This document shows positions 1 through 64,000 of a stretch of 64,000 bases of DNA, piece after piece. This DNA is from Lyngbya aestuarii BL J (GTDB lineage Bacteria; Cyanobacteriota; Cyanobacteriia; Cyanobacteriales; Microcoleaceae): the NCBI RefSeq assembly GCF_000478195.2, contig NZ_AUZM01000028.1, positions 1 through 64,000 of the forward strand, read 5' to 3'. The notes under the pieces were generated by a model. That model did not search any database. It was not told where the DNA came from and was given only the letters and a program-made list of their open reading frames with translations. A program made the translations under genes and the position numbers. Positions within the stretch are counted from its first letter, which is position 1, and each line of letters begins with the position of its first letter.

Positions 1-1
1 T

Positions 2-199
2 GTGGATTCGCTGCTTCTAAATATCAGAGAATGGGATTGTCTTAACTGTAAAACTCACCACGATTGTGACAGTAACGCCGCACTCAACATAAGAAATGAA
101 GGCATCAGAATAATACATTTTGGCGGAGGGAACCCCGTCTCTGCTGAGGGAGCCTGTTTAAGACCAGATAACCGCGACGGTGAAAGGGCATCGGGCTGA
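2..199 (+). CDS. tnpB: TnpB (IS200/IS605 family OrfB) C-terminal fragment, cut by window edge
   Basis: This is the last ~65 codons of a TnpB-type RNA-guided nuclease gene; the 5' part lies outside the window. The zinc-ribbon remnant WDCLNC followed by the HDCDSNAALNIRNEG block matches the C-terminal zinc finger and RuvC-III region (usually HDRDxNAA) of TnpB, with the last catalytic Asp position kept. The tail with GNPVSAEGACLRP is typical of cyanobacterial copies. The first codon seen is not a start. Directly downstream is a right-end hairpin (211-240), so this end of the element looks complete. Activity of the protein cannot be judged from this fragment. Confidence 0.85.
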   Translation: MDSLLLNIREWDCLNCKTHHDCDSNAALNIRNEGIRIIHFGGGNPVSAEGACLRPDNRDGERASG

Positions 200-204
200 G
201 AAAT

Positions 205-248
205 CAGAAGCTCACATTGTACCGCGGCGGTCAGTGTGAGTAGTTCAC
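205..248 (+). mobile_element. IS200/IS605 right end with subterminal hairpin
   Basis: Bases 211-240 form an imperfect hairpin: CTCACA...ACCGC pairs with GCGGT...TGTGAG. It starts 11 bases after the tnpB stop codon. It is followed by TAGTTCAC (241-248), resembling the single-stranded cleavage end of IS200/IS605 elements. Such elements carry subterminal hairpins instead of terminal inverted repeats. In TnpB systems the 3' end of tnpB plus the right end is also transcribed as the omega (guide) RNA, whose guide would start just after the element, near base 249. Confidence 0.7.
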
Positions 249-452
249 GAGTCAGAAAACAGTTACAATTGTAAACTATAGATTCTTGTAGAATAGGCAG
301 CTTGTCTGTAAATTTATAGCCGATGAACGAGATCAAGGGTTCCGATGATCCCGGTTTGAGTGACAAGCGGCTGTTCTGGTGTAAAAGATTTGGCAAATTG
401 CACGGTTAAGATTAGTTACAATTTATGATTAAATCTTTTATAGAATCTCGAA

Positions 453-1421
453 ATGTTAGTAAAGGAGACTGGATCTCTGAGCGACTCTCTAGCGGGTAAC
501 TTAACTTCAACCCATGCCGCCGTATGGCGTCCACATCTTTCGATCTGTGTATTTGTACCCTCAGAATCGATAGCTGATTCTGTGATGTCTAGTTTGCAGA
601 GTGATCGCTATGCTGTCACTCTGGTTGATTCCGTTGAGGAGTTACTGCAATACGTGAGTCAAGAAAGAGAACAACTCGATTGCTTAATCGTACAAGTAGA
701 TATGGATCTGACGCTGTTGGTAGATCAATTTCAACAGCAAGGGATCTCTTTACCGACTGTTATTCTTGATCCTCAGATCAAGTCTTCTCAACCCACTGCT
801 CAAAGTGAAACCTCTGCTTCGACTCAATCTTTTTCAGACTCGCTTAACTACATCTATCACAGCAGTGAAGTTCGTATGGGAGTCAACCAACTCAATCAGA
901 TCAGTGGTTATGTAGACAAAGCGATCAGTCAATTTATTACCCAAGCCGTTACGACTCGTCTGACGGATGACTCCCTTGATGTTGATACACCGACAGAGTT
1001 GACAAACTTTATCATGCGTCAACAAAAAAGACTCGCCGATAAACTACATGAGCGGTTGGGATACTTAGGAGTCTACTATAAGCGCAGTTCTCAAAACTTT
1101 CTGCGGAATTTGCCTCCAGCCGAACGCCAAGAATTACTCGAACAACTTAAATTAAAATATCGGCAGATTGTTTTAAGTTATTTTTCCGGAGATCCAGCCC
1201 TTAACAATAAAATTGATGAATATGTTAATATTGCATTCTTTGCCGATGTTCCCGTGACTCGGATTGTGGAAATTCATATGGAGCTGATGGATAACTTTTC
1301 CAAACAATTGAAATTAGAAGGACGCAGCGAAGATGTCTTGTTGGATTACCGTCTTACATTAATCGATATGGTCGCTCATTTGTGTGAAATGTATCGACGC
1401 TCTATTCCAAGAGAGTCCTAG
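453..1421 (+). CDS. kaiA: Circadian clock protein KaiA
   Basis: KaiA binds the C-terminal tail of KaiC and stimulates its autophosphorylation. The 322-residue product has the pseudo-receiver domain (about residues 30-150) and the conserved C-terminal four-helix KaiC-binding domain, including RLGYLGVYYKR, NLPPAERQELL and the ending HLCEMYRRSIPRES, close to Synechococcus elongatus KaiA. About 28 residues precede the usual N-terminal strand (LSICVFV). No ATG, GTG or TTG lies between codon 1 and that strand, so the ATG at 453 is kept, although a purine-rich AAAGGAGA lies just inside the gene. It is full length, unlike the short KaiA of some filamentous species. First gene of the kai cluster, 169 bases from kaiB. 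Confidence 0.97.
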   Translation: MLVKETGSLSDSLAGNLTSTHAAVWRPHLSICVFVPSESIADSVMSSLQSDRYAVTLVDSVEELLQYVSQEREQLDCLIVQVDMDLTLLVDQFQQQGISLPTVILDPQIKSSQPTAQSETSASTQSFSDSLNYIYHSSEVRMGVNQLNQISGYVDKAISQFITQAVTTRLTDDSLDVDTPTELTNFIMRQQKRLADKLHERLGYLGVYYKRSSQNFLRNLPPAERQELLEQLKLKYRQIVLSYFSGDPALNNKIDEYVNIAFFADVPVTRIVEIHMELMDNFSKQLKLEGRSEDVLLDYRLTLIDMVAHLCEMYRRSIPRES

Positions 1422-1590
1422 TTCTTCTGTCGATCTTTAAAAGTTGAAACGATACATCCGACTTCTAGAGGAGATCATTCTAGACGTTAAAAAATCCAAC
1501 TTTTAGTCAATAACCAACAAATCGGAGATCAAGGAACAGAAGAAAACCATTCACGATAAAATCTATCTGTCAAGTTATCCTTGAAAATCT

Positions 1591-1905
1591 ATGAGTCCTT
1601 TAAAAAAAACCTATGTTCTCAAACTCTACGTTGCCGGAAATACCCCGAACTCTGTACGAGCGCTCAAAACCCTAAAAGAAATCTTAGAACAAGAGTTTCA
1701 GGGCGTTTATGCACTCAAAGTCATTGACGTTCTGAAAAATCCTCAACTTGCCGAGGAAGACAAGATTCTTGCCACACCGACCCTTTCTAAAATTTTACCT
1801 CCACCTGTGCGAAAAATCATTGGCGACCTCTCAGATCGAGAAAAAGTATTGATCGGACTTGACCTACTCTATGAAGAACTTGGTGATGATGGACTAAACC
1901 TCTAA
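1591..1905 (+). CDS. kaiB: Circadian clock protein KaiB
   Basis: KaiB is the fold-switching, thioredoxin-like protein that binds phosphorylated KaiC and sequesters KaiA. The 104-residue product contains the family hallmarks [33 protein letters not shown] and [22 protein letters not shown], and the acidic C-terminal tail. Length is standard. It lies between kaiA and kaiC on the same strand, 172 bases before kaiC, the usual kaiBC arrangement. No strong Shine-Dalgarno sequence is visible before the ATG. Confidence 0.98.
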
Positions 1906-2077
1906 ACTGAATCTTGATATAGCGCTAAATCGTCTAGCCAATTTCTGAGCCAACCCCCTGACTTTGGCATTTGAGCCAACAATCTACACAGTCCATCCAT
2001 GTTTTGTGGTAAATGTAGCAATAGGCAAATCGTATTTTAGCATTAATTTAGAGGTGGATTTTTAAAACCTAAAGATT

Positions 2078-3643
2078 ATGAGTGAAAGCAGTCAAAACGC
2101 GAAGACAAATGGACGTAAACTGATTGGCGTTCAAAAAATCCGAACGATGGTCGAAGGATTTGATGATATTAGTCATGGGGGAATGCCCTTAGGAAGAACA
2201 ACTTTAGTCAGTGGGACATCCGGCACAGGTAAAACGCTGTTTGCCGTTCAGTTTCTCTACAACGGAATTATCAATTTTGATGAACCTGGTATTTTTGTTA
2301 CTTTTGAAGAATCTCCTAATGATATTATTAAAAACGCCTCTAGTTTTGGTTGGGATTTACAAGAATTAGTCGAACAAGGAAAACTGTTTATTTTAGATGC
2401 TTCTCCTGATCCGGAAGGACAAGATATTGTTGGCAACTTTGATTTGTCTGCTCTGATTGAACGGATTCAATACGCGATTCGCAAATACAAAGCCAGACGA
2501 GTTTCGATTGACTCCGTAACTGCGGTTTTCCAACAATACGAAGCCGCAGGCGTGGTTAGACGGGAAATCTTTCGCTTGGTGGCTCGCTTAAAACAAGTCG
2601 GAGCAACGACGATCATGACAACCGAACGAGAACAAGAATATGGTCCGGTTGCTCGTTTTGGCGTTGAAGAATTTGTTTCTGATAATGTGATTATTGTCCG
2701 CAATGTTTTAGAGGGAGAACGTCGTCGCCGAACGATGGAAATTCTCAAACTACGGGGAACTACTCACATGAAAGGAGAATTCCCTTTTACCATTACCAAT
2801 AACGGCATTAGTATCTTCCCCTTGGGCGCAATGCGATTGACTCAACGTTCTTCTAATGTGAGAGTTTCCTCTGGAAATGAAACCCTCGATCAAATGTGTG
2901 GAGGTGGATTTTTTAAAGACTCAATTATTTTGGCAACGGGTGCAACAGGAACCGGAAAAACTTTACTGGTGAGTGTTTTCCTCAATAATGCTTGTAAAAA
3001 CGGTGAACGAGCCATTTTATTTGCCTATGAAGAATCTCGCGCTCAATTGCTGAGAAATGCCAACTCCTGGGGGATTGACTTTGAAGACATGGAACAGAAA
3101 GGATTACTCCGGATTTTGTGTAGTTATCCCGAATCTGCCGGAGTAGAAGATCATCTGCAAATTATTAAATCAGAAATTACAGAATTTAAGCCTGCTCGAA
3201 TTGCCATTGATTCTTTATCTGCCCTCGCTCGGGGGGTGAGTAATAATGCGTTTCGACAGTTTGTAATTGGGGTGACAGGATACGCCAAACAAGAGGAAAT
3301 TACTGGATTTTTTACCAACACAACGGATCAGTTTATGGGGTCTAACTCAATTACTGATTCTCATATTTCTACGATCACTGATACCATTTTGATGCTGCAA
3401 TATGTAGAAATTCGAGGGGAAATGTCTCGCGCGCTCAACGTGTTTAAAATGAGAGGCTCATGGCACGATAAAGGCATCCGAGAATATACGATTACCGATA
3501 AAGGCCCTCTGATCACTGATTCTTTCCGGGAGTATGAACGAATTATTAGCGGTTCTCCGACTCGAATTAGTGTCAATGAAAAAAGCGAACTGTCCCGAAT
3601 TATTGAAGGGGTACAGGGGAAAGGAGGAGAGATTGATGACTAG
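2078..3643 (+). CDS. kaiC: Circadian clock ATPase/kinase KaiC
   Basis: KaiC is the hexameric double-ring ATPase and autokinase of the cyanobacterial clock. The 521-residue protein has two RecA-like domains: CI with Walker A GTSGTGKT and the EE pair in VTFEESP, and CII with Walker A GATGTGKT and the EE pair in AYEES. The phosphorylation pair falls in SHISTITDT and by codon count is exactly Ser431 and Thr432, the numbering of Synechococcus elongatus KaiC. The C-terminal KaiA-binding tail (RIISGSPTRISVNEKSELSR) is present. Everything needed for a functional KaiABC oscillator is visible. Confidence 0.99.
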   Translation: MSESSQNAKTNGRKLIGVQKIRTMVEGFDDISHGGMPLGRTTLVSGTSGTGKTLFAVQFLYNGIINFDEPGIFVTFEESPNDIIKNASSFGWDLQELVEQGKLFILDASPDPEGQDIVGNFDLSALIERIQYAIRKYKARRVSIDSVTAVFQQYEAAGVVRREIFRLVARLKQVGATTIMTTEREQEYGPVARFGVEEFVSDNVIIVRNVLEGERRRRTMEILKLRGTTHMKGEFPFTITNNGISIFPLGAMRLTQRSSNVRVSSGNETLDQMCGGGFFKDSIILATGATGTGKTLLVSVFLNNACKNGERAILFAYEESRAQLLRNANSWGIDFEDMEQKGLLRILCSYPESAGVEDHLQIIKSEITEFKPARIAIDSLSALARGVSNNAFRQFVIGVTGYAKQEEITGFFTNTTDQFMGSNSITDSHISTITDTILMLQYVEIRGEMSRALNVFKMRGSWHDKGIREYTITDKGPLITDSFREYERIISGSPTRISVNEKSELSRIIEGVQGKGGEIDD

Positions 3644-3837
3644 ATTAAACTCAGTTGATGATCAGAGGTTGGGTTGTCATCTCAAAGCTTAATCAATCTG
3701 GATTTAAGGGAGTTTTAAATTGGTTTCTCATAGCCATTAGACTTGCCGTTACTAAAGGAGAATGCCAGACTATTATTAGGTGATACACCATAGGGATTGT
3801 TCACCACCAATCGTTCACCTTTGTCGTGTAAAAGCTT

Positions 3838-4707
3838 GTGGAACCATCAACTGTAGTTACAACAACAGATATTAATGTATTTCGCGCAATTATCTTAGGG
3901 TTGGTACAAGGACTAACCGAGTTTATACCCATTAGTAGTACAGCGCATTTAAAGGTTGTACCCGTAGCATTGGGTTGGGGAGATCCGGGTGTTGCGTTCA
4001 CGGCAGTGATTCAACTCGGAAGTATTGCCGCAGTGCTGTCGTATTTTTGGAATGACTTAACACAAGTTACAGTTGGTGCATTTAAAGCCATTACCCATTC
4101 AGATTATCAATCTTCGGAGTTTCGTCTTGCTTTAGGAATTGCTTTAGGAACAATACCGATTGTTTTTTTTGGCTTGCTGATTAAAATTTTCATTCCCGAT
4201 TTTGATAACTCTCCCTTACGCAGTATCCTATCCATTGCAATCGCTTCTATTGTCATGGCATTACTCTTAGGATTAGCGGAAAAAATCGGCACTCGTAAGC
4301 GTAATTATGAACAGCTTGATGTGCGAGATGGGGTATTAATGGGATTGGCTCAAACTTTAGCCTTGGTTCCTGGGGTTTCCCGCTCTGGTTCAACCATTAC
4401 TGCTGGACTTTTTATGGGGCTGGAACGGGCGACTGCGGCTCGATTTTCTTTTCTTTTAGGAATTCCGGCGATTACTTTGGCAGGTTTAGTAGAATTAAAA
4501 GGGTTGTTAGATGAAGGATTAGGGAGTATTGCTGGCGTTCCCCTGGTTGCAGGCTTGATTTCATCAGCTTTATTTTCCTACCTGGCGATCGCTTGGTTAA
4601 TTCGTTATCTACAAACTCAGAATACTTGGATTTTTGTTTGGTATCGATTGGCTTTTGGAGTCGCCATTATCGCGGCGGTTGCTGGAGGGGCTATCGAAAA
4701 TAGTTAA
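3838..4707 (+). CDS. uppP: Undecaprenyl-diphosphatase UppP (BacA)
   Basis: This integral membrane phosphatase recycles undecaprenyl diphosphate to the monophosphate carrier for peptidoglycan and other polymers. The 289-residue protein is strongly hydrophobic and has both signature motifs: QGLTEFIPISSTAHL (residues 24-38, catalytic Glu region) and PGVSRSGSTI (from residue 178). The start is a GTG at 3838, chosen because it lies before the first helix; there is no clear ribosome binding site. It stands alone between kaiC and the PDZ/radical-SAM gene, with no sign of functional linkage to the clock. Confidence 0.95.
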   Translation: MEPSTVVTTTDINVFRAIILGLVQGLTEFIPISSTAHLKVVPVALGWGDPGVAFTAVIQLGSIAAVLSYFWNDLTQVTVGAFKAITHSDYQSSEFRLALGIALGTIPIVFFGLLIKIFIPDFDNSPLRSILSIAIASIVMALLLGLAEKIGTRKRNYEQLDVRDGVLMGLAQTLALVPGVSRSGSTITAGLFMGLERATAARFSFLLGIPAITLAGLVELKGLLDEGLGSIAGVPLVAGLISSALFSYLAIAWLIRYLQTQNTWIFVWYRLAFGVAIIAAVAGGAIENS

Positions 4708-4794
4708 AACAGTTACATGGTGCATCATTCAATTGTTAGGGGTTGGTTGTCCGAACTCTCAACTAACTCCTAACATCTAAAAGGAACAAATAAG

Positions 4795-6126
4795 ATGAGT
4801 AACCGTTCATTTCGTCCCGCTCAAATTACTAAAGTTCTTCCGGATTCGATTGCGGATGAAATGGGTTTTGAACCCGGAGATGCAATTATTTCTATTAACG
4901 GACAGCATCCCCGTGATTTAATCGATTATCAATTTTTCTGTGCAGATGAAATTTTAGAACTCGAAGTTCTCGATAGTCGGGGAAAAGTTCATCAGGTGGA
5001 AATCGAGAAAGACTATGATCAGGATTTGGGATTAGAGTTTGAAACGGCATTATTTGATGGTTTAATTCAATGTAATAATCGTTGTCCGTTTTGTTTTATC
5101 GATCAGCAACCTCCCGGAAAACGAGAAACACTTTATCTTAAAGATGATGATTATCGCCTGAGTTTTCTATACGGTTCTTATTTAACGTTAACTAATTTAC
5201 CGCCACGAGAATGGCAACGAATCGCGCAAATGCGACTTTCCCCGCTTTATGTTTCTGTTCACGCCACAGAAGCGGATGTGCGAGTTCGTTTGTTGAAAAA
5301 TTCTCGGGCGGGGGAAATTTTAAAACAACTTCAATGGTTTCAAGAAAATCGTCTCCAAATTCACGCTCAAGTGGTAGTTTGTCCGGGAATTAATGATGGT
5401 CAACATCTCGAAACAACTCTACAAGATTTAGCCGGGTTTCATACCGGAGAAATTCCGACTGTTGCTTCGGTTGCAGTGGTTCCGGTGGGGTTAACTCGGT
5501 TTCGTCCTCCCGAAGATGAATTAATTCCTGTAACTCCAGAAAAAGCGACAGAAGTTATTACTCAAGTGCAAACCATACAAGAAAAACTTCAGCAAAAATA
5601 TGACAAAAATTGTGTATGGTTAGCTGATGAATGGTTTTTAATTGCTCGTCAACCGTTACCCCCAACTTCCCATTATCAAGATTATCCGCAAATTGGGAAT
5701 GGAGTCGGTTCAATTCGTAAATTTCTGCAAGAATTTGAAATTGCGATCGCTAAATTTCCCAATCACAGACAAACCCCTCGAAGATTCACTTGGGTTGTAG
5801 GAAATGCAGTAGAAGTCGCGTTTGCACCTGTCGTTGAACGGTTTAACCAAATTTCTGGATTGACAGTTGACATGATCGCCCTATGCAGTCAATACTGGGG
5901 ACAAACCATCACGGTAACAGGGTTACTCACGGGTCAAGATTTACTTCAGGGTCTTCAAGGAAAAAATTTAGGTGATTGCATACTACTACCGTCGGTGATG
6001 CTCAAACACGAAGATACCCTCTTTCTCGATGATATGAGTGTAGCCGAACTGTCTCAGCAACTTCAAACCCCGATTTTGCCTGTAACTGATGTCGAAGCAT
6101 TAATCTCTAAAGCTTTGAACGATTAA
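4795..6126 (+). CDS. PDZ and radical-SAM/DUF512 protein (TIGR03279-like)
   Basis: A 443-residue cyanobacterial protein with an N-terminal PDZ-like domain (residues 1-60, ITKVLPDSIADEMGFEPGD), a radical-SAM type cluster motif C-x3-C-x2-C (Cys93, Cys97, Cys100 in CNNRCPFCFIDQQ) and a C-terminal DUF512 domain. This architecture matches the TIGR03279 putative Fe-S oxidoreductase family. The substrate is unknown. The ATG at 4795 follows AAAGGAAC, an acceptable ribosome binding site. It is not obviously in an operon with the 5' uppP gene. Confidence 0.88.
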   Translation: MSNRSFRPAQITKVLPDSIADEMGFEPGDAIISINGQHPRDLIDYQFFCADEILELEVLDSRGKVHQVEIEKDYDQDLGLEFETALFDGLIQCNNRCPFCFIDQQPPGKRETLYLKDDDYRLSFLYGSYLTLTNLPPREWQRIAQMRLSPLYVSVHATEADVRVRLLKNSRAGEILKQLQWFQENRLQIHAQVVVCPGINDGQHLETTLQDLAGFHTGEIPTVASVAVVPVGLTRFRPPEDELIPVTPEKATEVITQVQTIQEKLQQKYDKNCVWLADEWFLIARQPLPPTSHYQDYPQIGNGVGSIRKFLQEFEIAIAKFPNHRQTPRRFTWVVGNAVEVAFAPVVERFNQISGLTVDMIALCSQYWGQTITVTGLLTGQDLLQGLQGKNLGDCILLPSVMLKHEDTLFLDDMSVAELSQQLQTPILPVTDVEALISKALND

Positions 6127-6277
6127 TCGTTGATGCTGGATGGTTGTTGCTGGACGCTTGTAGTAACTCGACTGCAATTTTTTATTATCTCGCACTTTTT
6201 CAGCTTAATTCTGTGTAGCAGCATACCCTGATTGCACTAAAATTGTTTCTGGACTTGCAGACGCAGTAAAAAAACTT

Positions 6278-9031
6278 ATGCCTGTTTTTCAAAATTTATT
6301 GGCTGTGGGAGTGAGCGGCGCGATTACATTTATTTATTTAGGACAAGGGATAGCAGTCCCGACGTCGATTGAATCTCAGGGTCAAAACTCGATTTCCCAA
6401 ACGAGTTTTAAACAAAATTTAACTAAAACTCGATCAGCCCAATCTACCGCAGATGCAACCCCAGCCCCAAATCAACCCTTAGAAGCTTCACCAGAACCCT
6501 CTCCGCCGGATTCTGTTTCTAATACTGTCGAAGTTTCTATCAAACAAAATCCCGTTAAACCGACTTCTCCCCGGGCGATTATCAATCATTTTACAACTTC
6601 AACGACGGAGGAGAATCTGACACTCAATAAGGCGGAATCTTCTCTAGAAAAGGTGTTGAAGCAAAATCCAACTAAATCCGTTGTCATCGGTTCAACTCTA
6701 CCCAGAATTCTCGATAAATTTATTTCTTCGAGTTCCGACAAGCCAACTTCTGAAAATCTTCAGGCTTCAGTGGAAACGGTGTTTAAAGAAAATCCCGTTA
6801 AACCGACTGCCTCAAGTTCAGCATCACAACCGTCAATTCTCAATAATTTTACCTCTGCTAGTTCAGATCAGCCAACTGTAGACAATTCCGAGTCTTCAGA
6901 GGAAACGGTATTTAAAGAAAATGCGGTTAAATCCTCAAGTTCAGCATCACAACCGTCAATTCTCAATAATTTTACCTCTGCTAGTTCAGATCAGCCAACT
7001 GTAGACAATTCCGAGTCTTCAGAGGAAACGGTATTTAAAGAAAATGCGGTTAAATCCTCAAGTTCAGCATCACAACCATCAATTATCAATAATTTCACCT
7101 CTGCTAGTTCACAACAGCCAACTGTAGACAATTCCGAGTCTTCAGAGGAAACGGTATTTAAAGAAAATGCGGTTAAATCCTCAAGTTCAGCATCACAACC
7201 ATCAATTATCAATAATTTCACCTCTGCTAGTTCACAACAGCCAACTGTAGACAATTCTCAGGCTTCAGAGGAAACAGTGTTTAAAGAAAATGCTGTTAAA
7301 CCCTCAACTCCGAGCAACAGTAGTATCCCCACCTCATTAAGTCCAAATACAACCTCTCAGAGACTCTCATCACCACAGCCATCTGTTTCTTCTGCTCCTT
7401 TAAACAATCAACGGAGATCTAGCAACTCAACTCCAAACTTATTTGAACTCTCTCAACTTCTTCCTGAAAGTATTTCGGGGAAACCTCCCCAGATTGCTCA
7501 AGCAGGCGACACCCCAACCCTAGAAACTCCTGATCTGAGTCCCCCAAACGAACCCTTTCCCCAGCCGACTCCTAGCGGTATCTTACAAACCAATCCGCCC
7601 CCGATTACGTTACCGAGTTCTAATCCTTTGTATACTCCAAATCGGCCTCGGGAAGTCGAAATTCAAGAAACTGTACCGATTACTTTATCGCAAGCGGTGG
7701 ACTTGGCTCGACGTAATAACGAAGAAATTCGGGTGTTTGAATTGCAAGTTGAACAAAATTTAGCCGCTCTCAGACAAGCGCAAGCGGATCTTTATCCGAC
7801 TCTAAGCTGGATTTCAACGATTACTCGTTCGTTCAGTGCGGCCAACGATATTGCCAACTCCGCAAGAAACCGTGAGACTCGGATTGCCAATGAACGTATT
7901 CGAGAGCAAAACGAGCAAAATGAAGATCAACAACAGGAACAACGACAAGCCATCAGTTTTTCCCGAACCTTTGGGGTGACTACGTTTGAGAATACATTCC
8001 AATTCCAGTATGATTTTGACCTGAGTGGGGCGCGTGGGGCGCGAATTCAAGCCGCAGAAGAACAGTTGCGTTTGGCGCGGTTGGAGTTTGAACGCAGTGT
8101 CGAACAGTTACGTCTGGATGTGACCGAAGCCTATTATAATTTGCAGGAAGCTGATGCTGAAGTTGAGATTCAACGGGCTGCGGTTCGGAACTCCCAAAAA
8201 AGTTTGGAAGATGCAGAAGCTTTGGAACGAGCGGGGGTAGGAACTCGGTTTGAAGTGTTGCAGGCGCGAGTCACTTTATCCCGAGTTCAGCAGGATCTCA
8301 CCAATGCGATTAGTAACCAAAGAACCCGACGGCGAGAATTGGCGAATATTTTGAATGTTAGTCAAAATGTTAACTTGATTGCAGCAGATGCGATCGCCTT
8401 GGCTGGGGCTTGGGATTTCACCTTAGAGGAAAGTATTGTCCTCGCTTATGACAACCGAGCGGAACTAGAACAGGAATTGGTGAACCGCAACCTCGCTGAA
8501 CAAAGACGCATTGCTGCCCGTGCTGCTCAACGACCGAATTTAACGACCGTCGCCAATTATAATGTTTTAGGAGTATTATCCGATAACAGCGATCCGTTTG
8601 CGAACCAAGGTTGGGCGGATGGTTACGACGTTCAGTTACAAATGCGCTGGAATTTCTTTGATGGCGGTTTAGCCAAAGCAAATGCTCGTCAGCAGGAGAT
8701 TAATATTGCGATCGCTGAGGAACGGTATTCTGAATTAATCAATGATATTCGCTTAGAAGTCGAAAGTGCGTTTTATGACTTGCAGGCGACGTTTGAAAAT
8801 ATTGGTGTGGCGAATTTAGGGGTTGAAGAAGCGACAGAAGCGTTACGTTTGGCTCGGTTACGGTTTCAGGCGGGTGTGGGAACTCAGCTTGATGTGATTA
8901 ACCAAGAAACGGATTTAACTCGCGCTCAAAACCAGTTGCTACAGGCGGTGATTGGTTATAACCGGGCTTTGTCTCGTTTACAACGCGCGGTGAGCAATCT
9001 TCCGGATAACAATCTGCAAGCATTGCCCTAA
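6278..9031 (+). CDS. TolC-family outer membrane efflux protein with long repetitive N-terminal region
   Basis: TolC-like proteins form the outer-membrane channel of efflux pumps and type I secretion. The 917-residue product has a hydrophobic N-terminal signal segment (residues 1-28), then about 430 residues of low-complexity Ser/Thr/Pro/Asn-rich sequence with tandem 41-residue repeats (see 6770-7303), and from about residue 460 two outer membrane efflux domains (TITLSQAVDLARRNN-like start, helical repeats to about 905). TolC itself is about 490 residues, so the extra length is the repeat region. Cyanobacterial TolC homologues often have a Pro-rich extension, but perfect repeats are notable. 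No pump partner genes adjoin it. Confidence 0.93.
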   Translation: MPVFQNLLAVGVSGAITFIYLGQGIAVPTSIESQGQNSISQTSFKQNLTKTRSAQSTADATPAPNQPLEASPEPSPPDSVSNTVEVSIKQNPVKPTSPRAIINHFTTSTTEENLTLNKAESSLEKVLKQNPTKSVVIGSTLPRILDKFISSSSDKPTSENLQASVETVFKENPVKPTASSSASQPSILNNFTSASSDQPTVDNSESSEETVFKENAVKSSSSASQPSILNNFTSASSDQPTVDNSESSEETVFKENAVKSSSSASQPSIINNFTSASSQQPTVDNSESSEETVFKENAVKSSSSASQPSIINNFTSASSQQPTVDNSQASEETVFKENAVKPSTPSNSSIPTSLSPNTTSQRLSSPQPSVSSAPLNNQRRSSNSTPNLFELSQLLPESISGKPPQIAQAGDTPTLETPDLSPPNEPFPQPTPSGILQTNPPPITLPSSNPLYTPNRPREVEIQETVPITLSQAVDLARRNNEEIRVFELQVEQNLAALRQAQADLYPTLSWISTITRSFSAANDIANSARNRETRIANERIREQNEQNEDQQQEQRQAISFSRTFGVTTFENTFQFQYDFDLSGARGARIQAAEEQLRLARLEFERSVEQLRLDVTEAYYNLQEADAEVEIQRAAVRNSQKSLEDAEALERAGVGTRFEVLQARVTLSRVQQDLTNAISNQRTRRRELANILNVSQNVNLIAADAIALAGAWDFTLEESIVLAYDNRAELEQELVNRNLAEQRRIAARAAQRPNLTTVANYNVLGVLSDNSDPFANQGWADGYDVQLQMRWNFFDGGLAKANARQQEINIAIAEERYSELINDIRLEVESAFYDLQATFENIGVANLGVEEATEALRLARLRFQAGVGTQLDVINQETDLTRAQNQLLQAVIGYNRALSRLQRAVSNLPDNNLQALP
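6770..7303 (+). repeat. Tandem 123-bp (41-residue) repeats inside the TolC-like gene
   Basis: The unit beginning at the codons for EETVFKENAVK recurs at 6899, 7022, 7145 and 7268, exactly 123 bases apart. The first three are complete and almost identical at the DNA level, and the fourth diverges after KPST. An older version, 129 bases long, starts at 6770, and more degenerate versions (KQNPVKPT, KQNPTKS) lie upstream from about 6540. The pattern indicates recent in-frame duplications on top of an older repeat array. The repeats keep the frame, so the protein length can change without breaking it. Confidence 0.95.
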
Positions 9032-9160
9032 TAAAGCTTCTTGTCTCTAACTTGCAATGTAGGTGTGTTCGGTTATGTACGCTTATCACATAATCACGAA
9101 TGCCCTCATTTTGTTAACATTTTTTTATAAGTTTAAAGAAATTGAATTCAGGAATCTCGA

Positions 9161-9457
9161 ATGGCTAACATTAAATTTGTCAACGAAAATCAGGAAATTA
9201 TTGCAGCCGACGGAGCCAACTTGAGGATTAAAGCCCTAGAAAAGCAAATTGACCTCTATACTTTCATGGGTAAAATGATGAATTGTGGGGGTTATGGTCA
9301 ATGTGGGACTTGTATTGTTGAAGTGGTTGAAGGAATGGAAAATCTCTCCCCTCGTACTGATACCGAAAAGCGTATTCTCAAGAAAAAACCGGAAAGTTAT
9401 CGACTCGCTTGCCAAACAATGGTTAACGGCCCGGTCACAATTAAAACAAAGCCCTAG
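9161..9457 (+). CDS. [2Fe-2S] ferredoxin
   Basis: A 98-residue soluble electron carrier. The cluster ligands are Cys42, Cys48, Cys51 and Cys84 (C-x5-C-x2-C-x32-C), in [10 protein letters not shown] and RLACQT. The C-x5-C spacing and the DTEKRIL segment place it nearer adrenodoxin-like or bacterial-type ferredoxins than the photosynthetic PetF type (C-x4-C). Its redox partner is not visible in the neighbourhood. It ends facing msrB, with an inverted repeat (9507-9534) between the two convergent genes. Confidence 0.9.
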
Positions 9458-9506
9458 CGTGAATGGGAGCGAGTCTCCTAAAAACTTGATTCATTGATGA
9501 CAATTA

Positions 9507-9534
9507 GGGGCAACCCGTCAGGTTGGGTTGTCCC
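9507..9534. terminator. Inverted repeat between convergent ferredoxin and msrB genes, possible bidirectional terminator
   Basis: GGGGCAACCC (9507-9516) pairs with GGGTTGTCCC (9525-9534) with one wobble pair and an 8-base loop. It lies between the stops of two convergent genes, which fits a terminator. There is no T-tract after it on either strand, so it may instead be a dispersed palindromic element. A nearby ATCACCCC tandem (about 9597-9620) is another small low-complexity patch. Confidence 0.45.
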
Positions 9535-9631
9535 AATGCTCAATTGAATGAAATTGAAAAAACAATGCGACAAAAGGCAATCTTGCTACAGGGAAGATCA
9601 CCCCATCACCCCATCACTCCACCTTCGGTTG

Positions 9632-10033
9632 TTAGGACTCACTCGGAACAAAGTCAAGGGCGGCGGAGTTCATGCAATAACGTTGACCTGTGGGAGCAGG
9701 GCCATCATTAAAGACGTGACCCAGATGAGCATCGCAAGCTCCACATAAGACTTCTGTGCGTTTCATAAACAGGCTACTATCTTCTTTGTAGCTAATGTTT
9801 TCTTCGCTAGCAGGTTTCCAAAAACTCGGCCAACCTGTTCCTGAATCATATTTAGCCTCGGAGGTAAATAACTCAGTCCCACAACAGACGCATTTGTAGG
9901 TTCCCGATTGTTTATTGTCGTGATATTTGCCTGTAAAAGCTGGTTCTGTTCCGTGTTTACGGGTAACTTTGAACTGTTCGGGAGTGAGTTGTTGTTTCCA
10001 CTCTTGTTCTGACTTTTGAACTTTCTCAACCAT
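9632..10033 (-). CDS. msrB: Peptide-methionine (R)-S-oxide reductase MsrB
   Basis: MsrB repairs the R-epimer of oxidised methionine in proteins. The 133-residue protein has the two zinc-binding C-x2-C pairs (Cys48/Cys51 and Cys97/Cys100), the [11 protein letters not shown] motif, [10 protein letters not shown], and the catalytic Cys120 in [10 protein letters not shown]. It is full length for a stand-alone MsrB. Single gene with its own upstream region, convergent with the ferredoxin gene. Confidence 0.97.
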
Positions 10034-10209
10034 AATTTCAGACTGGGTAATTAATAGGGGTATTTATTTGTAAATTATAATGATTTTGATAAAACTTAAC
10101 AATTCGCCGCACTCAAAAATAAAGAAGTCAGCATTCTTTGAAAAACTGACTTCCGCTCAATCGAATTCAATAGCAATCTAGAAGCGAGGAGAGAATAATT
10201 TTATTGCCT

Positions 10210-10635
10210 CTAATTTCGATTTAACCACTTCTGAGCATTCAGTCGCTGAACCACACCAAACACCAGCAAAGACAGGTTGATGCGACGTTCATCTCCCAAA
10301 AACGGCTCAATTCCACTGGGCTTAGAACCATTATCCGCGCAAGAGAATACCTTTTGAGCTTTAATATCTTCATTGGGGAAGTAAACATTAAATTGACGTT
10401 TACCCCCTTTCCATTGACCCATCACTTGCCAACAGGGTTCAGAAGTCCCTACACTGGCAGGAAGCTTTTCCTTGGCAAATTTCAACTCCAAGTCCTCAAG
10501 ACCTTGACTGGTCAACGCATCTCGCAAAGCGGGAATATAATGCTGTTCGATAAACTCAGGAAAGGGTTTATCTTCAACGGCAGGCGGCTTTTCTTTTTTC
10601 GCTGCTGGCTTTTTAGATTCAGTTTCTTCTGACAT
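10210..10635 (-). CDS. DUF2996 family protein, possibly NDH-1 subunit NdhV
   Basis: A 141-residue soluble protein with a Lys/Glu/Pro-rich N-terminal stretch and a conserved domain from PFPEFIEQHYIPALRDAL to RINLSLLVFGVVQRLNAQKWL, typical of cyanobacterial and plastid DUF2996 proteins. From memory, the NdhV subunit of the photosynthetic NDH-1 complex belongs to this family; I treat the link as probable, not proven. A longer reading frame begins at a TTG at 10653, but AAGGAA sits just before the ATG at 10635, so that start is preferred. Confidence 0.8.
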   Translation of the reverse strand: MSEETESKKPAAKKEKPPAVEDKPFPEFIEQHYIPALRDALTSQGLEDLELKFAKEKLPASVGTSEPCWQVMGQWKGGKRQFNVYFPNEDIKAQKVFSCADNGSKPSGIEPFLGDERRINLSLLVFGVVQRLNAQKWLNRN

Positions 10636-10842
10636 TGATATTTCCTTGCTCAAATCTCAGCAACAACTCACGAGAATTAGTAATCAGCGTATCGGTTTTT
10701 TCTCTAGATTCAGAGAAAAGAGAAGTGATCAATCACCCCATCACTGACTGCTACGAACTTCGGAGCAAAATGCCCATCTTATTATACCGTTCTCTGAGGG
10801 GAAGTCTAGCCAGATCGCGAAAAAAATAGAACATTGACCCGA

Positions 10843-11346
10843 TCAATTGGCTGAAGCATCGACCTCGATCACTTCTACATCCTCAATCGGTTGACCTTGA
10901 TGGACTAACTGTTTATGATCATTGGAATTCAAATTCACTCGCAGTTGATTTTGTCCAGGTTCGAGAGTACCAAGATAATACCAGTTTCCATAAATTCTCG
11001 TAATTTTTTCTCCGTTAACGTATAAGTGAGCGTGTCCTTCTCCGGGGCGGTCATTGCTGCTGGCGTGTTCGGGTGCGAAGCGAAAATTCGAGACTTTCAC
11101 CTCCAAGTTCCATCCTTTCATCTGATCAGGATGAACCACCAAATCAACGCTGGGAATGGGTTGACCCTCGGGAATTTCCATCGGTTCGTGATTGTGATTC
11201 ATCCCTTGTCCGTGACCATGTTCTCCGTGAGATTCGTGAGACAGTTCAACTGCTAAACTTCTTTGCACTTCACCCCGACTCAGTGAATTTCCAAACAAAA
11301 TTACAGTCACAACTGTAGCTAATGTGAGAAAACACCTAATGCTCAT
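10843..11346 (-). CDS. Secreted protein with histidine-rich N-terminal segment, unknown function
   Basis: I do not recognise a named family. The 167-residue product has a signal peptide (residues 1-about 30), then a segment with many His residues (HESHGEHGHGQGMNHNHEP), suggesting metal binding, and a beta-rich domain with FRFAPEH, GHAHLYVNGEKITRIYGNWYYLG and LRVNLNSNDHKQL. The HAHLYVNG and NDH motifs resemble small cupredoxin-like or copper-handling exported proteins, but that is inference. The gene is monocistronic as far as can be seen. The ATG at 11346 is the only good start. Confidence 0.8.
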   Translation of the reverse strand: MSIRCFLTLATVVTVILFGNSLSRGEVQRSLAVELSHESHGEHGHGQGMNHNHEPMEIPEGQPIPSVDLVVHPDQMKGWNLEVKVSNFRFAPEHASSNDRPGEGHAHLYVNGEKITRIYGNWYYLGTLEPGQNQLRVNLNSNDHKQLVHQGQPIEDVEVIEVDASAN

Positions 11347-11458
11347 TTAAGAATACAACTCCTGACTAAAAAACTTACATTAAAAATTCAGTAGTTGGAT
11401 TGTAAGTCAGGGGTTAAAGTGCGTCAAAAGACAGGCTGTCAAACTTGAGTTTCAAGGG

Positions 11459-12346
11459 TTAAATTTCCGCATAAGCCCGTTCAACTAAACGACGGGTTAA
11501 AGTTTGTACACCTGTATGAGTGTAGTAATTCGTGGTCATATCGAGAAACGCCGCCACATAATCGAGTTTGTCGTTACTAATATCAACAAAGTTTTGCAGA
11601 TTATTCACGACCTTTTCGGGGGTTAAATCTCGTTGAGCGACAAAATTTCCCATCCAACCCGTAACGGAATGAACACTTTCTTGAATGAAGTTCAATTTCC
11701 CTTCAGGGTTCTCGCCGGGAATCATGGGATTAATCCGCTTAAAGCCTTCATGTTTTTCTAATTCTTTCGGCGTGAGACTTTCAATTTTTTCTAATACAGC
11801 TTGTAGAAAATTCGGCCCTAAAGGAATTAAACCATCCAAACAGACCAACGCCGCCATCCGCATTAATGCTTCACCGCCATAGTCTGATAAAGCCCCAACA
11901 AAATCCCCAATACTATCACCAGGAATTCCATTAATCTGACAAAAAGCAACTAATTCAACGACAACTTTTAACGATAAATCAATCGCTTGGGCTTTATCCG
12001 CTTTGGGTGTTAGTTTATTTAAAATCCCCAAAAAACTGACCTGTTCACCAATTTTATTGGCTAAAGCTGCGGTTCCTAAAGCTGTTCCTGCACTATCAAT
12101 AGTCTGATATAACCACAATGCCCGTTGATATCCTTCAGACTTATCATTATACAGCCATAATGCCCGTTCACTAATTTGTTGAACTAAGGCTGGATCAGTT
12201 TCTCCCGTGTATTTTTCGACTGTATTGGCAAAACCAACAACATTCTCCCATTCGCCAGGAACCGCAAAATCCAAACCTCTCAACACCATAACGGTAATAC
12301 CACCCGTCGGCAGTTCATCGACTAACTCAATAATTGATTTACTCAC
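11459..12346 (-). CDS. Conserved protein of unknown function, mostly helical
   Basis: A 295-residue soluble protein with no signal peptide or membrane segment. I recognise no catalytic motif. It is rich in helical, alanine/leucine-containing stretches, and ends LTRRLVERAYAEI. Codon use and length fit a real gene. The start is a GTG at 12346, preceded by AAAGGAGA at good spacing, a strong ribosome binding site. It lies upstream of the secreted His-rich gene with 112 bases between them, so co-transcription is possible. Confidence 0.8.
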   Translation of the reverse strand: MSKSIIELVDELPTGGITVMVLRGLDFAVPGEWENVVGFANTVEKYTGETDPALVQQISERALWLYNDKSEGYQRALWLYQTIDSAGTALGTAALANKIGEQVSFLGILNKLTPKADKAQAIDLSLKVVVELVAFCQINGIPGDSIGDFVGALSDYGGEALMRMAALVCLDGLIPLGPNFLQAVLEKIESLTPKELEKHEGFKRINPMIPGENPEGKLNFIQESVHSVTGWMGNFVAQRDLTPEKVVNNLQNFVDISNDKLDYVAAFLDMTTNYYTHTGVQTLTRRLVERAYAEI

Positions 12347-12429
12347 AATAATTCTCCTTTTTTAGCTCTAGTTTTTGAGCTTTTAGCGACCAAAAAAACA
12401 AAGTTGTCTGGGACTCTCCAAAAAACAGT

Positions 12430-12927
12430 TTACTTAACTCGGGCTAAACCCGTCAAATTAAACTGAGTTAACCATTGTTCACGTTCGCTATCACTCAAAC
12501 TCTTAGAGGTGACTTTTACCTGATAGCGATTCGCGACTAAAAGAGCAGTTGTATTGCTACCTTGAGTCACAGCCGGATATCCGGCAATACTCTTATTGCT
12601 GTTTTGAAATTTAGAAGCCGCCGTGGGATTATTGGCTGTATCATTAATCGAAAGTAAGGCGACTTCTTCACCTCCTTCAGAAACTTTGGCCTGAGCAAAT
12701 CCTGATTTTTCCTGACGAAAATTAACTTTATAGTCTCCCTGACTTTTTGGGAAAAATTTATTAAACTCACCCCCCGACACAGGTTCCTCCGCCACGATTT
12801 GGCCGCCTGAATTGGATTGATCTGCCGTTGGAGGAGCAGAGGTCATCGTTGCATTGCAACCGGAAACAAACAGCGACAATGCCAACACACAGGCGATGAG
12901 AATATTGGGTAAACGTTTCAAGCTCAT
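12430..12927 (-). CDS. Small exported lipoprotein, unknown function
   Basis: A 165-residue protein with a lipoprotein signal: a hydrophobic segment ending in the lipobox LFVSGC, with the lipidated Cys at about residue 24. It then has a Ser/Gly-rich linker and a compact domain (EFNKFFPKSQGDYKVNFRQEKSGF, VALLSINDTANNP, NRYQVKVTSKSLSDSERE). The function is unknown. It is expected to sit at the periplasmic face of a membrane. It lies 83 bases upstream of the 295-residue unknown gene on the same strand. Confidence 0.85.
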   Translation of the reverse strand: MSLKRLPNILIACVLALSLFVSGCNATMTSAPPTADQSNSGGQIVAEEPVSGGEFNKFFPKSQGDYKVNFRQEKSGFAQAKVSEGGEEVALLSINDTANNPTAASKFQNSNKSIAGYPAVTQGSNTTALLVANRYQVKVTSKSLSDSEREQWLTQFNLTGLARVK

Positions 12928-13315
12928 ATAACTCTCTGGGATAGTAAAAGAACGGAAAAATTATCTTTCTATCTTATCAGAATGTGGCAAGGGGAGAGTG
13001 ATCAAACCCCTTTCGTGAGAATCGTTCAATTTTTGTATAATCAGTGTCTTGTTTAGGAGGTTGAAAGCAACGGAATGGGAAGTTCAGACTGTAATCAATC
13101 CGATTGCGGACCTGTGAAGAAATTTGATTTGTAAATGAGTGAAATTTAACCGCAAGGTCAACAATGAAGGTCGTCTGTGTTGAGACATCGCCAACCCCTG
13201 ACGGGAAAAAACAAAGCTCATCTATCCGGTTGGGGGTCATTTTCACGGGACAGCTTCGGAGTGAGTTAAAGTTCGCTCAAGGACAACGACACGAAAAAAT
13301 TTTGACTTCGGGGGG
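12928..13315. other. Gene-poor stretch upstream of the 5S rRNA promoter
   Basis: No protein family is recognisable here. A minus-strand reading frame of 89 codons (12977-13246) exists, but its sequence lacks any recognisable motif and I do not call it. The plus strand shows no tRNA-like cloverleaf and no 16S or 23S rRNA sequence, so the 5S gene downstream is not the tail of a normal rRNA operon within this window. Confidence 0.5.
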
Positions 13316-13344
13316 TTGACAAGCTCAAAGAAAGGCTATATAGT
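13316..13344 (+). promoter_or_regulatory. Sigma-70-type promoter of the 5S rRNA gene
   Basis: TTGACA (13316-13321) and TATAGT (13339-13344) are separated by 17 bases: a perfect -35 box and a near-perfect -10 box. Transcription would start around 13351, giving a leader of roughly 90 bases before the mature 5S sequence. Within the leader, CTAACGGAAAGGAAGCTGCTCGTTAG can fold into a hairpin (CTAACG pairs with CGTTAG), possibly a processing signal. Confidence 0.85.
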
Positions 13345-13439
13345 AGTTGAAGTGTGCAAGAGAAACAGCAAAACGCCTAACCTAACGGAAAGGAAGCTGC
13401 TCGTTAGCACAAAAGACCTAAAAAAGCATTTTAAAGCTT

Positions 13440-13557
13440 TTCTGGTGTCTATGGCTCGATGGAACCACACCGATCCATCTCGAACTCGGATGTGAAACGT
13501 TGACACGGCGAAGATACTTGGTGGGTAGCTGCCTGGGAAAATAGCTCGATGCCAGGA
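13440..13557 (+). rRNA. rrf: 5S ribosomal RNA, solitary copy
   Basis: The sequence from CTGGTGTCTATGG through GGAACCACACCGATCC, CGAACTCGGATGTGAAACG, GGTGGGTAGCTGCCTGGGAAAATAGCTCGATGCCAGG matches cyanobacterial 5S rRNA over its full length, and the two ends (CTGGTGTC / GATGCCAGG) can pair as helix I. No 23S or 16S rRNA precedes it; protein-coding genes lie on both sides. It has its own promoter and terminator. Exact ends are uncertain by a few bases. Confidence 0.93.
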
Positions 13558-13565
13558 TAATATGT

Positions 13566-13604
13566 AAAAGCCTTCTTCCAGTGATAAATCGGAAGGAGGC
13601 TTTT
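13566..13604 (+). terminator. Rho-independent terminator of the 5S rRNA gene
   Basis: AAAAGCCTTCTTCC (13566-13579) pairs with GGAAGGAGGCTTTT (13591-13604) through 14 base pairs with one wobble, an 11-base loop, and the T-tract included in the stem end. It begins about 9 bases after the 5S gene. Confidence 0.9.
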
Positions 13605-13677
13605 AATTGATTTGGAAGTCGCTCAAGTCTCAAAAGTAAAGTAAGGTAAGCATTGCCTACCCTACCCTAAACAGAAT

Positions 13678-15240
13678 TTATGCTTGCTCTAACCAACTCT
13701 GAACCATTGCAGTCGGAATGTAAACTTTAGAATGACTAAACATCGTCTTGAAAGTGTCTTGACCCCCCATGTTTAGAGCTTTTTGCAAACGTAATTTGAA
13801 TTGTGCATCCGTTTTAATCTTCTGCTCAACAGCGCGTTCAGCTTCTATATTCGTTTGTGTGTTTTCAGCAATTTGAGTGAGGAATTGTTGAACTTCTGAT
13901 TGAACAGACTTCAAAAATTCTTCATTTGTTCCGGTTGAGTTAGACCCATAAGTTGGCAAAGATTTTCCCTTTTTTAAGAGGTCTAATTGCTCCATACTGT
14001 TGTCAGGTGAACGAGGTTGACTCACATTGCGAACTGCATCGGCAACATCGATTCCAGTCGTTTGACGCAACTGTTCTAAAAATCCGGCAATTTTTGTGGC
14101 ATTAGTCCCATTTTCACTATTAATAACCGTGAGATTATCCACCTCAACTTCAGGAATTGTAGAAACAAGAGTTTGTAGCAATCCTTCCAGTTTTTGATAG
14201 AGAAAAATTTCTCGGGCATTTGTACCTGCGGCTTTCCAAGATTCCGCTAACCGTTGAGTCCCTTCGGCTCTGGCTTTTCCTTCTTCAATAATCTGAGCTG
14301 CATCTCCTTTTGCACGGGCAATTGCACGTTTACATTCTGCTTCTGCTGGTGCCACAATATCAGCTTGTAGCCTCTGTTCAACTTGAATAATCCGTGCTTT
14401 TTGAACCGGAAGTTCAGCCTGAGTTCGGGCTACTTCTGAAGCAATTTCCGACTCAGATTCAGCAATCACCGCATCTCGCTTAGTCATCGCATCTTTAACT
14501 CGACGTTCAGCTTCGGCGCGAGCGACTTCTATCTCAGTTTCTAACTGTTTGAGAGATGTATTTTTCTTGTTTTCTGCATTCCGAATCACCGAAGTGGCTT
14601 GGGCTTGGGCTTCAGCCATGCGAGCATCCCGGAGGAGTTCAGCCTGTTGTTGACGTCCGATAGAATCGAGATAACCGACTTCATCAGAAATATTTTGAAT
14701 TTGTAGGGTATCTAAAATCAACCCTAACCGTTCTAAATCATCCTCAGCTTCTTCTAATAAACTTTTAGCAAAAGCCAACTTATCACCGTTGACCTGTTCA
14801 GGAGTTAAGCTTGCTAATACCCCCCGTAAATTCCCTTCTAAAGTCTCTTTTGCCATTTGTTCGATTTCGTTGCGGGTTTTACCGAGTAAACGTTCAATGG
14901 CATTATGAATCGTCGGTTCTTCCCCAGCAATTTTAATATTAGCTACACTTTCAACCGTGAGCGGAATTCCCCCTTTTGAGTAAGCATTGGCAACTTTCAA
15001 CTCAATAATCATGTTGGTTAAATCCATCCGAAAAGCCTGTTCAAGTAGGGGAACTCGAATGCTACTTCCGCCTTTAACCAAACGATATCCAACTTCTTCT
15101 CTGTCCTCTACACGCCGATGTCCACCTGCAAAAATTAGCACTTCGCTGGGTTGACAAACATAGTAAAGGTTGCGAATAATAAATGCTCCGGCACCTGTAC
15201 CTAAACCTAATGTTGCGAGTAATGCAATGATAATTTCCAT
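13678..15240 (-). CDS. Flotillin-like SPFH-domain membrane protein (downstream copy)
   Basis: Flotillins are membrane scaffold proteins that oligomerise in lipid-ordered domains. This 520-residue protein has an N-terminal hydrophobic segment (residues 1-25), an SPFH/band-7 domain (about 30-210, with ELKVANAYSKGGIPLTVESVANIKI and ETLEGNLRGVLASLTPEQV), a long Ala/Glu-rich coiled coil (about 215-350) and a C-terminal extension ending in KVYIPTAMVQSWLEQA. The extension after residue 390 is not typical of flotillins. It follows a paralogue by 37 bases, so the two are probably co-transcribed. Confidence 0.9.
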   Translation of the reverse strand: MEIIIALLATLGLGTGAGAFIIRNLYYVCQPSEVLIFAGGHRRVEDREEVGYRLVKGGSSIRVPLLEQAFRMDLTNMIIELKVANAYSKGGIPLTVESVANIKIAGEEPTIHNAIERLLGKTRNEIEQMAKETLEGNLRGVLASLTPEQVNGDKLAFAKSLLEEAEDDLERLGLILDTLQIQNISDEVGYLDSIGRQQQAELLRDARMAEAQAQATSVIRNAENKKNTSLKQLETEIEVARAEAERRVKDAMTKRDAVIAESESEIASEVARTQAELPVQKARIIQVEQRLQADIVAPAEAECKRAIARAKGDAAQIIEEGKARAEGTQRLAESWKAAGTNAREIFLYQKLEGLLQTLVSTIPEVEVDNLTVINSENGTNATKIAGFLEQLRQTTGIDVADAVRNVSQPRSPDNSMEQLDLLKKGKSLPTYGSNSTGTNEEFLKSVQSEVQQFLTQIAENTQTNIEAERAVEQKIKTDAQFKLRLQKALNMGGQDTFKTMFSHSKVYIPTAMVQSWLEQA

Positions 15241-15277
15241 CGTTTTGAATGAATGAGTTTATGGGTCGTCAAAATCA

Positions 15278-16666
15278 CTAATTGTTCAGGGTAAATTCTT
15301 GAGGTTTTTTGCGTCCATTGGTTTCGGCGCGAGTGGCGGCAACTTTTACCCCTAAGATGTGATCCACACTATCGAGGAACTGACTAAAGATTTCAGGATA
15401 AGCTTTTACTAAACTCGCAATTGATTTCCCGTCGCCATTATCAATCACATTGACATTGCGAAGTTCTACTCGGCTAGGAACTTTTGCAGCTTCTTTGAGG
15501 ATCATTTCAATTTGCTGCAAGTAGAACAATTCGGAGGCATCTTGATCCATATCATGCCAAACTTTGGAGAGCAAATCGTTAACAAGGGCCTCAGCCTGAG
15601 CATTTTCGATCAACGGTGCGGCTTTTCCTTTAGCTTGCAGTTCCTTGGCTTGACGTTCGGCTTCAGCAGGTAAGACTTCATCTGCTTCTAAGCGTAACCG
15701 TTCTAATTCAGCGCGAACCGTTTGTAGGAGTTGTTCGGCACGGGCGCGGGCTTCTTTAGCGGCAGCGATGGTGCGTTCTTCCTCAGAACGGGCTTGCTGT
15801 TCGAGTTCAGCTTTGATTTTTCGCAGTTCGTTGTCTTTTTGTTGAATAATAGATAGGGCTTGAGTTTTGGCGACTTCGGATTGTCGTTTGCAGTCGGCTT
15901 CGATTTGTTCAGCTTCAGCCAGGGCGTTAGACTCGGCGATTTCTGCATCTCGCATAATCAGGGCAATTTGCCGACGTCCAATCGATTTGAGATAATCAAC
16001 GTCATCGGAAACGCTTTGAATTTTGAGTGTATCAAGCTGTAAACCGAGTTTGCTGAGATCGCGAGAAACGTCTTCAGCGATGCGTTGGGCGAAGCGTAGG
16101 CGGTCTTCGTTGAGTTGTTCGGGGGTGAGGGTACTGACAACACCTCTCAGGTTGCCTTCTAGGGTTTCACGGGCGACTCGGGAGATTTCAGAGCGATCGC
16201 GATCGAGAAAACGTTCAATGGCATTACCCACAATTGCCCGATCACTGGAGATTTTCACATTGGCAATGGCTTGAATATGGAGAGGGGTTCCACCTCGGGA
16301 GTAGGCGTTGGTGATTTCGACGGGAACGGGCATGGTTCGCAGATCCATTGTTTTGACCGTTTCCAAAATCGGAATACAAATGGTGCGTCCGCCAAAAATT
16401 ACTCGATAACCAACTTCGCCTTCTTTACTGCGATTTTTGCGACCGGAGAGGATTAAAATTTCGTTGGGTTTACAAATTTGTAGAAAGGTATTGAGAAACC
16501 AAATCAGAATAACAGTACCAAAAATGGTCAGGGCGATGGGTAACGCGGTGGAGATTTGTGCAGGTAATTCGCTGCGGTTCGTTGGGATAGACTCCACAGG
16601 TTGAACTTGCGCGACTTCTACTAAAATCGCGTCTTCTTCAGCATAGGCTACAAATTTATTGTTCAT
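15278..16666 (-). CDS. Flotillin-like SPFH-domain membrane protein (upstream copy)
   Basis: A 462-residue paralogue of the neighbouring SPFH protein. It has a longer hydrophilic N-terminus (about 35 residues), one transmembrane segment (about 40-66, IALTIFGTVILIWFLNTFL), the SPFH domain (EVGYRVIFGGRTICIPILE; ETLEGNLRGVVSTLTPEQL) and an Ala/Glu coiled coil (about 235-350). The tandem pair together with the NfeD-like gene upstream matches the common bacterial flotillin/NfeD association, in which NfeD-like proteins act with flotillins at the membrane. Confidence 0.92.
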   Translation of the reverse strand: MNNKFVAYAEEDAILVEVAQVQPVESIPTNRSELPAQISTALPIALTIFGTVILIWFLNTFLQICKPNEILILSGRKNRSKEGEVGYRVIFGGRTICIPILETVKTMDLRTMPVPVEITNAYSRGGTPLHIQAIANVKISSDRAIVGNAIERFLDRDRSEISRVARETLEGNLRGVVSTLTPEQLNEDRLRFAQRIAEDVSRDLSKLGLQLDTLKIQSVSDDVDYLKSIGRRQIALIMRDAEIAESNALAEAEQIEADCKRQSEVAKTQALSIIQQKDNELRKIKAELEQQARSEEERTIAAAKEARARAEQLLQTVRAELERLRLEADEVLPAEAERQAKELQAKGKAAPLIENAQAEALVNDLLSKVWHDMDQDASELFYLQQIEMILKEAAKVPSRVELRNVNVIDNGDGKSIASLVKAYPEIFSQFLDSVDHILGVKVAATRAETNGRKKPQEFTLNN

Positions 16667-16920
16667 TTTTTTAGGTTGAATAGATACAATGTTGAGTTCC
16701 GATTTGTTAATCTCTGAATCAATTTGAGATTGAGTGAGTGTTTGTCAATCACCGCTTAGGGCGTGGGGATAATTTTATGAAATGAAGGCTAAGATTTTGT
16801 GCATATTTATGATGGGTCTGTAACTCCAACGAGAGAACGGATCTGTTTTCCTAGTTTTTTAGCGATTTAGAGTCAATTGTAATCGGTTAATGTGATTTTT
16901 TTGAGAGGTTTGGAGTCCAG

Positions 16921-17538
16921 TTACTCCTCTGAAGATTGTCTAAAGGAAGCTTCAGAGACAACCCAGACTTTGTTTTTTTCGACTCCGACGACAAAGGCTT
17001 GATCTCCTTGAGAAAATGCTTTTAAGTCTTCTGTCATCGCCATCAGATCGAGGGTTGTTCCTTTAATCCTTAACCGCACTTTGCCTCTACTATTGTGATC
17101 GAATGGGATTTCTACTATACTCGGTAAACCCAATAAATCATCGGTGCGTACCAAACTATCAGCTTGTTGTCTTTGCAGAAAACGTAACGCCCAAACCATC
17201 GCAGTTCCACTCACAACGCCAACCGCAATTGATATCCACAAAATCAACTGAGGGGACATCGCCGGGTTCAGTCGGGAAAGGATAACTCCTGTTAAACCAA
17301 AAAAACATCCACCAAATGTCCAAAACCGCAAGCTGAAAAACGGTAATCCTAGTCCTCGGGGGCGTCGCCTGTTCTTCCGGGGGATATATTTATTTTCTTC
17401 TGTTTGAGCGGATTTATCAACAAGTGTAATGTCTGAATCAAAGTCCTGATCAAAATCAACGCCATCTAGTCCGGCGAAAGCAGCTAATGCCACAAAAACA
17501 CCGCCCACAACTAAACAGAATAGGTATAGAGTAAACAT
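16921..17538 (-). CDS. NfeD-like membrane protein with C-terminal OB-fold
   Basis: A 205-residue protein with an N-terminal transmembrane segment (1-22), an acidic then basic linker, two more membrane segments (about 68-115) and a soluble C-terminal domain (about 125-200, with SLVRTDDLLGLPSIVEIPFDHNS and GKVRLRIKG) that looks like the NfeD OB-fold. It lies upstream of the two SPFH genes on the same strand, with a 254-base gap. GGGGAG precedes the ATG at 17538. Confidence 0.8.
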   Translation of the reverse strand: MFTLYLFCLVVGGVFVALAAFAGLDGVDFDQDFDSDITLVDKSAQTEENKYIPRKNRRRPRGLGLPFFSLRFWTFGGCFFGLTGVILSRLNPAMSPQLILWISIAVGVVSGTAMVWALRFLQRQQADSLVRTDDLLGLPSIVEIPFDHNSRGKVRLRIKGTTLDLMAMTEDLKAFSQGDQAFVVGVEKNKVWVVSEASFRQSSEE

Positions 17539-17699
17539 AGGCTCCCCTAATAACGGGATACTTCATAATTACTGTAATCTTCGACCATTGGTCTATTTCT
17601 ATTTTCGCAAATTCGTTTCCGGATTCAGCAAACTTTTGTAACAAAAATAGGTCAATTATTGATCAAGTCTACAATTGATGTTCTCAATCCTTAAAAATT

Positions 17700-18323
17700 A
17701 TGACCTATCCTGCCGCACCCTGGACTCTCAAAGGTTATGCCCTTCAGACTCTACAATGGGTTGATGTGGCAAAAGTTCGCCCGATGATTCCCTCGCCCTT
17801 CAAGATTATTTCTCCTTGGCCGAATCAAACCCTCGGCGGAATTTATATTTCGACTTATCAATCGGGTTCTAGTTTAGAATACAATGAACTGATTATTAGT
17901 GCTGGACTGGTGAGGTATTCGGGTGAATGGGGCGGATGGATTTCTCATATTTATGTTGATGATGAAGATTCGGTTGCAGGGGGGCGAGAAATTTGGGGAC
18001 TTCCGAAACAATTGGCAGAATTTAAGTGGGAAGGACACAATAGGGTGACGGTTTCTCAAGGCGAAAATATTCTCTGTCGGCTGACTTATACTCAACCGAG
18101 TTGGAGTTTACCTCTGTCGTTAACAGTTCCAGCATTTGGCTATCAACAAGGGCGAATTCTACACTTTCAAAATCAGTTTAATTTTAATCTAAGTTTAATA
18201 AAAAGTCAAGTTGAAATTCCGCCAGAAAGTGTGTTTTATCCTCTCAATCTTGATAGATATTGGTTCACACTTTATCAAAACGCTCTAAATTTAGTTGTAG
18301 ATCAACCCCGAACCTTAGAATAG
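17700..18323 (+). CDS. Acetoacetate decarboxylase-like protein
   Basis: A 207-residue protein of the acetoacetate decarboxylase (ADC) family, whose members use a Schiff-base lysine. The diagnostic block SVAGGREIWGLPKQ (about residues 89-102) contains the Pro-Lys at the family active site; true ADC enzymes have GxPKK, so the second Lys is Gln here. Cyanobacterial members have unknown substrates and need not make acetone. It stands alone on the plus strand, 13 bases from the end of the convergent speE gene. Confidence 0.82.
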   Translation: MTYPAAPWTLKGYALQTLQWVDVAKVRPMIPSPFKIISPWPNQTLGGIYISTYQSGSSLEYNELIISAGLVRYSGEWGGWISHIYVDDEDSVAGGREIWGLPKQLAEFKWEGHNRVTVSQGENILCRLTYTQPSWSLPLSLTVPAFGYQQGRILHFQNQFNFNLSLIKSQVEIPPESVFYPLNLDRYWFTLYQNALNLVVDQPRTLE

Positions 18324-18336
18324 TTTTTTAAGCGAA

Positions 18337-19278
18337 TTAACCCAATAAATTTTGTTCAAAATCTGTCGGAGGTTTGGCGAGAGTATAGGTTTGAGTTTCG
18401 TTAGCGATCCGGGTGCGAATATGAGCGGGAGTTTGCAGAATTCCCAGGAGTGTAATTCCATCTAACATTTTGAATTCTTGGGTGGTTTTTTCAGCTAATA
18501 AGCGTTCAATTTCTTCTGGATTGGGTTGAGGGTTAATCTCGTTTTCAGAGGCTAAAATAAACCCCCAAGCTTCACCAAAACTGGGAACATGACTGCTATA
18601 AGGATGAATGCTCGAAAAGACTTGACTGAGGGTTTTGGCTAGACGGGCATGAAATTTTATTCTCAGCACAGAAGTCGATCCCGCTTGTACCCCTAAAACA
18701 CCTCCTGGAGTTAACAAATCACGCAATTGTTGATAATATTCTTGAGTGAATAACCGAAAAGATGGCCCGGATTCGACGGGTTCAGAAAGATCAGAAATAA
18801 TCACATCCCAAGGGTGTTTAATTTTATTCAAATATTCAAAAGCATCTCCAATAATAAGTTCAACTCGAGGATCATCAAAAGTATTCGCATTCATTTCCGG
18901 TAAATACTGACGACAAGCCTCGACAACTTCCCCATCAATATCAATCATCATCACTTTTTCAACGGTTTTCCAGCGCAAAACTTCCCGTAACGTCGCACCT
19001 TCACCCCCTCCCAAAATCAGAACTGTTCGAGGTTCACCCTGATAAATCATAGCCGGATGAACAAGGGGTTCGTGATAGAGAAATTCATCGCCAGTGGTTG
19101 ACTGTAACTTCCCATCTAAAACTAAGGCTTTGCCATAGGTATCCGTTTCGACAACATACATTTGTTGATAGGGAGTCTGTTTGCAGGTGAGAATACGAGT
19201 GATCCCATGAGCGTAGAGATCCCAAGGGGTAAGATAATCACTTAACCAAAGATCGGCGTTAATTTGACTACCAGCCAT
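18337..19278 (-). CDS. speE: Spermidine synthase-like polyamine aminopropyltransferase
   Basis: The enzyme transfers an aminopropyl group from decarboxylated S-adenosylmethionine to putrescine or a related amine. The 313-residue protein has the Rossmann-type nucleotide site LILGGGEGATLREVLRW (about 86-102), the acidic DID motif (MMIDIDGEVVEACR) and the D-x-x-E segment IISDLSEPVESGP. Standard spermidine synthases have DxTDP at the last site, so here SDLSEP suggests a variant substrate; agmatine or another amine are possibilities. Start ATG at 19278. Confidence 0.85.
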   Translation of the reverse strand: MAGSQINADLWLSDYLTPWDLYAHGITRILTCKQTPYQQMYVVETDTYGKALVLDGKLQSTTGDEFLYHEPLVHPAMIYQGEPRTVLILGGGEGATLREVLRWKTVEKVMMIDIDGEVVEACRQYLPEMNANTFDDPRVELIIGDAFEYLNKIKHPWDVIISDLSEPVESGPSFRLFTQEYYQQLRDLLTPGGVLGVQAGSTSVLRIKFHARLAKTLSQVFSSIHPYSSHVPSFGEAWGFILASENEINPQPNPEEIERLLAEKTTQEFKMLDGITLLGILQTPAHIRTRIANETQTYTLAKPPTDFEQNLLG

Positions 19279-19413
19279 GAAACTCCTTAATTTGAATTGA
19301 TGAGTTTTGAGAGATTCACCCCTTATTTTTTATCATACAAACACCAAAAAAGGACAGAAATATTTTCCGTCCCTAATATTATAATTCTAGTCTAAGCAAG
19401 ATTTCGGAATTCT

Positions 19414-19884
19414 CTATTCACCTGACCAGCTTACCCAATCATGGGAAACCCCCACACAACACATTCCTTGGTTCAATTCAGCTTCGTTGATATTGGCGTT
19501 GGTTAAATCTGCGCCACTGAGTTCTACATCAGTTAGAATTGCACCAATTAAGTCAGCGTTGGTTAAGTTGGCGCTGCGAAGATCTGCACGGGTGAGGTTA
19601 ACTCGTCCCATATTTGCTTCAATTAAACTCGCTCCAATTAAGTTCACTTGACTAAGATTTGCACTGCGTAAATCAGCTTTATTCAAATCAGCATCGGTTA
19701 AATTTGCTTGACTTAAATCGGTTCCGCTTAAATTCGCACCACTGAGATCCGCACCACTAAGATCCGCTCGACTTAAATTCAGTTGACTGAGATCAACTCC
19801 ACTTAAATTAACACCATGTAAACAAATCCCCGGAAAGTTTTTCTCACCAGCATCGATCCAGCTTAAGAATTGATTCGTATTCAT
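19414..19884 (-). CDS. Pentapeptide repeat protein
   Basis: A 156-residue protein, of which about residues 20-135 are A(D/N)LSx pentapeptide repeats (for example SGADLSGANLSGTDLSQAN). Such repeats fold as a right-handed square beta-helix. They are abundant in cyanobacteria, and the role of this one is unknown. The short N-terminal MNTNQFLSWIDAGEKNFPG cap is non-repetitive. Confidence 0.93.
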   Translation of the reverse strand: MNTNQFLSWIDAGEKNFPGICLHGVNLSGVDLSQLNLSRADLSGADLSGANLSGTDLSQANLTDADLNKADLRSANLSQVNLIGASLIEANMGRVNLTRADLRSANLTNADLIGAILTDVELSGADLTNANINEAELNQGMCCVGVSHDWVSWSGE

Positions 19885-20418
19885 TTGTTAAAACTCCAAT
19901 TGTGTTGAGATGTTTTCTCTGATTTTTTCTCGAACTTATAATTCCATTGAGCATTGTTGAGGTTGAATAAAGAAACTGTTTAAATCTGCTTGAGTCAAAA
20001 CCAGGTCGAAAAGTTCAATCCGTCAAAATGCTCACTAGATTTTACTTGAAACCTTGATTATGCTCTGAAAATGGGCTAAAAGATACCAATCAAGATCACA
20101 AAGGTGAATACACACAACAACAGGATAAAAGCTATTAAAAAGCCGATTACGGTATTGTCGTGTTCTGTTGTATGGGTTTGATGAGCGATCGTTAGGATAC
20201 TCCTAATTTGATAGTAGCTCTATATTCTGTTAGCGTAGAAAATTAATTCGGTTAGGTTGGGTTTTCTTTAGATTAAATTAATGTTTATGAGATAAAACTT
20301 TATATTATCTAGAGTTTCAAGTATAGATACTTAGGGTTTTTGGAGAAAATACTTCACTAAAATTTACAGAAAAGATGAGGTTTAAAAAAATGTTCTAAAT
20401 TTAGAGACGTTTGAGGAG
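19885..20418. other. Gene-poor region with a possible tiny membrane-protein frame
   Basis: No standard gene is called. On the minus strand, the open frame 20219 to 20076 encodes a hydrophilic start (IAHQTHTTEHDNTV) followed by one hydrophobic helix (VIGFLIAFILLLCVFTFVIL) and a stop at 20078-20076. AGGAG lies at about 20204-20200, 7 bases before an in-frame ACG at 20192-20190, but no ATG, GTG or TTG is in frame. The rest (20220-20418) is AT-rich and shows nothing recognisable. Confidence 0.35.
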
Positions 20419-21069
20419 CTAAGGAACTTTGGCTTTTTCTTCTTGCAGTTTTTTTACTAATAAATGAACTTTTGTAGAAGGATTAGCATGAACTTGACCC
20501 ATTTCTTGCTGTTCTTTTTCTAAACGTTCAGCGTTTTCAATCGCTTGATTAAGTTTATCCTTTAGTAAATTGTAGTAGTCTTGAGATTTCTCATAATTTG
20601 TTGTTTTATTGACTGAGCTTGTATTGACTAACTCTCTTTGAACTTGAGTTTCAACCTCCGAACAATTTTGAAATGAACGAGTTGTAAATCTAAAATGTAA
20701 GAGTAGCCAAATTTCAAAACAGGGAATAGAGGTTATAGAGTCTTCAAAACCATAATCTTGTGCTTTTTTAATAGCTTGTTCATACTTTTCTGGTTTATTG
20801 TCATGGTCAAATACACAAAAAATTTCATCTGGTTTTGATGTCATTTGATTTTGATAAGAATTAGCTTTCTCTACAATTTGACAAGGATCACCACCCGAAC
20901 CCGAATGTAATTTAATTTCAGTCGTTGGTAGTCTAAGTTCTGCTTTAAGATCGTTAAAATAATTATATTCTGTCTCCTTTCCTTCTACAACAATCAAAAT
21001 AAGCTTTCTGGGTTTTCGTTGTCCACGATTTCTCTTTAATTTATCTGTAGATTTCCCCCGTCGTGACAT
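20419..21069 (-). CDS. RloB-like TOPRIM-type protein of a putative defence pair
   Basis: A 216-residue protein of the RloB family, whose members look like TOPRIM-fold nucleases. Visible motifs are the Glu motif LILIVVEGKETEYNYF (Glu29) and the acidic pair FDHD (Asp88, Asp90), in the order expected for a TOPRIM site. The Arg/Lys-rich N-terminus is common in the family. It is 2 bases downstream of an AAA ATPase gene and therefore translated with it. RloA/RloB pairs occur in restriction islands, and the lactococcal AbiL abortive infection system is of this type. Function here is inferred. Confidence 0.85.
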   Translation of the reverse strand: MSRRGKSTDKLKRNRGQRKPRKLILIVVEGKETEYNYFNDLKAELRLPTTEIKLHSGSGGDPCQIVEKANSYQNQMTSKPDEIFCVFDHDNKPEKYEQAIKKAQDYGFEDSITSIPCFEIWLLLHFRFTTRSFQNCSEVETQVQRELVNTSSVNKTTNYEKSQDYYNLLKDKLNQAIENAERLEKEQQEMGQVHANPSTKVHLLVKKLQEEKAKVP

Positions 21070-21071
21070 GA

Positions 21072-22412
21072 TTAAAAACTAAACCCTCCAATAAATGGAA
21101 TGGCTCCATATCGACCTAATAAATAACCAGTTTGTAGAGATTCATCTTCTTTGGGCTGAAATTCAAGTAGAGAATATAAGCGAGTGATGCTCATCTTTTC
21201 TTTTTCAACAAACCAAACTTGATCTTGTCTAAATAAGTCATCGCACAAAAATGTTGTATCGTGAGTTGTAAAAATAAGTTGAGCATTATTTTTATTGATC
21301 TCTGGATTGTTAAACATTTTTACTAAAAATCTTGATAATATTGGATGTAAACTGCTCTCCATTTCATCAATAACCAATATTTCTCCCCTTTCTAGAACGG
21401 TTAACCATAGTCCTCCTATCTCAAATAAGCGTTGTGTTCCTTTTGATTCATGTTCCACCATGTAGAATTCTCTTTCTTCATCAGAATCTACCATCTTATG
21501 GCTTGTGATAATGTCTAATTGCACACGGCTATTCTGTTTGTATAATAATTCATCTCCTTCAGTTTCACTAACACTAGCTCGTGGAATAATCTTAATAGAA
21601 CTTTTTTCTGTTAGTAATATCAAATTTTCTTTTACTCTAAAGTCTGAAATTCCAAGATCTGCTTTTTGTAAAAAATTGACAATTTCCTTGCGAAAAACAT
21701 GATCTTCTAAGCTTCTTGCTGCTGTATATCCCCCACCGGGAAAGCTTGGACTGAAAATATTAAACTGATCTTCATTAAAGTTATCTCCAAACCAATTATA
21801 TATTTTCTCTAACTGAGGATGACTATTTTGAGCCGCATGAGATAAGAATAAAGAATTACGACGAACTAAATTTTTAATGAGTCTGTTTTCTTCTGATAGA
21901 TCTAGATATTCTCCAAATTTCCAGTTATACTGTTTATAGTCTGGTTTTAATTCGCGATGATCGGGGATAAAATTTCGCTCATACAAATTTTGTTGTTCAT
22001 TGTCAAAATAAGCGATTAACCATTCTTCATAAATTCTTTCTTGATCTAGAGAAATTCCAAACTCGTAACGAACTTCTTCACAGATAAAGATTAACTCAAA
22101 TAATGTTGGTTTTTGGTTGGATTCTGTATCTAATCTAAATGATTCTATGGGTAGCTTATCTCGACTCCCGCCCATTCCTTTCGCGGATTGTAAGACAATA
22201 TTTTCCAGGGTATACATCGCTCTAACTAAATTACTCTTTCCGGCTGCATTTGGCCCGTAGATTACAGCACTTTTGAGTAAACGAATTTCCTCATTTCCCG
22301 GAACAGCAAAAGTATTTTTGGGTAGCGTTTCTATATCCTCTGACGCTACCATACTGAACGTTATTTTTTCTCGAATTGAACGATAATTTTCTACACTAAA
22401 TTGAATTAACAT
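21072..22412 (-). CDS. AAA family ATPase (RloA/AbiLi-like) of a putative defence pair
   Basis: A 446-residue SMC/OLD-type ATPase. Walker A is GPNAAGKS (residues 53-60), Walker B is ILVIDEMESSLHP (about 340-352), and a switch histidine follows in IFTTHD (about 385). This is the AAA_15/AAA_21 type found in anti-phage pairs. In such systems the ATPase regulates the partner nuclease. It is upstream of and almost touching the RloB gene, and 42 bases downstream of the DUF3082 gene, at the end of a same-strand run starting with rsmA. The sequence is more AT-rich than its neighbours, suggesting transfer. Confidence 0.88.
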   Translation of the reverse strand: MLIQFSVENYRSIREKITFSMVASEDIETLPKNTFAVPGNEEIRLLKSAVIYGPNAAGKSNLVRAMYTLENIVLQSAKGMGGSRDKLPIESFRLDTESNQKPTLFELIFICEEVRYEFGISLDQERIYEEWLIAYFDNEQQNLYERNFIPDHRELKPDYKQYNWKFGEYLDLSEENRLIKNLVRRNSLFLSHAAQNSHPQLEKIYNWFGDNFNEDQFNIFSPSFPGGGYTAARSLEDHVFRKEIVNFLQKADLGISDFRVKENLILLTEKSSIKIIPRASVSETEGDELLYKQNSRVQLDIITSHKMVDSDEEREFYMVEHESKGTQRLFEIGGLWLTVLERGEILVIDEMESSLHPILSRFLVKMFNNPEINKNNAQLIFTTHDTTFLCDDLFRQDQVWFVEKEKMSITRLYSLLEFQPKEDESLQTGYLLGRYGAIPFIGGFSF

Positions 22413-22454
22413 AGTTGTTTAAAAGCTGTAAAATAGACTTGATACTTATACAGC

Positions 22455-22796
22455 TTAAGCATCAGATGAGGGGGTATCTCGTTTGAAAATACGCTGAATT
22501 GAGAGTTGAATAGCGACAAAAATTAATCCGCAGGTGAGAAAGGCAAATACACCCGTTCCCATCATACATAAACCCGTGACTAAAGTTCGCACTGTGACGG
22601 ACATTTGAACGACTGCAATATTATCGGAATGAATGGGTTTGGCGGCGTAGGTTTGGGCGACAGATTGAGTTAAAAAATACAGCGCTGTGGCAATACTACC
22701 CAAGACAGCCGCATTACTTAAACACCGAAAAGGAGTCACGCCGTCGAGGTTGTTTTTAGAAGATTCAGGGTTAGATTTAGAAGGGGATTCGCTCAT
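22455..22796 (-). CDS. DUF3082 family membrane protein
   Basis: A 113-residue protein with a hydrophilic Ser/Asn-rich N-terminus (about 20 residues) and two transmembrane segments (about 29-50 and 69-98), matching the small cyanobacterial DUF3082 family of unknown role. It sits 35 bases after ispE on the same strand, a pairing that suggests co-transcription. Confidence 0.85.
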   Translation of the reverse strand: MSESPSKSNPESSKNNLDGVTPFRCLSNAAVLGSIATALYFLTQSVAQTYAAKPIHSDNIAVVQMSVTVRTLVTGLCMMGTGVFAFLTCGLIFVAIQLSIQRIFKRDTPSSDA

Positions 22797-22831
22797 TGAT
22801 TTTTGATAAAAAATAAGGTAAACTAAGAATA

Positions 22832-23773
22832 CTAGGCTAGGGTAATTCCAGTTGAACTCAGTTGAGCCGTCCAGAAGTCTAAATCGGGATTTGCCAGTTG
22901 GTTGCGAACGGTTTCTGCTACTTCTAAAGCCTGCCGTTCGGATTCGGTTAATGCAAACACGGTAGGCCCGGAACCAGACATCATTGTACCCAATACATTT
23001 TGAGATGCAAACGCTTCTCGCAGTTGCAAAACTTCGGGATATTCGGGTAATGCCACTTTTTCTAAATCATTGTGTAGAAGTTGACCAATTTTCGCGCGAT
23101 CTCGCTGCATAATAGCCGAAACAATTCCTCCTGAGTGTACTCGTTGACGCCGACTTTGTAAATCTTCCGCCTTTCTAACGTAGGTATCGCCAAACTGAGT
23201 CCGGTAAGTTTTGTAAGCCCAAGGGGTCGAAATAGCCAAACTGCGGTATTTGGCTAACACCACAGACAAGTTATCCAAATTAACCAACGGCGAAAGCACT
23301 TCACCTCGCCCCGTTGCTAAAGCCGTTCCGCCTTTGATACAAAAGGGAATATCAGAACCAATTTGGGCGGCAAGGTCTTCTAATTCGCCCTGAGTCAGTC
23401 CCAATTTCCAGAGTAAATCTAACCCCACCAACACCGCCGCCGCATCGGTTGAACCGCCCGCCAAACCTGCTGCGACAGGGATTTGTTTATCAATTGTAAT
23501 CTCAACCCCGCCATATTGTGCCATCGCCTCGGGAAATTGTTGCGCCATCAATGCTGCCGCCCGATACGCTAAGTTCGTTTGATCGTTGGGAACTGCGGCG
23601 TGATTACATTGAACAAATATTGTATCAATTTCTATCGGCCGAATGTCAACTTTATCAGCCAGAGATATACTTTGAAGAACCATCGCCAGTTCGTGATAAC
23701 CATCAGGGCGATCACCAATAATTTCTAAGTATAAGTTAATTTTGGCAGGAGCAATCAGGGAGTAAGAACGCAT
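22832..23773 (-). CDS. ispE: 4-diphosphocytidyl-2-C-methyl-D-erythritol kinase IspE
   Basis: IspE phosphorylates CDP-methylerythritol in the MEP pathway for isoprenoids (carotenoids, phytol, quinones). The 313-residue protein has the GHMP kinase hallmarks: APAKINLYLEI at residues 8-18, the ATP-binding PVAAGLAGGSTDAAAVL, and the C-terminal MMSGSGPTVFAL. It is 17 bases downstream of rsmA, a conserved cyanobacterial pairing. Confidence 0.97.
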   Translation of the reverse strand: MRSYSLIAPAKINLYLEIIGDRPDGYHELAMVLQSISLADKVDIRPIEIDTIFVQCNHAAVPNDQTNLAYRAAALMAQQFPEAMAQYGGVEITIDKQIPVAAGLAGGSTDAAAVLVGLDLLWKLGLTQGELEDLAAQIGSDIPFCIKGGTALATGRGEVLSPLVNLDNLSVVLAKYRSLAISTPWAYKTYRTQFGDTYVRKAEDLQSRRQRVHSGGIVSAIMQRDRAKIGQLLHNDLEKVALPEYPEVLQLREAFASQNVLGTMMSGSGPTVFALTESERQALEVAETVRNQLANPDLDFWTAQLSSTGITLA

Positions 23774-23790
23774 GAGAATAAATGGGGGTT

Positions 23791-24627
23791 TTAAGAGGTT
23801 AAATGAACCAGTTGGTTACTGAGACTCACCCATTGCTCAACGCTTAAATCTTCTGCACGAGCTTGGGGATTAACTTTTAATTGTTCCAGAATTTGGGTCA
23901 ATTGATCGCGATCAATCACACTTTGTAAATTATTCCGTAACATTTTACGTTTACTGGCGAATCCCAATTTTACCGCCATTTCGAGATGTTTAGGACTTTC
24001 TGCCGGATGTTCTATAGAACGAGGACGCAACCGTACCACCGCAGAATCAACTTTGGGAGGTGGATAAAAGGCTTTGGATGGAACATCACAAATAAACTCG
24101 CATTTTGCTAAATATTGAACTCGCACCGATAACGCCCCAAAGGTTCTAGAACCTGGCCCCGCACAGAGACGTTGAGCAACCTCTTTCTGAACTAATAATA
24201 CCATTAAATCATAGGGTTGAGGATTCGGTTGGGCGATATTTCCTAAGAGTTTTTCCAGAATTGGCCCGGTAATATTGTAGGGAATATTAGCGACTACTTT
24301 ATTGGGGTTTTGAAATTGGGAAAAATCTTGTAGGTAGTCTTCTAGACGAAGGGTGAGGATATCGCCTTGTAGAAGTAGGAAGTTGTCACGTTTGCCAAAT
24401 TTTTGGACTAATTTTTTGCATAAATCTCGATCAATTTCTACAGCCAAAACAGTTTGAGCCAGTGTTAACAGACGTTCGGTTAAAATTCCCGTTCCAGGGC
24501 CAATTTCTAAAAGATGATCATCGGTTGATAATTGGGCGGCTTTGACAATTTGGTTCAAAGCTGTTGGGCTACGAAGCCAGTGTTGAGCGAATTGTTTACG
24601 AGGATAAGACATGGTGTTTTTTATCAA
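23791..24627 (-). CDS. rsmA: 16S rRNA (adenine1518/1519-N6)-dimethyltransferase RsmA (KsgA)
   Basis: RsmA dimethylates two adjacent adenosines near the 3' end of 16S rRNA during 30S subunit assembly. The 278-residue protein has the SAM site LLEIGPGTGILTERLL, the adenine-binding acidic VEIDRD, and the catalytic NIPYNITGPIL (N-x-P-Y). It begins MIKNTMSYPRKQFAQHWL; the second Met (codon 6) is an equally likely start. First gene of a run that includes ispE, DUF3082 and the RloA/RloB-like pair. Confidence 0.96.
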   Translation of the reverse strand: MIKNTMSYPRKQFAQHWLRSPTALNQIVKAAQLSTDDHLLEIGPGTGILTERLLTLAQTVLAVEIDRDLCKKLVQKFGKRDNFLLLQGDILTLRLEDYLQDFSQFQNPNKVVANIPYNITGPILEKLLGNIAQPNPQPYDLMVLLVQKEVAQRLCAGPGSRTFGALSVRVQYLAKCEFICDVPSKAFYPPPKVDSAVVRLRPRSIEHPAESPKHLEMAVKLGFASKRKMLRNNLQSVIDRDQLTQILEQLKVNPQARAEDLSVEQWVSLSNQLVHLTS

Positions 24628-24712
24628 ATTTTTGTAAAGTCTTGTATTTTCAGGAAACGAGATTCGCTAACTTGTAGTTAGACTAAAATTTTAACAAAAG
24701 GAAGTCCCTGTG

Positions 24713-25380
24713 ATGGAATATGAAATTCGTTACAAACCTGCCTTTGCTACCCTTTTTATGACCCTACAACCGGGTGACAGTATTATAGCCGAAGCGGGAG
24801 CAATGGTCGGGATGGAGGGTAAAGTTTCGATCAAGACTACGTTCTCGGGGGGATTTTTCTCTGCTTTCATTAAAAATTTATTGGGTGGAGAATCGCTATT
24901 TGTCAATACATTTACCAATAAAACGAATCAACCCTTAGAGGTCGTTCTGTCTCAGGCAACTATCGGTGATATTGTAGCAGTAGAATTGCAACGTGGACAA
25001 GAACTTTGAGATCGGAACCGGGAGCCTATATTGCCAGTAGCAAAGCCGTTAAACTGGGTGTGGGATGGGCAGGATTGGCGAGTTGGTTTGCGCGAGAAGG
25101 GTTATTTAAGCTGAAAGTAACAGGCCCGGGTTTAGTCTTTTTTGGGGCTTATGGCGGCATTACTCCAAAACAAATTACCCAAGAATTTATTGTTGATAAT
25201 GGTCATTTAGTTGCCTACGAACCGGGAATTAAAATGGGTGTTGGGTTAGCGGGAGGTTTGTTAGGCTCTCTGACTTCTGGGGAAGGATTTATTAATAAAC
25301 TTCGAGGGAATGGGGTGATATATTTACAGTCTCGCAGTATTGATGGATTAGTGAAGTTTCTCAGTCCCAAATGTCGTTAA
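24713..25380 (+). pseudogene. TIGR00266/AIM24-like protein, interrupted by a -1 frameshift
   Basis: The two halves (24713-25009 and, in the -1 frame, 25006-25380) together give one full-length TIGR00266 family protein. The first ends at IVAVELQRGQEL then TGA, and the second continues with RSEPGAYIASSKAVKLGVG. Intact relatives read without a break here. Two intact paralogues follow directly. The start is the ATG at 24713 after AAAGGAAG. A one-base deletion near 25004-25008, a sequencing error or a programmed shift could each explain it. Function of the family is unclear; the beta-rich protein resembles mitochondrial AIM24. Confidence 0.85.
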
Positions 25381-25402
25381 TTTAAACTACAGGACGCAAT
25401 TT

Positions 25403-26086
25403 ATGAAAATCAAAATTTTACAACAGCCAGACTGTGCAATTGCTCGGGTGACACTCGAAACTCGCGAAGAATTAGTTGCTGAAGCGGGTGCTATGGTGGC
25501 GATGAGCGAATCTATTAATACTAGCACAACTTTACGACAAGGAAAAGGGGGCGGAATTTTAGGCGGACTCAAACGAATGGTTGCGGGAGAATCGCTGTTT
25601 TTGAGTGTTTTTCGTTCTCCGATTTCGGGGGGAGAAGTGTTTTTAGCCCCGAAGCTGTTGGGCGATATTTTGCACTATCAAGTTGCGGGTTCGGGGTTGG
25701 TTGTACAGGCGACTTCTTATTTAGCGAGTCATTCAGATGTTGATATTGATTTAGGATTTCAAGGGTTTAAATCTTTGTTTTCGGGTGAAAATATCTTTTG
25801 GTTAGATTTGAGTGGTCAGGGAGATGTTTTGATTAACTCTTTTGGGGGAATTTATGAAGTAGATGTCAAGGATGAATATATTGTGGATACGGGTCATATT
25901 GTTGCTTTTGAAAAAACGTTAAACTTTGAAATTACTAAATCCGGTTCGAGTTGGATTGGTGCATTTTTAGGGGGAGAAGGTTTGGTTTGTCGGTTTCGAG
26001 GACAGGGAAAACTCTATTGTCAAACTCATAATTCGACGGCGTTTGGACAGTTGGTTGGGCCGCGTTTACCCGCGAAAGAAAGTTAG
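25403..26086 (+). CDS. TIGR00266/AIM24-like protein (second of three)
   Basis: A 227-residue beta-rich protein with the family landmarks LVAEAGAMVAMS, GGGILGGLKRMVAGESLFLS, YIVDTGHIVAFEKTLNFEI and FLGGEGLVCRFRGQGKLYCQT. It lies 22 bases after the frameshifted paralogue and 50 bases before the third, so all three are likely one transcript. The role is unknown. Identity between copies two and three is obvious over the whole length. Confidence 0.9.
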   Translation: MKIKILQQPDCAIARVTLETREELVAEAGAMVAMSESINTSTTLRQGKGGGILGGLKRMVAGESLFLSVFRSPISGGEVFLAPKLLGDILHYQVAGSGLVVQATSYLASHSDVDIDLGFQGFKSLFSGENIFWLDLSGQGDVLINSFGGIYEVDVKDEYIVDTGHIVAFEKTLNFEITKSGSSWIGAFLGGEGLVCRFRGQGKLYCQTHNSTAFGQLVGPRLPAKES

Positions 26087-26135
26087 GTTTTAAAATCCAA
26101 AATTGACAATTATAAAATCAATCGGGACTGAAACA

Positions 26136-26837
26136 ATGCAAAATAAAATTGCTTATCAAATTGAACATTCTCCCTCTTATGCTTCGTTGAGATTGGACTT
26201 ACAACCCAATCAAACCGTTGTGGTGGAATCCGGGGCGATGGCGGCGATGGATAGCTGTATTAAAATGCAGTCTAAAATGAAAGGCGGACTGATGAAAGGG
26301 GTGGGAAGAATGTTGAGTGGTGAGTCGCTTTTTCTGAGCGAATTTACGGCTAAAAATAAACCGGGACAGTTGTTTCTTTCTCCGGGTATTCCGGGTGATA
26401 TTCAGCATTATTATTTGAATGGAAAGGGATTGATGATTCAGTCTTCTGGGTTTGTGGCTTCTGGAAATGAGGTGAATATTGATACCAATTTTCAAGGGTT
26501 TAAAGGGTTTTTTAGTGGGGAATCTTTGTTTTTAATTCGGGCGACGGGACAAGGGGATATTTGGTTAAGTTCTTATGGGGGAATTTTAGAGATTCCGGTT
26601 GAGGGGGATTATGTTGTTGATACGGGTTATATTGTGGCGTTTGAAGATACGCTAGATTACAATGTAGAAGTGATTGGAGGTTTATCATTTAAGAACTTAA
26701 AAACCGGAATTTTGGGCGGGGAAGGGTTAGTTTGTCGCTTTCGAGGTGAAGGTAAACTTTGGATTCAATCTCGTCAATTAGTCTCACTTCTGAACTTTTT
26801 AGATCCATTCCGACCGCTCAAAAGTAGTGGAAATTAA
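26136..26837 (+). CDS. TIGR00266/AIM24-like protein (third of three)
   Basis: A 233-residue paralogue with VVESGAMAAMDS, GVGRMLSGESLFLSEF, VVDTGYIVAFEDTLDYNVE and GILGGEGLVCRFRGEGKLWIQSR. A longer frame opens at a TTG at 26103, but the homology with its neighbours starts at the ATG at 26136, which is used. The tandem set shows local duplication followed by divergence. Confidence 0.9.
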   Translation: MQNKIAYQIEHSPSYASLRLDLQPNQTVVVESGAMAAMDSCIKMQSKMKGGLMKGVGRMLSGESLFLSEFTAKNKPGQLFLSPGIPGDIQHYYLNGKGLMIQSSGFVASGNEVNIDTNFQGFKGFFSGESLFLIRATGQGDIWLSSYGGILEIPVEGDYVVDTGYIVAFEDTLDYNVEVIGGLSFKNLKTGILGGEGLVCRFRGEGKLWIQSRQLVSLLNFLDPFRPLKSSGN

Positions 26838-26886
26838 TGAGTTTTTAATTAATAGTTTTTAAAGCGTTTTAAATAAGATAGTCTCT

Positions 26887-27690
26887 ATGTCTGAACCCGA
26901 ATTTAGTTCTAGAAATCCACCCCCAAGCAACCGACAGTTATTAATTTTACTGGCAATTTTTGGGGGATTTATCATTGCAACTATTGTGGCTTTATGGTTC
27001 TTGTTTGAACAGTTGGTTTGGTTGATTCCCCCGCAATTTGAACAACAACTCGGACGGTTGGTGGTTCCTGCTTTTGAACGTCAGGCTAAACCTTCAGCGA
27101 CTCAAACCACATTAAACCAACTTTTAGACCGTTTAGAAACCCATTTGGACTCCGAACTTGAAAACCGAGATTATCGGGTTTTATATATTCCCGATTCTAC
27201 CATTAACGCATACGCCCTTCCAGGCGATCACATTGTCATCTTTGAGGGGTTATTAAATCAAGTCGAGTCAGAAAACGAGTTAATGATGATATTAGGACAT
27301 GAACTCGGTCATTTCGCCCATCGCGATCATTTACGGGGAATTAGTCGCAGTCTATTTATCCAAACGGTTTTATCACTTTTTTTTCCGAATGTTGGCAGTT
27401 TAGAGTCTTTTGCGGCTGCCATTTCTAGCGCCCAATTTTCCCAATCCCAAGAACGACAAGCCGATGAATTTGGCTTAACCTTACTCCAAGAAAATTATGG
27501 TCATGTTGCAGGTGCAACCGACTTTTTTGAACGGATAAAAGCCGAAGATAGAGGAGACAATATTGACTTTTTACGAACTCATCCCCCGTCCCAAAATCGA
27601 ATTCAACGACTGGAAAAACTGATTAAAAAACGAGGCTATAAACTCAACCAACGTTCGCCATTACCTGCGAGTTTAAAAAAATTAGATTAA
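26887..27690 (+). CDS. Membrane-anchored M48 family zinc metalloprotease
   Basis: A 267-residue protein with one N-terminal transmembrane helix (about 18-42) and an M48 peptidase domain. The zinc site is HELGH (His138, Glu139, His142), and the third ligand Glu lies in QERQADEFG. It is shorter than HtpX or BepA-type proteases and has no TPR tail. Quality control of envelope proteins is the usual role of small M48 enzymes, but the substrate here is unknown. Its last four bases overlap the end of the convergent NTF2-like gene. Confidence 0.9.
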   Translation: MSEPEFSSRNPPPSNRQLLILLAIFGGFIIATIVALWFLFEQLVWLIPPQFEQQLGRLVVPAFERQAKPSATQTTLNQLLDRLETHLDSELENRDYRVLYIPDSTINAYALPGDHIVIFEGLLNQVESENELMMILGHELGHFAHRDHLRGISRSLFIQTVLSLFFPNVGSLESFAAAISSAQFSQSQERQADEFGLTLLQENYGHVAGATDFFERIKAEDRGDNIDFLRTHPPSQNRIQRLEKLIKKRGYKLNQRSPLPASLKKLD

Positions 27691-28073
27691 CTCATAATCG
27701 GGCTACCATGATGATGAATCAGATACCATTGATTTGCCATGCGAGTAAAAATATTAGTCGCCATTGATTCCGCTTTCATCTGTCGCCGACCCAAAACTTG
27801 CATGACTTCTTCAACTAAAACCACATAAGCCAAATCCCCACTGATTTCCGTCGAGATCACTTTTGTATTAATCTCTAAATACTGAGTTCCTCGAAAAATT
27901 TGTTCCCAAGAAGACCGAACTCCATCCCACCCCCGAATCACATCTCGTCCCGGATGAATACACAGACTCGCTGTTCCTTTTGACCAGATCGCACTCATCG
28001 CTTCAATATCCTTTTTCTCAAAAGCCCGATAAAAGGCAGTATTAGCCGCTAAAACATCTTGTTCGTCACTCAT
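27687..28073 (-). CDS. NTF2/SnoaL-like protein (SgcJ/EcaC-type, DUF4440-like)
   Basis: A 128-residue cone-shaped NTF2-fold protein with the typical N-terminal helix (DEQDVLAANTAFYRAFEKKDIEAMSAIWS), CIHPGRDVIRGWDGVRSSWEQIF, and the C-terminal strand WYLIHHHGSPIM. Homologues in cyanobacteria and chloroplasts are small proteins without a known catalytic role. It shares four bases with the convergent M48 gene. Confidence 0.88.
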   Translation of the reverse strand: MSDEQDVLAANTAFYRAFEKKDIEAMSAIWSKGTASLCIHPGRDVIRGWDGVRSSWEQIFRGTQYLEINTKVISTEISGDLAYVVLVEEVMQVLGRRQMKAESMATNIFTRMANQWYLIHHHGSPIMS

Positions 28074-28262
28074 GTCAAACCATCCCAGGGAACACTTCTA
28101 CAGATTAATCAATCTGCTCTATTGACCAACGGTTATAGAATTAATCCATCGCTGTACGGAAGCCGTTGCTTGAATTGTTCGTCGGGCGATATCAAGCCTA
28201 AACTTAAAAACATCACCCCGATTTATTCCTGATCGGCATGAACTGTTTTATCATCAACATCA

Positions 28263-28278
28263 GTCACAATATTGTGAC
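28263..28278. promoter_or_regulatory. Perfect 16-bp palindrome upstream of the TPR gene
   Basis: GTCACAATATTGTGAC reads the same on both strands and ends 14 bases before the ATG at 28293. Its position fits an operator or a binding site close to the start codon. It differs from the NtcA consensus (GTA-N8-TAC) and from the CRP type (TGTGA-N6-TCACA, here in opposite half-site order). No regulator can be named. Confidence 0.55.
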
Positions 28279-28292
28279 CGATATCGTTCGCA

Positions 28293-29450
28293 ATGGAAAC
28301 CGTGCAGGACTCTAGAACCACTCACACTAAACAGGCCGTGTATAAACCGATTCGATTGATTGTCAGTAGTATTTTAGTCGCATTTGTCGCCACTGTAACA
28401 CCGAAGATGGCTCATTCGGTTGAAGTTGTTGCTCAAGCCAACACTCAATCTAACACTCAATCCACTGACCAGCTTAACCAATTACTCGAACAAGGGCGCG
28501 AATTAGTTGATGCCGGAAAGATTGATGAAGCTGTTTTGGTTTATGTACAAGCGGCAGGACTTGATCCCAGTGATCCCAAAATTTACTCTGGGATTGCTTA
28601 TTTAGAAGCCTTGCGGGGCAACTACCAAGCGGCAGCTAAATTTTATCGAGATGCACTCGTTCTTGACCCCCAGAATCCTGATTTTCAATATGGTTTAGCT
28701 TATAGTTTGGTCAAGTCAGAAGATTATAGCGGCGCCGCTGATGCCTATCGTAAAGCCATCAGTCTCAAACCGGATCATCTCAATGCCTATTTGGGGTTGG
28801 CGGTGAGTTTATTCCGTCAAGGTGACTATGGGAGTGCAGTCACAACCTATGAAATGGTAATTGCATCAGACCCCAATAATTGGCAAGCCTATGCTTCAAT
28901 GGGGATGGCGTTGTTGCGTCAGGACAATACCCCCAAAGCGATTGAAACCCTGCAACAAGCAGCGATACTTGCACCGAATGAAGCGAGTATTCAAATTAAG
29001 CTTGGGGTGGCGTTATTGCGAAGTGGGGATCAAGTGGGGGCGATTACAGCCTTTGAACAAGCCGCAGCCTTGAGTCCTCGCGATGGGGAGATTCAGTTTC
29101 AAATTGCGGAAGTGCTGAAATCTCAGGATGACTTGGATGCGGCGATGGAAGCTTATCAACGCGCTTTAGCTTTTAATCCAGATTTAGTTGAAGCGGATGT
29201 GGCAATTGGAGAAATCCAGTTACAAAAAGAGGAATATATCGGGGCAATTGTTAGTTTTCGGCGAGTGATTAATCGAGTTCCTGAAAATGCTAATGCTCAT
29301 TATCACTTGGGAATGGCGATCAAAGGTCGAGGCGGTCGAGATCAACAAGCGATCGCCGCTTTGGAAAAAGCCCTTAAACTTTATGAACAACAGGGTGATA
29401 GCGAAGGGGTGAAAAAGACACAAGAAGCATTAAAGGAACTCAAAAAATAA
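28293..29450 (+). CDS. Exported TPR-repeat protein
   Basis: A 385-residue protein with an N-terminal hydrophobic segment (about residues 18-45, ending HSVEVVAQAN, a likely signal peptide or anchor) and then about nine tetratricopeptide repeats from residue 65 to the end (for example AAKFYRDALVLDPQNPDFQYGLAYSLVKSEDYSGAA). TPR arrays mediate protein-protein contacts. It is expected to be periplasmic. It is preceded by the palindrome at 28263-28278 and is 160 bases upstream of the L,D-transpeptidase gene. Confidence 0.92.
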   Translation: METVQDSRTTHTKQAVYKPIRLIVSSILVAFVATVTPKMAHSVEVVAQANTQSNTQSTDQLNQLLEQGRELVDAGKIDEAVLVYVQAAGLDPSDPKIYSGIAYLEALRGNYQAAAKFYRDALVLDPQNPDFQYGLAYSLVKSEDYSGAADAYRKAISLKPDHLNAYLGLAVSLFRQGDYGSAVTTYEMVIASDPNNWQAYASMGMALLRQDNTPKAIETLQQAAILAPNEASIQIKLGVALLRSGDQVGAITAFEQAAALSPRDGEIQFQIAEVLKSQDDLDAAMEAYQRALAFNPDLVEADVAIGEIQLQKEEYIGAIVSFRRVINRVPENANAHYHLGMAIKGRGGRDQQAIAALEKALKLYEQQGDSEGVKKTQEALKELKK

Positions 29451-29610
29451 AAAAAATCCGGTTAAAGTGATGGAAGTCTGGAGTAACGGATTACAAGTTT
29501 TAAGCAGGGGGCGCGCGTAAGTTACATTAATTACAAACCTCAGTGGCGAGGAACCTCAAACTAACGATGTTGTCGTTTTTCCATTTTGATTTGGTGAGGA
29601 GTTCAATTCT

Positions 29611-30225
29611 ATGATTTTTAAAGTTAATCAAAATCGATTTCAACGTTTGATTCAGGTGGGTGTGAGTGCTTTCATGCTTTCGATCATGGCTTCATCTCAG
29701 GTGGGGGCTTCGACTCCAACGAGTTCAAATGTTGCTCAAGGGACATCGACCCGAGCGGCGGTGATTCCCTCAAATTTGTTAAATCCAACTTTACCAGGGT
29801 TAGATGATCCGTCTCGGTTTCTACCGCTCGGAAAACCCAAAATGCAGTTAGTATTGCGGTTAGCTCAACGGCGAGTTTTTGTTTATCGCAATGATCAACA
29901 AGTAGCGAGTTATCCGGTAGCGGTGGGAAAACCCGGTTGGGAAACCCCAACAGGTGAATTTCAAGTGATTCAAATGGTCGAAAACCCCACTTGGCAAAAT
30001 CCCTGGACGGGAGAAGTCACCCAACCGGGGCCGAATAGTGCGTTAGGATTGCGTTGGATTGGCTTTTGGACTGATGGTAAAGATACCATTGGCTTTCATG
30101 GAACGCCGACGGTTAATTCTATTGGGAGCGCTGCTTCTCATGGTTGTGTACGGATGCGAAATGAAGATGTTGTTGCCTTATTTTCTCAAATTGAAATGGG
30201 AACAACGGTGATTGTAGAACCTTAG
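29611..30225 (+). CDS. L,D-transpeptidase (YkuD domain)
   Basis: A 204-residue exported enzyme that probably makes 3-3 peptidoglycan cross-links or attaches proteins to the wall. It has a signal peptide (about residues 1-33) and a YkuD domain with GFHGTPTVNSIGSAASHGCVRM, where His and Cys of the SHGCVRM motif are catalytic. It follows the TPR gene on the same strand. Confidence 0.93.
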   Translation: MIFKVNQNRFQRLIQVGVSAFMLSIMASSQVGASTPTSSNVAQGTSTRAAVIPSNLLNPTLPGLDDPSRFLPLGKPKMQLVLRLAQRRVFVYRNDQQVASYPVAVGKPGWETPTGEFQVIQMVENPTWQNPWTGEVTQPGPNSALGLRWIGFWTDGKDTIGFHGTPTVNSIGSAASHGCVRMRNEDVVALFSQIEMGTTVIVEP

Positions 30226-30351
30226 AGTATTATTTTAATTACCAGCAGTGCAATATTTTTAAGAGTCCGCCCTTGGTGGTGGACTTAATTGTTGTTGGGG
30301 TTGACATTTTTCTATAATAAAGTATCGAAGTCATTCAATTTTCATTCTTAT

Positions 30352-31053
30352 TTATGCGCGAATAATGTTAAGATCAAAGCTCAGTTGATTCGCCGCTACA
30401 CCCTGAACCAACCCAATCAAATCTCCGTTTTGGCTAAAAATACCCGCTCCCGACCCAAACTCAGCGAGGTCAAGATCACTGACCGTTAAGTTATCAGTTA
30501 TACTTACAAAAATTAAATCTTCTGCTACGTTGAAATCAGTAATTAATCCAAAGTCACTATTTCCCGAACCCACATAATAAGAGGGAGAATCAAACCCCAA
30601 AGTAAAGAGATCGCTTCCTTCACCGCCAACTAAAGTATCAATTTCACCCAATCCTGGGTTCGTGATATTTTCCAAGTCAACTCCAATCAAAATGTCATCT
30701 CCTTTATCTCCTGAGACTAAATCATTTCCTCCACTACCAAATACACGATCATCGCCTTGACCCCCAAATAGTTGATCGTTACCCTCTCCTCCGTTTAGCA
30801 AATCATTGTCTAGGTTGCCAAAAAATTGGTCATCTCCTCCACCAATATCACCAAGAAAATCATCTCCTTTTCCTCCAAAAATAATATCATTTCCCTCGCT
30901 GCCACCGATAAAGTCTAACCCTTGATTCCCAAAAATAAAGTCGTCTCCTTCTTGTCCAAAAATAGTGTCATCACCCTCTAAACCAAATAGAGAATCACCG
31001 CCTTGTCCGCCAACTAATTCATCATTGCCTGCCGTTCCTAGAATTTCCGACAT
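30352..31053 (-). CDS. RTX (hemolysin-type calcium-binding repeat) protein
   Basis: A 233-residue acidic protein. Residues about 5-125 are nonapeptide Ca2+-binding repeats of the form GGxGxDxLxG (for example GLEGDDTIFGQEGDDFIFG), and the C-terminus (DTLVGGEGSDLFTLG, ADQLFGDFN-like and ITDFNVAEDLIFV) is the usual RTX end. There is no signal peptide; such proteins are secreted by type I systems through a C-terminal signal. It lies downstream of the large FHA-type gene on the same strand, 66 bases apart. Confidence 0.9.
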   Translation of the reverse strand: MSEILGTAGNDELVGGQGGDSLFGLEGDDTIFGQEGDDFIFGNQGLDFIGGSEGNDIIFGGKGDDFLGDIGGGDDQFFGNLDNDLLNGGEGNDQLFGGQGDDRVFGSGGNDLVSGDKGDDILIGVDLENITNPGLGEIDTLVGGEGSDLFTLGFDSPSYYVGSGNSDFGLITDFNVAEDLIFVSITDNLTVSDLDLAEFGSGAGIFSQNGDLIGLVQGVAANQLSFDLNIIRA

Positions 31054-31119
31054 GATAAAATTCTCCTAAAATACAGTATTTACAGGTGTATATTGTCTTA
31101 ACAATGAAAAGCTAATCTT

Positions 31120-34100
31120 CTAAGATTGACAGGAGAAAGGGTTATATTGCTGACGTTGGACTCCGGTTTTAGTCGGGTCATAACCCACTAAAATAATATC
31201 ACCATTTTCATCTTTTATCCAACCTCTTGCCGGAATTATTGTTCTAGAATCAACTGGATTATTTTCTCGTTTTTGTGATTTTTGTTGAGATTCTGAGGAA
31301 GAATTGGATTGAGGAGTAACGGGTTCAATTAGGAGAGATTCTAACTCGACTAACCCTTCAATTGAGGTTAAAGCTTGGGTTGGGTTGGGTGCAATACCGC
31401 CACGTCCTGTAATAATAAATTCGCTGTCTTGACCTTGTTTGCAGGGGTCTTGAGCGATTAATTCAGCCGGGTCAATGAATTCTACTTCGGGTGTTTCTGG
31501 CGGGTCAAAATTGAGGGTATCATCAATCGAAAGTTCTCCGGCTGCATTAATAATACTATCAGTAGATTGTAAAAGTCCGAGTTCTGAATTTCCTAAAGGA
31601 CGAATAGTAATATTACTTCCTCCGGTTGGGTTGAAAGCATCAGTTAAAATACGACTTTGTTGAAGTAAAAGTAAAAGATTAGCATCAATTTCAATATTCC
31701 CTTCAAAGGTTTGACCGCTGTCACTTCCCGAGGCTAAAATTCTACTTTCATTAAACAAACGAATGTCATCGGATAAAAGTCTAATGTTACCGCCTTGACC
31801 CGCTTCTGAATTTGCATTCAGTTGAGCTTGATTGTTTAAAAGGGTTTCGTTTGCAGAAATATCAATATTACCCGGAATTCCTGATGCTGTAGAACTAACA
31901 TTTACTGAACCGCCATCACGAAGTTGAAATTGTTCTGTTTCAATTCTCACATTTCCAGCATTTCCACTCCCTTGAGTGCCTGCTCGGATATTCCCTTGAT
32001 TTCTGATTTCTACTAACTCGGAGCTATTAATATTAATATTTCCGGCATCTCCATCTCCATCTATTGTTGCTGCTAATACATTGGCTTCATCTTGAATAAA
32101 CAACTGATTAGACTCTATTGTAATATTACCTGCGTTTCCACTTCCAGACAAACTTCCCACTCCAATAGATGCTTCATCTTTCAGCACTAACTCGGGAGTT
32201 TTAACCGAAATATTTCCAGCATTTCCTACTCCGTCTGTCCCTGCCAATAAGCCACTTTCAAGACGAGATAACTCTACAAAATCTGAGGCTAAAACTTCAA
32301 TATTACCTGCATTTCCACTTGCCGTATCGTTACTTAAAACAGAAATTAATCCCTTGTCAACAATTAACTCTCCGGTTTCTATTCTAATCTTTCCTGCTCT
32401 CCCTCCTCCAAAAGTAACAGAAGAAATTAATGGGGTTTCGTCGGTCTGAGTTCTTCCTCTCAACTGAACTTGCTCAGAAGCGAATATTGAAATTTCTCCG
32501 CCTTGACCTGTTGCATCTGTTGGGTTCTCTAGTGTACCCGAGTTGGCAACAATTCCTGACCTTCCTTCAATTGACAGAGAGCGAGTAAAAATGGTAATGG
32601 GAGCCGCATTTGTGGGGCCAACTGTATCTGTATTAATCCCAACAGCATTGTTTAGTGTAACAGATTCAGAGGCAATAATTAAAACCTGACCGGAATTTTC
32701 GGGTGTATTTGCGGCGGTATTAACTCTAATCAATCCACCATCTTCTAGAAGTAAACGTGCGGTTTCAATGATAATATTTCCGCTATTTCCTGTTCCTTGG
32801 TCTTCGATATTTGCAGTAATAGCAGAAGGGGCTGTTGAATTGGGAGCAAACCCGAATAATTGTATATCAGTTGCTTTGATAAAAATGGTTCCGGCGTTTC
32901 CCCTTCCGGTAGCACTGGCTATGATTCCACTAGCATCGGTTATCCGAAGACGTTCGGCTTCTATGATAATATTTCCGCTATTTCCTTCTCCACTTCTAGA
33001 ACTCGCAGTGATTGTACTACTCTGCAAACTGTCTTCTGTTGAAGTTCCGGTGAGTTCGAGAGATTCAGCTTTGATATTGATATTACCTGCGTCTCCGTTT
33101 CCAAAAGTTAAAGATTGAATTTGTGACCCCCCAGACACCAATAAATTTCGAGTTTCGATATTGACAGCGTTAGCATTTCCAGTTCCACCTTCCACCACAT
33201 TACTGATAATACTGCTACCCAACAACTCAACCGAATCTGTTGCTAAAATAGAGACTAAACCCGCATTTCCTTGTCCAAATGTACTGCTGGAGATTTGCGC
33301 TCCATCGCTCAATCGTAATTGTTCAGTTTCAATTGTAATTTTACCACCATTGCCGATGGCTGTCTCATTTACATCCGCAAAAAAACCGCTGATAATCTCG
33401 CTATCATTGGCAGAAGTTCCCGTAAGTTCGATAGATTTAGCTTGTACGGTTATATTACCCGCATTTCCTTCTCCGGATGTGTCGGTTATCACTTGAGAAC
33501 CGTTAGACAGCAATAAATTCTCTGTAATAATTTCAACCGCTCCTCCATTACCCACCGCACCAACTTCGGCAGAACTAAAGATATTGGCATTTGATAATTC
33601 AACCGAATTTGTTGCTAAAATAGAAACCGAACCTGCATTTCCGGGGGCGAAAGTGCTGGCGCTGAGGTCTGCGCCATTTTCCATGAATAATGAGCTAGTT
33701 TTGATGTTAATATCACCGGGTTCGCCTAGAGAATCAATATCAATGATATTGGAAATAAAGCTATTATCTGTTAGAAGAACGTTTTCTTGAGCATTAATAT
33801 TAACATCTCCGCCTTTCACCTCTGGAGAACCTAACCCTTCATCAAATCCCCCTCTAATAATACTCCCGTTAGCCATCCCAAAATTACCAGCATTAATGTT
33901 AACATCTCCACCACCATCGGCACGAACATTAATCTGAGATTGATTCGTTAATATAATGTCTGCTTGTTGAATATTTGTGGGAAACTGAAGAATGGGCGTA
34001 TTGCCATTCGCCCCTACATTATTTAATTCAACTATTCCCGGTTCTGATAATCCGCCGAGTTCGATATTACTACCGGGAGAAATAGCAACTCCGTTATTAA

Positions 34101-34770
34101 AGAATACATCGCCCCCAACTAAAGCTAATGTTTTATTTTGAGGAACATTTAACCCTTGAGGAACTAGAAATCCTGCATCATTTCTTAAGGAACTTCCATC
34201 TTCCAAGGTTGTTAGAGTGGCTTGATTAACAATTGTTCCCGGATTTTCTCGAATATTTAATCCGATGGGAATATTTATCGTTAATAATGGCGGGGCTTCG
34301 GGGTTACTTGCTGCAAATTCAACACCATTTTCAAATAATACTCCATCGGCTGTTGTTGCAAAAAATGAACCGCCTACATCTAACCGTGCGTTTGGCCCAA
34401 ATACAATCCCCGAAGGATTAATTAAAAATAAATTTGCATTCCCTAAAACGCCTAACGTTCCTAAAATTTCTGAAATATTCCCACCTGTAACCCGAGTCAG
34501 AATATTAATAATATTATCGGGATTTGAAAAATAAGCGCCCCGTCCTTCTTCTACGTTAAATTCTTCAAAACTGTGAAATAAATTTCCTCCCCGAACCGCT
34601 CCCCCATCTATGCGATCGCTAGGTATCCCGCGAATGTTAACATTAGGTGTAACAACAGAGTTTTCTGAACCTAAGCTGTTATCTGGGATAATCTGGGCTG
34701 TGACTGTAGTTGCACAGCAAATTGTGGTCAACGTTGCTAAGGTGGGAAGGGCTAGTAAACGAGGATACAT
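31120..34770 (-). CDS. Large secreted FHA-domain (two-partner secretion, TpsA-like) protein
   Basis: A 1216-residue protein with a signal peptide (residues 1-26), a filamentous hemagglutinin N-terminal TPS domain (about 30-180, with IDGGAVRGGNLFHSFEEFNV, NILTRVTGG and FLINPSGIVFGPNARLDVGGSFF) and many repeats of the form GNAGNIxIxxxxLxL-xDGxxIxxxT, expected to build a right-handed beta-helix. The C-terminus has a proline-containing domain (from EFIDPAELIAQDPC to GYDPTKTGVQRQQYNPF). No TpsB transporter gene lies in the window. Filamentous cyanobacteria have many such proteins at the cell surface or in the outer membrane. Confidence 0.93.
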   Translation of the reverse strand: MYPRLLALPTLATLTTICCATTVTAQIIPDNSLGSENSVVTPNVNIRGIPSDRIDGGAVRGGNLFHSFEEFNVEEGRGAYFSNPDNIINILTRVTGGNISEILGTLGVLGNANLFLINPSGIVFGPNARLDVGGSFFATTADGVLFENGVEFAASNPEAPPLLTINIPIGLNIRENPGTIVNQATLTTLEDGSSLRNDAGFLVPQGLNVPQNKTLALVGGDVFFNNGVAISPGSNIELGGLSEPGIVELNNVGANGNTPILQFPTNIQQADIILTNQSQINVRADGGGDVNINAGNFGMANGSIIRGGFDEGLGSPEVKGGDVNINAQENVLLTDNSFISNIIDIDSLGEPGDINIKTSSLFMENGADLSASTFAPGNAGSVSILATNSVELSNANIFSSAEVGAVGNGGAVEIITENLLLSNGSQVITDTSGEGNAGNITVQAKSIELTGTSANDSEIISGFFADVNETAIGNGGKITIETEQLRLSDGAQISSSTFGQGNAGLVSILATDSVELLGSSIISNVVEGGTGNANAVNIETRNLLVSGGSQIQSLTFGNGDAGNINIKAESLELTGTSTEDSLQSSTITASSRSGEGNSGNIIIEAERLRITDASGIIASATGRGNAGTIFIKATDIQLFGFAPNSTAPSAITANIEDQGTGNSGNIIIETARLLLEDGGLIRVNTAANTPENSGQVLIIASESVTLNNAVGINTDTVGPTNAAPITIFTRSLSIEGRSGIVANSGTLENPTDATGQGGEISIFASEQVQLRGRTQTDETPLISSVTFGGGRAGKIRIETGELIVDKGLISVLSNDTASGNAGNIEVLASDFVELSRLESGLLAGTDGVGNAGNISVKTPELVLKDEASIGVGSLSGSGNAGNITIESNQLFIQDEANVLAATIDGDGDAGNININSSELVEIRNQGNIRAGTQGSGNAGNVRIETEQFQLRDGGSVNVSSTASGIPGNIDISANETLLNNQAQLNANSEAGQGGNIRLLSDDIRLFNESRILASGSDSGQTFEGNIEIDANLLLLLQQSRILTDAFNPTGGSNITIRPLGNSELGLLQSTDSIINAAGELSIDDTLNFDPPETPEVEFIDPAELIAQDPCKQGQDSEFIITGRGGIAPNPTQALTSIEGLVELESLLIEPVTPQSNSSSESQQKSQKRENNPVDSRTIIPARGWIKDENGDIILVGYDPTKTGVQRQQYNPFSCQS

Positions 34771-34853
34771 TGATTGAATAGATGCTGCGCTTGAACAACT
34801 TTGTGACTTATTCTATCGGATTTCCGCTGAAAAAGCTTCACAATATTTTCGGC

Positions 34854-36377
34854 TTATGGTATTATTTCTACAGAACCTTCCCGTCGATTGTCAGCAACCG
34901 CTTCTAATGTTCCCTCTGCATTAATTCCAGCAATTTTAATCGCGCCAAAAAACATATCAAGCTGTTCAAAGGGATAAAGTTCTAGATTTTTCCCTTCAGT
35001 TTCTAACAGCGTTGTATCAATTCCAGGTTCATACAAAACCCGCCATTTATTCTCTTTCGGTTCAACGTGTAGCCTCGGTGCCTTTACCGCTTCTTCCAGG
35101 GAAACCCCTTCTCGGGCGTAGCGAGTCCACATCTGCGCCATAGCAGTGGTTATTCGACTCGCCCCCGGAGTTCCAAACGCCAAACAGCGCCCGTCTGGAT
35201 GCCATGCTAAACTCGGCGCCATATTCGATATCATCCGTTCGCCAACCGCAGCGCCTAAGAAGCCTTGGGGGTTCAACTCCGGTTCGCCTAAACTGTTATT
35301 GCAAGTTATTCCGGTTCCGGGAATGGTAATACCTGAACCATAACCATTACTCATAGTCACAGAAACCATTTCCCCTGAACCTGTGGCGACAGATAAGTGC
35401 ATCGTGTTGGGAGACTGTATCGCAGGTAAATAGCGGCGTAGGGTTTCTTCGGCGAGGAAGACTTCGGGGTTTTCTTGGGTTCGCAGTTCCCATAACGCAA
35501 TTATCGCTTTCACCTGTTGTAACGTGCGTTGGGCGGGGGTAAAATCGGATTGGGTGGTGAGTTCTAATAGTTTCATCAAACTTCCCACCGCAGCGCCTCC
35601 AACCGCTGGGGGAGGGTTTAAAGCGAGTTCAAAGCCCATAGAGGTTAATTGTAGCGGTTGACGAACAATAGCGCGATAATTCGCTAAGTCCGAACGAGTT
35701 ACAAACCCGCCATGTTCAGCCATTTCTTGAACAAAAGCAGCGGCGATATCCCCTTGATAGAAAGCTTTTGCGCCTTCTTGGGCAATTAATTCTAGGGTTT
35801 CCGCCATGTCAGGAATATTAAAAGGTTCGTTAGCTACCGCTTGACAACCGTTGGGGAAAAAGCAGTCTCGACTGGCTTGTTGGGGATAAAATAACGGTTT
35901 CCCTGCCAAAGACAACCAACGCGCCGTAGTTGGACTCAAATTAAACCCATTCCGGGCTAATTCTAGCGCTGGGGCGACGATTTCTAACCAGGGGAGAGAA
36001 CCCCCACGTTGCCAAGCGGTTTCTAAGGCGGCCAACATTCCCGGCACCGCGATCGAGGCAAGTCCGGCTCTGACTGTGATACCATCGCCATAGGGAAGAT
36101 CAACTTCTTGCCATCCGGCAGAATTGGGGTCAAGTTTGAGATGACCACTGGGCATAGCATCGGCACCATCAATCAATTCCGGGGGTTGTCCGGGTTTATG
36201 AATCATTAAAAATGCTGAACCCCCCAGAGAACACATTAAAATTTCTGATAAGGTGGCAGCGAGTGCAGCCCCAACTGCAATATCAATTGCATTTCCCCCC
36301 AGTTGGGCAATTTGAACTCCGGCTTTTGTAGTTAAAGGAGAGTCGGCTGAAATGGCAACGGGGGTGGTTTTTGTCAT
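34854..36377 (-). CDS. Gamma-glutamyltransferase family protein
   Basis: An Ntn-hydrolase of about 507 residues in the gamma-glutamyltransferase/acylase family, which cleaves itself before a catalytic Thr. The expected small-subunit start appears as NTMHLSVATGSGEMVSVTMSN; the nucleophilic Thr is kept but the second Thr of the usual TTH is Met. Other family blocks are GSGITIPGTGITCNN and ISNMAPSLAW. No signal peptide is seen, whereas classical GGTs are exported. A TTG 18 bases upstream is an alternative start; the ATG at 36377 is preferred. It may be an acylase-like paralogue rather than glutathione-active GGT. Confidence 0.88.
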   Translation of the reverse strand: MTKTTPVAISADSPLTTKAGVQIAQLGGNAIDIAVGAALAATLSEILMCSLGGSAFLMIHKPGQPPELIDGADAMPSGHLKLDPNSAGWQEVDLPYGDGITVRAGLASIAVPGMLAALETAWQRGGSLPWLEIVAPALELARNGFNLSPTTARWLSLAGKPLFYPQQASRDCFFPNGCQAVANEPFNIPDMAETLELIAQEGAKAFYQGDIAAAFVQEMAEHGGFVTRSDLANYRAIVRQPLQLTSMGFELALNPPPAVGGAAVGSLMKLLELTTQSDFTPAQRTLQQVKAIIALWELRTQENPEVFLAEETLRRYLPAIQSPNTMHLSVATGSGEMVSVTMSNGYGSGITIPGTGITCNNSLGEPELNPQGFLGAAVGERMISNMAPSLAWHPDGRCLAFGTPGASRITTAMAQMWTRYAREGVSLEEAVKAPRLHVEPKENKWRVLYEPGIDTTLLETEGKNLELYPFEQLDMFFGAIKIAGINAEGTLEAVADNRREGSVEIIP

Positions 36378-36404
36378 GTCATGTTTTGGAATCAATTGAA
36401 TGTG

Positions 36405-36674
36405 TTAATCAGTAGCGGTAACATTTTCATAAACGCCTTGATCTCGTTTGACCAATTTAGTAAATCCAGCGTTACGATAATCACTATTGGTGAGAGGGAC
36501 AGACACCATCGGCGCACTCAAAACTCGACGTACAGGGGCGTCTTCGGGTGTCTCTCCTAACTCGCATTCGGCTAGCTGACAGACTTCACCCCAAGTTTTA
36601 ACGTCTTGGTGAATGCTGTGCATAACTTCGACTTTTCGGTTATTGCTCGGACAGAAATAGTCGTAGATCGGCAT
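36405..36674 (-). CDS. FmdB-like small zinc-ribbon protein
   Basis: An 89-residue protein starting MPIYDYFCPSNNRKVEV, the FmdB/CxxC-zinc-ribbon style opening, but only a few cysteines are present (Cys8, Cys32, Cys37), so the full zinc ribbon may be incomplete. The family has unknown function. It lies 28 bases upstream of the gamma-glutamyltransferase gene on the same strand. Confidence 0.8.
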   Translation of the reverse strand: MPIYDYFCPSNNRKVEVMHSIHQDVKTWGEVCQLAECELGETPEDAPVRRVLSAPMVSVPLTNSDYRNAGFTKLVKRDQGVYENVTATD

Positions 36675-37001
36675 GGTAAGGTTTAGGGTAAGGCATTGTG
36701 TAGGCTCTATTATTGCTAATTTTAGCTTGACTTGGGTAAAACAGACAGTTGCCCCAATTTGATCAACAAGATTTAACGCTCATTTAATCGCAATATCGGG
36801 CATAATACGAAAGCTGAACCTTTCCTCTCACATGACCGCTTTTTCAGTGACCTATTCACAAAGCCAATATGTTGCTTGTTAACGAAGCCTTGAACACGAA
36901 GTTGTGATGTCTAGAAACGGACAGTCCTAAATCAAGAACGGGTTACTGAAAACTGAGAACTGTGTTGGGGAGTAATCTACTACTAAGAGGAGGATGTTCC
37001 A
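36675..37001. other. Divergent intergenic region
   Basis: A 327-base region between divergent genes, so it must hold the promoters of both sides. AGAGGAGG at about 36983-36991 is the ribosome binding site for the gene at 37002. No tRNA, repeat or riboswitch-like structure was recognised. Confidence 0.6.
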
Positions 37002-37676
37002 ATGAGTGATTTTAAACCGACACCTGAAACAAATTTAACAACAACTCAATTGTTAGAACGTTATCGGATTGGTGATGAAGCAACGCTGAGAACTTGGGCG
37101 CAATTGCATGGGTTGAATGGAAATCACGGGATGTATGCGCCGAATGAAGTGGAGTTAATTGATCATGTTCATCATCATTTACAAAATTTGGGAATGAGTA
37201 TTGATGAGTACAAACATCTCGTTAGTCGTCGTCTAAATCGTTCTTCTACTGCGCCGTCTTCTGGGGTGAATTCTGCGCCTCACTCTCAACCGATAGAACA
37301 ACCTGTTTTCCCCCCTCAGCCTTCTGTTAATCATTCTGCTAATCATTCCGCTGAGAATAATTTATCTGAAAACTCAGAAGAATTGACTCAACAAGCTTCC
37401 GGGGCGATTGAGATGCTGATGGAACAATATTCAGAAGCAATTGACTACATGGGAGAACAAATTGCTGACCAATTTATTGAGGAGTTGGATGCTTCTGTGA
37501 TGCGACATCTCAGTAGAAAGGTACAACAACGGTTCACTATGAATGGTCAAGTGAGGTCGAATCGTCTCATGAAAGTTATTGAAGGCGTATTTCAATCTAA
37601 AAATAAGAGATTGTTGATGGGTTCTCCTTCGGAAGATTCGGGTTTACAGATGGAAAATACCCATCGTTTGGGTTAG
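37002..37676 (+). CDS. Unknown protein with an N-terminal helical, possibly DNA-binding, domain
   Basis: A 224-residue soluble protein. The first about 75 residues (TTTQLLERYRIGDEATLRTWAQLHGL, YAPNEVELIDHVHHHLQNLGMSIDEYKHLV) have the layout of a MerR/excisionase-like winged helix. A Ser/Pro/His-rich linker (about 80-125) follows, and a helical C-terminal domain (IEMLMEQYSEAIDYMGEQIADQFIEELD) that could oligomerise. I do not recognise a named family. The start ATG is preceded by a good AGAGGAGG site. Confidence 0.7.
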   Translation: MSDFKPTPETNLTTTQLLERYRIGDEATLRTWAQLHGLNGNHGMYAPNEVELIDHVHHHLQNLGMSIDEYKHLVSRRLNRSSTAPSSGVNSAPHSQPIEQPVFPPQPSVNHSANHSAENNLSENSEELTQQASGAIEMLMEQYSEAIDYMGEQIADQFIEELDASVMRHLSRKVQQRFTMNGQVRSNRLMKVIEGVFQSKNKRLLMGSPSEDSGLQMENTHRLG

Positions 37677-37826
37677 GTAAATCTGTCTCAAGGAAGAACT
37701 GGGGAGTCGTCTAAACCGATTAAAATAAGTCAGTCGGATGAAAGGTTGACTTTCAACGAACAGAACGACTCCCTCGTTCTATTTTCTCGCATTCCAGCTT
37801 CACTATTCCGCTAGGAGTCAGTATTA

Positions 37827-38303
37827 ATGATTAAGTCTTGGATGGTGATTGGAGGAGTTGCTTTTCTGGTTGCTTTTGGCGGAAATCTCTTTTTTCAATC
37901 TGATGATCAGAAATGGTTTCGACGATTACAACGCCCGCGTTGGTTGGTATTTGAACGGCTTATTCCTCTGATTTGGACGGTGGTTTTTATTGGGTTGGCT
38001 TGGTCTGCGGTGATTGTTTGGGAACAAGAACCGGGAACGTTGCGAACTTGGTTATTGATGGGATTGTATTTGTTGGTTGAGGTGGTGACGATTGCTTATA
38101 CTCCTGTTATGTGTAAAACCAGAAGTCTACAAGTTGGGACGATTATTGGTGGGACAGGGGCGATTTTGTGTGTGATGTTAGCGATTAGTGTTTTACCGAT
38201 TTCTCAATGGGCGATGATTCTTTTACTTCCCTATATTCTCTGGAGTCCTGTGGGTACGTTTGTGACTTGGAAAATGGCTCATCTGAATCCAGCAGATGCG
38301 TAA
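37827..38303 (+). CDS. TspO/MBR family membrane protein
   Basis: A 158-residue protein with five predicted transmembrane helices and the TspO landmarks: WFRRLQRPRWLVFERLIPLIWTVVFIGLAWSA (split here over W-P-W positions) and the C-terminal PYILWSPVGTFVTWKMAHLNP. TspO proteins bind tetrapyrroles and are stress-linked in bacteria. The WxxxPxW motif is modified (RPRWLVF), so tetrapyrrole binding is not certain. The C-terminus overlaps the convergent 90-residue frame by 25 bases. Confidence 0.85.
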   Translation: MIKSWMVIGGVAFLVAFGGNLFFQSDDQKWFRRLQRPRWLVFERLIPLIWTVVFIGLAWSAVIVWEQEPGTLRTWLLMGLYLLVEVVTIAYTPVMCKTRSLQVGTIIGGTGAILCVMLAISVLPISQWAMILLLPYILWSPVGTFVTWKMAHLNPADA

Positions 38304-38551
38304 ATCGGTTGAAAAGATTCCTTGATGATCGGCTTTTTGGGGAGAATGGGTTGGGGTTCAAAAAAGTTGAGGGGTATGAATTTAGATGTTCCTTGTAATC
38401 TTGCAGAACCTGCAACATATTGATGGATTTCTAACCACTTTTGATCGGCGAAAGATTGTAATGTAAAACTTTGATAAATGATTCCCTGACAGAGTGAACC
38501 ATCGGGGTTACTTTGTCCGTTGGATTGAAAGCTATAAAATCGATAAGCCAC
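38279..38551 (-). CDS. Small conserved-looking protein, unknown function
   Basis: A 90-residue frame starting with GTG (AYRFYSFQSNGQSNPDGSLCQGIIYQ). The composition is protein-like and polar/aromatic rather than random, and the C-terminus is Pro/Phe-rich. It overlaps the end of the convergent TspO gene by 25 bases. No family is recognised. The weak ribosome binding site and the overlap keep confidence moderate. Confidence 0.5.
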   Translation of the reverse strand: MAYRFYSFQSNGQSNPDGSLCQGIIYQSFTLQSFADQKWLEIHQYVAGSARLQGTSKFIPLNFFEPQPILPKKPIIKESFQPIYASAGFR

Positions 38552-38670
38552 AGACTTCTAATTTGGGGTAAAGGTAGACGCTCGTTTCACGAAAATAAAA
38601 GGCGTTTTGTCTGAGGTAATTTATCTTTTTAGATCTTACAATCTTTTTGAGGATTTGTAAATATTAGGGG

Positions 38671-38898
38671 TTAGCTTTGACATTTTTTCTTTGATTTTAC
38701 CCCAAAACCCAGTAAACCCAGACTAAGTAAACTTTTTGTATAAATGGGTTCAGGAATATCTGTGGTAACGGTTACAAAACTCAGTTGATTAATCGCAATT
38801 GCTCTTTGGGGTTCAGAACTACTCAATACAAGTTTCGCAATATTTGCTGTTTTCAGAAAAGGTAAAGTTTTCTTGAGTGAGGTTAATATTGACTCGGG
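38671..38898 (-). pseudogene. 3' fragment of a PEP-CTERM protein gene
   Basis: The minus-strand frame reads from ILTSLKKTLPFLKT to AINQLSFVTVTTDIPEPIYTKSLLSLGLLGFGVKSKKK. The ending (IPEP, a hydrophobic helix, then basic KSKKK) is the PEP-CTERM sorting signal of exosortase-processed exported proteins, and the preceding INQLSFVTVTT is the usual end of their beta-sandwich domain. Only this 3' tail is present; upstream is pepP's palindromic end, so the gene has lost its body. An intact cargo gene and the exosortase are not in this window. Confidence 0.6.
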
Positions 38899-38946
38899 AA
38901 TCGAGTCATCGCCGGCTCCGGCGATCATCGCCGGAGTACCGATGAC
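38891..38946. repeat. Clustered inverted repeats overlapping the 3' end of pepP
   Basis: Two neighbouring hairpins: GACTCG (38891-38896) / CGAGTC (38902-38907), and ATCGCCGG (38908-38915) / CCGGCGAT (38918-38925). A third, longer pairing joins GTCATCG (38905-38911) with CGATGAC (38940-38946). The repeat is GC-rich in an AT-rich setting and encodes the odd SGDDRRSRR tail of PepP. It could be a mobile palindromic element or a terminator-like structure. Confidence 0.65.
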
Positions 38947-40324
38947 TTTGAACAAGGGCTTCAACTTGACTGGCTGAGTTCGGTAAGTCTGCCGTCAAGA
39001 CTTCGGTTCCGGTTTCTGTGATTAAGACATCATCTTCAATACGAATTCCCCGGACATCCGCAAATTGTTCTAGCTTCTCCCAATTCACTACATTTTGATA
39101 TTTTTTCCGATTTTCTGGATTATTTAAAATCGCCGGAACTTGATAAAAACCGGGTTCAATTGTCACTAACATTCCTGCTTTTAACGGACGATTTAACCGC
39201 AAATATCCTAACCCAAACCGTTCGCTTCTTGTTCTTCCTGCTTCGTATCCGGCTAAATCTCCTAAATCTTCCATATCATGCACATCTAACCCCAATAAAT
39301 GACCAATTCCATGGGGGAAAAATAAAGCATGAGCATCTTGTTCGACTAAATCACTCGGTTGACCTTTTAATATTCCTATATCAACCAATCCTTCTGCTAT
39401 CTTTAAAGCCGCTAACAGATGAATATCCCGATATTCTACTCCAGGTTTCATCTGATCAATACAAGCATCATGGGCGGCTAAAATGATCTCATAAATATCC
39501 CGTTGAGTTGGGGAAAATTGACCAGAAACAGGCCAAGTTCGGGTAACATCTCCTGCCCATCCCATTGGAGTCTCAGCACCCACATCAGCTAATAGTAAAT
39601 CCCCCGTTTGTAGAGGGTGAAAATACTGTTCGTTGTGCAGAACTTGACCGTGAACCGTGACAATGCTATTGTAAGAGCAAGTTGTATTGTGGGAAAGTAT
39701 AACCTTTTCCATTTCTGCTCTCACTTGCGCTTCGGTTTTTGCCTGTGTCGTGACTGCCATACCTGCTTTGTGAGCTTCTACGGTAATTTTGGCGGCTTGG
39801 CGAAGTTCTGTTAAAGCAGCCTGATCGTGACACGAGCGTAACGTAATAATCGCTTTAATGAGTTCTAAATCAATGCCTGTCGCTGCTTTTGGCAGAGGAA
39901 CCGAACGTTTGAGTAACTGAAACTGTTGAGTTTGGGTGATCGGGTTTTGTGGTAATATCGTCGCCGCATTTTTGACCCGAGACTCTAACTCAGCCAGAGG
40001 AAATGCTGCATCTGCGCCAATTGTTGCAGCTATTGTATCACGGTTGGGCATTTCTCCATGCCAGAGGGCATAACTCGCGGGTGGATCATCCTTAAACAGT
40101 TCAAGTTTACCACCTTCTAGGCGAATCACCGTATTTTTGAGCGCGAGTCCGGCAAAGTAGAGAAAATGACTACTGGCGCGAAAGGGGTAAGTATTGGCGG
40201 GAAAATTGCGAGAATAATCACCCCCTGACCACAGAATAGCCGGAAAATCGATTAATTTTGCCAGGTGTTCTCGACGAGAACGTAAAGCTTGAGCCAGGGG
40301 TTGGGAAGGGGTAGATCGTTGCAT
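38906..40324 (-). CDS. pepP: Xaa-Pro aminopeptidase (M24B family, PepP-like)
   Basis: This metallopeptidase removes N-terminal residues before proline. The product, about 472 residues, has an N-terminal creatinase/prolidase domain (1-about 170) and a C-terminal pita-bread domain with the metal ligands in LLADVGAE, GDVTRTWP, FPHGIGHLLGLDVHD, TIEPGFY and IEDDVLITE. The GTG nine bases upstream is an alternative start. The last nine residues (SGDDRRSRR) come from the palindromic repeat at 38908-38943 and are probably not part of the ancestral protein. Confidence 0.95.
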   Translation of the reverse strand: MQRSTPSQPLAQALRSRREHLAKLIDFPAILWSGGDYSRNFPANTYPFRASSHFLYFAGLALKNTVIRLEGGKLELFKDDPPASYALWHGEMPNRDTIAATIGADAAFPLAELESRVKNAATILPQNPITQTQQFQLLKRSVPLPKAATGIDLELIKAIITLRSCHDQAALTELRQAAKITVEAHKAGMAVTTQAKTEAQVRAEMEKVILSHNTTCSYNSIVTVHGQVLHNEQYFHPLQTGDLLLADVGAETPMGWAGDVTRTWPVSGQFSPTQRDIYEIILAAHDACIDQMKPGVEYRDIHLLAALKIAEGLVDIGILKGQPSDLVEQDAHALFFPHGIGHLLGLDVHDMEDLGDLAGYEAGRTRSERFGLGYLRLNRPLKAGMLVTIEPGFYQVPAILNNPENRKKYQNVVNWEKLEQFADVRGIRIEDDVLITETGTEVLTADLPNSASQVEALVQSHRYSGDDRRSRR

Positions 40325-40400
40325 CGTTTTCACCAGAGAGTTTGAGTCTTAAATTAAGTCTTGAATTGATCATAATTCTGTGGGCTGAGTTTTGGCAATT

Positions 40401-41714
40401 CTACTTCGGTGAACCATTATTTCCAGGAACAAATACAGTTAACCCATCAGGAATACATTCAATTTCCACCGGAGTTGTACCAATCATTTCCCCATCAACC
40501 ACAATTTTTTGCGGAGGGTTTGCAGTCACTTTTATTTTTGAGGTTCTCAAGTGATAAACATTCGGAAGATCAGGGCTAGTTTTAATTAAGGCTGCACCGA
40601 GCATATTAATCATGGTAGTCACCGCTTGTAATTTCGGATTATTAACGAGTTGCTGAGGATTTGTATTGATTGTTCCAATCGTTACATCTAGGAGATGATC
40701 ATCAAAAATAACTTCACCTTTTCCTTGAGCTAATATAGAGGTTGGAGGGGCGGCGTTAGCAATCGTAATTGCAGCGCAAGTGAGTTGATAAACTTCATGA
40801 TCAATTTCAATTTCTGCTTCAAATAATTGTTGTTCATTGAGTTGCTTCCAACCGGCAATTAAATACGCTAAAGCCCCCCATTGTTCTTTCATGTCTCTGC
40901 TTGCTTTATCAATTGTTTCAGCTTCATAGCCAATGCCTGCGAGTAAAATCATTGGCTTTTGGTTACAATAAGCAGCATCAACAACCCGAGTATTCCCATT
41001 AATAATCACCTGACACGCACTTCTAATGGGCGTTAAAGCCAGAGGAATTCCTAAAGCCACTGCAAAAGCATTAGCAGTTCCTCTCGGAATAATACCCAAT
41101 GGAATTTGAGTTCCAATTAATGTTCCCGCTACCGCAGAAATTGTACCATCACCTCCACTCGCAATGATCAGATCAGGATGGGTTTCTATTGCTTTGATTG
41201 TCAGTTCTTCTGCACTTTCATCGGCTGTCGTTTGATAGACTCGCAAGTGCATATGGGGTTTGAGTAATTGGCGAATTAAAGATAAGTCTTGATTGCCATT
41301 TCCAGAACCGGCAACCGGATTAAAAATTAGATGGGCGACTCGTGAATGACGCAGTTTTTCAAGAATAGCTTCTGCGGTAGCAATATTAATCGCTAAAGGA
41401 ACATTATGAATCGCACAAATGCGTTGTAAGACTTGAATATCGGGTTCGTGGAGTTTGGAAAAAAGCGGATCAATCAAGAAAATAACGGCTAATACTTCTC
41501 CCTCAGCAACTTGGGCGGCAATTTGTATATCTCCCCCTTGTTGTCCTGAAAGCATTTGTTCGATGGGTAGGTTTGTTCCTTGCTGAATTTGTTGTCCAGT
41601 TGTTTCAGTGGCAATCAAGCGATAACGAGAAAAAATGGCTTGATATTGAAGGACAAAATCAACAAGTTCGTCTTTTTTGCGATCGTGAGCAATCAGGGCA
41701 AGGGTAGCAGTCAT
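40401..41714 (-). CDS. Methylglyoxal synthase / diacylglycerol kinase-like fusion
   Basis: A 437-residue two-domain protein. The N-terminal domain (1-about 120) is methylglyoxal synthase-like: catalytic positions equivalent to His19, Asp20, Asp71, Asp91, His98 and Asp101 of the Escherichia coli enzyme are present as His10, Asp11, Asp62, Asp82, His89 and Asp92 (LIALIAHDRKK-like start, GGDIQ, HEPDIQVL). The C-terminal domain (about 125-437) is a lipid-kinase of the DAGK/YegS type with FNPVAGSGNG and ASGGDGTISAVAGTL. The fusion is known in cyanobacteria; its logic (lipid phosphorylation linked to methylglyoxal) is unknown. Confidence 0.93.
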   Translation of the reverse strand: MTATLALIAHDRKKDELVDFVLQYQAIFSRYRLIATETTGQQIQQGTNLPIEQMLSGQQGGDIQIAAQVAEGEVLAVIFLIDPLFSKLHEPDIQVLQRICAIHNVPLAINIATAEAILEKLRHSRVAHLIFNPVAGSGNGNQDLSLIRQLLKPHMHLRVYQTTADESAEELTIKAIETHPDLIIASGGDGTISAVAGTLIGTQIPLGIIPRGTANAFAVALGIPLALTPIRSACQVIINGNTRVVDAAYCNQKPMILLAGIGYEAETIDKASRDMKEQWGALAYLIAGWKQLNEQQLFEAEIEIDHEVYQLTCAAITIANAAPPTSILAQGKGEVIFDDHLLDVTIGTINTNPQQLVNNPKLQAVTTMINMLGAALIKTSPDLPNVYHLRTSKIKVTANPPQKIVVDGEMIGTTPVEIECIPDGLTVFVPGNNGSPK

Positions 41715-41962
41715 ATAAATGTTTACTCGTTCAAGATTTAGGGGGTTAAGAGAGTGATCAATTTCTGGGATTTTTTTGATTATATTGAGTATTATACCAT
41801 GTGGAAAGAGTAAAAACGAAGAGGGTCAAAGGCAAAACGAAACAATTGTTCATCCAATGATTAATTTAGTTAATCCCAAAGAATAATTATTCTTAAAAAA
41901 AGAAGAAGTTTTTGCTAATTTTTTGTAAATTTTGGAGAATATAAACTCTAGAGAAAAATCTT

Positions 41963-44900
41963 TTACCCAATCGCTTTATGAATGTGTTTAGATTGTTTAA
42001 TTTTGGGAACAGAAATCGAAAAATCGGTAGGTGCAATGGGTTGAAGACTCGGATCATTTCCCCCAACTTGGTTTGTCCGAATGAGCAAAAGTGAAGCGCC
42101 TAACTGAAGGAAAATCATTGCCACTTGATCGCAAGTCCAACGGGGAAGTAAAGTTCGCCAACTCGCTATTACTTTTAAGAGAGTTTCTCCAGGAGTTTCT
42201 AGAGGAAAACTGCCTAATGTAGATATATTATACCGCCAATCGGGTCTAACTTTTTTGATCGGTGTGAGATATCGCTGTAAATTTTTAACCAAATCAACTA
42301 ATAAGATAAATCGTTGAGTTTGTTCATGCTGAGGATGTTCTTTCAACCATTTCATAATTAGAGGATTTAACTCAATCTCAGCCATCATCCGCGATAAAGC
42401 AGTATAAAACGCTTGACTTGAATCTTGTACACAAGAATTAATCGCACTCACAAATGTTGTTCCAGTGCCGTCCCCAATGCGATATCGCGCCGCCATAATT
42501 TCCAGTTCATTCATCACATAATTCAGAGGAGAAAAGGTTAACCCATCAAAATCATAGTCTTCGGTTAGAGGACTAAATTTAACCAAAATATCACAAGTTG
42601 GACGACACCCTAACCATCCCCACTGACGCGCCCCCATATATCGTGTCCAATCTAATGTTCCAGAGGTAATTCCACTGCTATTATGGGTATAAATTTGGCG
42701 ATATTCAATATCAAATCGCAATTCACCACTGAGGGGATCTCGAATGACTTTGGCAAATCCAAAAGCAAAATGACCGAAATAAATTCCGAAGGGTGAAAAC
42801 TCGGGATTTTTTCCCCCAATTCCACCAAAAACGTGCATCAGTAACGCCTGTTCTCCTTCTTGCCAATCTTGTGATTTTTTGTTAATATTATTTTCAATTT
42901 CTGGATTGAGAAACGTGGTATAAGCGTGACCTTTATTTTCAACTGTATTATCCCAAGCATGAAAGTTCATAAAGTTGAGTGTTGCTTTTTTCCCTTTGAT
43001 CACACGATCCGGTTTGACAGAAAATAGTGAACGGGGTGCAATCGCTTCAACAACAAACATTCCCTGTGAATTTTTTGCCCCATAAATGTACCAACCGGAT
43101 GAGTTGAGGGGAGATTTTTCAAGTTCATAATTACTGGATGGAAAAACACCATTTCTATTCGCGATCACGGTGGGAATATAAACGATTTCTTCTAAGCGAT
43201 CAAACTGTTTAGATTGACGGTTGTAGTGACGAACAGCAAATAAATCACCGCCTTTAAACTGCACAATTTTAACCAATCCATAAAACCGTCCAATAATTTG
43301 AATGGGATCGCGATTAATATAAACGCTAGGACGTTCTGATCCGTTATCTTCTACTCGAACAGGATCGGGTAATTTTACAATAATATCATCTTCCGGTAAA
43401 GCCCCTGCTAAGGACTCTAACGGATCAACTTTTTGCCAACCCTTAATCCGTTCTGGGTGAATATTTCCTTGACGTTGACTGAGATAAGCTTGATCGATAA
43501 AATTAACATCTTGAGTGACTAATTTAACGTAAGTTTGTACCCGAGTCTCATGATGCCAACGTAAATTAACAATTTGACCGATACGATGTTGATTGGCATG
43601 ACTAGCCTGATAAATTTCTAACCAAACCCCTTTAATCTTTTGACGTTCTTCGACAGGAGGTAAAATTAAACGTCCGATCCAAGTCCCAACAGGTTGATAA
43701 TATTCTCGGTTAATAGATTGATGGAGAGGATAATAACTGGGTTGATTAAATAAAGCCTTTTTATAGCGTTCATAGTTGCTAATTCTTTTGAATTTTTCCG
43801 GATCTAAGCCCGTTTTTTCCCAATCTTTTAGTAAAATTCCAGTAATAATATCGACAGTTTGCTGAAGATGAGTCCGACCATCTGGTAAAAAAGTCTCTGC
43901 TGCCATCGGTCCCTCAAAACCGTTATGACCGACAGGGCCAAGAGAAATCAGGGAAATTTTACCTCGACGTTTGGCACAATTCCAATAGGAGAGAAACCAC
44001 AGCGGCCAACGTCCAGGAAACATGATCGGCCCCAACGGTTCAACGGTATCTTTGTCGCCAACCAGGTGATAAAGCTGTTCAACTTGCATCGCCCCGGTAT
44101 TTCCACTCATTACCCCGGCGAGGGAAATCACTTCTATCGGTGCGTTGAGAGTTTGTTTTAAATATGAAACTGCCCCCATCGACATCTGACCCCCACCGCT
44201 GTAGCCAATTAATGTGACAGGCGTTTGACTGCCGACGGGATAACCAAAACTCACCAAACTATTAAATAAAACCTGTGCTAAACCTTGATTTTGAATCGGG
44301 CCGTAACGAGGATCTGCGGAAATGGCAACGGCGACAATATTACGAATATTGATGATCAAACCAATAGGATTAGCGGGATTTTTCAGGGAGATCGACTCAA
44401 TAATTCGCCATAAAAAACCCACTTGATAATTTTCGCTGAGGGATTGGTTGTTAACAGAATAGGGCATAATTCCCTGAACAATTAAAACATTTTTAGGAAG
44501 ACCGCTGGCTAATTCATTCAGTAACTGTTGAACGCTCGGAAGATATTCAGAGGAACCCTGGTTAATTCCGTCTAAATACATAATGTAGCGATCAATTTGA
44601 GTCGAGGAGGAAATCGTCTCAACAGGACTTCCTAAGTATTCTAAAGGTTCTGTTCCATACCATCCAGCCCACCATCCTAATGCTTCTAAAGGGGTTAATA
44701 GAATGGAAATAAATAGAGCAACTAAACTAATCCCAATCAGGTTTAAAATAAGTTTAACGGTAACGCCTAATGTTCGATACCAGGTAAAAATATTACTAGG
44801 AGAGTTTGTTGATAAAAAGATGACGACTGCAAACACAAAAAATGCAATTAAAATCAGTTGCCATCTCAATAATTTTCGCGGTGAACGTCCACTTTTTACG

Positions 44901-45592
44901 GTGGTACTGGCTTCGATTAAAACTTCATTACTGACGTCTTTGAGCGTCGTTGGGTTTCCAGCTAAAACGATTTGTTCAAGTCCTTGACGATCTGTAACCA
45001 GTTGTGTTCCAGCGACTTTATTTTGTATCCATCGTCCTAAAGCAACAATGGGACGACCAACAGTTCGTTGAAGGCTTTGAAACACCACCCAACCCATTCC
45101 CGCACAGACAAAAGCTTCCCAAGTTCCCAAATTAATTAGGGTTTGTAATCCAACAATTTCTGCTAACAAACTCCAGAGTGAAAGTAAAATAAAAATGGGT
45201 ATACCAAAGTAAGGTAATCCGGTTAAAAAGCTAAATAATAATGGAGCATAGCTCAGTCCCAAGGTTCGTAGAACAGCAATTAGTTCTAGTTCAGTCAGTC
45301 GAGTTCCAGATAATAAATGACTCCCTAACCACACACTAATTGCCCAAAAAATGTAGGCAAAAACAAATAAGATAGCGGCGATACCCAGACTGAAGAAAAA
45401 ACGTAGCGGTTTGACTCGGTTAATAAACAAAACAACGCATTGACCAATCGCTTGGGATAATCCCGCAATAATGACGATTGTGAGGGCGACGGTTTTTCCT
45501 CCAGAAATCGTGCTAATTTGGGTGTAGACTTCAGGATTGAGGGTGAGCGTTCCCCAAACTAAAGACCAAAATTGATCAAAGGCTGTTTCCAT
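41963..45592 (-). CDS. Large membrane protein with alpha/beta hydrolase-like domain
   Basis: A 1209-residue protein, not assigned to a named family. Residues 1-about 180 hold several transmembrane segments in a Yip1-like layout, another pair lies near 245-300, and a soluble part follows. Near residue 464 is GYSGGGQMS, a G-x-S-x-G nucleophile elbow, in an alpha/beta hydrolase-like context (LIINIRN, VTLIGYSGGG). The remaining ~650 residues form other soluble domains, with LSLGPVGHNGFEGPMA in the hydrolase C-terminus and a DNKGHAYTTF-like segment. The protein is expected at a membrane with its catalytic part soluble. No substrate can be named. Confidence 0.8.
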   Translation of the reverse strand: METAFDQFWSLVWGTLTLNPEVYTQISTISGGKTVALTIVIIAGLSQAIGQCVVLFINRVKPLRFFFSLGIAAILFVFAYIFWAISVWLGSHLLSGTRLTELELIAVLRTLGLSYAPLLFSFLTGLPYFGIPIFILLSLWSLLAEIVGLQTLINLGTWEAFVCAGMGWVVFQSLQRTVGRPIVALGRWIQNKVAGTQLVTDRQGLEQIVLAGNPTTLKDVSNEVLIEASTTVKSGRSPRKLLRWQLILIAFFVFAVVIFLSTNSPSNIFTWYRTLGVTVKLILNLIGISLVALFISILLTPLEALGWWAGWYGTEPLEYLGSPVETISSSTQIDRYIMYLDGINQGSSEYLPSVQQLLNELASGLPKNVLIVQGIMPYSVNNQSLSENYQVGFLWRIIESISLKNPANPIGLIINIRNIVAVAISADPRYGPIQNQGLAQVLFNSLVSFGYPVGSQTPVTLIGYSGGGQMSMGAVSYLKQTLNAPIEVISLAGVMSGNTGAMQVEQLYHLVGDKDTVEPLGPIMFPGRWPLWFLSYWNCAKRRGKISLISLGPVGHNGFEGPMAAETFLPDGRTHLQQTVDIITGILLKDWEKTGLDPEKFKRISNYERYKKALFNQPSYYPLHQSINREYYQPVGTWIGRLILPPVEERQKIKGVWLEIYQASHANQHRIGQIVNLRWHHETRVQTYVKLVTQDVNFIDQAYLSQRQGNIHPERIKGWQKVDPLESLAGALPEDDIIVKLPDPVRVEDNGSERPSVYINRDPIQIIGRFYGLVKIVQFKGGDLFAVRHYNRQSKQFDRLEEIVYIPTVIANRNGVFPSSNYELEKSPLNSSGWYIYGAKNSQGMFVVEAIAPRSLFSVKPDRVIKGKKATLNFMNFHAWDNTVENKGHAYTTFLNPEIENNINKKSQDWQEGEQALLMHVFGGIGGKNPEFSPFGIYFGHFAFGFAKVIRDPLSGELRFDIEYRQIYTHNSSGITSGTLDWTRYMGARQWGWLGCRPTCDILVKFSPLTEDYDFDGLTFSPLNYVMNELEIMAARYRIGDGTGTTFVSAINSCVQDSSQAFYTALSRMMAEIELNPLIMKWLKEHPQHEQTQRFILLVDLVKNLQRYLTPIKKVRPDWRYNISTLGSFPLETPGETLLKVIASWRTLLPRWTCDQVAMIFLQLGASLLLIRTNQVGGNDPSLQPIAPTDFSISVPKIKQSKHIHKAIG

Positions 45593-45812
45593 TGTTGTGA
45601 GTCGGTCAGCGATGCGGTCAGTTGAGAAGATAAAATTATCCTCGTTAAAATTTTAATCGATTCTGAACCTCAAAACGAATAAAATTTTGTGAAGATCGGG
45701 CAGTAAATTATTTTTGATAGATTGTTTATGGATTGATTTTGGCAAAGTGGCAGTTGTCAGCAATATGATAAATAAGCTAATGTAAGCACAAATTTTTAAA
45801 GTGAGGTGTTCC

Positions 45813-46514
45813 TTGGTTCCTATACATGACGAAAATCCAGTTAGTATTACGCCTTGGATAACGAGGGTGTTGATTTTAGCCAATATTATCTTCTTTATTG
45901 TTGAGTTAGGGTTAGACCCAGAACAACTTGAAGATTTTTTCTATACTTGGGCATTTGTCCCTTGTCAACTGACGAATTCTTGTCCGGTTGCGCTGCCGGG
46001 TTCTCCTTTTCCCGAATGGATTACTTTGATTACGTCTCAATTTCTGCACGGGGGTTTTGGACATATTATCGGGAATATGCTCTATCTTGCTATTTTTGGG
46101 AATAATGTTGAAGATTGTTTAGGTCATTTTAAGTTTCTGATTTTTTACATTGTTTGTGGGATGTTGGCGGCTTTGACTCAAGGCTTTTTTGCACCCGATT
46201 CCGCCATACCAACATTGGGAGCAAGTGGGGCAATTGCAGGGGTTTTAGGAGCCTATATTATTCGTTTTCCTCGCGCTAAAATTACGCTTTTGCCCTTTTT
46301 ATTGATTCCGATTCCCGTTCGTTTATCTGCAATTTTCTTTCTCGGATTTTGGTTTGTGACGCAGTTGATGAATGGGGTAGCAAGCCTAAATGTGGATGCC
46401 GTGATGGGTTCTGAACCGGGAGGAGTTGCATACTGGGCGCACGCAGGTGGATTTGTGTTTGGAGCAATTTTAGGCCCGATATTGGGGTTATTTTCTGGGC
46501 CAAAACCGCGTTAG
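45813..46514 (+). CDS. Rhomboid-family intramembrane serine protease
   Basis: Rhomboids cleave transmembrane helices with a Ser-His dyad. This product of about 233 residues has six or more transmembrane segments, HGGFGHIIGNMLYLAIFG, the catalytic Ser in PTLGASGAIAG, and His in AYWAHAGGF. A longer frame starts at a GTG at 45801, but relatives begin VPIHDENP, and GAGGTG (45803-45808) is an ideal ribosome binding site for a TTG at 45813, so that start is chosen. It is divergent from the 1209-residue gene. Confidence 0.93.
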   Translation: MVPIHDENPVSITPWITRVLILANIIFFIVELGLDPEQLEDFFYTWAFVPCQLTNSCPVALPGSPFPEWITLITSQFLHGGFGHIIGNMLYLAIFGNNVEDCLGHFKFLIFYIVCGMLAALTQGFFAPDSAIPTLGASGAIAGVLGAYIIRFPRAKITLLPFLLIPIPVRLSAIFFLGFWFVTQLMNGVASLNVDAVMGSEPGGVAYWAHAGGFVFGAILGPILGLFSGPKPR

Positions 46515-46617
46515 ATTTGGGTAAACGGTGTTCAGATTCAGGAGAATAGACCCGCTTTTCTGCATCTCTAGCGGGTCAGAAAGAATAGACTGAGAACTCC
46601 TATTTGACTTAACAATT

Positions 46618-47091
46618 TTATTGACAACCTTCAACCTGAATTGTATAACTATGTCCAATTGCATTCTTCCCACCAACATTTAAGTTAACTTGAAAAGGAA
46701 GATCACCAGGACGAGGGCGACCTGTCATTTGTTGAGATTCATTCGGTTCCAATCTTACCGTTTCATCAAAGACTCTATCGGCTGTTCCATCACTATATTT
46801 AAGGAACATTTGAATTTTAAATGGAGCAGGGTCTTCAGAAGCGGATTGAATCGTACCAATAAAGTATCGATAACTCGCATTACCTGAAATCGCAAAGTCA
46901 GTATCCCAATTTCCTCGAAAACCTACCGGAACAAACGGAAGAATACCTGCATTGGGGGCAGAAACTCGTTTTGTCACCGATGTTCCTTCTCCTTTAACAA
47001 CCGCTAAAGGTGTACAATTTTGAGCGTTAACAGGTACACTGAAACTGAATACTAAGGCTAAGGTTCCCCAGAGGATATGAGGTTTAATCAT
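46618..47091 (-). CDS. Small exported beta-rich protein, unknown function
   Basis: A 157-residue protein with a signal peptide (about 1-23, ending VNAQ), two Cys (near 26 and 156) and a beta-rich domain (APNAGILPFVPVGFRGNWDTDFAISGN, YRYFIGTIQSAS, VRLEPNESQQM, YTIQVEGC). Likely periplasmic or outer surface. No family is recognised and the role is unknown. It converges with the rhomboid gene. Confidence 0.8.
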   Translation of the reverse strand: MIKPHILWGTLALVFSFSVPVNAQNCTPLAVVKGEGTSVTKRVSAPNAGILPFVPVGFRGNWDTDFAISGNASYRYFIGTIQSASEDPAPFKIQMFLKYSDGTADRVFDETVRLEPNESQQMTGRPRPGDLPFQVNLNVGGKNAIGHSYTIQVEGCQ

Positions 47092-47404
47092 AACAGTTCT
47101 CCTAAGCGTTGGTCTAGGTTGATTATATCATTTAAAATCGGTTTAATCTAAAATTTTGGTTTGTTTTAAGTTTATTTAAAGCTTATTTTTAAAGATATTT
47201 TTTGTGAGTGAGTTCAATCTCTTTCTAACATAAAAGCCCATCTTAAAATGTTGCAATTTTTACCAAAATTTTATTTTTAGATGACTCAATGTTTTTGTTT
47301 CAAGACTTCTCTCAGGTAAAGAGAACGAATTCAATTAATATTCCGTGAAAAAGTCGATGAGATGCGCTAAACTCTGAACAGTAAAACTATGACAACAAAA
47401 AACT
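47092..47404. other. AT-rich intergenic region between divergent genes
   Basis: About 313 bases between a minus-strand secreted-protein gene and a plus-strand hydrolase gene. The promoters must lie here. No tRNA, repeat, palindrome or short gene was recognised. Confidence 0.55.
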
Positions 47405-48289
47405 ATGCGTCGGTTCTTAGGACTTGCTTTAGTTATCTTTTTAGGAATCCTATTGTGGGGAAATCAATACTCAGGTAACGCGAGTGAGAACCCAACTCCA
47501 GATCCAGTTATCCAGATGTGGAGATCTCATCAGCAAGATCTTCCGATTTCTTCTCCTCTGGTTGCGGTTGAACCGAGTCAACCTGTTGAGACAAATTCAG
47601 TCACCTATGGAAGTTTAAATAATCAAGATTTAGTGGGATATCTTGCTCGTCCAGCACAAGCTGAGGAGTCTTTACCGGGTTTAATTATTATCCATGAATG
47701 GTGGGGACTCAATGATAATATTAAAATGATGACTGAACGACTCGCCGGAGAAGGTTATGTAGCTTTAGCTGTTGATTTGTATGAAGGAAAAGTTGGGGAT
47801 ACTCCCGAACAAGCCAGAGAATTAGTGACCGCAGCGAGAAATAATGAACAACAGTTAAAAAATAATATTCGTCAAGCTTATCAATATTTAGAACAAGAAC
47901 AAAATGTACCCAAAATTGGGAGTATAGGTTGGTGTTTTGGGGGAAGTTGGTCACTAAACACAGCATTGCTTTTTCCTAAAGAACTCGATGCTACCGTCAT
48001 TTATTATGGAGGTGGAATTGAAACCAATCCGAATCAACTTAAAGCTTTAGAAATGCCCATTTTAGGAATTTTTGGAGAACTTGATGATAATCCTTCTGTA
48101 GAAACAGTTCGTCAGTTTGAAACGGCGTTAAAAGATTTAGGAAAGTCACCCGAAATCTACATCTATGAAAATGCAGATCATGCTTTTGCAAATCCTTCGG
48201 GTACTCGTTATAATGCCGAAGCTGCTGAAGATGCTTGGAAAAAGACAATTACCTTCCTAAATCAGCATTTAAAATCGGTTGCAAATTAA
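47405..48289 (+). CDS. Exported dienelactone hydrolase family protein
   Basis: A 294-residue alpha/beta hydrolase with an N-terminal signal or anchor (about 1-28). The dienelactone hydrolase pattern is present: IHEWWGLNDNIKMMTERLAGEGYVALAVDLYEG, the nucleophile Cys177 in IGWCFGGSW, an acidic residue in FGELDDNPS and His in ENADHAFANP. The substrate is unknown. The DoxX gene lies 137 bases downstream on the same strand. Confidence 0.93.
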   Translation: MRRFLGLALVIFLGILLWGNQYSGNASENPTPDPVIQMWRSHQQDLPISSPLVAVEPSQPVETNSVTYGSLNNQDLVGYLARPAQAEESLPGLIIIHEWWGLNDNIKMMTERLAGEGYVALAVDLYEGKVGDTPEQARELVTAARNNEQQLKNNIRQAYQYLEQEQNVPKIGSIGWCFGGSWSLNTALLFPKELDATVIYYGGGIETNPNQLKALEMPILGIFGELDDNPSVETVRQFETALKDLGKSPEIYIYENADHAFANPSGTRYNAEAAEDAWKKTITFLNQHLKSVAN

Positions 48290-48425
48290 TCACTCAGAAT
48301 ATCCAGACTCTCTATATAATGTTATTATGAGTGAGTGTGAATAATCCAATAAACTGATATTTTGAACCAATCTCGGGAAAGCAAGTCAATAGTTATAGAA
48401 GATAACATCTACTCCCAGTAAAACC

Positions 48426-48866
48426 ATGAAATTTAACGAGACTCCGATTTTACTTCGTCGTCAGGATATCATCTTAGCTTACACCCTGTTACGTCTGGTA
48501 TTTGGGATTAACTTTATGGTACATGGGTTAGTCCGAATTGGTAATATTCCTGGCTTTGTAGCCTCCCAAGTGGCTTTGTATGAAGGATTACCTATCCCTG
48601 AGTTTATGATTTCAATTCCTGCTTTTTTTATTCCCATCGTTGAATTAATTGCGGGTGTTTTAATGATTATTGGCTTTCAGACTCGTAATGCAATTATTGC
48701 CAGTTTTGTGTTAATGCTTCCTTTAATGTTTGGAGTTTGCTTGCTTCAGAAATGGGATACAGCCTCCTCACAATTAATTTATTGTGTTGTGTTGTTTATC
48801 TTGTTAGCGGGTTACACTTTTAACCAAATTTCTATTGATAGCTGGCTCAGAAGTCGTAAGAATTAA
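48426..48866 (+). CDS. DoxX family membrane protein
   Basis: A 146-residue protein with four hydrophobic segments and the DoxX pattern (LLRLVFGINFMVHGLVRIGN, FFIPIVELIAGVLMIIGFQTR). DoxX-like proteins are small membrane proteins of uncertain role in redox or oxygen metabolism. It is followed by a terminator at 48894-48923. Confidence 0.85.
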   Translation: MKFNETPILLRRQDIILAYTLLRLVFGINFMVHGLVRIGNIPGFVASQVALYEGLPIPEFMISIPAFFIPIVELIAGVLMIIGFQTRNAIIASFVLMLPLMFGVCLLQKWDTASSQLIYCVVLFILLAGYTFNQISIDSWLRSRKN

Positions 48867-48893
48867 AAGCTTAAACTTATTAGAGATTATTCA

Positions 48894-48923
48894 GGGAGAA
48901 GCCCAGATCATTCTCCCTTTTTT
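48894..48923 (+). terminator. Rho-independent terminator after doxX
   Basis: GGGAGAA (48894-48900) pairs with TTCTCCC (48911-48917) around a 10-base loop, followed by TTTTTT (48918-48923). It closes the dienelactone hydrolase/DoxX transcript. Confidence 0.8.
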
Positions 48924-49077
48924 CTTCCTGTTAAAACTCCAATGGCTTGCGGAATAGTTCGAGGTACGGTATAACTTTAAGAAACCAACTCTGTTCCAGT
49001 CACAATTAATTGAGTTGAACCACCACAATCAAGCATCATCACTTTTTCCTGCATAACCTGTGGTGATTAATTTTCCA

Positions 49078-49236
49078 TCTTGGGTTAAAACAAAACCGAT
49101 AGAACAGTGGAATGTTGGTCGAGAATTTCGTCGTCGTTTGAAGCGAAGATTTGATCAAGTCGGAATTTCAATTGGTGTTCCTCGCTTGGAACTACAACCT
49201 AACTCTAATGGAAAAGAAATTAACCTTAAAGCATAA
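49078..49236 (+). pseudogene. C-terminal fragment of a mechanosensitive channel (MscS-like) gene
   Basis: In one frame the DNA reads VKTKPIEQWNVGREFRRRLK, then RRFDQVGISIGVPRLELQPN and a stop at 49234-49236. The motif GREFRRRLKxxFDxxGIxIxxPxxE is the conserved C-terminal end of MscS-family channels. Nothing upstream encodes the rest of a channel: the preceding minus-strand sequence (48910-49080) contains a different relic with frame breaks (FVLTQDGKLITTGYAGK, then LDCGGSTQLIVTGTE). The stretch is a scar of lost or rearranged genes. Confidence 0.6.
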
Positions 49237-49740
49237 TTTAGTTTTTACTTCTGATCATTTTGATACATTTTATTTGACTTAAAAAATTAACAATTTAAAG
49301 AGTGAGTCTATGGTGTTCAAGTGAGTTAAAATCTAAAAAATCTCTAAAATTTACCGCTCTCAAAAATATCAAAGTTTCAAATGTTATGATTGAGTTTCAA
49401 TAAAAATCTAGAGTCAGTAAACCTGTTAGAATAGCGCATCTCATCCTTTAAGTTAACTCATGGCAGATATCAGGAATTTATACCTATGACTTTAGAGCAA
49501 AAAAGTTCACTCTGTTACAATTTTTTGGCAATTCTGCTAGGCTGAAGAAATATGCTCGTATACCGCGCTTGACTTCCTCACAACGAACTGAGCCTTCAGC
49601 TTGTGTATCAAAAAACTCCCCCCATCTGGGTTTAGTCGTTTTGTTACTAGAGAACCAAAGGTACATTCTCTATTGATCCTGAAGCGGTATTCAGCTTGTT
49701 TCACACGCACAGACACCGACCTACTCATCCAACACCTGAC
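49237..49740. other. Gene-poor region upstream of the P-type ATPase
   Basis: About 500 bases without a recognisable gene. Minus-strand frames of 60-70 codons (49484-49749) have no recognised family and run into the ATPase start, so I do not call them. The region is AT-rich up to about 49480, then more balanced. A TTG at 49696 extends the ATPase frame by 15 codons rich in His and Pro. Confidence 0.5.
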
Positions 49741-52638
49741 ATGAACCACCTCAAAGGACTAACATCCGTAGAAGTTGAGGCGAGTCGCCAAGCTCACGGC
49801 TCCAATATTCTCACACCGCCTGAACGTGATCCGATTTGGAAACAGTTTTTAGAAAAATTTGATGATCCGATCATTAGAATTTTAATTACTGCTGCAATTA
49901 TCGCCATTGTAGTCGGTATTTTTGAAGGAAATGCTCTAGAAGGATTCGGTATTATTGTCGCTATTTTACTGGCAACAACCGTTGCTTTTCTCAACGAATA
50001 TAAAGCCAATCAAGAATTTAATATCCTCAATCAAATGAATGACGAAGTTCCAATTAAAGTCATTCGAGATGATAGCTTTACAACCGTCCCCAAAAAAGAT
50101 ATTGTGATCGGAGACATTGTTTTAGTGGAATTAGGCGAAGAAATTCCGGCTGATGCTCGAATTTTAGATGCTGTTTCTCTAAAGGTTAATGAAGCGAACT
50201 TAACGGGGGAATCGGCTTCTGTCAATAAAGTCACCGTGGCAACTTCCGATGATTGGCACGAAGATTTAGCTTATCCTCCGGATCAAGTTCTTCGAGGAAC
50301 CTATGTCACCGATGGACATGGAGTTCTTGAAGTTATTGCAGTTGGAGATCACACCGAAATTGGTAAAACAGCACGTTCTGTAGCGACACAAAGTGATGTA
50401 GAAACCCCGTTAAATTTACAACTTGATCGTCTTAGCCGCTTAATTGGAGTCTTAGGATTAGCGATCGCCATTTTGATTGATATTGCTCTGATTGTACGCG
50501 GAATAATCACAGGTGAACTCAATCTCACGTTCTCCCAATGGTACATCATCACTTCTTTGTTTGGGAGTCTAACAATTGCTCTGATTCCCGTTTGGATGCC
50601 AATCGTTTCTGATGGTTTAGAACTCGCAGGAATTGATCAAAAATCTTCCGAAGACTCTGAAGAAAATAACTGGAGCGAGACTTTAAAAACCTTAAGTTTA
50701 GGATGTCTTCTATTCGCCACAACGACCGGAATTGGCTATGGATTAAACTGGATTTCAGGTTCTCCGACGCAATGGATACCGACTTCAGTCGCGGCTGAAT
50801 TTCTCACCTATTTTATGATTGCTGTTGCCGTGATTGTGGTTGCAGTTCCAGAAGGATTAGCTCTTAGCGTTACCCTAAGTTTGGGTTATAGCATGGAAAA
50901 AATGGCGAAACAAAATAATCTTGTTCGTCGAATGCACGCCTGTGAAACGATTGGAGCGACAACCGTTATTTGTTCAGATAAAACAGGAACATTAACACTC
51001 AATCAAATGCGAGTGAGTAATTATGATTTTCCTTGTTTATGGAATAGTTCAGCCAAAGAAAATCCTCTCCTCGTTGAAGCCATTACAGCGAATAGTACCG
51101 CTAACCTCGAACGTCATCCCGGAGAAGCTTCTCACCCTTTAGGAAATCCCACAGAAGGCGCTTTATTACTGTGGTTAGCAGATTTTTCTGTTGATTATGT
51201 CACCTCTCGTGAACAGTTTGTTGTCACCCATCAACTTGCATTTACCTCCGAACGCAAGTACATGACAACTTTAGGAATTTCTCCCTCGACAGGTCGTTCG
51301 GTTCTTCATATTAAAGGCGCACCGGATATCTTGCTCTCCCATTGCAACCAAATTCTAACCCCCGAAGGTGTAACTTCTATTCAACTCCAAGAAAGAAATG
51401 AACTCTTAGAGGAGTTAAGACTTTATGAGTCGATGGGAAAACGAACCCTAGCATTTGCCTATATTCCTGAACCCACAATCCAACAACAAGATGTCAAATT
51501 AGAAGAACATGAAGACATGATTTGGTTGGGATTTGTTGCGATTGCTGACCCCGTTAGGCCAGAAGTTCCAGAAGCAGTACGAGAATGTTTGAAGGCGGGA
51601 ATTAGTGTGAAAATGATTACAGGGGATAGTTTATTAACGGCTCAACAAATTGCTCAACAAATTGGCATTGCAACTCAAGATGATAGTCCCGATGTTTATA
51701 TTATGGGTTCACAATTGCGTTTGATGGATGATGAAACCGCTCAATCTGTTTTGCAAAATGCGAAAGTCATTGCTCGGGTTCGTCCTCAAGATAAACAGCG
51801 AATTGTACAACTTTTACAAGCAAGAGGTGAAGTAGTAGCTGTCACCGGAGATGGAACCAATGATGCGTCGGCGTTATCACAAGCTCAAGTCGGTTTAGCA
51901 ATGGGAAGTGGCACGTTTGTCTGTAAAGAAGCGAGTGATATTATATTACTGGATAATTCTTTTGGTAGTGTCGAACGAGCCGTATTATGGGGGCGTTCAC
52001 TGTATCAAAATATTCAGAAATTTATTCTGTTTCAACTCACTATTAATGTCGCCGCTTGTGGGATTGCATTGTTAGGGCCATTTATTGGGATTGATTTACC
52101 CTTAACCGTCACTCAATTACTCTGGGTAAACTTAATTATGGATACCTTCGCCGCCTTAGCATTAGCCACAGAACCCCCGAGTCAAAAGGTGATGGAAATG
52201 CCGCCTCGGGATTCGCAAGCATTTATTATTTCTAAACCGATGGCAACCAGTATCTTTAGTGTTGGGCTAATTTTTCTGGTGTTTCTGATTGGATTTTTAG
52301 TTTACATTCAGCGAGATCAAGTTATTACTCCCTATGAATTGTCACTGTTTTTTACAACCTTTGTGATGTTGCAATTCTGGAATTTATTTAATGCAAGATG
52401 TTTTGGTTTGAAGCAGTCAGCTTTTAGCAATCTCTTTTCAAATTTGAGTTTTGTTGGCATTGCAGTTGTTATTTTAATCGGTCAAATTTTGATGGTTCAG
52501 TTTGGCGGAGAAGTCTTTAGAACAGTTCCACTCTGTTTAACCGACTGGCTAATCATTATTGGTGGCACTTCAATTGTTCTGTGGATAGGTGAGATTAGTC
52601 GATTTTTTGCTCGTCGATTAACAGTAAGTCAAAGTTAA
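49741..52638 (+). CDS. Calcium-type cation-transporting P-type ATPase
   Basis: A 965-residue P2-type (SERCA/PMCA-like) ion pump. Motifs in order: NLTGESASVNK (TGES), the transmembrane-4 ion site VVAVPEGLAL, the phosphorylated Asp413 in CSDKTGTLTLNQM, and the hinge TGDGTNDASAL (usual form TGDGVNDAPAL, so Pro is Ser). A region of about 80 residues between the helices before PEGL (QWYIITSL to SVAAEF) adds hydrophobic segments and a charged loop, beyond the usual pump. Ca2+ is the likely ion but not certain. A TTG start at 49696 is possible. It is followed by an SDR gene after 25 bases. Confidence 0.93.
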   Translation: MNHLKGLTSVEVEASRQAHGSNILTPPERDPIWKQFLEKFDDPIIRILITAAIIAIVVGIFEGNALEGFGIIVAILLATTVAFLNEYKANQEFNILNQMNDEVPIKVIRDDSFTTVPKKDIVIGDIVLVELGEEIPADARILDAVSLKVNEANLTGESASVNKVTVATSDDWHEDLAYPPDQVLRGTYVTDGHGVLEVIAVGDHTEIGKTARSVATQSDVETPLNLQLDRLSRLIGVLGLAIAILIDIALIVRGIITGELNLTFSQWYIITSLFGSLTIALIPVWMPIVSDGLELAGIDQKSSEDSEENNWSETLKTLSLGCLLFATTTGIGYGLNWISGSPTQWIPTSVAAEFLTYFMIAVAVIVVAVPEGLALSVTLSLGYSMEKMAKQNNLVRRMHACETIGATTVICSDKTGTLTLNQMRVSNYDFPCLWNSSAKENPLLVEAITANSTANLERHPGEASHPLGNPTEGALLLWLADFSVDYVTSREQFVVTHQLAFTSERKYMTTLGISPSTGRSVLHIKGAPDILLSHCNQILTPEGVTSIQLQERNELLEELRLYESMGKRTLAFAYIPEPTIQQQDVKLEEHEDMIWLGFVAIADPVRPEVPEAVRECLKAGISVKMITGDSLLTAQQIAQQIGIATQDDSPDVYIMGSQLRLMDDETAQSVLQNAKVIARVRPQDKQRIVQLLQARGEVVAVTGDGTNDASALSQAQVGLAMGSGTFVCKEASDIILLDNSFGSVERAVLWGRSLYQNIQKFILFQLTINVAACGIALLGPFIGIDLPLTVTQLLWVNLIMDTFAALALATEPPSQKVMEMPPRDSQAFIISKPMATSIFSVGLIFLVFLIGFLVYIQRDQVITPYELSLFFTTFVMLQFWNLFNARCFGLKQSAFSNLFSNLSFVGIAVVILIGQILMVQFGGEVFRTVPLCLTDWLIIIGGTSIVLWIGEISRFFARRLTVSQS

Positions 52639-52663
52639 TTTATTGGATGAATGAATTTTAACC

Positions 52664-53425
52664 ATGATTGATTTAACCGGAAAAGTTATTTTGGTAACAG
52701 GAGGAAGTCAGGGCATTGGGGCAGCAACAGTAAAAATCTTAAACCAAGCCGGAGCAAATGTCATTCTCCACTATGGAAATAGTCAAGAAAAAGCTGAAGA
52801 AATTGTACAAAATTTAGGGGAAGAATCTTGTTATTTAGTTCAGGAAAATTTAGCCGAAAAAAATGCAGCAATTGACTTATGGAAACAAGCGATTTCATGG
52901 AAAGGAAAAATAGATGTCATTGTCAATAATGCCGGAATAATTGTTCCCGCGAGTATTAATGATGAATTAGAAACTTGGAACCAAACTTGGCAACAAACAC
53001 TGCAAGTCAATGTCATTGCGGTGGCTGACTTGTGTCGAGAAGCCATTCATCATTTTAAACAACAAAACGGCGGAATCATCATTAATATTGCTAGTCGTGC
53101 AGCCTTTCGGGGCGATACACCCGACTATATTCATTACGCCGCTTCTAAAGGAGGAGTTATTTCTCTGACTCGAAGTATCGCTAGAGGGTTTGCCCAGGAT
53201 AATATTTTAGCCTATGCAATTGCTCCCGGTTTTGTTCGCACTGATCGAATTATTGATACTGCGATTCAAGCCTACGGAGAAGCAAACCTCACCAAAGATA
53301 TTCCAATGGGTGAAATGGCATCGCCCGAAGATGTTGGTTATGTTGTGGCGTTTTTGGCGTCAGGTTTATCTCCCCATACGACTGGAACGACAATTGATAT
53401 TAACGGCGCTTCCTACGTTCGTTAA
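52664..53425 (+). CDS. Short-chain dehydrogenase/reductase
   Basis: A 253-residue NAD(P)-dependent oxidoreductase of the classical SDR type: TGGSQGIG (residues 13-20, cofactor site), NNAG, the catalytic Ser in NIASRAAF, Tyr and Lys in YAASK, and a typical C-terminal end TGTTIDINGASYVR. The substrate cannot be read from the sequence; FabG-like ketoacyl reductases are relatives. It is 25 bases downstream of the P-type ATPase. Confidence 0.94.
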   Translation: MIDLTGKVILVTGGSQGIGAATVKILNQAGANVILHYGNSQEKAEEIVQNLGEESCYLVQENLAEKNAAIDLWKQAISWKGKIDVIVNNAGIIVPASINDELETWNQTWQQTLQVNVIAVADLCREAIHHFKQQNGGIIINIASRAAFRGDTPDYIHYAASKGGVISLTRSIARGFAQDNILAYAIAPGFVRTDRIIDTAIQAYGEANLTKDIPMGEMASPEDVGYVVAFLASGLSPHTTGTTIDINGASYVR

Positions 53426-53509
53426 TTTGTCTTAAAAGCTTGTCATTTAGAGCTGATCATTTATAATGTTGGCTTGATTAATCTTTATGGGGAGTCACAT
53501 CAATTCAAA

Positions 53510-53788
53510 ATGTCTAATCTCAGCAAAATTTACTGTTTTCGGGCAAGTTACGAAGCCTCAATTGACTTAGATATCAATAACTTACCCGATTGGTTATCTG
53601 TCGCAATTAATTGGCAAGGATATCGGATTTCCACTCTCCCTTGGATTGCTAATGTTGCCCGTTTGCTCGGAAATCTAAATATTGAAGATCATCCCACCAG
53701 TTGGAAATCCTATCTGGAAAGTTTAGGGTTTAGAAATGTAACTCCGATATCGTGTGAAGATTTTCATGAGGATACATTGTACTGTTAA
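53510..53788 (+). CDS. Small unknown protein
   Basis: A 92-residue soluble protein (MSNLSKIYCFRASYEASIDL...) with a Trp-rich centre (LPDWLSVAINWQGYRISTLPW) and a Cys-containing end. A TTG start 36 bases upstream is possible. No family recognised. It lies just downstream of the SDR gene on the same strand, then the next gene is convergent, with only 21 bases between the stops. Confidence 0.65.
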   Translation: MSNLSKIYCFRASYEASIDLDINNLPDWLSVAINWQGYRISTLPWIANVARLLGNLNIEDHPTSWKSYLESLGFRNVTPISCEDFHEDTLYC

Positions 53789-53809
53789 TGGGTTGAAATT
53801 CAGTTAGAA

Positions 53810-55783
53810 TTAAGGACTCACACGCTGCCATAATCGTTGAATTTCTCGCAGTTCATTCGGCTGAGGAGCATCTAAAACAGAGATTTGAGGATTGACTTGA
53901 GCGCCAGGAATATGTTGATTCCAGGGACTGTTAGCAACCGATTCTAGATTAACATTAGAATAAATCGGTCGAAAACCATACTGAACAAATACCTTTTGTT
54001 GCTCAGGTTCACTCAGAAAATCCACAAATTTACTGGCAGCATGAGCAGTCCTTAAATTAACATGATGACGCAAAATTGCAGCCGTTGCAACGCTTTCGAT
54101 AGTGGGATTGAGATAATAGATTTGATAAGGTCTGCTTTGATTGATTCCCGCCTGTTGCCAACGAGATAAAGCAATACTTTCGTAAACAGTCGTCACATCA
54201 GCATCGTTGGGGCCGCGTGTGATAAATTCTTGCAATAAAATATCAGTTGAACGGGGCGGTTGATAAACAGATTGTTCGATCATTTTAAACAAAGATTCGG
54301 CGCTGGAAGTATTCAAGTTTAGCGAATTTCCCTGCTTGGAATTCAGCCACAAACTCAGCGTCACTTGACCACTATTAGAACGAGTCGGATCGGTCATTAC
54401 AAAATCAAAACTTCCCCAATTCTCTTGTCCGCCCATTTTATCCCAGGTTTTCGCTTGCATTGCTTGTTCAATTCGTTGCCAAGAAAATTGATTATTGGGA
54501 AACAATATTTTACCTCTTTCCGGCCAAGCAATTCCGACTAAAAAGGTTTTGGCGATCGCTTGGGGAGGTTTGTAAAAGAGTTCACCATCATTTGAGACTT
54601 GCCAACGTTGACTTAATTCCTCTAAAAATTCTTGACTAGCTGGAATTAAAACTGTAGGCTTAAAATCATTATTTTGATGAATGTAATTATTCACCATATC
54701 CGATGAACCTTGAAACTTAAGTTCGAGGTTAATATTAGGATATTTTTGTTCAAACTTCGTTTCTAGTTGTTGTAAAGGTTCGGCGAGTTCGCTACCACTC
54801 ACCACAACAATTTTCTGTTCAAGTCCGGGAATGGGTGCATAAGCTAAACCCACAACCAGACTCGCCAAAATCGTAGAAGTTATCAGTCGTTTATGTCGTT
54901 TAAGGGGAGAATTATTGTTCATTTTTGAAACCGTTTTTTGTCTCGTTTGCATTCCGAGTAACTGTTGAATTCGTGACTCCGTAGGAGGATGAGTTGAGAA
55001 TAACTGATTAAACATTTTCCCCTGAAAGGGATTAATAATCAAAAGAGAAGCATAGGTCGCTTGGCTGGAAAAAGGGATTTTTTGACTCTTTTCTATTCGT
55101 TCCAATGCTTTCGCTAAAGCCCGGGGATTTCCGGTTAATGAAGCGGCTCCCGCATCGGCTGCATATTCGCGAGTTCGAGAAATCGATAATCGGATTAATG
55201 TTGCAGTAATGGGCGCTAAAAGAACCATTAACAGCAAGGAAAATTGACGCAAAGGATTTGCACTTCTTAAATTAAAAATACTGCCTAAAAAGACCGTAGT
55301 TCCCAACTGTGTTAACAGCGAAATGGCTCCGGCTAATGTGGCTGCAATGGTTACAATTAACGGATCTCTGTGTTTAATATGGCTGATTTCATGGGCGATA
55401 ACTGCTTCTAATTCATCTTCGTGAAGCATTCTTAATAATCCCTCCGTTATCCCGATAACAGAGTTTTCTGGATTGCGTCCAGAAGCAAAAGCATTCGCCA
55501 TAGATGACGGAATAATATAGACTTTGGGAACGGGTAAATCAGCACGATAACAGAGTAATTTAACAATCGGATCGAGTAATTTTTTTTCTGGGGAATTGGG
55601 AGAACGAGCCTGATAAACCGACAAGACAATTTTATCGGAATGAAACCAGAGATAAAAGTTGATTCCAATAGCAATAACTAAACCAATCCCCGCACCCATT
55701 ACACCTCCAATGAGTAAATAACCCATGAGGATAATTAATCCAGTCAAGAAACCCAGTAATGCTGTTGTTTTAATGAAGTTCAT
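53810..55783 (-). CDS. HtpX-type M48 metalloprotease fused to a periplasmic solute-binding domain
   Basis: About 657 residues. The N-terminal part (1-about 290) is HtpX-like: two hydrophobic segments (about 8-45), the zinc site HEISH (His131, Glu132, His135) and a third-ligand Glu in SRTREYAADAGAAS. A further membrane segment (about 300-318) leads to a substrate-binding-protein domain of the type-11 or molybdate-like class (about 325-650; IVVVSGSELAEPLQQL, TDPTRSNSG, YGFRPIYS). The start ATG (55783) overlaps the TAA stop of the upstream gene by one base (TAATG), with GGAG before it. The binding domain is homologous to that of the vWA lipoprotein in the same cluster. Confidence 0.9.
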   Translation of the reverse strand: MNFIKTTALLGFLTGLIILMGYLLIGGVMGAGIGLVIAIGINFYLWFHSDKIVLSVYQARSPNSPEKKLLDPIVKLLCYRADLPVPKVYIIPSSMANAFASGRNPENSVIGITEGLLRMLHEDELEAVIAHEISHIKHRDPLIVTIAATLAGAISLLTQLGTTVFLGSIFNLRSANPLRQFSLLLMVLLAPITATLIRLSISRTREYAADAGAASLTGNPRALAKALERIEKSQKIPFSSQATYASLLIINPFQGKMFNQLFSTHPPTESRIQQLLGMQTRQKTVSKMNNNSPLKRHKRLITSTILASLVVGLAYAPIPGLEQKIVVVSGSELAEPLQQLETKFEQKYPNINLELKFQGSSDMVNNYIHQNNDFKPTVLIPASQEFLEELSQRWQVSNDGELFYKPPQAIAKTFLVGIAWPERGKILFPNNQFSWQRIEQAMQAKTWDKMGGQENWGSFDFVMTDPTRSNSGQVTLSLWLNSKQGNSLNLNTSSAESLFKMIEQSVYQPPRSTDILLQEFITRGPNDADVTTVYESIALSRWQQAGINQSRPYQIYYLNPTIESVATAAILRHHVNLRTAHAASKFVDFLSEPEQQKVFVQYGFRPIYSNVNLESVANSPWNQHIPGAQVNPQISVLDAPQPNELREIQRLWQRVSP

Positions 55784-56316
55784 TAGTTTTTTACTCCTTG
55801 GAATAAACGATAAAATAGAGTTAATACTCCCGGAACAAACCAAATAAAAACATAAATAATCCTTCCTAAATATTGTATTTTTATCCAGAAAGAAGAACCA
55901 TGTAAAGTGACTACCGATGCTCCCGTATTGATACCCAATTCAATAATTTTCCCCTCATCTTCACGCGCTTTATAATCATTAGAGCCATAATCTTTAAAAA
56001 AAATCTCCTCGCCCTCTTTAGGGGTAATGTAGGCTTCATAGTTGATTTCTTTATAAGATGTACCTTCGGAATCTCTACGAATGATCTCCTTTGTTTTTAC
56101 TTGAAAAGTTGATAGTCGAAAAGGAGGCGATGAATCTGATAAGAAACCGAATAGATATTGATTATCAAATTGACAAGTGACATAATTTCGTTCTAATCGT
56201 TCACAAGTTAACTGAGTTGAACTACCGAAGAACAGTATTAATATTGGCAAACCAATAACTGTTATCAATAGAGTATTTTTGTCGGTTGGTTTTGTCCTGG
56301 TTCTAGTCATACTCAA
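55783..56316 (-). CDS. Small membrane protein of the sensor-protease cluster, unknown function
   Basis: A 177-residue protein with one hydrophobic segment near the N-terminus (about 16-34), a soluble middle (STQLTCERLERNYVTCQFDNQYLFGFLSD, with two Cys) and a second segment at the C-terminus (about 150-170). Its stop codon is overlapped by the start of the HtpX fusion gene, so translation is coupled. No family is recognised. It is presumably an envelope component of the same cluster. Confidence 0.75.
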   Translation of the reverse strand: MSMTRTRTKPTDKNTLLITVIGLPILILFFGSSTQLTCERLERNYVTCQFDNQYLFGFLSDSSPPFRLSTFQVKTKEIIRRDSEGTSYKEINYEAYITPKEGEEIFFKDYGSNDYKAREDEGKIIELGINTGASVVTLHGSSFWIKIQYLGRIIYVFIWFVPGVLTLFYRLFQGVKN

Positions 56317-56365
56317 AGATTGCTAAACTTCTAACCTAATCTCTTGTAAAATTGCCGATCATTCC

Positions 56366-57091
56366 TCAATTAATAAAAATATCCAGATTGGCTTGATAAT
56401 CATTCAGTTCATTACTCAAACTTCTCAATTCTTGCAAATCTTTTGAATTACTCAAGTCAGCCGTTCTCAACTTATTCTGAAGCTTTTGTAACACACCTGC
56501 CGAGTTTTGAATGCTCGTAGAAAGGCTAATAATTTTAGCTTCGCGAGTATCTTGACCCGCTTGAACTAACGCCATATTGCGTTCTAAACTTGCTGCTAAC
56601 TGCTCCAAATTTTGACGGGTAATACCCGAACTCGAACGAATTTTACTTTTCACCTCTAAAAGCTGTTTTTCCAGTTCATTAACCGAGAGTAAAGACTCCT
56701 GTTCCGGTAAACGTTCGGCAATTTTATCAATTTTTTGGGGTAATTCAATAGTGCGATCGCAAATGTCCTGAACCGCCACCAAAACCTCGATATTAAAAGA
56801 GGTTTTATTCATTAACTTATTGGCTTCCTGACGCAATTCTTCGGCTTTGATAGCTAGATTTTGACTGGAGACTTTCAACAGTTCTACTTCTTGTTGTAGT
56901 TGCTGTTGAGCAATTGTTTTCGCCTCCGGTTCTCGGGATTTTAAAACCGATGCAGTCGCCACCGTAACCACTGCGACTGTAGGAAGGATAATCTTATTAG
57001 ATAACCCCGCCAAACGAACACCCGCAACCAGAGTAATTCCTCCCATCAAAACAGCAATAGGATAATAGATTGGATTCGCTAATTTAATCAT
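56366..57091 (-). CDS. Membrane-anchored coiled-coil protein
   Basis: A 241-residue protein with a hydrophobic N-terminus (about 8-50) and a helical, Gln/Glu/Leu-rich remainder typical of coiled coils (about 58-100, 120-240; LQQEVELLKVSSQNLAIKAEELRQEANKLM). No enzymatic motif. It lies between the vWA lipoprotein gene (29 bases upstream) and the small membrane protein gene (49 bases downstream). It could act as scaffold for the other membrane proteins; this is inference. Confidence 0.78.
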   Translation of the reverse strand: MIKLANPIYYPIAVLMGGITLVAGVRLAGLSNKIILPTVAVVTVATASVLKSREPEAKTIAQQQLQQEVELLKVSSQNLAIKAEELRQEANKLMNKTSFNIEVLVAVQDICDRTIELPQKIDKIAERLPEQESLLSVNELEKQLLEVKSKIRSSSGITRQNLEQLAASLERNMALVQAGQDTREAKIISLSTSIQNSAGVLQKLQNKLRTADLSNSKDLQELRSLSNELNDYQANLDIFIN

Positions 57092-57120
57092 GTTCCCCTC
57101 CTTTATATATTTTCAATCCT

Positions 57121-58815
57121 TTAAAACTCAACTTGTAAATCTGCCATCAAAGTAGAAATCGTTTCCGGATCTCCCTGGCGATAATAACCGCTATTCAAGT
57201 CAGCAATTTCCTGTAAAACTGTTGAATTAAACTCGCCTTTTTTTCCATAGCCAATCGTAAAAAAGGCAATTCGTTGATCCGTATTAAAGCCTGTTTTTTT
57301 GAGTTCTTGTTGAAGTTTATCTAAAGAAATTTGAGATGCAGAATCTTCTCCATCCGTCAAAATAATCACCGCATTAATCGCATCCGGTTGTTGGTTTTGT
57401 TGCAGCCAAGTTTGAGCAGATAAAGTTGCATCATACAATTTTGTACCGCCTTCCGCTTTCAAATTATTAATAAATAGCATTCCTTGATTGCGTCCTTCTG
57501 ACGTTCCATCTACCACAACAGGCGGGCGAATTTCCGAGTCAAAATCAATCAGCGCAATTCTTTCTTTCACCCCCAAACTTTCGATATAATATCGCAAAGT
57601 ATTCTGAACTCCCGATAACTTTCTCCCCACCATTGAACCCGAAGAATCGACAACAATCACAACTTTTGAAGGTTTTTTTGCAAATTCTTGCCAAGACTTT
57701 AACATCGCCTCTACCACCTCCGGTTCCGGCGATCGCAAAGAATCATATCGAGCATTGGGATCGACTCCAAATTGAGGCGAAAATTTAGCCCCCAAAGCCA
57801 CTCCCGGCACACCGGGCCTCAATCCAAATTCAGTTGCTATTTTTTGAGCTTCAGGCGATCGCAAATACTCAATTATTTGTTCTGCTGCGGCTTGTTCATC
57901 CGCACTCACCCAAGGCGCATTTGGCAAAATTGCTCGCATATTTGAAGTAAAAGTAGATCGGGGATAAATCGCTTCATACTGAACTAAATTACTTTTTTTA
58001 TTTGTATTAGCCGCAATCACAGAAGACTCATAAACCGATGCAATTGACGCCCAAAATGAACCATTTTTCACCATATCAGAAGCCAAAGAATTCGTTGAAA
58101 TTCCGTAGCGAGTAACTTTACTTTGAATTTGTTGAACTTGGGATTGATACTGCTGGATATTTTCTACAGTTAATTGTTCGGGGGGTTTGTTCGCAACCGA
58201 AGCAAATTGAGTCACTAAAGTTTGTAAACCGGAATTAGAACGAGTCGGCGCCGTTTGTACAAAATGAATGGGCAATAAAGGACTGTTGGGATCGAGATCT
58301 TGATGAGTTTTTGCATTCAGTAATGCTTGGTATAAATTCTCTTGTTTGCGTAATCCGACCGCGACTTCTGAAGGCACCATAAACACCATTGGACTATTTG
58401 CTAAAAGCGGCGCATCGGTGACTTGGGGAATGTAATTTTGTCCGGGGAAAATCTGATTAATTTGATAGCGGAGTTGAGTCAGATAAATGTCTCCATCTAC
58501 AGAGATTAATGTCGGAAATTCGGGTGCTTCTGGGGGTAAAGTTCCGGCTTTGAATTGTTCGGCGAGAGAGACAACCTTACTCACAACATCTCCGCTCCCT
58601 TTGGCTTCACAACTTAGGTAAAAGGCTTGACCATTTTCTAGCTTATGTTTTTGTCGGTTAAACTGATGAGCCGCTTGGCTACAGAACTTTTCTAAAGCAC
58701 TTCCAACTAAAAATTTAACCTCGATTTCTTCTCCACTAGAAGCAGAATTACAAGCATTAAGCAACAGCAGTCCTGATGCGACCATCAGACCTGTAATTAA
58801 GTGATGAGTTTTCAT
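57121..58815 (-). CDS. Lipoprotein with solute-binding domain and von Willebrand factor A domain
   Basis: A 564-residue protein. The signal ends in the lipobox LLNAC (lipid Cys22). Residues about 32-355 form a type-11 substrate-binding domain (KFLVGSALEKFCSQAA, TAPTRSNSGLQTL, ASVYESS, EFGLRPGVPGV). Residues about 382-560 are a vWA domain with an intact metal site: DSSGSM at 390-395, Thr in GGTKLYDA, and Asp in ILTDGEDS. The site should bind Mg2+ and a ligand. Blocks RSNSG, VYES and FGLRP match the binding domain of the HtpX fusion protein in the same cluster. Likely membrane-anchored in the periplasm. Confidence 0.92.
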   Translation of the reverse strand: MKTHHLITGLMVASGLLLLNACNSASSGEEIEVKFLVGSALEKFCSQAAHQFNRQKHKLENGQAFYLSCEAKGSGDVVSKVVSLAEQFKAGTLPPEAPEFPTLISVDGDIYLTQLRYQINQIFPGQNYIPQVTDAPLLANSPMVFMVPSEVAVGLRKQENLYQALLNAKTHQDLDPNSPLLPIHFVQTAPTRSNSGLQTLVTQFASVANKPPEQLTVENIQQYQSQVQQIQSKVTRYGISTNSLASDMVKNGSFWASIASVYESSVIAANTNKKSNLVQYEAIYPRSTFTSNMRAILPNAPWVSADEQAAAEQIIEYLRSPEAQKIATEFGLRPGVPGVALGAKFSPQFGVDPNARYDSLRSPEPEVVEAMLKSWQEFAKKPSKVVIVVDSSGSMVGRKLSGVQNTLRYYIESLGVKERIALIDFDSEIRPPVVVDGTSEGRNQGMLFINNLKAEGGTKLYDATLSAQTWLQQNQQPDAINAVIILTDGEDSASQISLDKLQQELKKTGFNTDQRIAFFTIGYGKKGEFNSTVLQEIADLNSGYYRQGDPETISTLMADLQVEF

Positions 58816-58926
58816 CGTTTGGTGTAGAATTTAATCTTCTACTACACTCTCAACCCCTCTCAGAGAATTTATGCAAAAATCTAAAATCCTTGAGTTTTGC
58901 CTCAGTTATAAATAAATAACCAGAGT

Positions 58927-61560
58927 TTAAAAACCGTTTAATTTAATAATTTCAAACATATTATCCTCCCCGTTATTTTTAACCACGACTAACACACTCT
59001 TCGTTGATTTAACATCATTTGAGGATTCAAAATAAATCTCTCCTTCTGCTCCTTGGGCGAAAAAATTCGGACTCGAAAGCTTTTGATAAAGCTGAATACG
59101 ACTTAAATTTCCGCGACTTTCAATCAAGGCTTTAATTATCGCTTTAGTGGCATCATATGAAGTAGCAGTTCGCCAGTTTACAGAGCCTTTCCAAAAGCGT
59201 TGAGCTTGTTGGGAAAATTCAGAATCCGGTCTTCGATGCCAGGGAATGGCAATGGTAAGATTTCCGTTAAAAGCTTCTTCACCCGCATCTTTTAAAGTTC
59301 GGAAGCTGTAAACAGAATCTCCGCCTAAAAGTTGTAAATCTCCATTCGTATTGTTAATAATTCCAATCGCTTTAGTGAGGCTTTCATCTGTAGCTGGCAC
59401 TAATAACAAGACTTCAGCACCCTGATCTTTTGCCTTTTCTACACAGTCCGCTGCACTAAAAACACGGCTCGATAAATCGCATTTTTGAACAAAAGAATTA
59501 GGATAGAGTAACTCCTCAAATTCATTGCTTAGAGATTCACTGTAGGCATTTCCCGAAACATAAGCAACTGCTACTTTTGCATCTTGTCCGAGTTGCTGAC
59601 GCATATATTCAAATAACTGTTGAGCCGCCATGCGATCGCTCGGAACTGTCCGAAAAACATAACGACTAAAATTAGATAAACTCACCGAAGTGCTGGTGGG
59701 AGAAATCGCAACCAATCGATGTTTATCATAAATTTCTCCGGCTTTCAGTGTCATATCGCTCGAATAGTGACCAATCACCCCTAATATATTTTGATTGTTG
59801 ACAAAAGCTTCAGCGACTTTTTCGGCAACTTTCGGGTCATATTCATCATCAGCAATTGTCACCAGTAAAAAAGTTTCATTGATGAAACCTTTGGTACAGT
59901 TAAATTGAGTTTGAAGTTCGGAAATTGCTTGATAAACTTCTTCCAAACCACAATTAATCTCAGTTTGAGCTTGAGCGACACCTCGTAAAATTTCTTGGGA
60001 AACATTGGGTTCACTGCCAATCGGTACACTCACACCAATTTCAACTTTTTTCCCCGTGTTCGTCTTGACTTTTTCTTGAATAATTGCATTATTCAAATAA
60101 ATGAGAGTTTCCGGATCGTTAGGATTTTCATTCAGCGCCCGAATAAAATTATTGATCGCCCCTCTATAATCTCGATTATTGTAGTCAAGAATTCCGGCTT
60201 TCTTTGCAGGGTTTACATTAGATGAAATTAGAAGCTTTTCACCCTGGCTAATTTGATTTTCTATTTTTTGGGGAGTAAGATATTGAGGTTTGTCTACTAG
60301 AATCTGATAGAAAATAGACGCAAATATTGTAACTAATGCCAAACTCGCTGTTATCCCCAACGGTTTGATCCAAGCTTGTAGGAGGGCTTTAGGCTTAATA
60401 AAATCTTGCCAAATCAGCGAGTTGCTAGAAAGCGTGACTTCCTGTACGCAAAGGGTAGGCAGCCAGGAAACACCCGGATAAGACTTTTCAAAACCAGATT
60501 CAATCAGTCTTTCTCTCGAAAAATGAATCGAATGAAACAGCGATTTGTTGTTGCTAAATTCTTCAAAAAAATACTTCAAAAACTTGACCGCCACTTCATC
60601 AGGAATCGGTTCTCGCATCACAATACTTCGAGGTAAACCCAACTCCGCCAGTTGGTGGGCGAGTCCTAAACCATCGCAAGAATTGAAAATTGCCAGTTGT
60701 AACCCCTGTTTAATTGCTATTCCAAAAGAACTTTTAAATTCTTCAATGGAAATTGCATCCTGAGTATTATTTAATTCAATCTTGCCAATTGTTCCATCAG
60801 GATTGGAACAACTATGACCCGAAAAAATAAATAAGTGATAACCGTTTTCGTCTCGCAATGCTTGTGAAAGTTCTTCGCGAGTCGGTTGTTTTAAAAAAGT
60901 AACTTGTGCATTTTTTTTCTCTAAAGCTTGAATGACTTCTTCATCAAACTGAGTATTAATTCCTTCACTATTCCCAATTAAAGCTAACACTTTAACTTGA
61001 GAATATTGACGAATGGGCTGAATTCGTGTCCGGCTGCTTTGGAGACGAACCGCCACTTCCGCCTGAGGAAAACGATATTTGAATAAGTCCCATTCTTGCC
61101 AGGGAAGACGGCGCAGTTGAGAGTGGTCTGTATCGAGAAAAAGACGGGCTTCTTTTCCGGTTTTTTGTAAGTGACTGAGAACGGCAATTAATTCATCTCT
61201 CAGGGGTTGCCAAGCCGAATCTTGACAATTTAGCCATTCGTTTAAACTATTAACAACCGATTCTTTTTGCTCGGAACTTCTCGCTCTGGCTTCAGAATCG
61301 GTGATAATTTTTTTCGGGTTAATTCGATGACTAACAACCTGACGAACCGCTTCAAATTGACTGTAGGAATATTGCCACTGACTGTAAGCCTGATGACGAT
61401 AATCGGAAGATTCAAATTGTACTTTTGAGGCTTCTAAATCACCGGGTAAAGCGGGCAAATAACCATCGAGGGAATTAATTTGAGCATCGCTCATCGCCAG
61501 CCGAACTCTAAATTTATTAACTCCCTGATCCCAGAATACAAGCACTTTGATAACTGTCAT
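58927..61560 (-). CDS. CHAT-domain protease fused through a transmembrane segment to TPR and a periplasmic binding protein domain
   Basis: An 877-residue protein. The N-terminal half is a caspase-like CHAT domain: catalytic His249 in IFSGHS and Cys295 in FNSCDGLGLAHQ, followed by MREPIPDEVAVKFL. One transmembrane segment follows (about 399-420, LALVTIFASIFYQIL), then a TPR-like helix pair (about 455-495), then a type I periplasmic-binding-protein domain of the Leu/Ile/Val-receptor kind (about 505-870; VEIGVSVPIGSEPN, ILGVIGHYSS, AISPTSTS). The layout places the protease in the cytoplasm and the ligand domain outside it. It is 19 bases downstream of the DUF1822 gene. Confidence 0.93.
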   Translation of the reverse strand: MTVIKVLVFWDQGVNKFRVRLAMSDAQINSLDGYLPALPGDLEASKVQFESSDYRHQAYSQWQYSYSQFEAVRQVVSHRINPKKIITDSEARARSSEQKESVVNSLNEWLNCQDSAWQPLRDELIAVLSHLQKTGKEARLFLDTDHSQLRRLPWQEWDLFKYRFPQAEVAVRLQSSRTRIQPIRQYSQVKVLALIGNSEGINTQFDEEVIQALEKKNAQVTFLKQPTREELSQALRDENGYHLFIFSGHSCSNPDGTIGKIELNNTQDAISIEEFKSSFGIAIKQGLQLAIFNSCDGLGLAHQLAELGLPRSIVMREPIPDEVAVKFLKYFFEEFSNNKSLFHSIHFSRERLIESGFEKSYPGVSWLPTLCVQEVTLSSNSLIWQDFIKPKALLQAWIKPLGITASLALVTIFASIFYQILVDKPQYLTPQKIENQISQGEKLLISSNVNPAKKAGILDYNNRDYRGAINNFIRALNENPNDPETLIYLNNAIIQEKVKTNTGKKVEIGVSVPIGSEPNVSQEILRGVAQAQTEINCGLEEVYQAISELQTQFNCTKGFINETFLLVTIADDEYDPKVAEKVAEAFVNNQNILGVIGHYSSDMTLKAGEIYDKHRLVAISPTSTSVSLSNFSRYVFRTVPSDRMAAQQLFEYMRQQLGQDAKVAVAYVSGNAYSESLSNEFEELLYPNSFVQKCDLSSRVFSAADCVEKAKDQGAEVLLLVPATDESLTKAIGIINNTNGDLQLLGGDSVYSFRTLKDAGEEAFNGNLTIAIPWHRRPDSEFSQQAQRFWKGSVNWRTATSYDATKAIIKALIESRGNLSRIQLYQKLSSPNFFAQGAEGEIYFESSNDVKSTKSVLVVVKNNGEDNMFEIIKLNGF

Positions 61561-61579
61561 TCTTCTAACCTTAATTAAC

Positions 61580-62521
61580 TTAAATCTTAAAATTTTCGAT
61601 AATCTTATCTTGATTTAAGGTGATTTGTAAACTAAATTGTTCCTGCGGTTTACAACCGACTTCCAACTCAATCCACTGATCTTCTTCTCTGGCTTGAGTC
61701 TTCATACAAGCGACTCCAGATTCATCGAGTACACTCACCTCCAAACCCGCAGGTAAATAAATGTTGTCTTCAAAGGAATAAAGTCTCATTTTAACATCAA
61801 CTTCTTCTGTAGAATTTTCGCTGACTCTTACAGTCAATAAAATAGCTGGCTTGGTGGGATCATTTTCCCATTGAATCACTTTACCTCGAATAAAGCTTTG
61901 TTCTAAGGACTTCGCAGTTCGGAAATTAGCCTCTCTTGCTGGTACTGAATTTGAACTTCTGACTGCATTCGGAATAGGTAATAATTGTATCGGTTGCCAT
62001 TCAGATTGAGTTAGGTTTTTCCACAAATTTTTCCATTTGCGATGCCATTCAATTGTATCAATTAAATGATCAAGGGAATGAAGCTGATTGAGAGGGATAG
62101 ATTCAGGAGGACAAGCAATTTCTTGAGCGGAAACAAACCCTAATAACTTGACTTGTTGGAGGTCTTCACTCAACTGAACCGTAACATAACCTAAACGGTT
62201 ATCAGCAACTTCTGGAGAAATTTCTAAATGATCTTGATTGGGTAAAATCGGAATACATTCTAGTTTACCTAAATGAGGTAAAACTAAGTCAGCTACATTC
62301 AACATTGCCCTTTTAGTAGGATGCCAACAGTCTCCTTGATCAATTGCAGTAGAAATGGATAACCATCCCAGATAATCTCGCACCGCAACAACCGCTAATG
62401 TATTGAGATAAACCTGTTTTCCTTTCTGCGGAGTAGCTTGTTCTCTAGCAAATTGTTGGGCAAAACGGTGAGCATCTTGGCTAATCGGAACAGGTAAAGT
62501 TAAAGAGAAAGTTTGGTTCAT
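61580..62521 (-). CDS. DUF1822 family protein
   Basis: A 313-residue protein of the cyanobacterial DUF1822 family (LNTLAVVAVRDYLGWLSI, GYVTVQLSEDLQQVKLLGF, a C-terminal beta region with VRVSENSTEEVDVKMRLY). No signal peptide. The function is unknown. Its start overlaps the stop of the sigma-like gene by four bases (ATGA), so the two are translationally coupled; this pairing with a sigma-like protein is a recurring arrangement in filamentous cyanobacteria, as I recall it. It is followed by the CHAT fusion gene. Confidence 0.9.
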   Translation of the reverse strand: MNQTFSLTLPVPISQDAHRFAQQFAREQATPQKGKQVYLNTLAVVAVRDYLGWLSISTAIDQGDCWHPTKRAMLNVADLVLPHLGKLECIPILPNQDHLEISPEVADNRLGYVTVQLSEDLQQVKLLGFVSAQEIACPPESIPLNQLHSLDHLIDTIEWHRKWKNLWKNLTQSEWQPIQLLPIPNAVRSSNSVPAREANFRTAKSLEQSFIRGKVIQWENDPTKPAILLTVRVSENSTEEVDVKMRLYSFEDNIYLPAGLEVSVLDESGVACMKTQAREEDQWIELEVGCKPQEQFSLQITLNQDKIIENFKI

Positions 62522-63204
62522 TTTTCTAGTCCAAAGCGTTTGCTAATTTGATCACCAATCGTTTGTAATAAAGGAAGACATTTCCGCTTCCAGTGAGAGT
62601 AAAGCGTTTGGTTGCTGATATTATATTCTCGGGCGATCTCAGAAATTTTATGAGGAGGTTGTTGTAAAAGTAGGCGTATTGCTAAAATTTGGCAATGACA
62701 TTCTGGTTGTTTTTTGGGATAACAATTTTTGAGCAGATTTTCGGGATCTTTTTCAATATACTCCCACACTGTATCCCCAATACTTAAACGTCTTTCCTTT
62801 TGAGTTTGTTCGATCCATCCCTCAAGATTGGTGATGGCATTTGGATCTTCTAAGCGATCCATTAGAGTGGTTGATTCTCCCTCTTTGTTGCTGATTGGAC
62901 GATCTAAACTTGGAGTATGATTAGTCGTAAACAAATCTCTAACCCTCCATTTTAAATAACCATTAATCCAACGAATAAGGCTCTGCTCAATAGAAGGAGG
63001 ACGGGGTTCAAAAGATTGAATGTTTTTACACACCCATTCTAGGGTACGATTGAGCGCCTCAGAATAGTCCCGATGGGAGGATCGGTATAAATCTGGATGT
63101 CCTTGGATGATAATCAGGAGTCGAGTTAAGGCTTTGCGTCCTTTGGAACTGGTGTGTTCAAATTGCTGGAGTTGCTCGATTAAGTCTTGAATTTGTTGAT
63201 CCAC
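62518..63204 (-). CDS. Sigma-70-like regulatory protein
   Basis: A 228-residue protein with sigma-region-2-like helices (YSEALNRTLEWVCKNIQSFEPRPPSIEQSLIRWINGYLKWRVRDLF) and a C-terminal helix-turn-helix of region-4 type (HKISEIAREYNISNQTLYSHWKRKCLPLL). A longer frame opens at a TTG at 63408, but homologues begin near VDQQIQDLIEQL. GGAG lies 10 bases before a GTG at 63204, which is chosen; the ATG at 63231 is an alternative. It is the first gene of the cluster and overlaps the DUF1822 gene. It may direct transcription or act as an adaptor protein. Confidence 0.85.
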   Translation of the reverse strand: MDQQIQDLIEQLQQFEHTSSKGRKALTRLLIIIQGHPDLYRSSHRDYSEALNRTLEWVCKNIQSFEPRPPSIEQSLIRWINGYLKWRVRDLFTTNHTPSLDRPISNKEGESTTLMDRLEDPNAITNLEGWIEQTQKERRLSIGDTVWEYIEKDPENLLKNCYPKKQPECHCQILAIRLLLQQPPHKISEIAREYNISNQTLYSHWKRKCLPLLQTIGDQISKRFGLEK

Positions 63205-63949
63205 AGCGCGCGCTCTCCTCTGTAGCTGCATCTCTATATGGTTTTGTTGTGGGTGATAAACCCGAAGATGCTTTGAGTGTAACGGACAAGGAGGAGACAA
63301 AGAGTAGTATGGCTCTCTTAGTCGGGTTCGTGTCATAAAATTGATAGACTGATTAGGATATACTGCAATATCAGTGAGGTCAGTCAAATTTATGAACAGT
63401 TTGCTCAATGTGATTTTCGGCTAAATCTCAAAACCCATAAAGCCAAGTATTCAAGGCTTCTGAGAGCTTCATCCGCTTGATCCTCAACTTCGAGATTTCA
63501 GTTGATTTAGACGAATATACGGATGTTAGTGTACAAGGAAAATCTCATCACTTCCCCAAATTCACTAATTTTTACTTCTCAATCATGTCCAACTCATGTC
63601 CCAATCTTTACCGAAGCTTTACACAGAAAGCCTTTAAACTTTACAAAAACATCTAGTATCTTTACAATAAATACTCCTATAATTGCAGTTAAGAGAAGCG
63701 AAGCATTAATTGAACTTTAGAAAAGATTTGACATCTAAAATCTTGGTTAAAGAGCGATTAGTGAATCAATTCAGGAACGCATTCAGACGGAAATTGAAGC
63801 TGTTGGTGTCTCGATATCAGCAACTAAACTTCAAGTGAAGCTTCCCATACAAAAGTTCACTCCCTGCCCCAGTGCAAAATCCTACACTGATCACAGAGAG
63901 TTAATCGGGGGATCTAATCAATCTAGCCATTTAGTCATAACTTTTACCT
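63205..63949. other. Intergenic region between the sensor cluster and a glycosyltransferase gene
   Basis: This region separates divergent genes and should contain their promoters. The part up to 63408 is open in the sigma-like frame, so the gene may be longer. A 68-codon frame without a start (63751-63956, SESIQERIQTEIEAVGVSIS) looks protein-like but is not recognisable. No RNA gene is seen. The AT-rich stretch 63530-63720 shows nothing recognisable. Confidence 0.5.
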
Positions 63950-64000
63950 ATGAATACCGTTAAAATTCTTAATGTAAATATTGATAACCTGTCTACCGAT
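63950..64000 (+). CDS. WecG/TagA/CpsF-family glycosyltransferase, N-terminal fragment cut by window edge
   Basis: The last 51 bases encode MNTVKILNVNIDNLSTD, the opening of WecG/TagA-type glycosyltransferases (typically ILGVxIDxLT). These enzymes add a sugar to lipid-linked intermediates of polysaccharide synthesis. Only 17 codons are visible, so the assignment rests on this motif. Confidence 0.55.
   Translation, partial: MNTVKILNVNIDNLSTD

Follow-up and report, generated by a model that had tools for sequence, protein, structure and literature searches.

Two side-by-side gene modules of Lyngbya aestuarii join putative binding-protein sensors to a caspase-like protein and to a rare HtpX fusion

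In this study, we report the analysis of a cluster of seven genes in a 64,000-nucleotide stretch of the genome of Lyngbya aestuarii BL J (contig NZ_AUZM01000028.1, positions 1 to 64,000; hereafter the window). The cluster consists of two side-by-side modules and is not one conserved seven-gene system. Judged by its gene and domain content, the first of them, module A, corresponds to the previously predicted EACC2-caspase neighbourhoods (PMC8195603). The second, module B, is a stand-alone set of binding proteins for which no published account was found, and in the window it includes a fusion of the protease HtpX to a solute-binding protein (SBP) that is both real and rare. For the cluster, the best mechanism that we can propose is a predicted ligand gating of proteolysis in the cytoplasm.

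The ORF listing of the window revealed seven minus-strand ORFs that tile it from 63408/63204 to 53810, with intergenic gaps of -4, 19, 111, 29, 49, and about -1 bp in cluster order. This agrees with the earlier note on this DNA, which had described seven same-strand genes without a long gap, and the two overlaps that it had pointed out, ATGA at 62518-62521 and TAATG at 55783, are both present. Module A, entirely on the minus strand, comprises a sigma-like/HTH protein (62518-63204), a DUF1822 protein (61580-62521; Pfam PF08852, 4e-82) and a protein in which a CHAT domain is followed by a transmembrane (TM) segment, a TPR-like region and a type I periplasmic binding protein (PBP) domain (58927-61560; CHAT 1.7e-13, Peripla_BP_6 1.4e-21). 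The ORF of the first gene can be extended to 63408; however, the start sites of its homologues in the alignment favour the GTG at 63204, as had been proposed. Beyond a junction of 111 bp (58816-58926), module B begins on the same strand with a lipoprotein carrying a type II SBP domain of the SBP_bac_8/11 kind and a C-terminal vWA domain (57121-58815; SBP_bac_8 6e-22, VWA_2 3e-13), continues with an inner-membrane coiled coil, modelled by AF2 as two TM helices and then a helical domain (56366-57091), and ends with the fusion, in which HtpX (M48) is followed by a TM segment (300-318) and a type II SBP (53810-55783; Peptidase_M48 2e-32, SBP_bac_11 2e-19). An optional minus-strand gene for a small membrane protein, with homologues in five other loci (L041, L042, L045, L122, and L176), lies upstream of the fusion (55783-56316). 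Every named domain of the cluster was backed by Pfam/NCBIfam matches, and the active-site residues and the MIDAS motif were uniformly intact. The Pfam matches also bear out the previous claim that three of the products carry binding-type domains, each fused to a different module.

No Pfam family was matched by either the coiled coil or the small membrane protein. PADLOC returned only two spurious methyltransferase matches for the cluster (0.003-0.006), both on the small membrane protein, and thus gave no support for a known anti-phage defence system. Scans for promoters and terminators gave no more sites than shuffled sequence and are therefore uninformative on transcription units; in the junction at 58816-58926, no terminator-like site was found by these scans, which overall performed no better than on shuffled sequence. 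Just past the cluster, a 104-aa ORF without a Pfam match is located on the opposite strand (53474-53788, plus strand). Upstream of the cluster and past the end of the window, a WecG-type glycosyltransferase and a beta-lactamase-like protein are encoded (L167:1-1125 and 1407-2546).

The name "sigma-like" that the first product of module A had received is weakly founded: no more than a C-terminal HTH was recognized, in Pfam by HTH_7 only (6e-6). A profile comparison with the ECF sigma factors of its own genome reached a probability of 26%, limited to the HTH region, and the PDB profile search returned no match. The 4-bp overlap between this gene and that of the DUF1822 protein was also found in relatives (L198, L201, L251, and L252). 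In the CHAT protein, the dyad H249/C295 was conserved across every full-length homologue read, and hydropathy placed the TM segment at about residues 396-414. Residues 1-387 are conserved among CHAT proteins with differing C-termini, the sensor swapping between Peripla_BP_6, as here, and PBP_like_2, as in homologues; the PDB relatives of the binding domain are of the Leu/Ile/Val type. DUF1822 genes are present in eight copies in the genome of the window, distributed over contigs C1, C2, C7, C8, C19, C25, and C28, and in 4-13 copies in its relatives, and the trio of module A was found without module B at six loci (L149, L150, L151, L154, L156, and L157). Module A is a multicopy module that usually stands on its own.

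Homologues of the cluster proteins were drawn from named genomes and from further genomes at the level of order, family, and class, and their neighbourhoods were read. Module B was recognized as a trio of fixed order (SBP-vWA lipoprotein, coiled coil, SBP) at about 58 distinct cyanobacterial loci. In the neighbourhood table (73 rows, some of them duplicates), SBP-vWA genes were followed on the same strand by the coiled coil in 64 rows and by the SBP in 63. At nearly all of these loci the SBP was unfused and no sigma, DUF1822, or CHAT gene was nearby. SBP-vWA occurred in 37 of the 196 genomes of the order. Outside the subscription journals, literature searches gave no description of module B and nothing relevant on SBP-vWA.

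The SBP-vWA protein of the window has an intact MIDAS (DSSGS390/GGT456/TDG487) and the lipobox LNAC. The type II SBP domains that module B carries on two proteins are paralogous (23% identity) and have PTRSNSG and VYES in common; on account of these shared motifs, they probably bind the same class of ligand. The AF2 model of the coiled coil (pLDDT 82.6) is all helix, with nine helices, the first two of which are the TM segments. A relationship to TelA or LemA was rejected, since the protein matched neither a Pfam family nor, as a model, any PDB fold at <0.001. Three genomes (G373, G307, and G362) encode coiled coil and SBP as a single protein of 602-606 aa (L276:10143-11960, plus strand; L277:7540-9348 and L278:7500-9320, minus strand). 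In these proteins the SBP anchor follows positively charged residues, so the coiled coil, and likewise HtpX in the fusion of the window, should lie on the cytoplasmic side of that anchor. The topology proposed earlier, with the binding domains outside and the protease domains inside, thus gains support from fusions found elsewhere. In Okeania, a second and more distant copy of module B was observed (L177, L179, and L180), and the sequence read around it did not contain module A.

The earlier note had regarded the seven genes as a single system, to be recognized by the conserved neighbourhood of its homologues. This was mostly negative, because modules A and B are apart in the great majority of genomes, and the neighbourhood tables reject a single seven-gene operon conserved among genomes; part of the proposal survives in that five further genomes have A immediately upstream of B and in the same orientation. 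One of them is Gomphosphaeria aponina (L051, same contig as L134), which belongs to a different family. The other four (G229, G230, G231, and G240) are of the window's own family and at least three are Okeania (G229, G230, and G231: SIO2C9, SIO2B3, and SIO1I7). The closest homologues of the A and B genes of the window are those of these A-B relatives (54-57% for CHAT-PBP and about 70-72% for SBP-vWA). In the four family members, extra CHAT and PBP paralogues are located at the place of the junction. Between A and B in L170, L198, L173, and L201 (Okeania-like), paralogues of three kinds (CHAT-PBP, CHAT-PBP_like_2, and TPR-PBP standing alone) were seen in tandem, and a similar array adjoins module A in L255. 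At the syntenic spot of another genome (G228, L251:5403-13500), module A is kept with a broken CHAT gene, next to a decayed remnant of module B.

Among the neighbourhoods read, no genome besides that of the window had all seven parts. Instead of HtpX-SBP, a plain SBP is present in the A-linked relatives; in the other genomes with HtpX-SBP, the upstream sequence read was limited to 1.7 kb for Microcystis and <1 kb for L273 and showed no module A. The flanks of the A-B loci of the relatives share none of the 23 flank proteins of the window. Given that the flanks are wholly different and A-B was kept, the adjacency has outlasted the surrounding gene order, and the chromosomal context of the family loci, which is unlike that of the window, indicates a genuine but optional pairing. 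Because the window and its four family relatives are all kin, the six genomes with the pair, the window included, amount to only about two independent lineages. This scarcity, together with the multicopy character of the DUF1822 modules (4-13 per genome) and with the presence of B without A in G244 and in the second Okeania copies, speaks for A and B being independent modules that are neighbours by happenstance. Module B would then serve uptake or envelope upkeep, module A would be just one among the many CHAT/DUF1822 systems, and relatives would show the adjacency through ordinary shared ancestry, a reading that we consider possible and to which we give less than even weight. Against it count an adjacency kept amid wholly different flanks, the same order and strand in Gomphosphaeria, a member of another family, and a rough expectation of about 0.5% per genome for chance adjacency (from 8 copies, a same-strand distance of 10 kb and a 7-Mb genome). 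Although this is unlikely, chance could still have produced the pair in two independent lineages out of some twenty families. Outside the subscription journals, neither the A-B pairing nor the fusions of coiled coil and SBP were found in the literature.

With respect to the HtpX-SBP fusion, both HEISH131 and EYAAD206 are intact in the protease domain, which scored 297 bits and thus below the cut-off of the NCBIfam HtpX equivalog (369). Full-length HtpX-SBP proteins were found beyond the window in Microcystis wesenbergii (L048/L181; 661 aa, 60-61%) and in G498 (L273; 653 aa, 55%). The HtpX parts of the fusions form a subclade that is separate (support 97) from housekeeping HtpX, to which the second copy in the genome of the window belongs. 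The subclade also takes in one stand-alone HtpX (L168) and two HtpX-TM-LemA fusions, in G024 (L245:4523-6148, minus strand; LemA 8e-45) and G260 (L246:5230-6858, plus strand; LemA 6e-34). In G474 (L274:5030-6613, plus strand), a single ORF combines the N-terminus of the small membrane protein, a C-terminal remnant of HtpX, and an intact-looking SBP, the catalytic core having been lost. For the fusions of HtpX to SBP or LemA, the searches, made outside the subscription journals, gave nothing relevant.

The TM segment that follows the HtpX domain in the fusion is the SBP's own N-terminal anchor, and the SBP of the window groups with unfused SBPs of its own family. The SBP parts of the HtpX-SBP proteins do not form one clade, and AU tests rejected the view that one ancestral fusion was passed on along with its SBP (p 0.013 with two members and 2.6e-5 with three). 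Therefore, either SBPs were repeatedly joined to the same HtpX subclade, or the fusion is ancestral and was followed by many losses and by domain exchange; both histories imply that the connection of HtpX and SBP is useful. By fold, the SBP half is a type II binding protein whose nearest structures are those of ferric, citrate, and sulfate binding proteins; the AF2 model, which was poor at residues 230-291 and around 507-537, was used for this fold only.

HtpX is a protease of membrane-protein quality control, and the fusions of the same subclade to LemA indicate that the C-terminal position tolerates different accessory domains. On these grounds, HtpX-SBP could be a quality-control protease whose SBP is an adaptor handing over periplasmic or membrane substrates, without any gating by a ligand. 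This is somewhat unlikely in view of the PTRSNSG and VYES that its SBP retains in common with that of the vWA lipoprotein, which suggests that ligand binding is still selected. As SBPs usually serve transporters and the fold of this one points the same way, module B might also supply the periplasmic component of an ABC transporter used in scavenging, whose membrane parts would lie elsewhere, the vWA protein and the coiled coil being assembly aids and HtpX only quality control, but this is improbable, given that Pfam revealed no permease or transport ATPase among the seven genes and that the SBP is fused to a coiled coil or a protease predicted to face the cytoplasm in six genomes, which is unexpected for a mobile transport SBP.

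We consider it an evenly balanced proposition that the locus is a composite envelope-to-cytoplasm sensing unit made of modules A and B. Module A would be a CHAT transmembrane receptor of the EACC2 kind, whose type I binding domain detects a small ligand in the periplasm and controls the cytoplasmic cysteine protease. This protease may cleave itself and/or the coupled DUF1822 and HTH/sigma-like proteins, resulting in a change of transcription. In module B, one type II SBP would be carried by the vWA lipoprotein and the other by an inner-membrane anchor, the latter being joined to a cytoplasmic output, usually through its coiled-coil partner. In the window, that output would be HtpX, an inner-membrane zinc protease, with the SBP as its candidate ligand gate. 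Binding of periplasmic ligands to the SBP domains would be relayed through single TM helices to the CHAT and HtpX domains, at or within the cytoplasm, the DUF1822 and HTH proteins would be released or modified by proteolysis, and the two modules would have been kept together in the lineage of the window as one sensing unit. The data show the domains, the intact active sites, the two conserved trios, the optional linkage of A and B, and the recurrent HtpX-SBP fusion, and we infer ligand gating, activation of the proteases, the transcriptional output, and the cooperation of A and B.

Extended beyond the window, module B would be a widespread ligand-sensing module of orphan SBPs that control cytoplasmic partners. 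Some genomes would have recruited the HtpX subclade as a ligand-gated protease beside the caspase-like receptor, one envelope signal then reaching two proteases and a transcriptional switch. Taken as a whole, this wider picture is tentative and rather unlikely. If true, there would be a direct path from a small extracytoplasmic ligand to intracellular proteolysis in cyanobacteria, which may be likened to that of death receptors, and HtpX would no longer be just a housekeeping protease but a gated enzyme of signal transduction. The fusions of coiled coil and SBP (three genomes), of HtpX and SBP (three), and of HtpX and LemA (two) provide concrete partner predictions that can be tested. As roughly one in five genomes sampled from the order carries module B and no description of it was found, even the ligand of one SBP would open a new pathway.

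As for known systems, the earlier note knew of none with this combination. This holds for the combination as a whole and not for its first half, because neighbourhoods composed of a sigma factor, DUF1822, and a caspase with a variable C-terminal sensor were predicted as EACC2-caspase systems, for which autoproteolytic activation with a sigma output was proposed (Kaur et al., 2021; PMC8195603). Module A has in common with them a neighbouring DUF1822 gene and a caspase-superfamily protein with its dyad and a variable C-terminal sensor. Their ECF sigma factor may correspond to the HTH/sigma-like protein, of which the C-terminal HTH alone is recognizable, and their constant N-terminal alpha+beta EACC2 domain, which precedes the caspase, may correspond to part of the conserved residues 1-387. 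It differs in that the sensor is here a type I PBP after one TM segment, whereas small-molecule-binding domains in general are named in PMC8195603, where no link to module B was found. Fusions of a caspase-superfamily protease to a PBP sensor are also known from EACC1-caspase systems, stated to have TM-PBP (Kaur et al., 2020; PMC7159879), and from orthocaspases with Peripla_BP_6, PBP_like_2, or ANF_receptor (PMC8283722; PMC3501461). The former are mainly actinobacterial two-gene systems and the latter are of the p20 type and not CHAT; neither is tied to DUF1822 or to module B in these papers. The vWA-MoxR ternary conflict systems resemble the cluster in having a vWA protein beside a protease-bearing signalling protein in cyanobacteria, but here the vWA is on a secreted lipoprotein, and no MoxR AAA+ ATPase was identified by Pfam or NCBIfam among the seven genes. 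Finally, HtpX-SBP agrees with HtpX (M48) in being a zinc protease with N-terminal TM helices, HExxH, and a distal Glu, and with the HtpX-LemA fusions in carrying a C-terminal accessory domain after an extra TM segment, while it departs from housekeeping HtpX in having an SBP as that domain, a score below the equivalog cut-off, and a subclade of its own.

Follow-up and report, generated by a model that had tools for sequence, protein, structure and literature searches.

The HtpX-SBP fusion of Lyngbya aestuarii BL J is real, conserved and rare. It combines the usual catalytic parts of an HtpX-type membrane protease (family M48) with a solute-binding protein (SBP) domain in a new arrangement, and its function is proposed here from the sequence. 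The fusion lies within the 64,000 nucleotides that were analysed (contig NZ_AUZM01000028.1, positions 1 to 64,000), referred to as the window. As the first-pass annotation had claimed, HtpX and a solute-binding domain share one frame, which runs on the minus strand from an ATG at 55783 to a stop codon at 53812-53810 with no internal stops, and both Pfam domains score above their gathering thresholds. The features of the fusion gene and of the genes next to it are as follows.

53810..55783, minus strand: HtpX-TM-SBP fusion gene, 657 aa, single uninterrupted frame
54935..55783, minus strand: HtpX/M48 membrane protease half, aa 1-283, from Pfam PF01435 and NCBIfam HtpX models
55379..55393, minus strand: zinc-binding HEISH, aa 131-135, from a motif scan
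55166..55168, minus strand: third zinc ligand, Glu206 in REYAAD, from a motif scan
54971..54991, minus strand: HPx4R active-site plug motif, HPPTESR, aa 265-271, with a role in BepA described in an excerpt of PMC7950410
54887..54934, minus strand: predicted cytoplasmic linker, aa 284-299, from the junction alignment, containing Met288
54830..54886, minus strand: transmembrane anchor, aa 300-318, the same as that of the SBP when it stands alone, N side basic
53813..54811, minus strand: SBP_bac_11-type domain (SBPc), aa 325-657, predicted periplasmic, from profile matches
54368..54391, minus strand: DPTRSNSG motif, occurring as TAPTRSNSG in the neighbouring SBP-VWA protein
55783..56316, minus strand: P177, small, hydrophobic at both termini, with a CERLERNYVTC motif, overlapping the fusion gene by 1 base
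56366..57091, minus strand: CC241, with a hydrophobic N-terminal region and a probable coiled coil, cassette gene 2
57121..58815, minus strand: SBP-VWA protein with a lipobox-like LLNAC, cassette gene 1
58927..61560, minus strand: protein with a CHAT domain, a hydrophobic segment and Peripla_BP_6, outside the conserved cassette

The start of the fusion gene is well supported by an AAGGAG ribosome-binding-type sequence ten bases 5' of the ATG and by the single base which this ATG shares with the stop codon of the preceding gene, P177. A frameshift or other assembly artefact was ruled out, since the same full-length protein is found in three further cyanobacterial genomes, which belong to three other families and in one case to another order. 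Full-length fusions are thus carried by the window genome (family f1), G431 (f6, 60% identical), G774 (f5, 61%) and G968 (f18), the last being of the same class as the window genome and of another order. All four exceed both Pfam gathering cutoffs and have the HExxH, the third-ligand Glu and the HPx4R motif (4/4), at an identity of 52-61% between their HtpX halves. They represent 4 of the 177 genomes bearing SBPc (172 when five with fragments only are left out), a figure which pools SBPc matches obtained with differing E limits (1e-10, 1e-10, 1e-90, 1e-90 and 1e-40; genome handles G000 to G1058). A further fusion suggested by a long open frame in G509 was rejected, the SBPc gene there having its own ATG and 370 aa. 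The Genome_contigs scan returned one ordinary HtpX, from Salinisphaera, with patterns that were N-terminal only and hence give no gauge of fusion frequency. Relatives of SBPc or SBP-VWA were not found in viral contigs, where HtpX was found four times, and the plasmid search gave 115 records with matches, none reaching 80% of the query. The fusion, the cassette and the CHAT genes had no PADLOC defence-system matches; two weak PADLOC matches of P177 to MTase_II (E 0.003-0.006) are not believed.

In the protease half, Peptidase_M48 of Pfam matches aa 71-277 (E 2e-32; 112.9 bits vs a gathering score of 20.3), and the best NCBIfam HtpX equivalog match spans the full length (1-283) with 297.2 bits, below the cutoff of 369. 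By these matches the half is an HtpX-type M48 protease and not a curated HtpX equivalog. The HExxH, the Glu and HPx4R are all present, in agreement with the earlier statement that HEISH and the third ligand are kept, and the view that the protein looks active is upheld by the intact catalytic residues in the fusions of four genomes; the window fusion is likely an active protease bearing a periplasmic SBP-like domain. Hydropathy indicates strong hydrophobic segments within the HtpX half, which shares 58-61% identity with the corresponding halves in G431 and G774 and 47% with the ordinary HtpX of its own genome. When the modelled whole fusion, in which partial confidence was limited to the HtpX half, was compared with known structures by Foldseek, ZMPSTE24/Ste24 came top, followed by HtpX (3cqb) and BepA, with a weaker match to BlaR1 (E 0.04). 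An ordinary HtpX is also present in the window genome and in G431, and two are present in G968; the search of G774 at E <= 1e-20 gave no HtpX other than the fused one.

A single hydrophobic segment, aa 300-318, separates the two domains, four basic residues directly preceding it and one following it. The basic residues on its N side place the SBP half in the periplasm by the positive-inside rule, a topology predicted solely by hydropathy and these residues. In the three fusions aligned at the junction (window, G431 and G774), the junction consists of the cytoplasmic tail and anchor of SBPc, with basic residues preceding the anchor; the fourth (G968) was found later and its junction was read by eye. 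Met288 of the linker aligns with the initiator Met of the stand-alone SBP of G056 and is preceded by no clear ribosome-binding site. On this alignment, the cytoplasmic tail and the anchor to which HtpX is joined are those of the SBP protein itself. The "further transmembrane segment" noted earlier is the native anchor of a gene product that is usually separate. The linker is short, basic and dissimilar among the three aligned fusions, and Arg271 of the plug motif lies about 28 residues ahead of the anchor.

The C-terminal domain has the length of about 330 residues given in the first-pass annotation, and it matches solute-binding families: SBP_bac_11 of Pfam is matched at aa 325-605 (E 1.5e-19; 71.1 bits vs a gathering score of 25) over the whole profile (1-227 of 227). 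The description "molybdate-like" holds only at the level of the family. The models for ModA, WtpA and the sulfate- and phosphate-binding proteins, that is for binding of molybdate, tungstate, sulfate and phosphate, all match weakly and none comes near its cutoff (NCBIfam modA, 21.2-23.6 bits vs 62.5), so no ligand can be named. Profile matches to ModA (7tav) and to the sulfate-binding protein 1sbp were also obtained. The AlphaFold model of the SBP half had a mean pLDDT of 34.8 with an alignment of only 2 sequences, and a second model was below 50 across nearly all of the half; the fold assignment accordingly rests on the profile matches. A comparison by hhalign of SBPc with the SBP part of SBP-VWA gave a probability of 98.8 over 318 columns. 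Stretches of the RSNSG type and of the YE/VYES type show little or no variation among 26 rows of SBPc and 20 of SBP-VWA, as expected of a conserved binding cleft, and stand-alone SBPc likewise retains them. A DPTRSNSG-type pattern is present in three of the four fusions, G968 having no match to the pattern as written.

By gene neighbourhood, the SBP half corresponds to gene 3 of a conserved envelope cassette of three genes, which encode an SBP-VWA lipoprotein, a coiled-coil membrane protein (CC241) and a membrane-anchored SBP; it is the protease, and not the SBP domain, that is the unusual addition. In 53 similarity-grouped neighbourhoods the joint SBPc/SBP-VWA group occurred at 53/53 loci (16 family codes) and CC241 at 49/53 (15 family codes), and SBP-VWA and CC241 were the only strongly conserved companions of SBPc; an ABC transporter was not among the conserved genes of these neighbourhoods. 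The usual order is SBP-VWA, CC241, SBPc on one strand, with SBPc divergent in three f25 genomes. The SBP gene stands alone in nearly all of the genomes with SBPc, most genomes have the cassette without HtpX, and no unfused HtpX gene was found beside SBPc (0/61 neighbourhoods). No named system was matched by the cassette in the searches made. A decayed, duplicated relic is present in L065 (G054:C237:10659-12597), where SBPc-like fragments interrupted by many stops recur in several copies.

Upstream of the cassette in the window, the CHAT (caspase-like)-TM-Peripla_BP_6 gene, with its hydrophobic segment near aa 400, is a second, unrelated fusion of a protease-like and a binding-protein domain adjoining the first. 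CHAT-like or PBP-like pieces also occur near the cassette in L066, L068 and L069. Further upstream, at 61580-63408 on the same strand and with short gaps, are two proteins, one of DUF1822 and the other ending in a helix-turn-helix, which possibly share a transcription unit with the cassette. No BlaI-like repressor gene was recognised between 49.7 and 63.4 kb.

Other joinings involve the same end of SBPc. In three genomes of family f66 (G863, G822 and G854; loci L219, L220 and L221) CC241 runs in frame into SBPc, indicating that the N-side end of SBPc can carry partners and, together with the coiled coil, is probably cytoplasmic. In G949 (f18; L223:5030-6613) a frame of 527 residues consists of a P177-like start, a C-terminal piece of HtpX that retains the plug motif, and SBPc. 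It lacks the catalytic core, and Pfam detects SBP families only; judged by its domain content this is an HtpX-loss form, in which the loss of the protease is visible. Because G949 lost the core and kept the rest, and because the fusion occurs in only 4/177 genomes, the protease is dispensable to the cassette.

In an HtpX tree of 45 rows, the four fused halves group with two stand-alone HtpX of the genus g220 (support 90/86, not starred), the HtpX-LemA row of G803 adjoins this group (97/90), and 38 ordinary rows lie on the opposite side; in an earlier tree of 32 rows, three fused halves and g220 had a support of 98/92. This is support, not proof, that the HtpX halves form one unusual HtpX lineage, long branches being present. 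AU tests in which the fused rows were long branches rejected the grouping with the genome's own HtpX that a recent fusion from it would give (p 3e-89), and one of the G431 fused copy with the HtpX of its genus (p 1.3e-4). The fused HtpX rows as a clade without the g220 rows were also rejected (p 0.0067), as were the fused SBPc halves as one clade, i.e. a single origin followed by vertical descent (p 5e-10 for three, 9e-57 for four). In the SBPc tree the copies of the window genome, G431 and G968 fall with their own families and that of G774 with G622 of another family; the G431 locus retains neighbours that non-fused members of its family also have.

Two histories fit these results, either one old fusion with many losses of HtpX or recurrent joinings that each drew on the same HtpX lineage. 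An old P177-HtpX-SBP arrangement which repeatedly lost HtpX is preferred, from the visible loss in G949 and the distribution of P177. In the window and G968 the latter directly precedes the fused gene; it is broken in G431, is found inside the G949 frame, and stands ahead of SBPc without HtpX in G004, G390, G084 and G491. It is present at 4/5 HtpX-bearing loci vs 4/47 others (Fisher p 0.0012, for related loci and an idea that was post hoc). Against the old fusion stand the many losses required, the lack of P177 in G774, the lack of further HtpX remnants in 61 neighbourhoods, and the grouping of the HtpX of G431 with that of G968, of another order, contrary to kinship.

The active site of HtpX faces the cytoplasm. 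The leading reading, which is held tentatively, is that the fusion acts as a BlaR1-like membrane receptor-protease built from other parts. HtpX, with its active site in the cytoplasm, would be joined through the post-plug residues and the one TM anchor to a periplasmic SBP-type domain, and SBPc would be the third subunit beside the SBP-VWA lipoprotein and the coiled-coil membrane protein. A ligand or partner held in the periplasm by SBPc and SBP-VWA could shift the position of the anchor, and the shift would free or seat the plug and so switch cleavage of a cytoplasmic or membrane protein, perhaps the coiled-coil subunit. Such a role of the plug has a precedent in BepA, in which the plug histidine is described as a fourth zinc ligand, a tethered plug stops function and the plug must move for activity (excerpt of PMC7950410). 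The receptor-protease reading is supported by the full fusion in four families with motifs in 4/4, the junction at the SBPc tail, the joining of CC241 to this end of SBPc in f66, the conserved stretches of SBPc and SBP-VWA, the Foldseek matches, and the fused copy as sole HtpX of G774. It is weakened by the lack of any ligand model at cutoff, the low pLDDT of the SBP-half models, the occurrence in 4/177 genomes, the loss in G949, the lack of a repressor or target among the genes identified, and the ordinary HtpX of the window genome, G431 and G968. In its most specific form, an M48 counterpart of BlaR1 in which the periplasmic domain gates a cytoplasmic HtpX through the plug, together with SBP-VWA and the coiled-coil protein, as a cyanobacterial envelope-sensing system whose protease was lost in most lineages, the proposal is rather unlikely.

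Gating by a ligand may not be needed, simple tethering being nearly as likely. SBPc could recruit HtpX to the cassette complex, where the protease would serve in the local quality control of cassette or nearby membrane proteins, with the SBP domain perhaps binding protein partners and no small molecule. We regard this as quite possible: CC241 on the same end of SBPc in f66 suggests an end used for holding partners, the cassette lacks HtpX in most genomes, and HtpX is described as a membrane quality-control protease in E. coli (excerpt of PMC7950410). The junction close behind the plug, however, suits gating, and the binding-cleft-type motifs, which would also do so, are kept in stand-alone SBPc and are not discriminating. 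It is improbable that the fusion is a self-processing precursor in which HtpX cleaves the linker shortly after being made, giving a normal HtpX and a normal SBPc in coupled amounts. For BlaR1, self-cleavage is described within a loop that corresponds in position to the histidine loop of ZMPSTE24 (excerpt of PMC9834060), and the linker of the fusion is short, basic and variable, whereas a cut site might be conserved. An old fusion surviving by chance, without special function, in a few lineages that are losing it would account for the lost core of G949, the broken P177 of G431, the long branches and the rarity, but we give it little credence, as a relic would have decayed and the catalytic and plug motifs are intact in 4/4 at only 52-61% identity, one copy being the only HtpX found in its genome.

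M48 proteins with other extra domains are already known, one with a YARHG domain having been described (excerpt of PMC3355149); no report of an HtpX/M48 plus SBP_bac_11 fusion was found in the literature searched, in open-licence full texts. The targets and regulation of HtpX are poorly understood, the targets being called elusive in an excerpt of PMC7950410, and a natural fusion which ties HtpX to one definable envelope cassette offers a handle on its regulation, through the plug beside the anchor, and on its partners. The fusion resembles the M48B HtpX of E. coli and the canonical cyanobacterial ones in its full-length model match, HExxH, Glu ligand and HPx4R, and differs in scoring below the NCBIfam equivalog cutoffs, in carrying a TM and an SBP domain, and in grouping with the other fused copies and the two g220 copies apart from the 38 ordinary rows and the HtpX-LemA row. 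With the type-2 SBPs (SBP_bac_11 and the ModA-WtpA-sulfate-binding group) it shares the full SBP_bac_11 profile and the matches to 7tav and 1sbp, whereas SBPc is membrane anchored, has no ABC transporter in its conserved cassette and has the family-specific RSNSG motif. In G803 (L182:1501-3129), HtpX and LemA occur in one frame of 542 aa (Pfam M48 4e-35, LemA 6e-34); there too a C-terminal domain is joined to HtpX via a hydrophobic segment, but the domain is LemA, the locus is different and the branch in the HtpX tree is very long. A parallel in arrangement is BlaR1/MecR1 (M56), described in an excerpt of PMC9834060 as an N-terminal zinc metalloprotease facing the cytoplasm, coupled through a TM to a C-terminal extracellular sensor domain that can drive it. 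In the fusion a protease, a candidate TM and a C-terminal domain follow in this order, and the corresponding membrane side is predicted. The weak Foldseek match to BlaR1 and a weak Pfam Peptidase_M56 match point the same way, but at 18.7 bits, below the gathering score of 31, membership of M56 is excluded and the likeness is one of analogy. The fusion has M48 in place of M56, an SBP-type domain in place of the penicillin-binding sensor, and no BlaI-like repressor was found with it. If the receptor-protease reading is true, the principle of BlaR1, sensing outside and cutting inside, would extend to the M48 family.

Follow-up and report, generated by a model that had tools for sequence, protein, structure and literature searches.

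A putative ligand-gated CHAT receptor protease encoded with a sigma factor and a DUF1822 protein in Lyngbya aestuarii and other cyanobacteria

In Lyngbya aestuarii BL J, a single gene joins a caspase-like CHAT protease domain to a periplasmic binding domain, which raises the question of what such a protease responds to and on what it acts. To our knowledge, almost no cyanobacterial CHAT gene has a known trigger or substrate. The gene lies at 58927-61560 of the window, i.e., the 64,000-nucleotide stretch that was analysed (NZ_AUZM01000028.1, positions 1 to 64,000); it and all other features given coordinates below are on the minus strand. Its open reading frame is present as initially annotated, starts with ATG, and encodes 877 amino acids. 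We favour the reading, which we hold to be evenly poised between right and wrong, that the product serves as both input and switch in a sigma factor/DUF1822/CHAT module in which ligand-gated cleavage of the DUF1822 protein would act on the sigma factor.

The CHAT domain (PF12770, residues 117-354, 60499-61212) scored 51.1 bits against a Pfam cut-off of 24 (E 1.7e-13), and the type I periplasmic binding domain (Peripla_BP_6, residues 564-864, 58969-59871) scored 78 bits against a cut-off of 31.7 (E 1.4e-21); both domains had been named in the initial annotation. In an alignment of 52 proteins carrying the same fusion (CHAT-PBP proteins), His249 (GHS motif, 60814-60816) and Cys295 (NSCD motif, 60676-60678) were invariant in all 52 along with their surroundings, which is the pattern expected for catalysis. 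The protein is therefore classed as a CHAT protease by profile and intact His/Cys dyad, and its peptidase activity is predicted.

A hydrophobic helix at residues ~403-421 (60298-60354; Kyte-Doolittle hydropathy 1.94) lies between the CHAT and binding domains, and hydropathy gave no second strong membrane helix in the 877-residue protein, in agreement with the one helix first proposed. Because the helix flanks had a positive-inside charge bias in 43 of the 52 CHAT-PBP proteins, the binding domain is predicted to be periplasmic and the CHAT domain cytoplasmic, the latter as had been supposed. The 'TPR-like repeats' placed after the helix came down to a single TPR-like unit (residues ~452-493, 60082-60207), which reads 'DYRGAINNFIRALNENPNDPETLIYLNNA' and was recognised by sequence reading; its motif is kept in relatives, but Pfam found no TPR match in the protein. 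The predicted topology would also allow signalling without cutting, with CHAT as a binding switch and a ligand-driven conformational change freeing DUF1822 and the sigma factor from the membrane. Such a switch gains from the fact that CHAT protease activity in this subfamily is a prediction; we nevertheless consider it very unlikely, given that the invariance around His249 and Cys295 is what catalysis would lead one to expect.

The best solved relatives of the binding domain were 4mlc, which is annotated as an 'extracellular ligand-binding receptor' with its ligand not named, and amino-acid binding proteins of the 3ip5 type (3ip5-3ipa), followed by leucine-binding proteins. The Leu/Ile/Val label first attached to this domain holds only at the level of the fold: the curated LIV substrate-binding model scored 46.6 bits against a cut-off of 477, and identity as a Leu/Ile/Val-binding protein was rejected. 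Ser601 was invariant in 52/52 CHAT-PBP proteins and Thr624 was kept in 35/52. We take these to be the residues by which LIV-type proteins bind the carboxylate and the amino group of their amino-acid ligand; this correspondence makes an amino-acid-like ligand likely. Relatives ~44% identical to the neck plus sensor (residues ~430-876) occur as ~480-residue open frames in most of 58 other genomes of the family, which suggests that a common solute-binding protein was probably the source of the sensor.

The receptor gene is the third in a row on one strand, after genes for a sigma factor (gene 1) and a DUF1822 protein. The first two overlap by 4 bp and are predicted to be translationally coupled; a gap of 19 bp separates the DUF1822 and CHAT genes. 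No terminator-like site was found between the three genes on their strand, and promoter-like sites in the region were no more frequent than expected by chance. This genome has eight DUF1822 genes, seven of them immediately 5' of a CHAT gene, the CHAT partners carrying Peripla_BP_6 (cassettes C28 and C25), CHASE2 (C19, C2, C7 and C8), or nSTAND1-WD40 (C1); no gene 1 was recognised in C19. Elsewhere in the same genome, a DUF1822 gene adjoins a long-type gene 1 and has no CHAT neighbour (L012:5584-8476). CHAT genes are numerous in cyanobacterial genomes; this one (G000) gave 46 CHAT matches in 6.9 Mb.

A scan of one genome per species (84,980 species), from which the best 80 matches were kept, gave 78 distinct loci. 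Among 59 CHAT-PBP6 genes with at least 2.5 kb of upstream sequence, DUF1822 was directly 5' in 36 and the full trio was present in 34. As this set had been chosen by CHAT, a control sample was drawn phylum-wide by DUF1822 alone (n=39): CHAT was directly 3' on the same strand in 25 and a gene-1 homologue (short sigma-like or long) directly 5' in 18, while CHAT was only elsewhere nearby in 0/39. Roughly one in three DUF1822 genes of this sample had no CHAT neighbour. The sigma/DUF1822/CHAT trio thus recurs across Cyanobacteria. Separately, a close relative of the CHAT domain, without binding domain and possibly transferred, occurs in the non-cyanobacterial Candidatus Halobeggiatoa (L094:157-1821).

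The other 23 of the 59 PBP-type CHAT genes, like C23 of this genome, do not have DUF1822 directly upstream. Such genes would fit a HetF-like membrane CHAT protease serving division or development, with its substrates encoded elsewhere and the sigma and DUF1822 genes only setting its expression. Anabaena HetF, likewise cyanobacterial, has the same order of parts (CHAT, one helix, then TPR; PMC8406250, PMC12288457), its protease activity can cleave the regulator PatU3 (PMC12288457), and its model gave a weak partial match here. On the other hand, that match reached 41.1 bits against the equivalog cut-off of 1200 (NF045509), by which identity with HetF was rejected; HetF has no binding-protein sensor and no reported sigma/DUF1822 cassette, both of which are present here; and gene linkage and co-variation (see below) favour DUF1822 as the partner. 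We regard this explanation as quite unlikely.

The locus extends beyond the trio. Two conserved neighbours, an SBP-VWA protein (57121-58815; Pfam SBP_bac_8 and VWA) and a 241-residue membrane/coiled-coil-like protein (56366-57091), adjoin the sigma, DUF1822 and CHAT genes in Okeania and Gomphosphaeria (L063, L134, L136, L138 and L139). In relatives, mostly Okeania, the run comprises sigma, DUF1822, CHAT-PBP6, a free PBP6, CHAT-PBP_like_2, SBP-VWA, the ~240-residue protein, and an SBP. The genome of the window has neither the free PBP6 nor the second CHAT gene at this locus, and the last SBP, which is PstS-like, is fused to an HtpX-type M48 protease (53810-55843). The SBP part is what is conserved as a neighbour; a search of 58 other family genomes did not turn up this second protease-receptor fusion of the locus.

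Gene 1 (62518-63408) is listed with 296 codons from a TTG at 63408; since its relatives of ~220 residues align from near an ATG at 63231, the true start is probably this ATG, giving ~237 residues. The product is assigned as an ECF-like sigma factor chiefly by fold. Its AlphaFold model (pLDDT 81.7) gave SigH, SigE, SigB, another SigB-type model and sigma-28 as the top five Foldseek matches, and all 50 of the VIA-align matches listed were sigma factors or RNA polymerase sigma chains. Alignment with 1or7 gave a Z of 9.3 over 159 residues, with an rmsd of 12.3 that is likely due to differing placement of the two domains, and the sigma2 region alone matched SigW over 88 residues at 4.1 A (Z 8.0). 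Comparison by hhalign with the genome's own sigma-70 set gave a probability of 71% (E 4.7e-6). Pfam Sigma70_r2 and r4 did not match the protein of the window, Sigma70_r2 was found at E <= 0.1 in 7 of 44 relatives (best 5.5e-4), and the A1 profile had no match in the PDB. Gene 1 is accordingly read as a sigma factor from the modelled sigma2 and sigma4 fold, with sequence support weaker than that of the fold. Several cassettes (C25, C1 and C8) have a different, longer gene 1; hhalign gave nothing in favour of the long variant as a sigma factor, and it was not accepted as one.

The DUF1822 protein (61580-62521; 313 residues; Pfam E 4e-82) is the candidate substrate and sigma regulator; the initial annotation had aptly singled out the DUF1822 and sigma-like genes as possible targets. 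Its AlphaFold model (pLDDT 88.5) has an alpha/beta N-terminal part, a disordered linker (residues 191-206, 61904-61951; pLDDT <50), and a beta-rich C-terminal domain. The C-terminal half matched common Ig-like folds at intermediate Z values, and comparison of the N-terminal half was slight; within that coverage, no known anti-sigma domain matched. By sequence, the only solved structure found was a chance match in the PDB (E 0.32), and the DUF1822 profile found no Csx30 chain there. Only some relatives (e.g., L034, L039) have a helical-repeat-like insert in this linker. In small genomes (~2 Mb) within the phylum, the DUF1822 N-terminal half is encoded inside ORFs of ~1000 residues (e.g., L177:2433-5351), usually one per genome.

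The linker contains Phe200-Arg201-Thr202, a candidate cleavage site. The linker Arg recurs, with Phe, Leu or Met before it and Ser, Gly, Thr or Asn after it, a pattern that was formed post hoc and is illustrative only. In a ranking of all linker dipeptides, Phe-Arg came top, being present in 17 of 33 non-redundant linkers (4.3 expected); a larger, overlapping set of 46 non-redundant CHAT-linked linkers had it in 23, where 5.3 were expected and none of 1000 shuffles exceeded 13. Some relatives have no Phe-Arg (e.g., 'FADI' in L031). The linker Arg is also kept in some DUF1822 proteins that have no CHAT neighbour, so that the motif may have a role other than cleavage, as a structural or docking site.

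The sensors found on the CHAT core were Peripla_BP_6, PBP_like_2 (PstS-like), CHASE2, nSTAND1-WD40, and WD40 alone. A tree of 99 CHAT domains required at least 13 sensor changes among six classes, and for Peripla_BP_6 alone at least three on strongly supported branches; the CHAT domain of the window groups with relatives that have PstS-like sensors and apart from the two further PBP6 paralogues that its genome encodes. CHAT distances correlated more strongly with those of DUF1822 (r 0.72) than with those of the protein's own sensor (r 0.49; 95% interval of the difference 0.04-0.41). Together, the sensor changes and the co-variation indicate that what is conserved as a functional unit is most likely the sigma/DUF1822/CHAT set, to which the sensor supplies an exchangeable input. 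Co-variation and operon structure are also expected of co-inherited genes whose products do not touch, but the weaker correlation with the sensor argues against that explanation alone. The suggestion that the fusion points to nutrient sensing overlooked this exchangeability, the sensor being one of at least five inputs on the same core.

The mechanism we propose would begin with the binding of a small molecule, probably an amino acid or a compound like it, to the periplasmic Peripla_BP_6 domain. Closure of this domain would be relayed by way of the TPR-like neck and the one membrane helix to the cytoplasmic CHAT domain, which, once activated, would cut DUF1822 in the disordered linker between its two domains, near Phe200-Arg201-Thr202. 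The cut would alter the way in which DUF1822, as a putative anti-sigma factor, controls the sigma factor encoded with it; in the simplest case the sigma factor would be released, and, freed or activated, it would switch on a regulon. By analogy, ligand-gated proteolysis finds support in two precedents. One is HetF and PatU3; the other is type III-E Craspase, in which Csx29 (TPR-CHAT) cleaves Csx30, an inhibitor of CASP-sigma (PMC10028731). Craspase and the present cassette both encode a CHAT protease together with a two-domain partner and an ECF sigma factor, but the trigger of Craspase is target RNA acting via Cas7-11, whereas a periplasmic ligand is proposed here. PADLOC matched neither Cas7-11 nor other type III-E parts among five proteins of the locus, and none was recognised in the ORF lists; no CRISPR parts being found in the cassette, membership in Craspase was rejected.

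The system has been known in outline since Kaur et al. 2021 (eLife, PMC8195603), who described computed neighbourhoods of EACC2-caspase, ECF sigma and DUF1822 genes with variable C-terminal sensors. As far as the accessible portions of that paper go, the shared features are the caspase-like domain, the variable C-terminal sensors (CHASE2 and STAND among them), and the ECF sigma and DUF1822 neighbours. Those portions leave the PBP sensor unnamed among 'several small-molecule-binding domains', whereas it is Peripla_BP_6 here. The same authors class DUF1822 among TPR proteins, an assignment against which the model obtained for the protein in the window speaks: it shows two domains, alpha/beta and Ig-like, and no TPR. 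In nine aligned paralogues from the genome of the window, ~110 residues with scattered conserved positions precede CHAT; they may correspond to EACC2, the constant N-terminal alpha+beta domain of that system. In the literature searched, no experimental test of EACC2-caspase/ECF sigma/DUF1822 systems was found. Also comparable, in the part of a 2012 survey that was available (PMC3501461), are single cyanobacterial metacaspases with ANF_receptor or CHASE2, which likewise combine a caspase-fold protease with an extracellular receptor domain but are Peptidase C14 metacaspases, not CHAT proteins, and appear in the survey's description without a cassette.

In the same neighbourhood Kaur et al. proposed activation by autopeptidase action, whereas we propose cutting of DUF1822. 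Their proposal leads to a reading as a conflict or cell-death system, in which the EACC2-caspase protein would cleave itself when triggered by the sensor, an emergency or suicide programme would be run by the sigma factor or a released fragment, and DUF1822 would serve as an adaptor instead of a substrate. Other CHAT proteins act in immunity, and copies are sometimes broken in relatives, as in systems that turn over fast. We judge it unlikely all the same: a PADLOC scan of five proteins of the locus gave no meaningful match, on which a defence system was rejected; sensing of the environment is the classical role of periplasmic solute-binding sensors and of CHASE2; the presence in one genome of seven cassettes that differ in their sensors is suggestive of signalling; and the conserved motif sits in DUF1822. 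The initial annotation had spoken of a ligand-controlled death or signalling protease. Signalling fits the anatomy and the predicted topology; death found no support, and the conserved partner, a sigma factor, points to a transcriptional output instead. The broken copies were observed at L137, L139, L141 and L143, where the CHAT or DUF1822 gene is interrupted by stops or frameshifts, and may reflect decay or draft-assembly error.

What is new here is the widespread PBP-sensor version, the quantified sensor exchange, the two-domain DUF1822 model, and the Phe-Arg linker motif. Extended to cyanobacteria in general, the ligand-gated cleavage reading would have many interchangeable sensors, periplasmic or cytoplasmic, lead CHAT proteins to cut their cognate DUF1822 at Phe-Arg and so release the cognate sigma factor, a generalisation that we offer tentatively, as rather less than an even bet. 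In one operon, which is small enough to be rebuilt in a laboratory strain, the module brings together a type of trigger (a solute-binding sensor), a candidate substrate and the site at which it might be cut, and an output (the sigma factor). If the reading is true, caspase-like proteases would be tied to ordinary environmental signalling, in a ligand-driven counterpart of the RNA-driven Craspase. On the generalised reading, such modules would be a general form of transmembrane signalling beside two-component systems, and Craspase with its sigma factor would be one branch of a wider protease-to-sigma theme.
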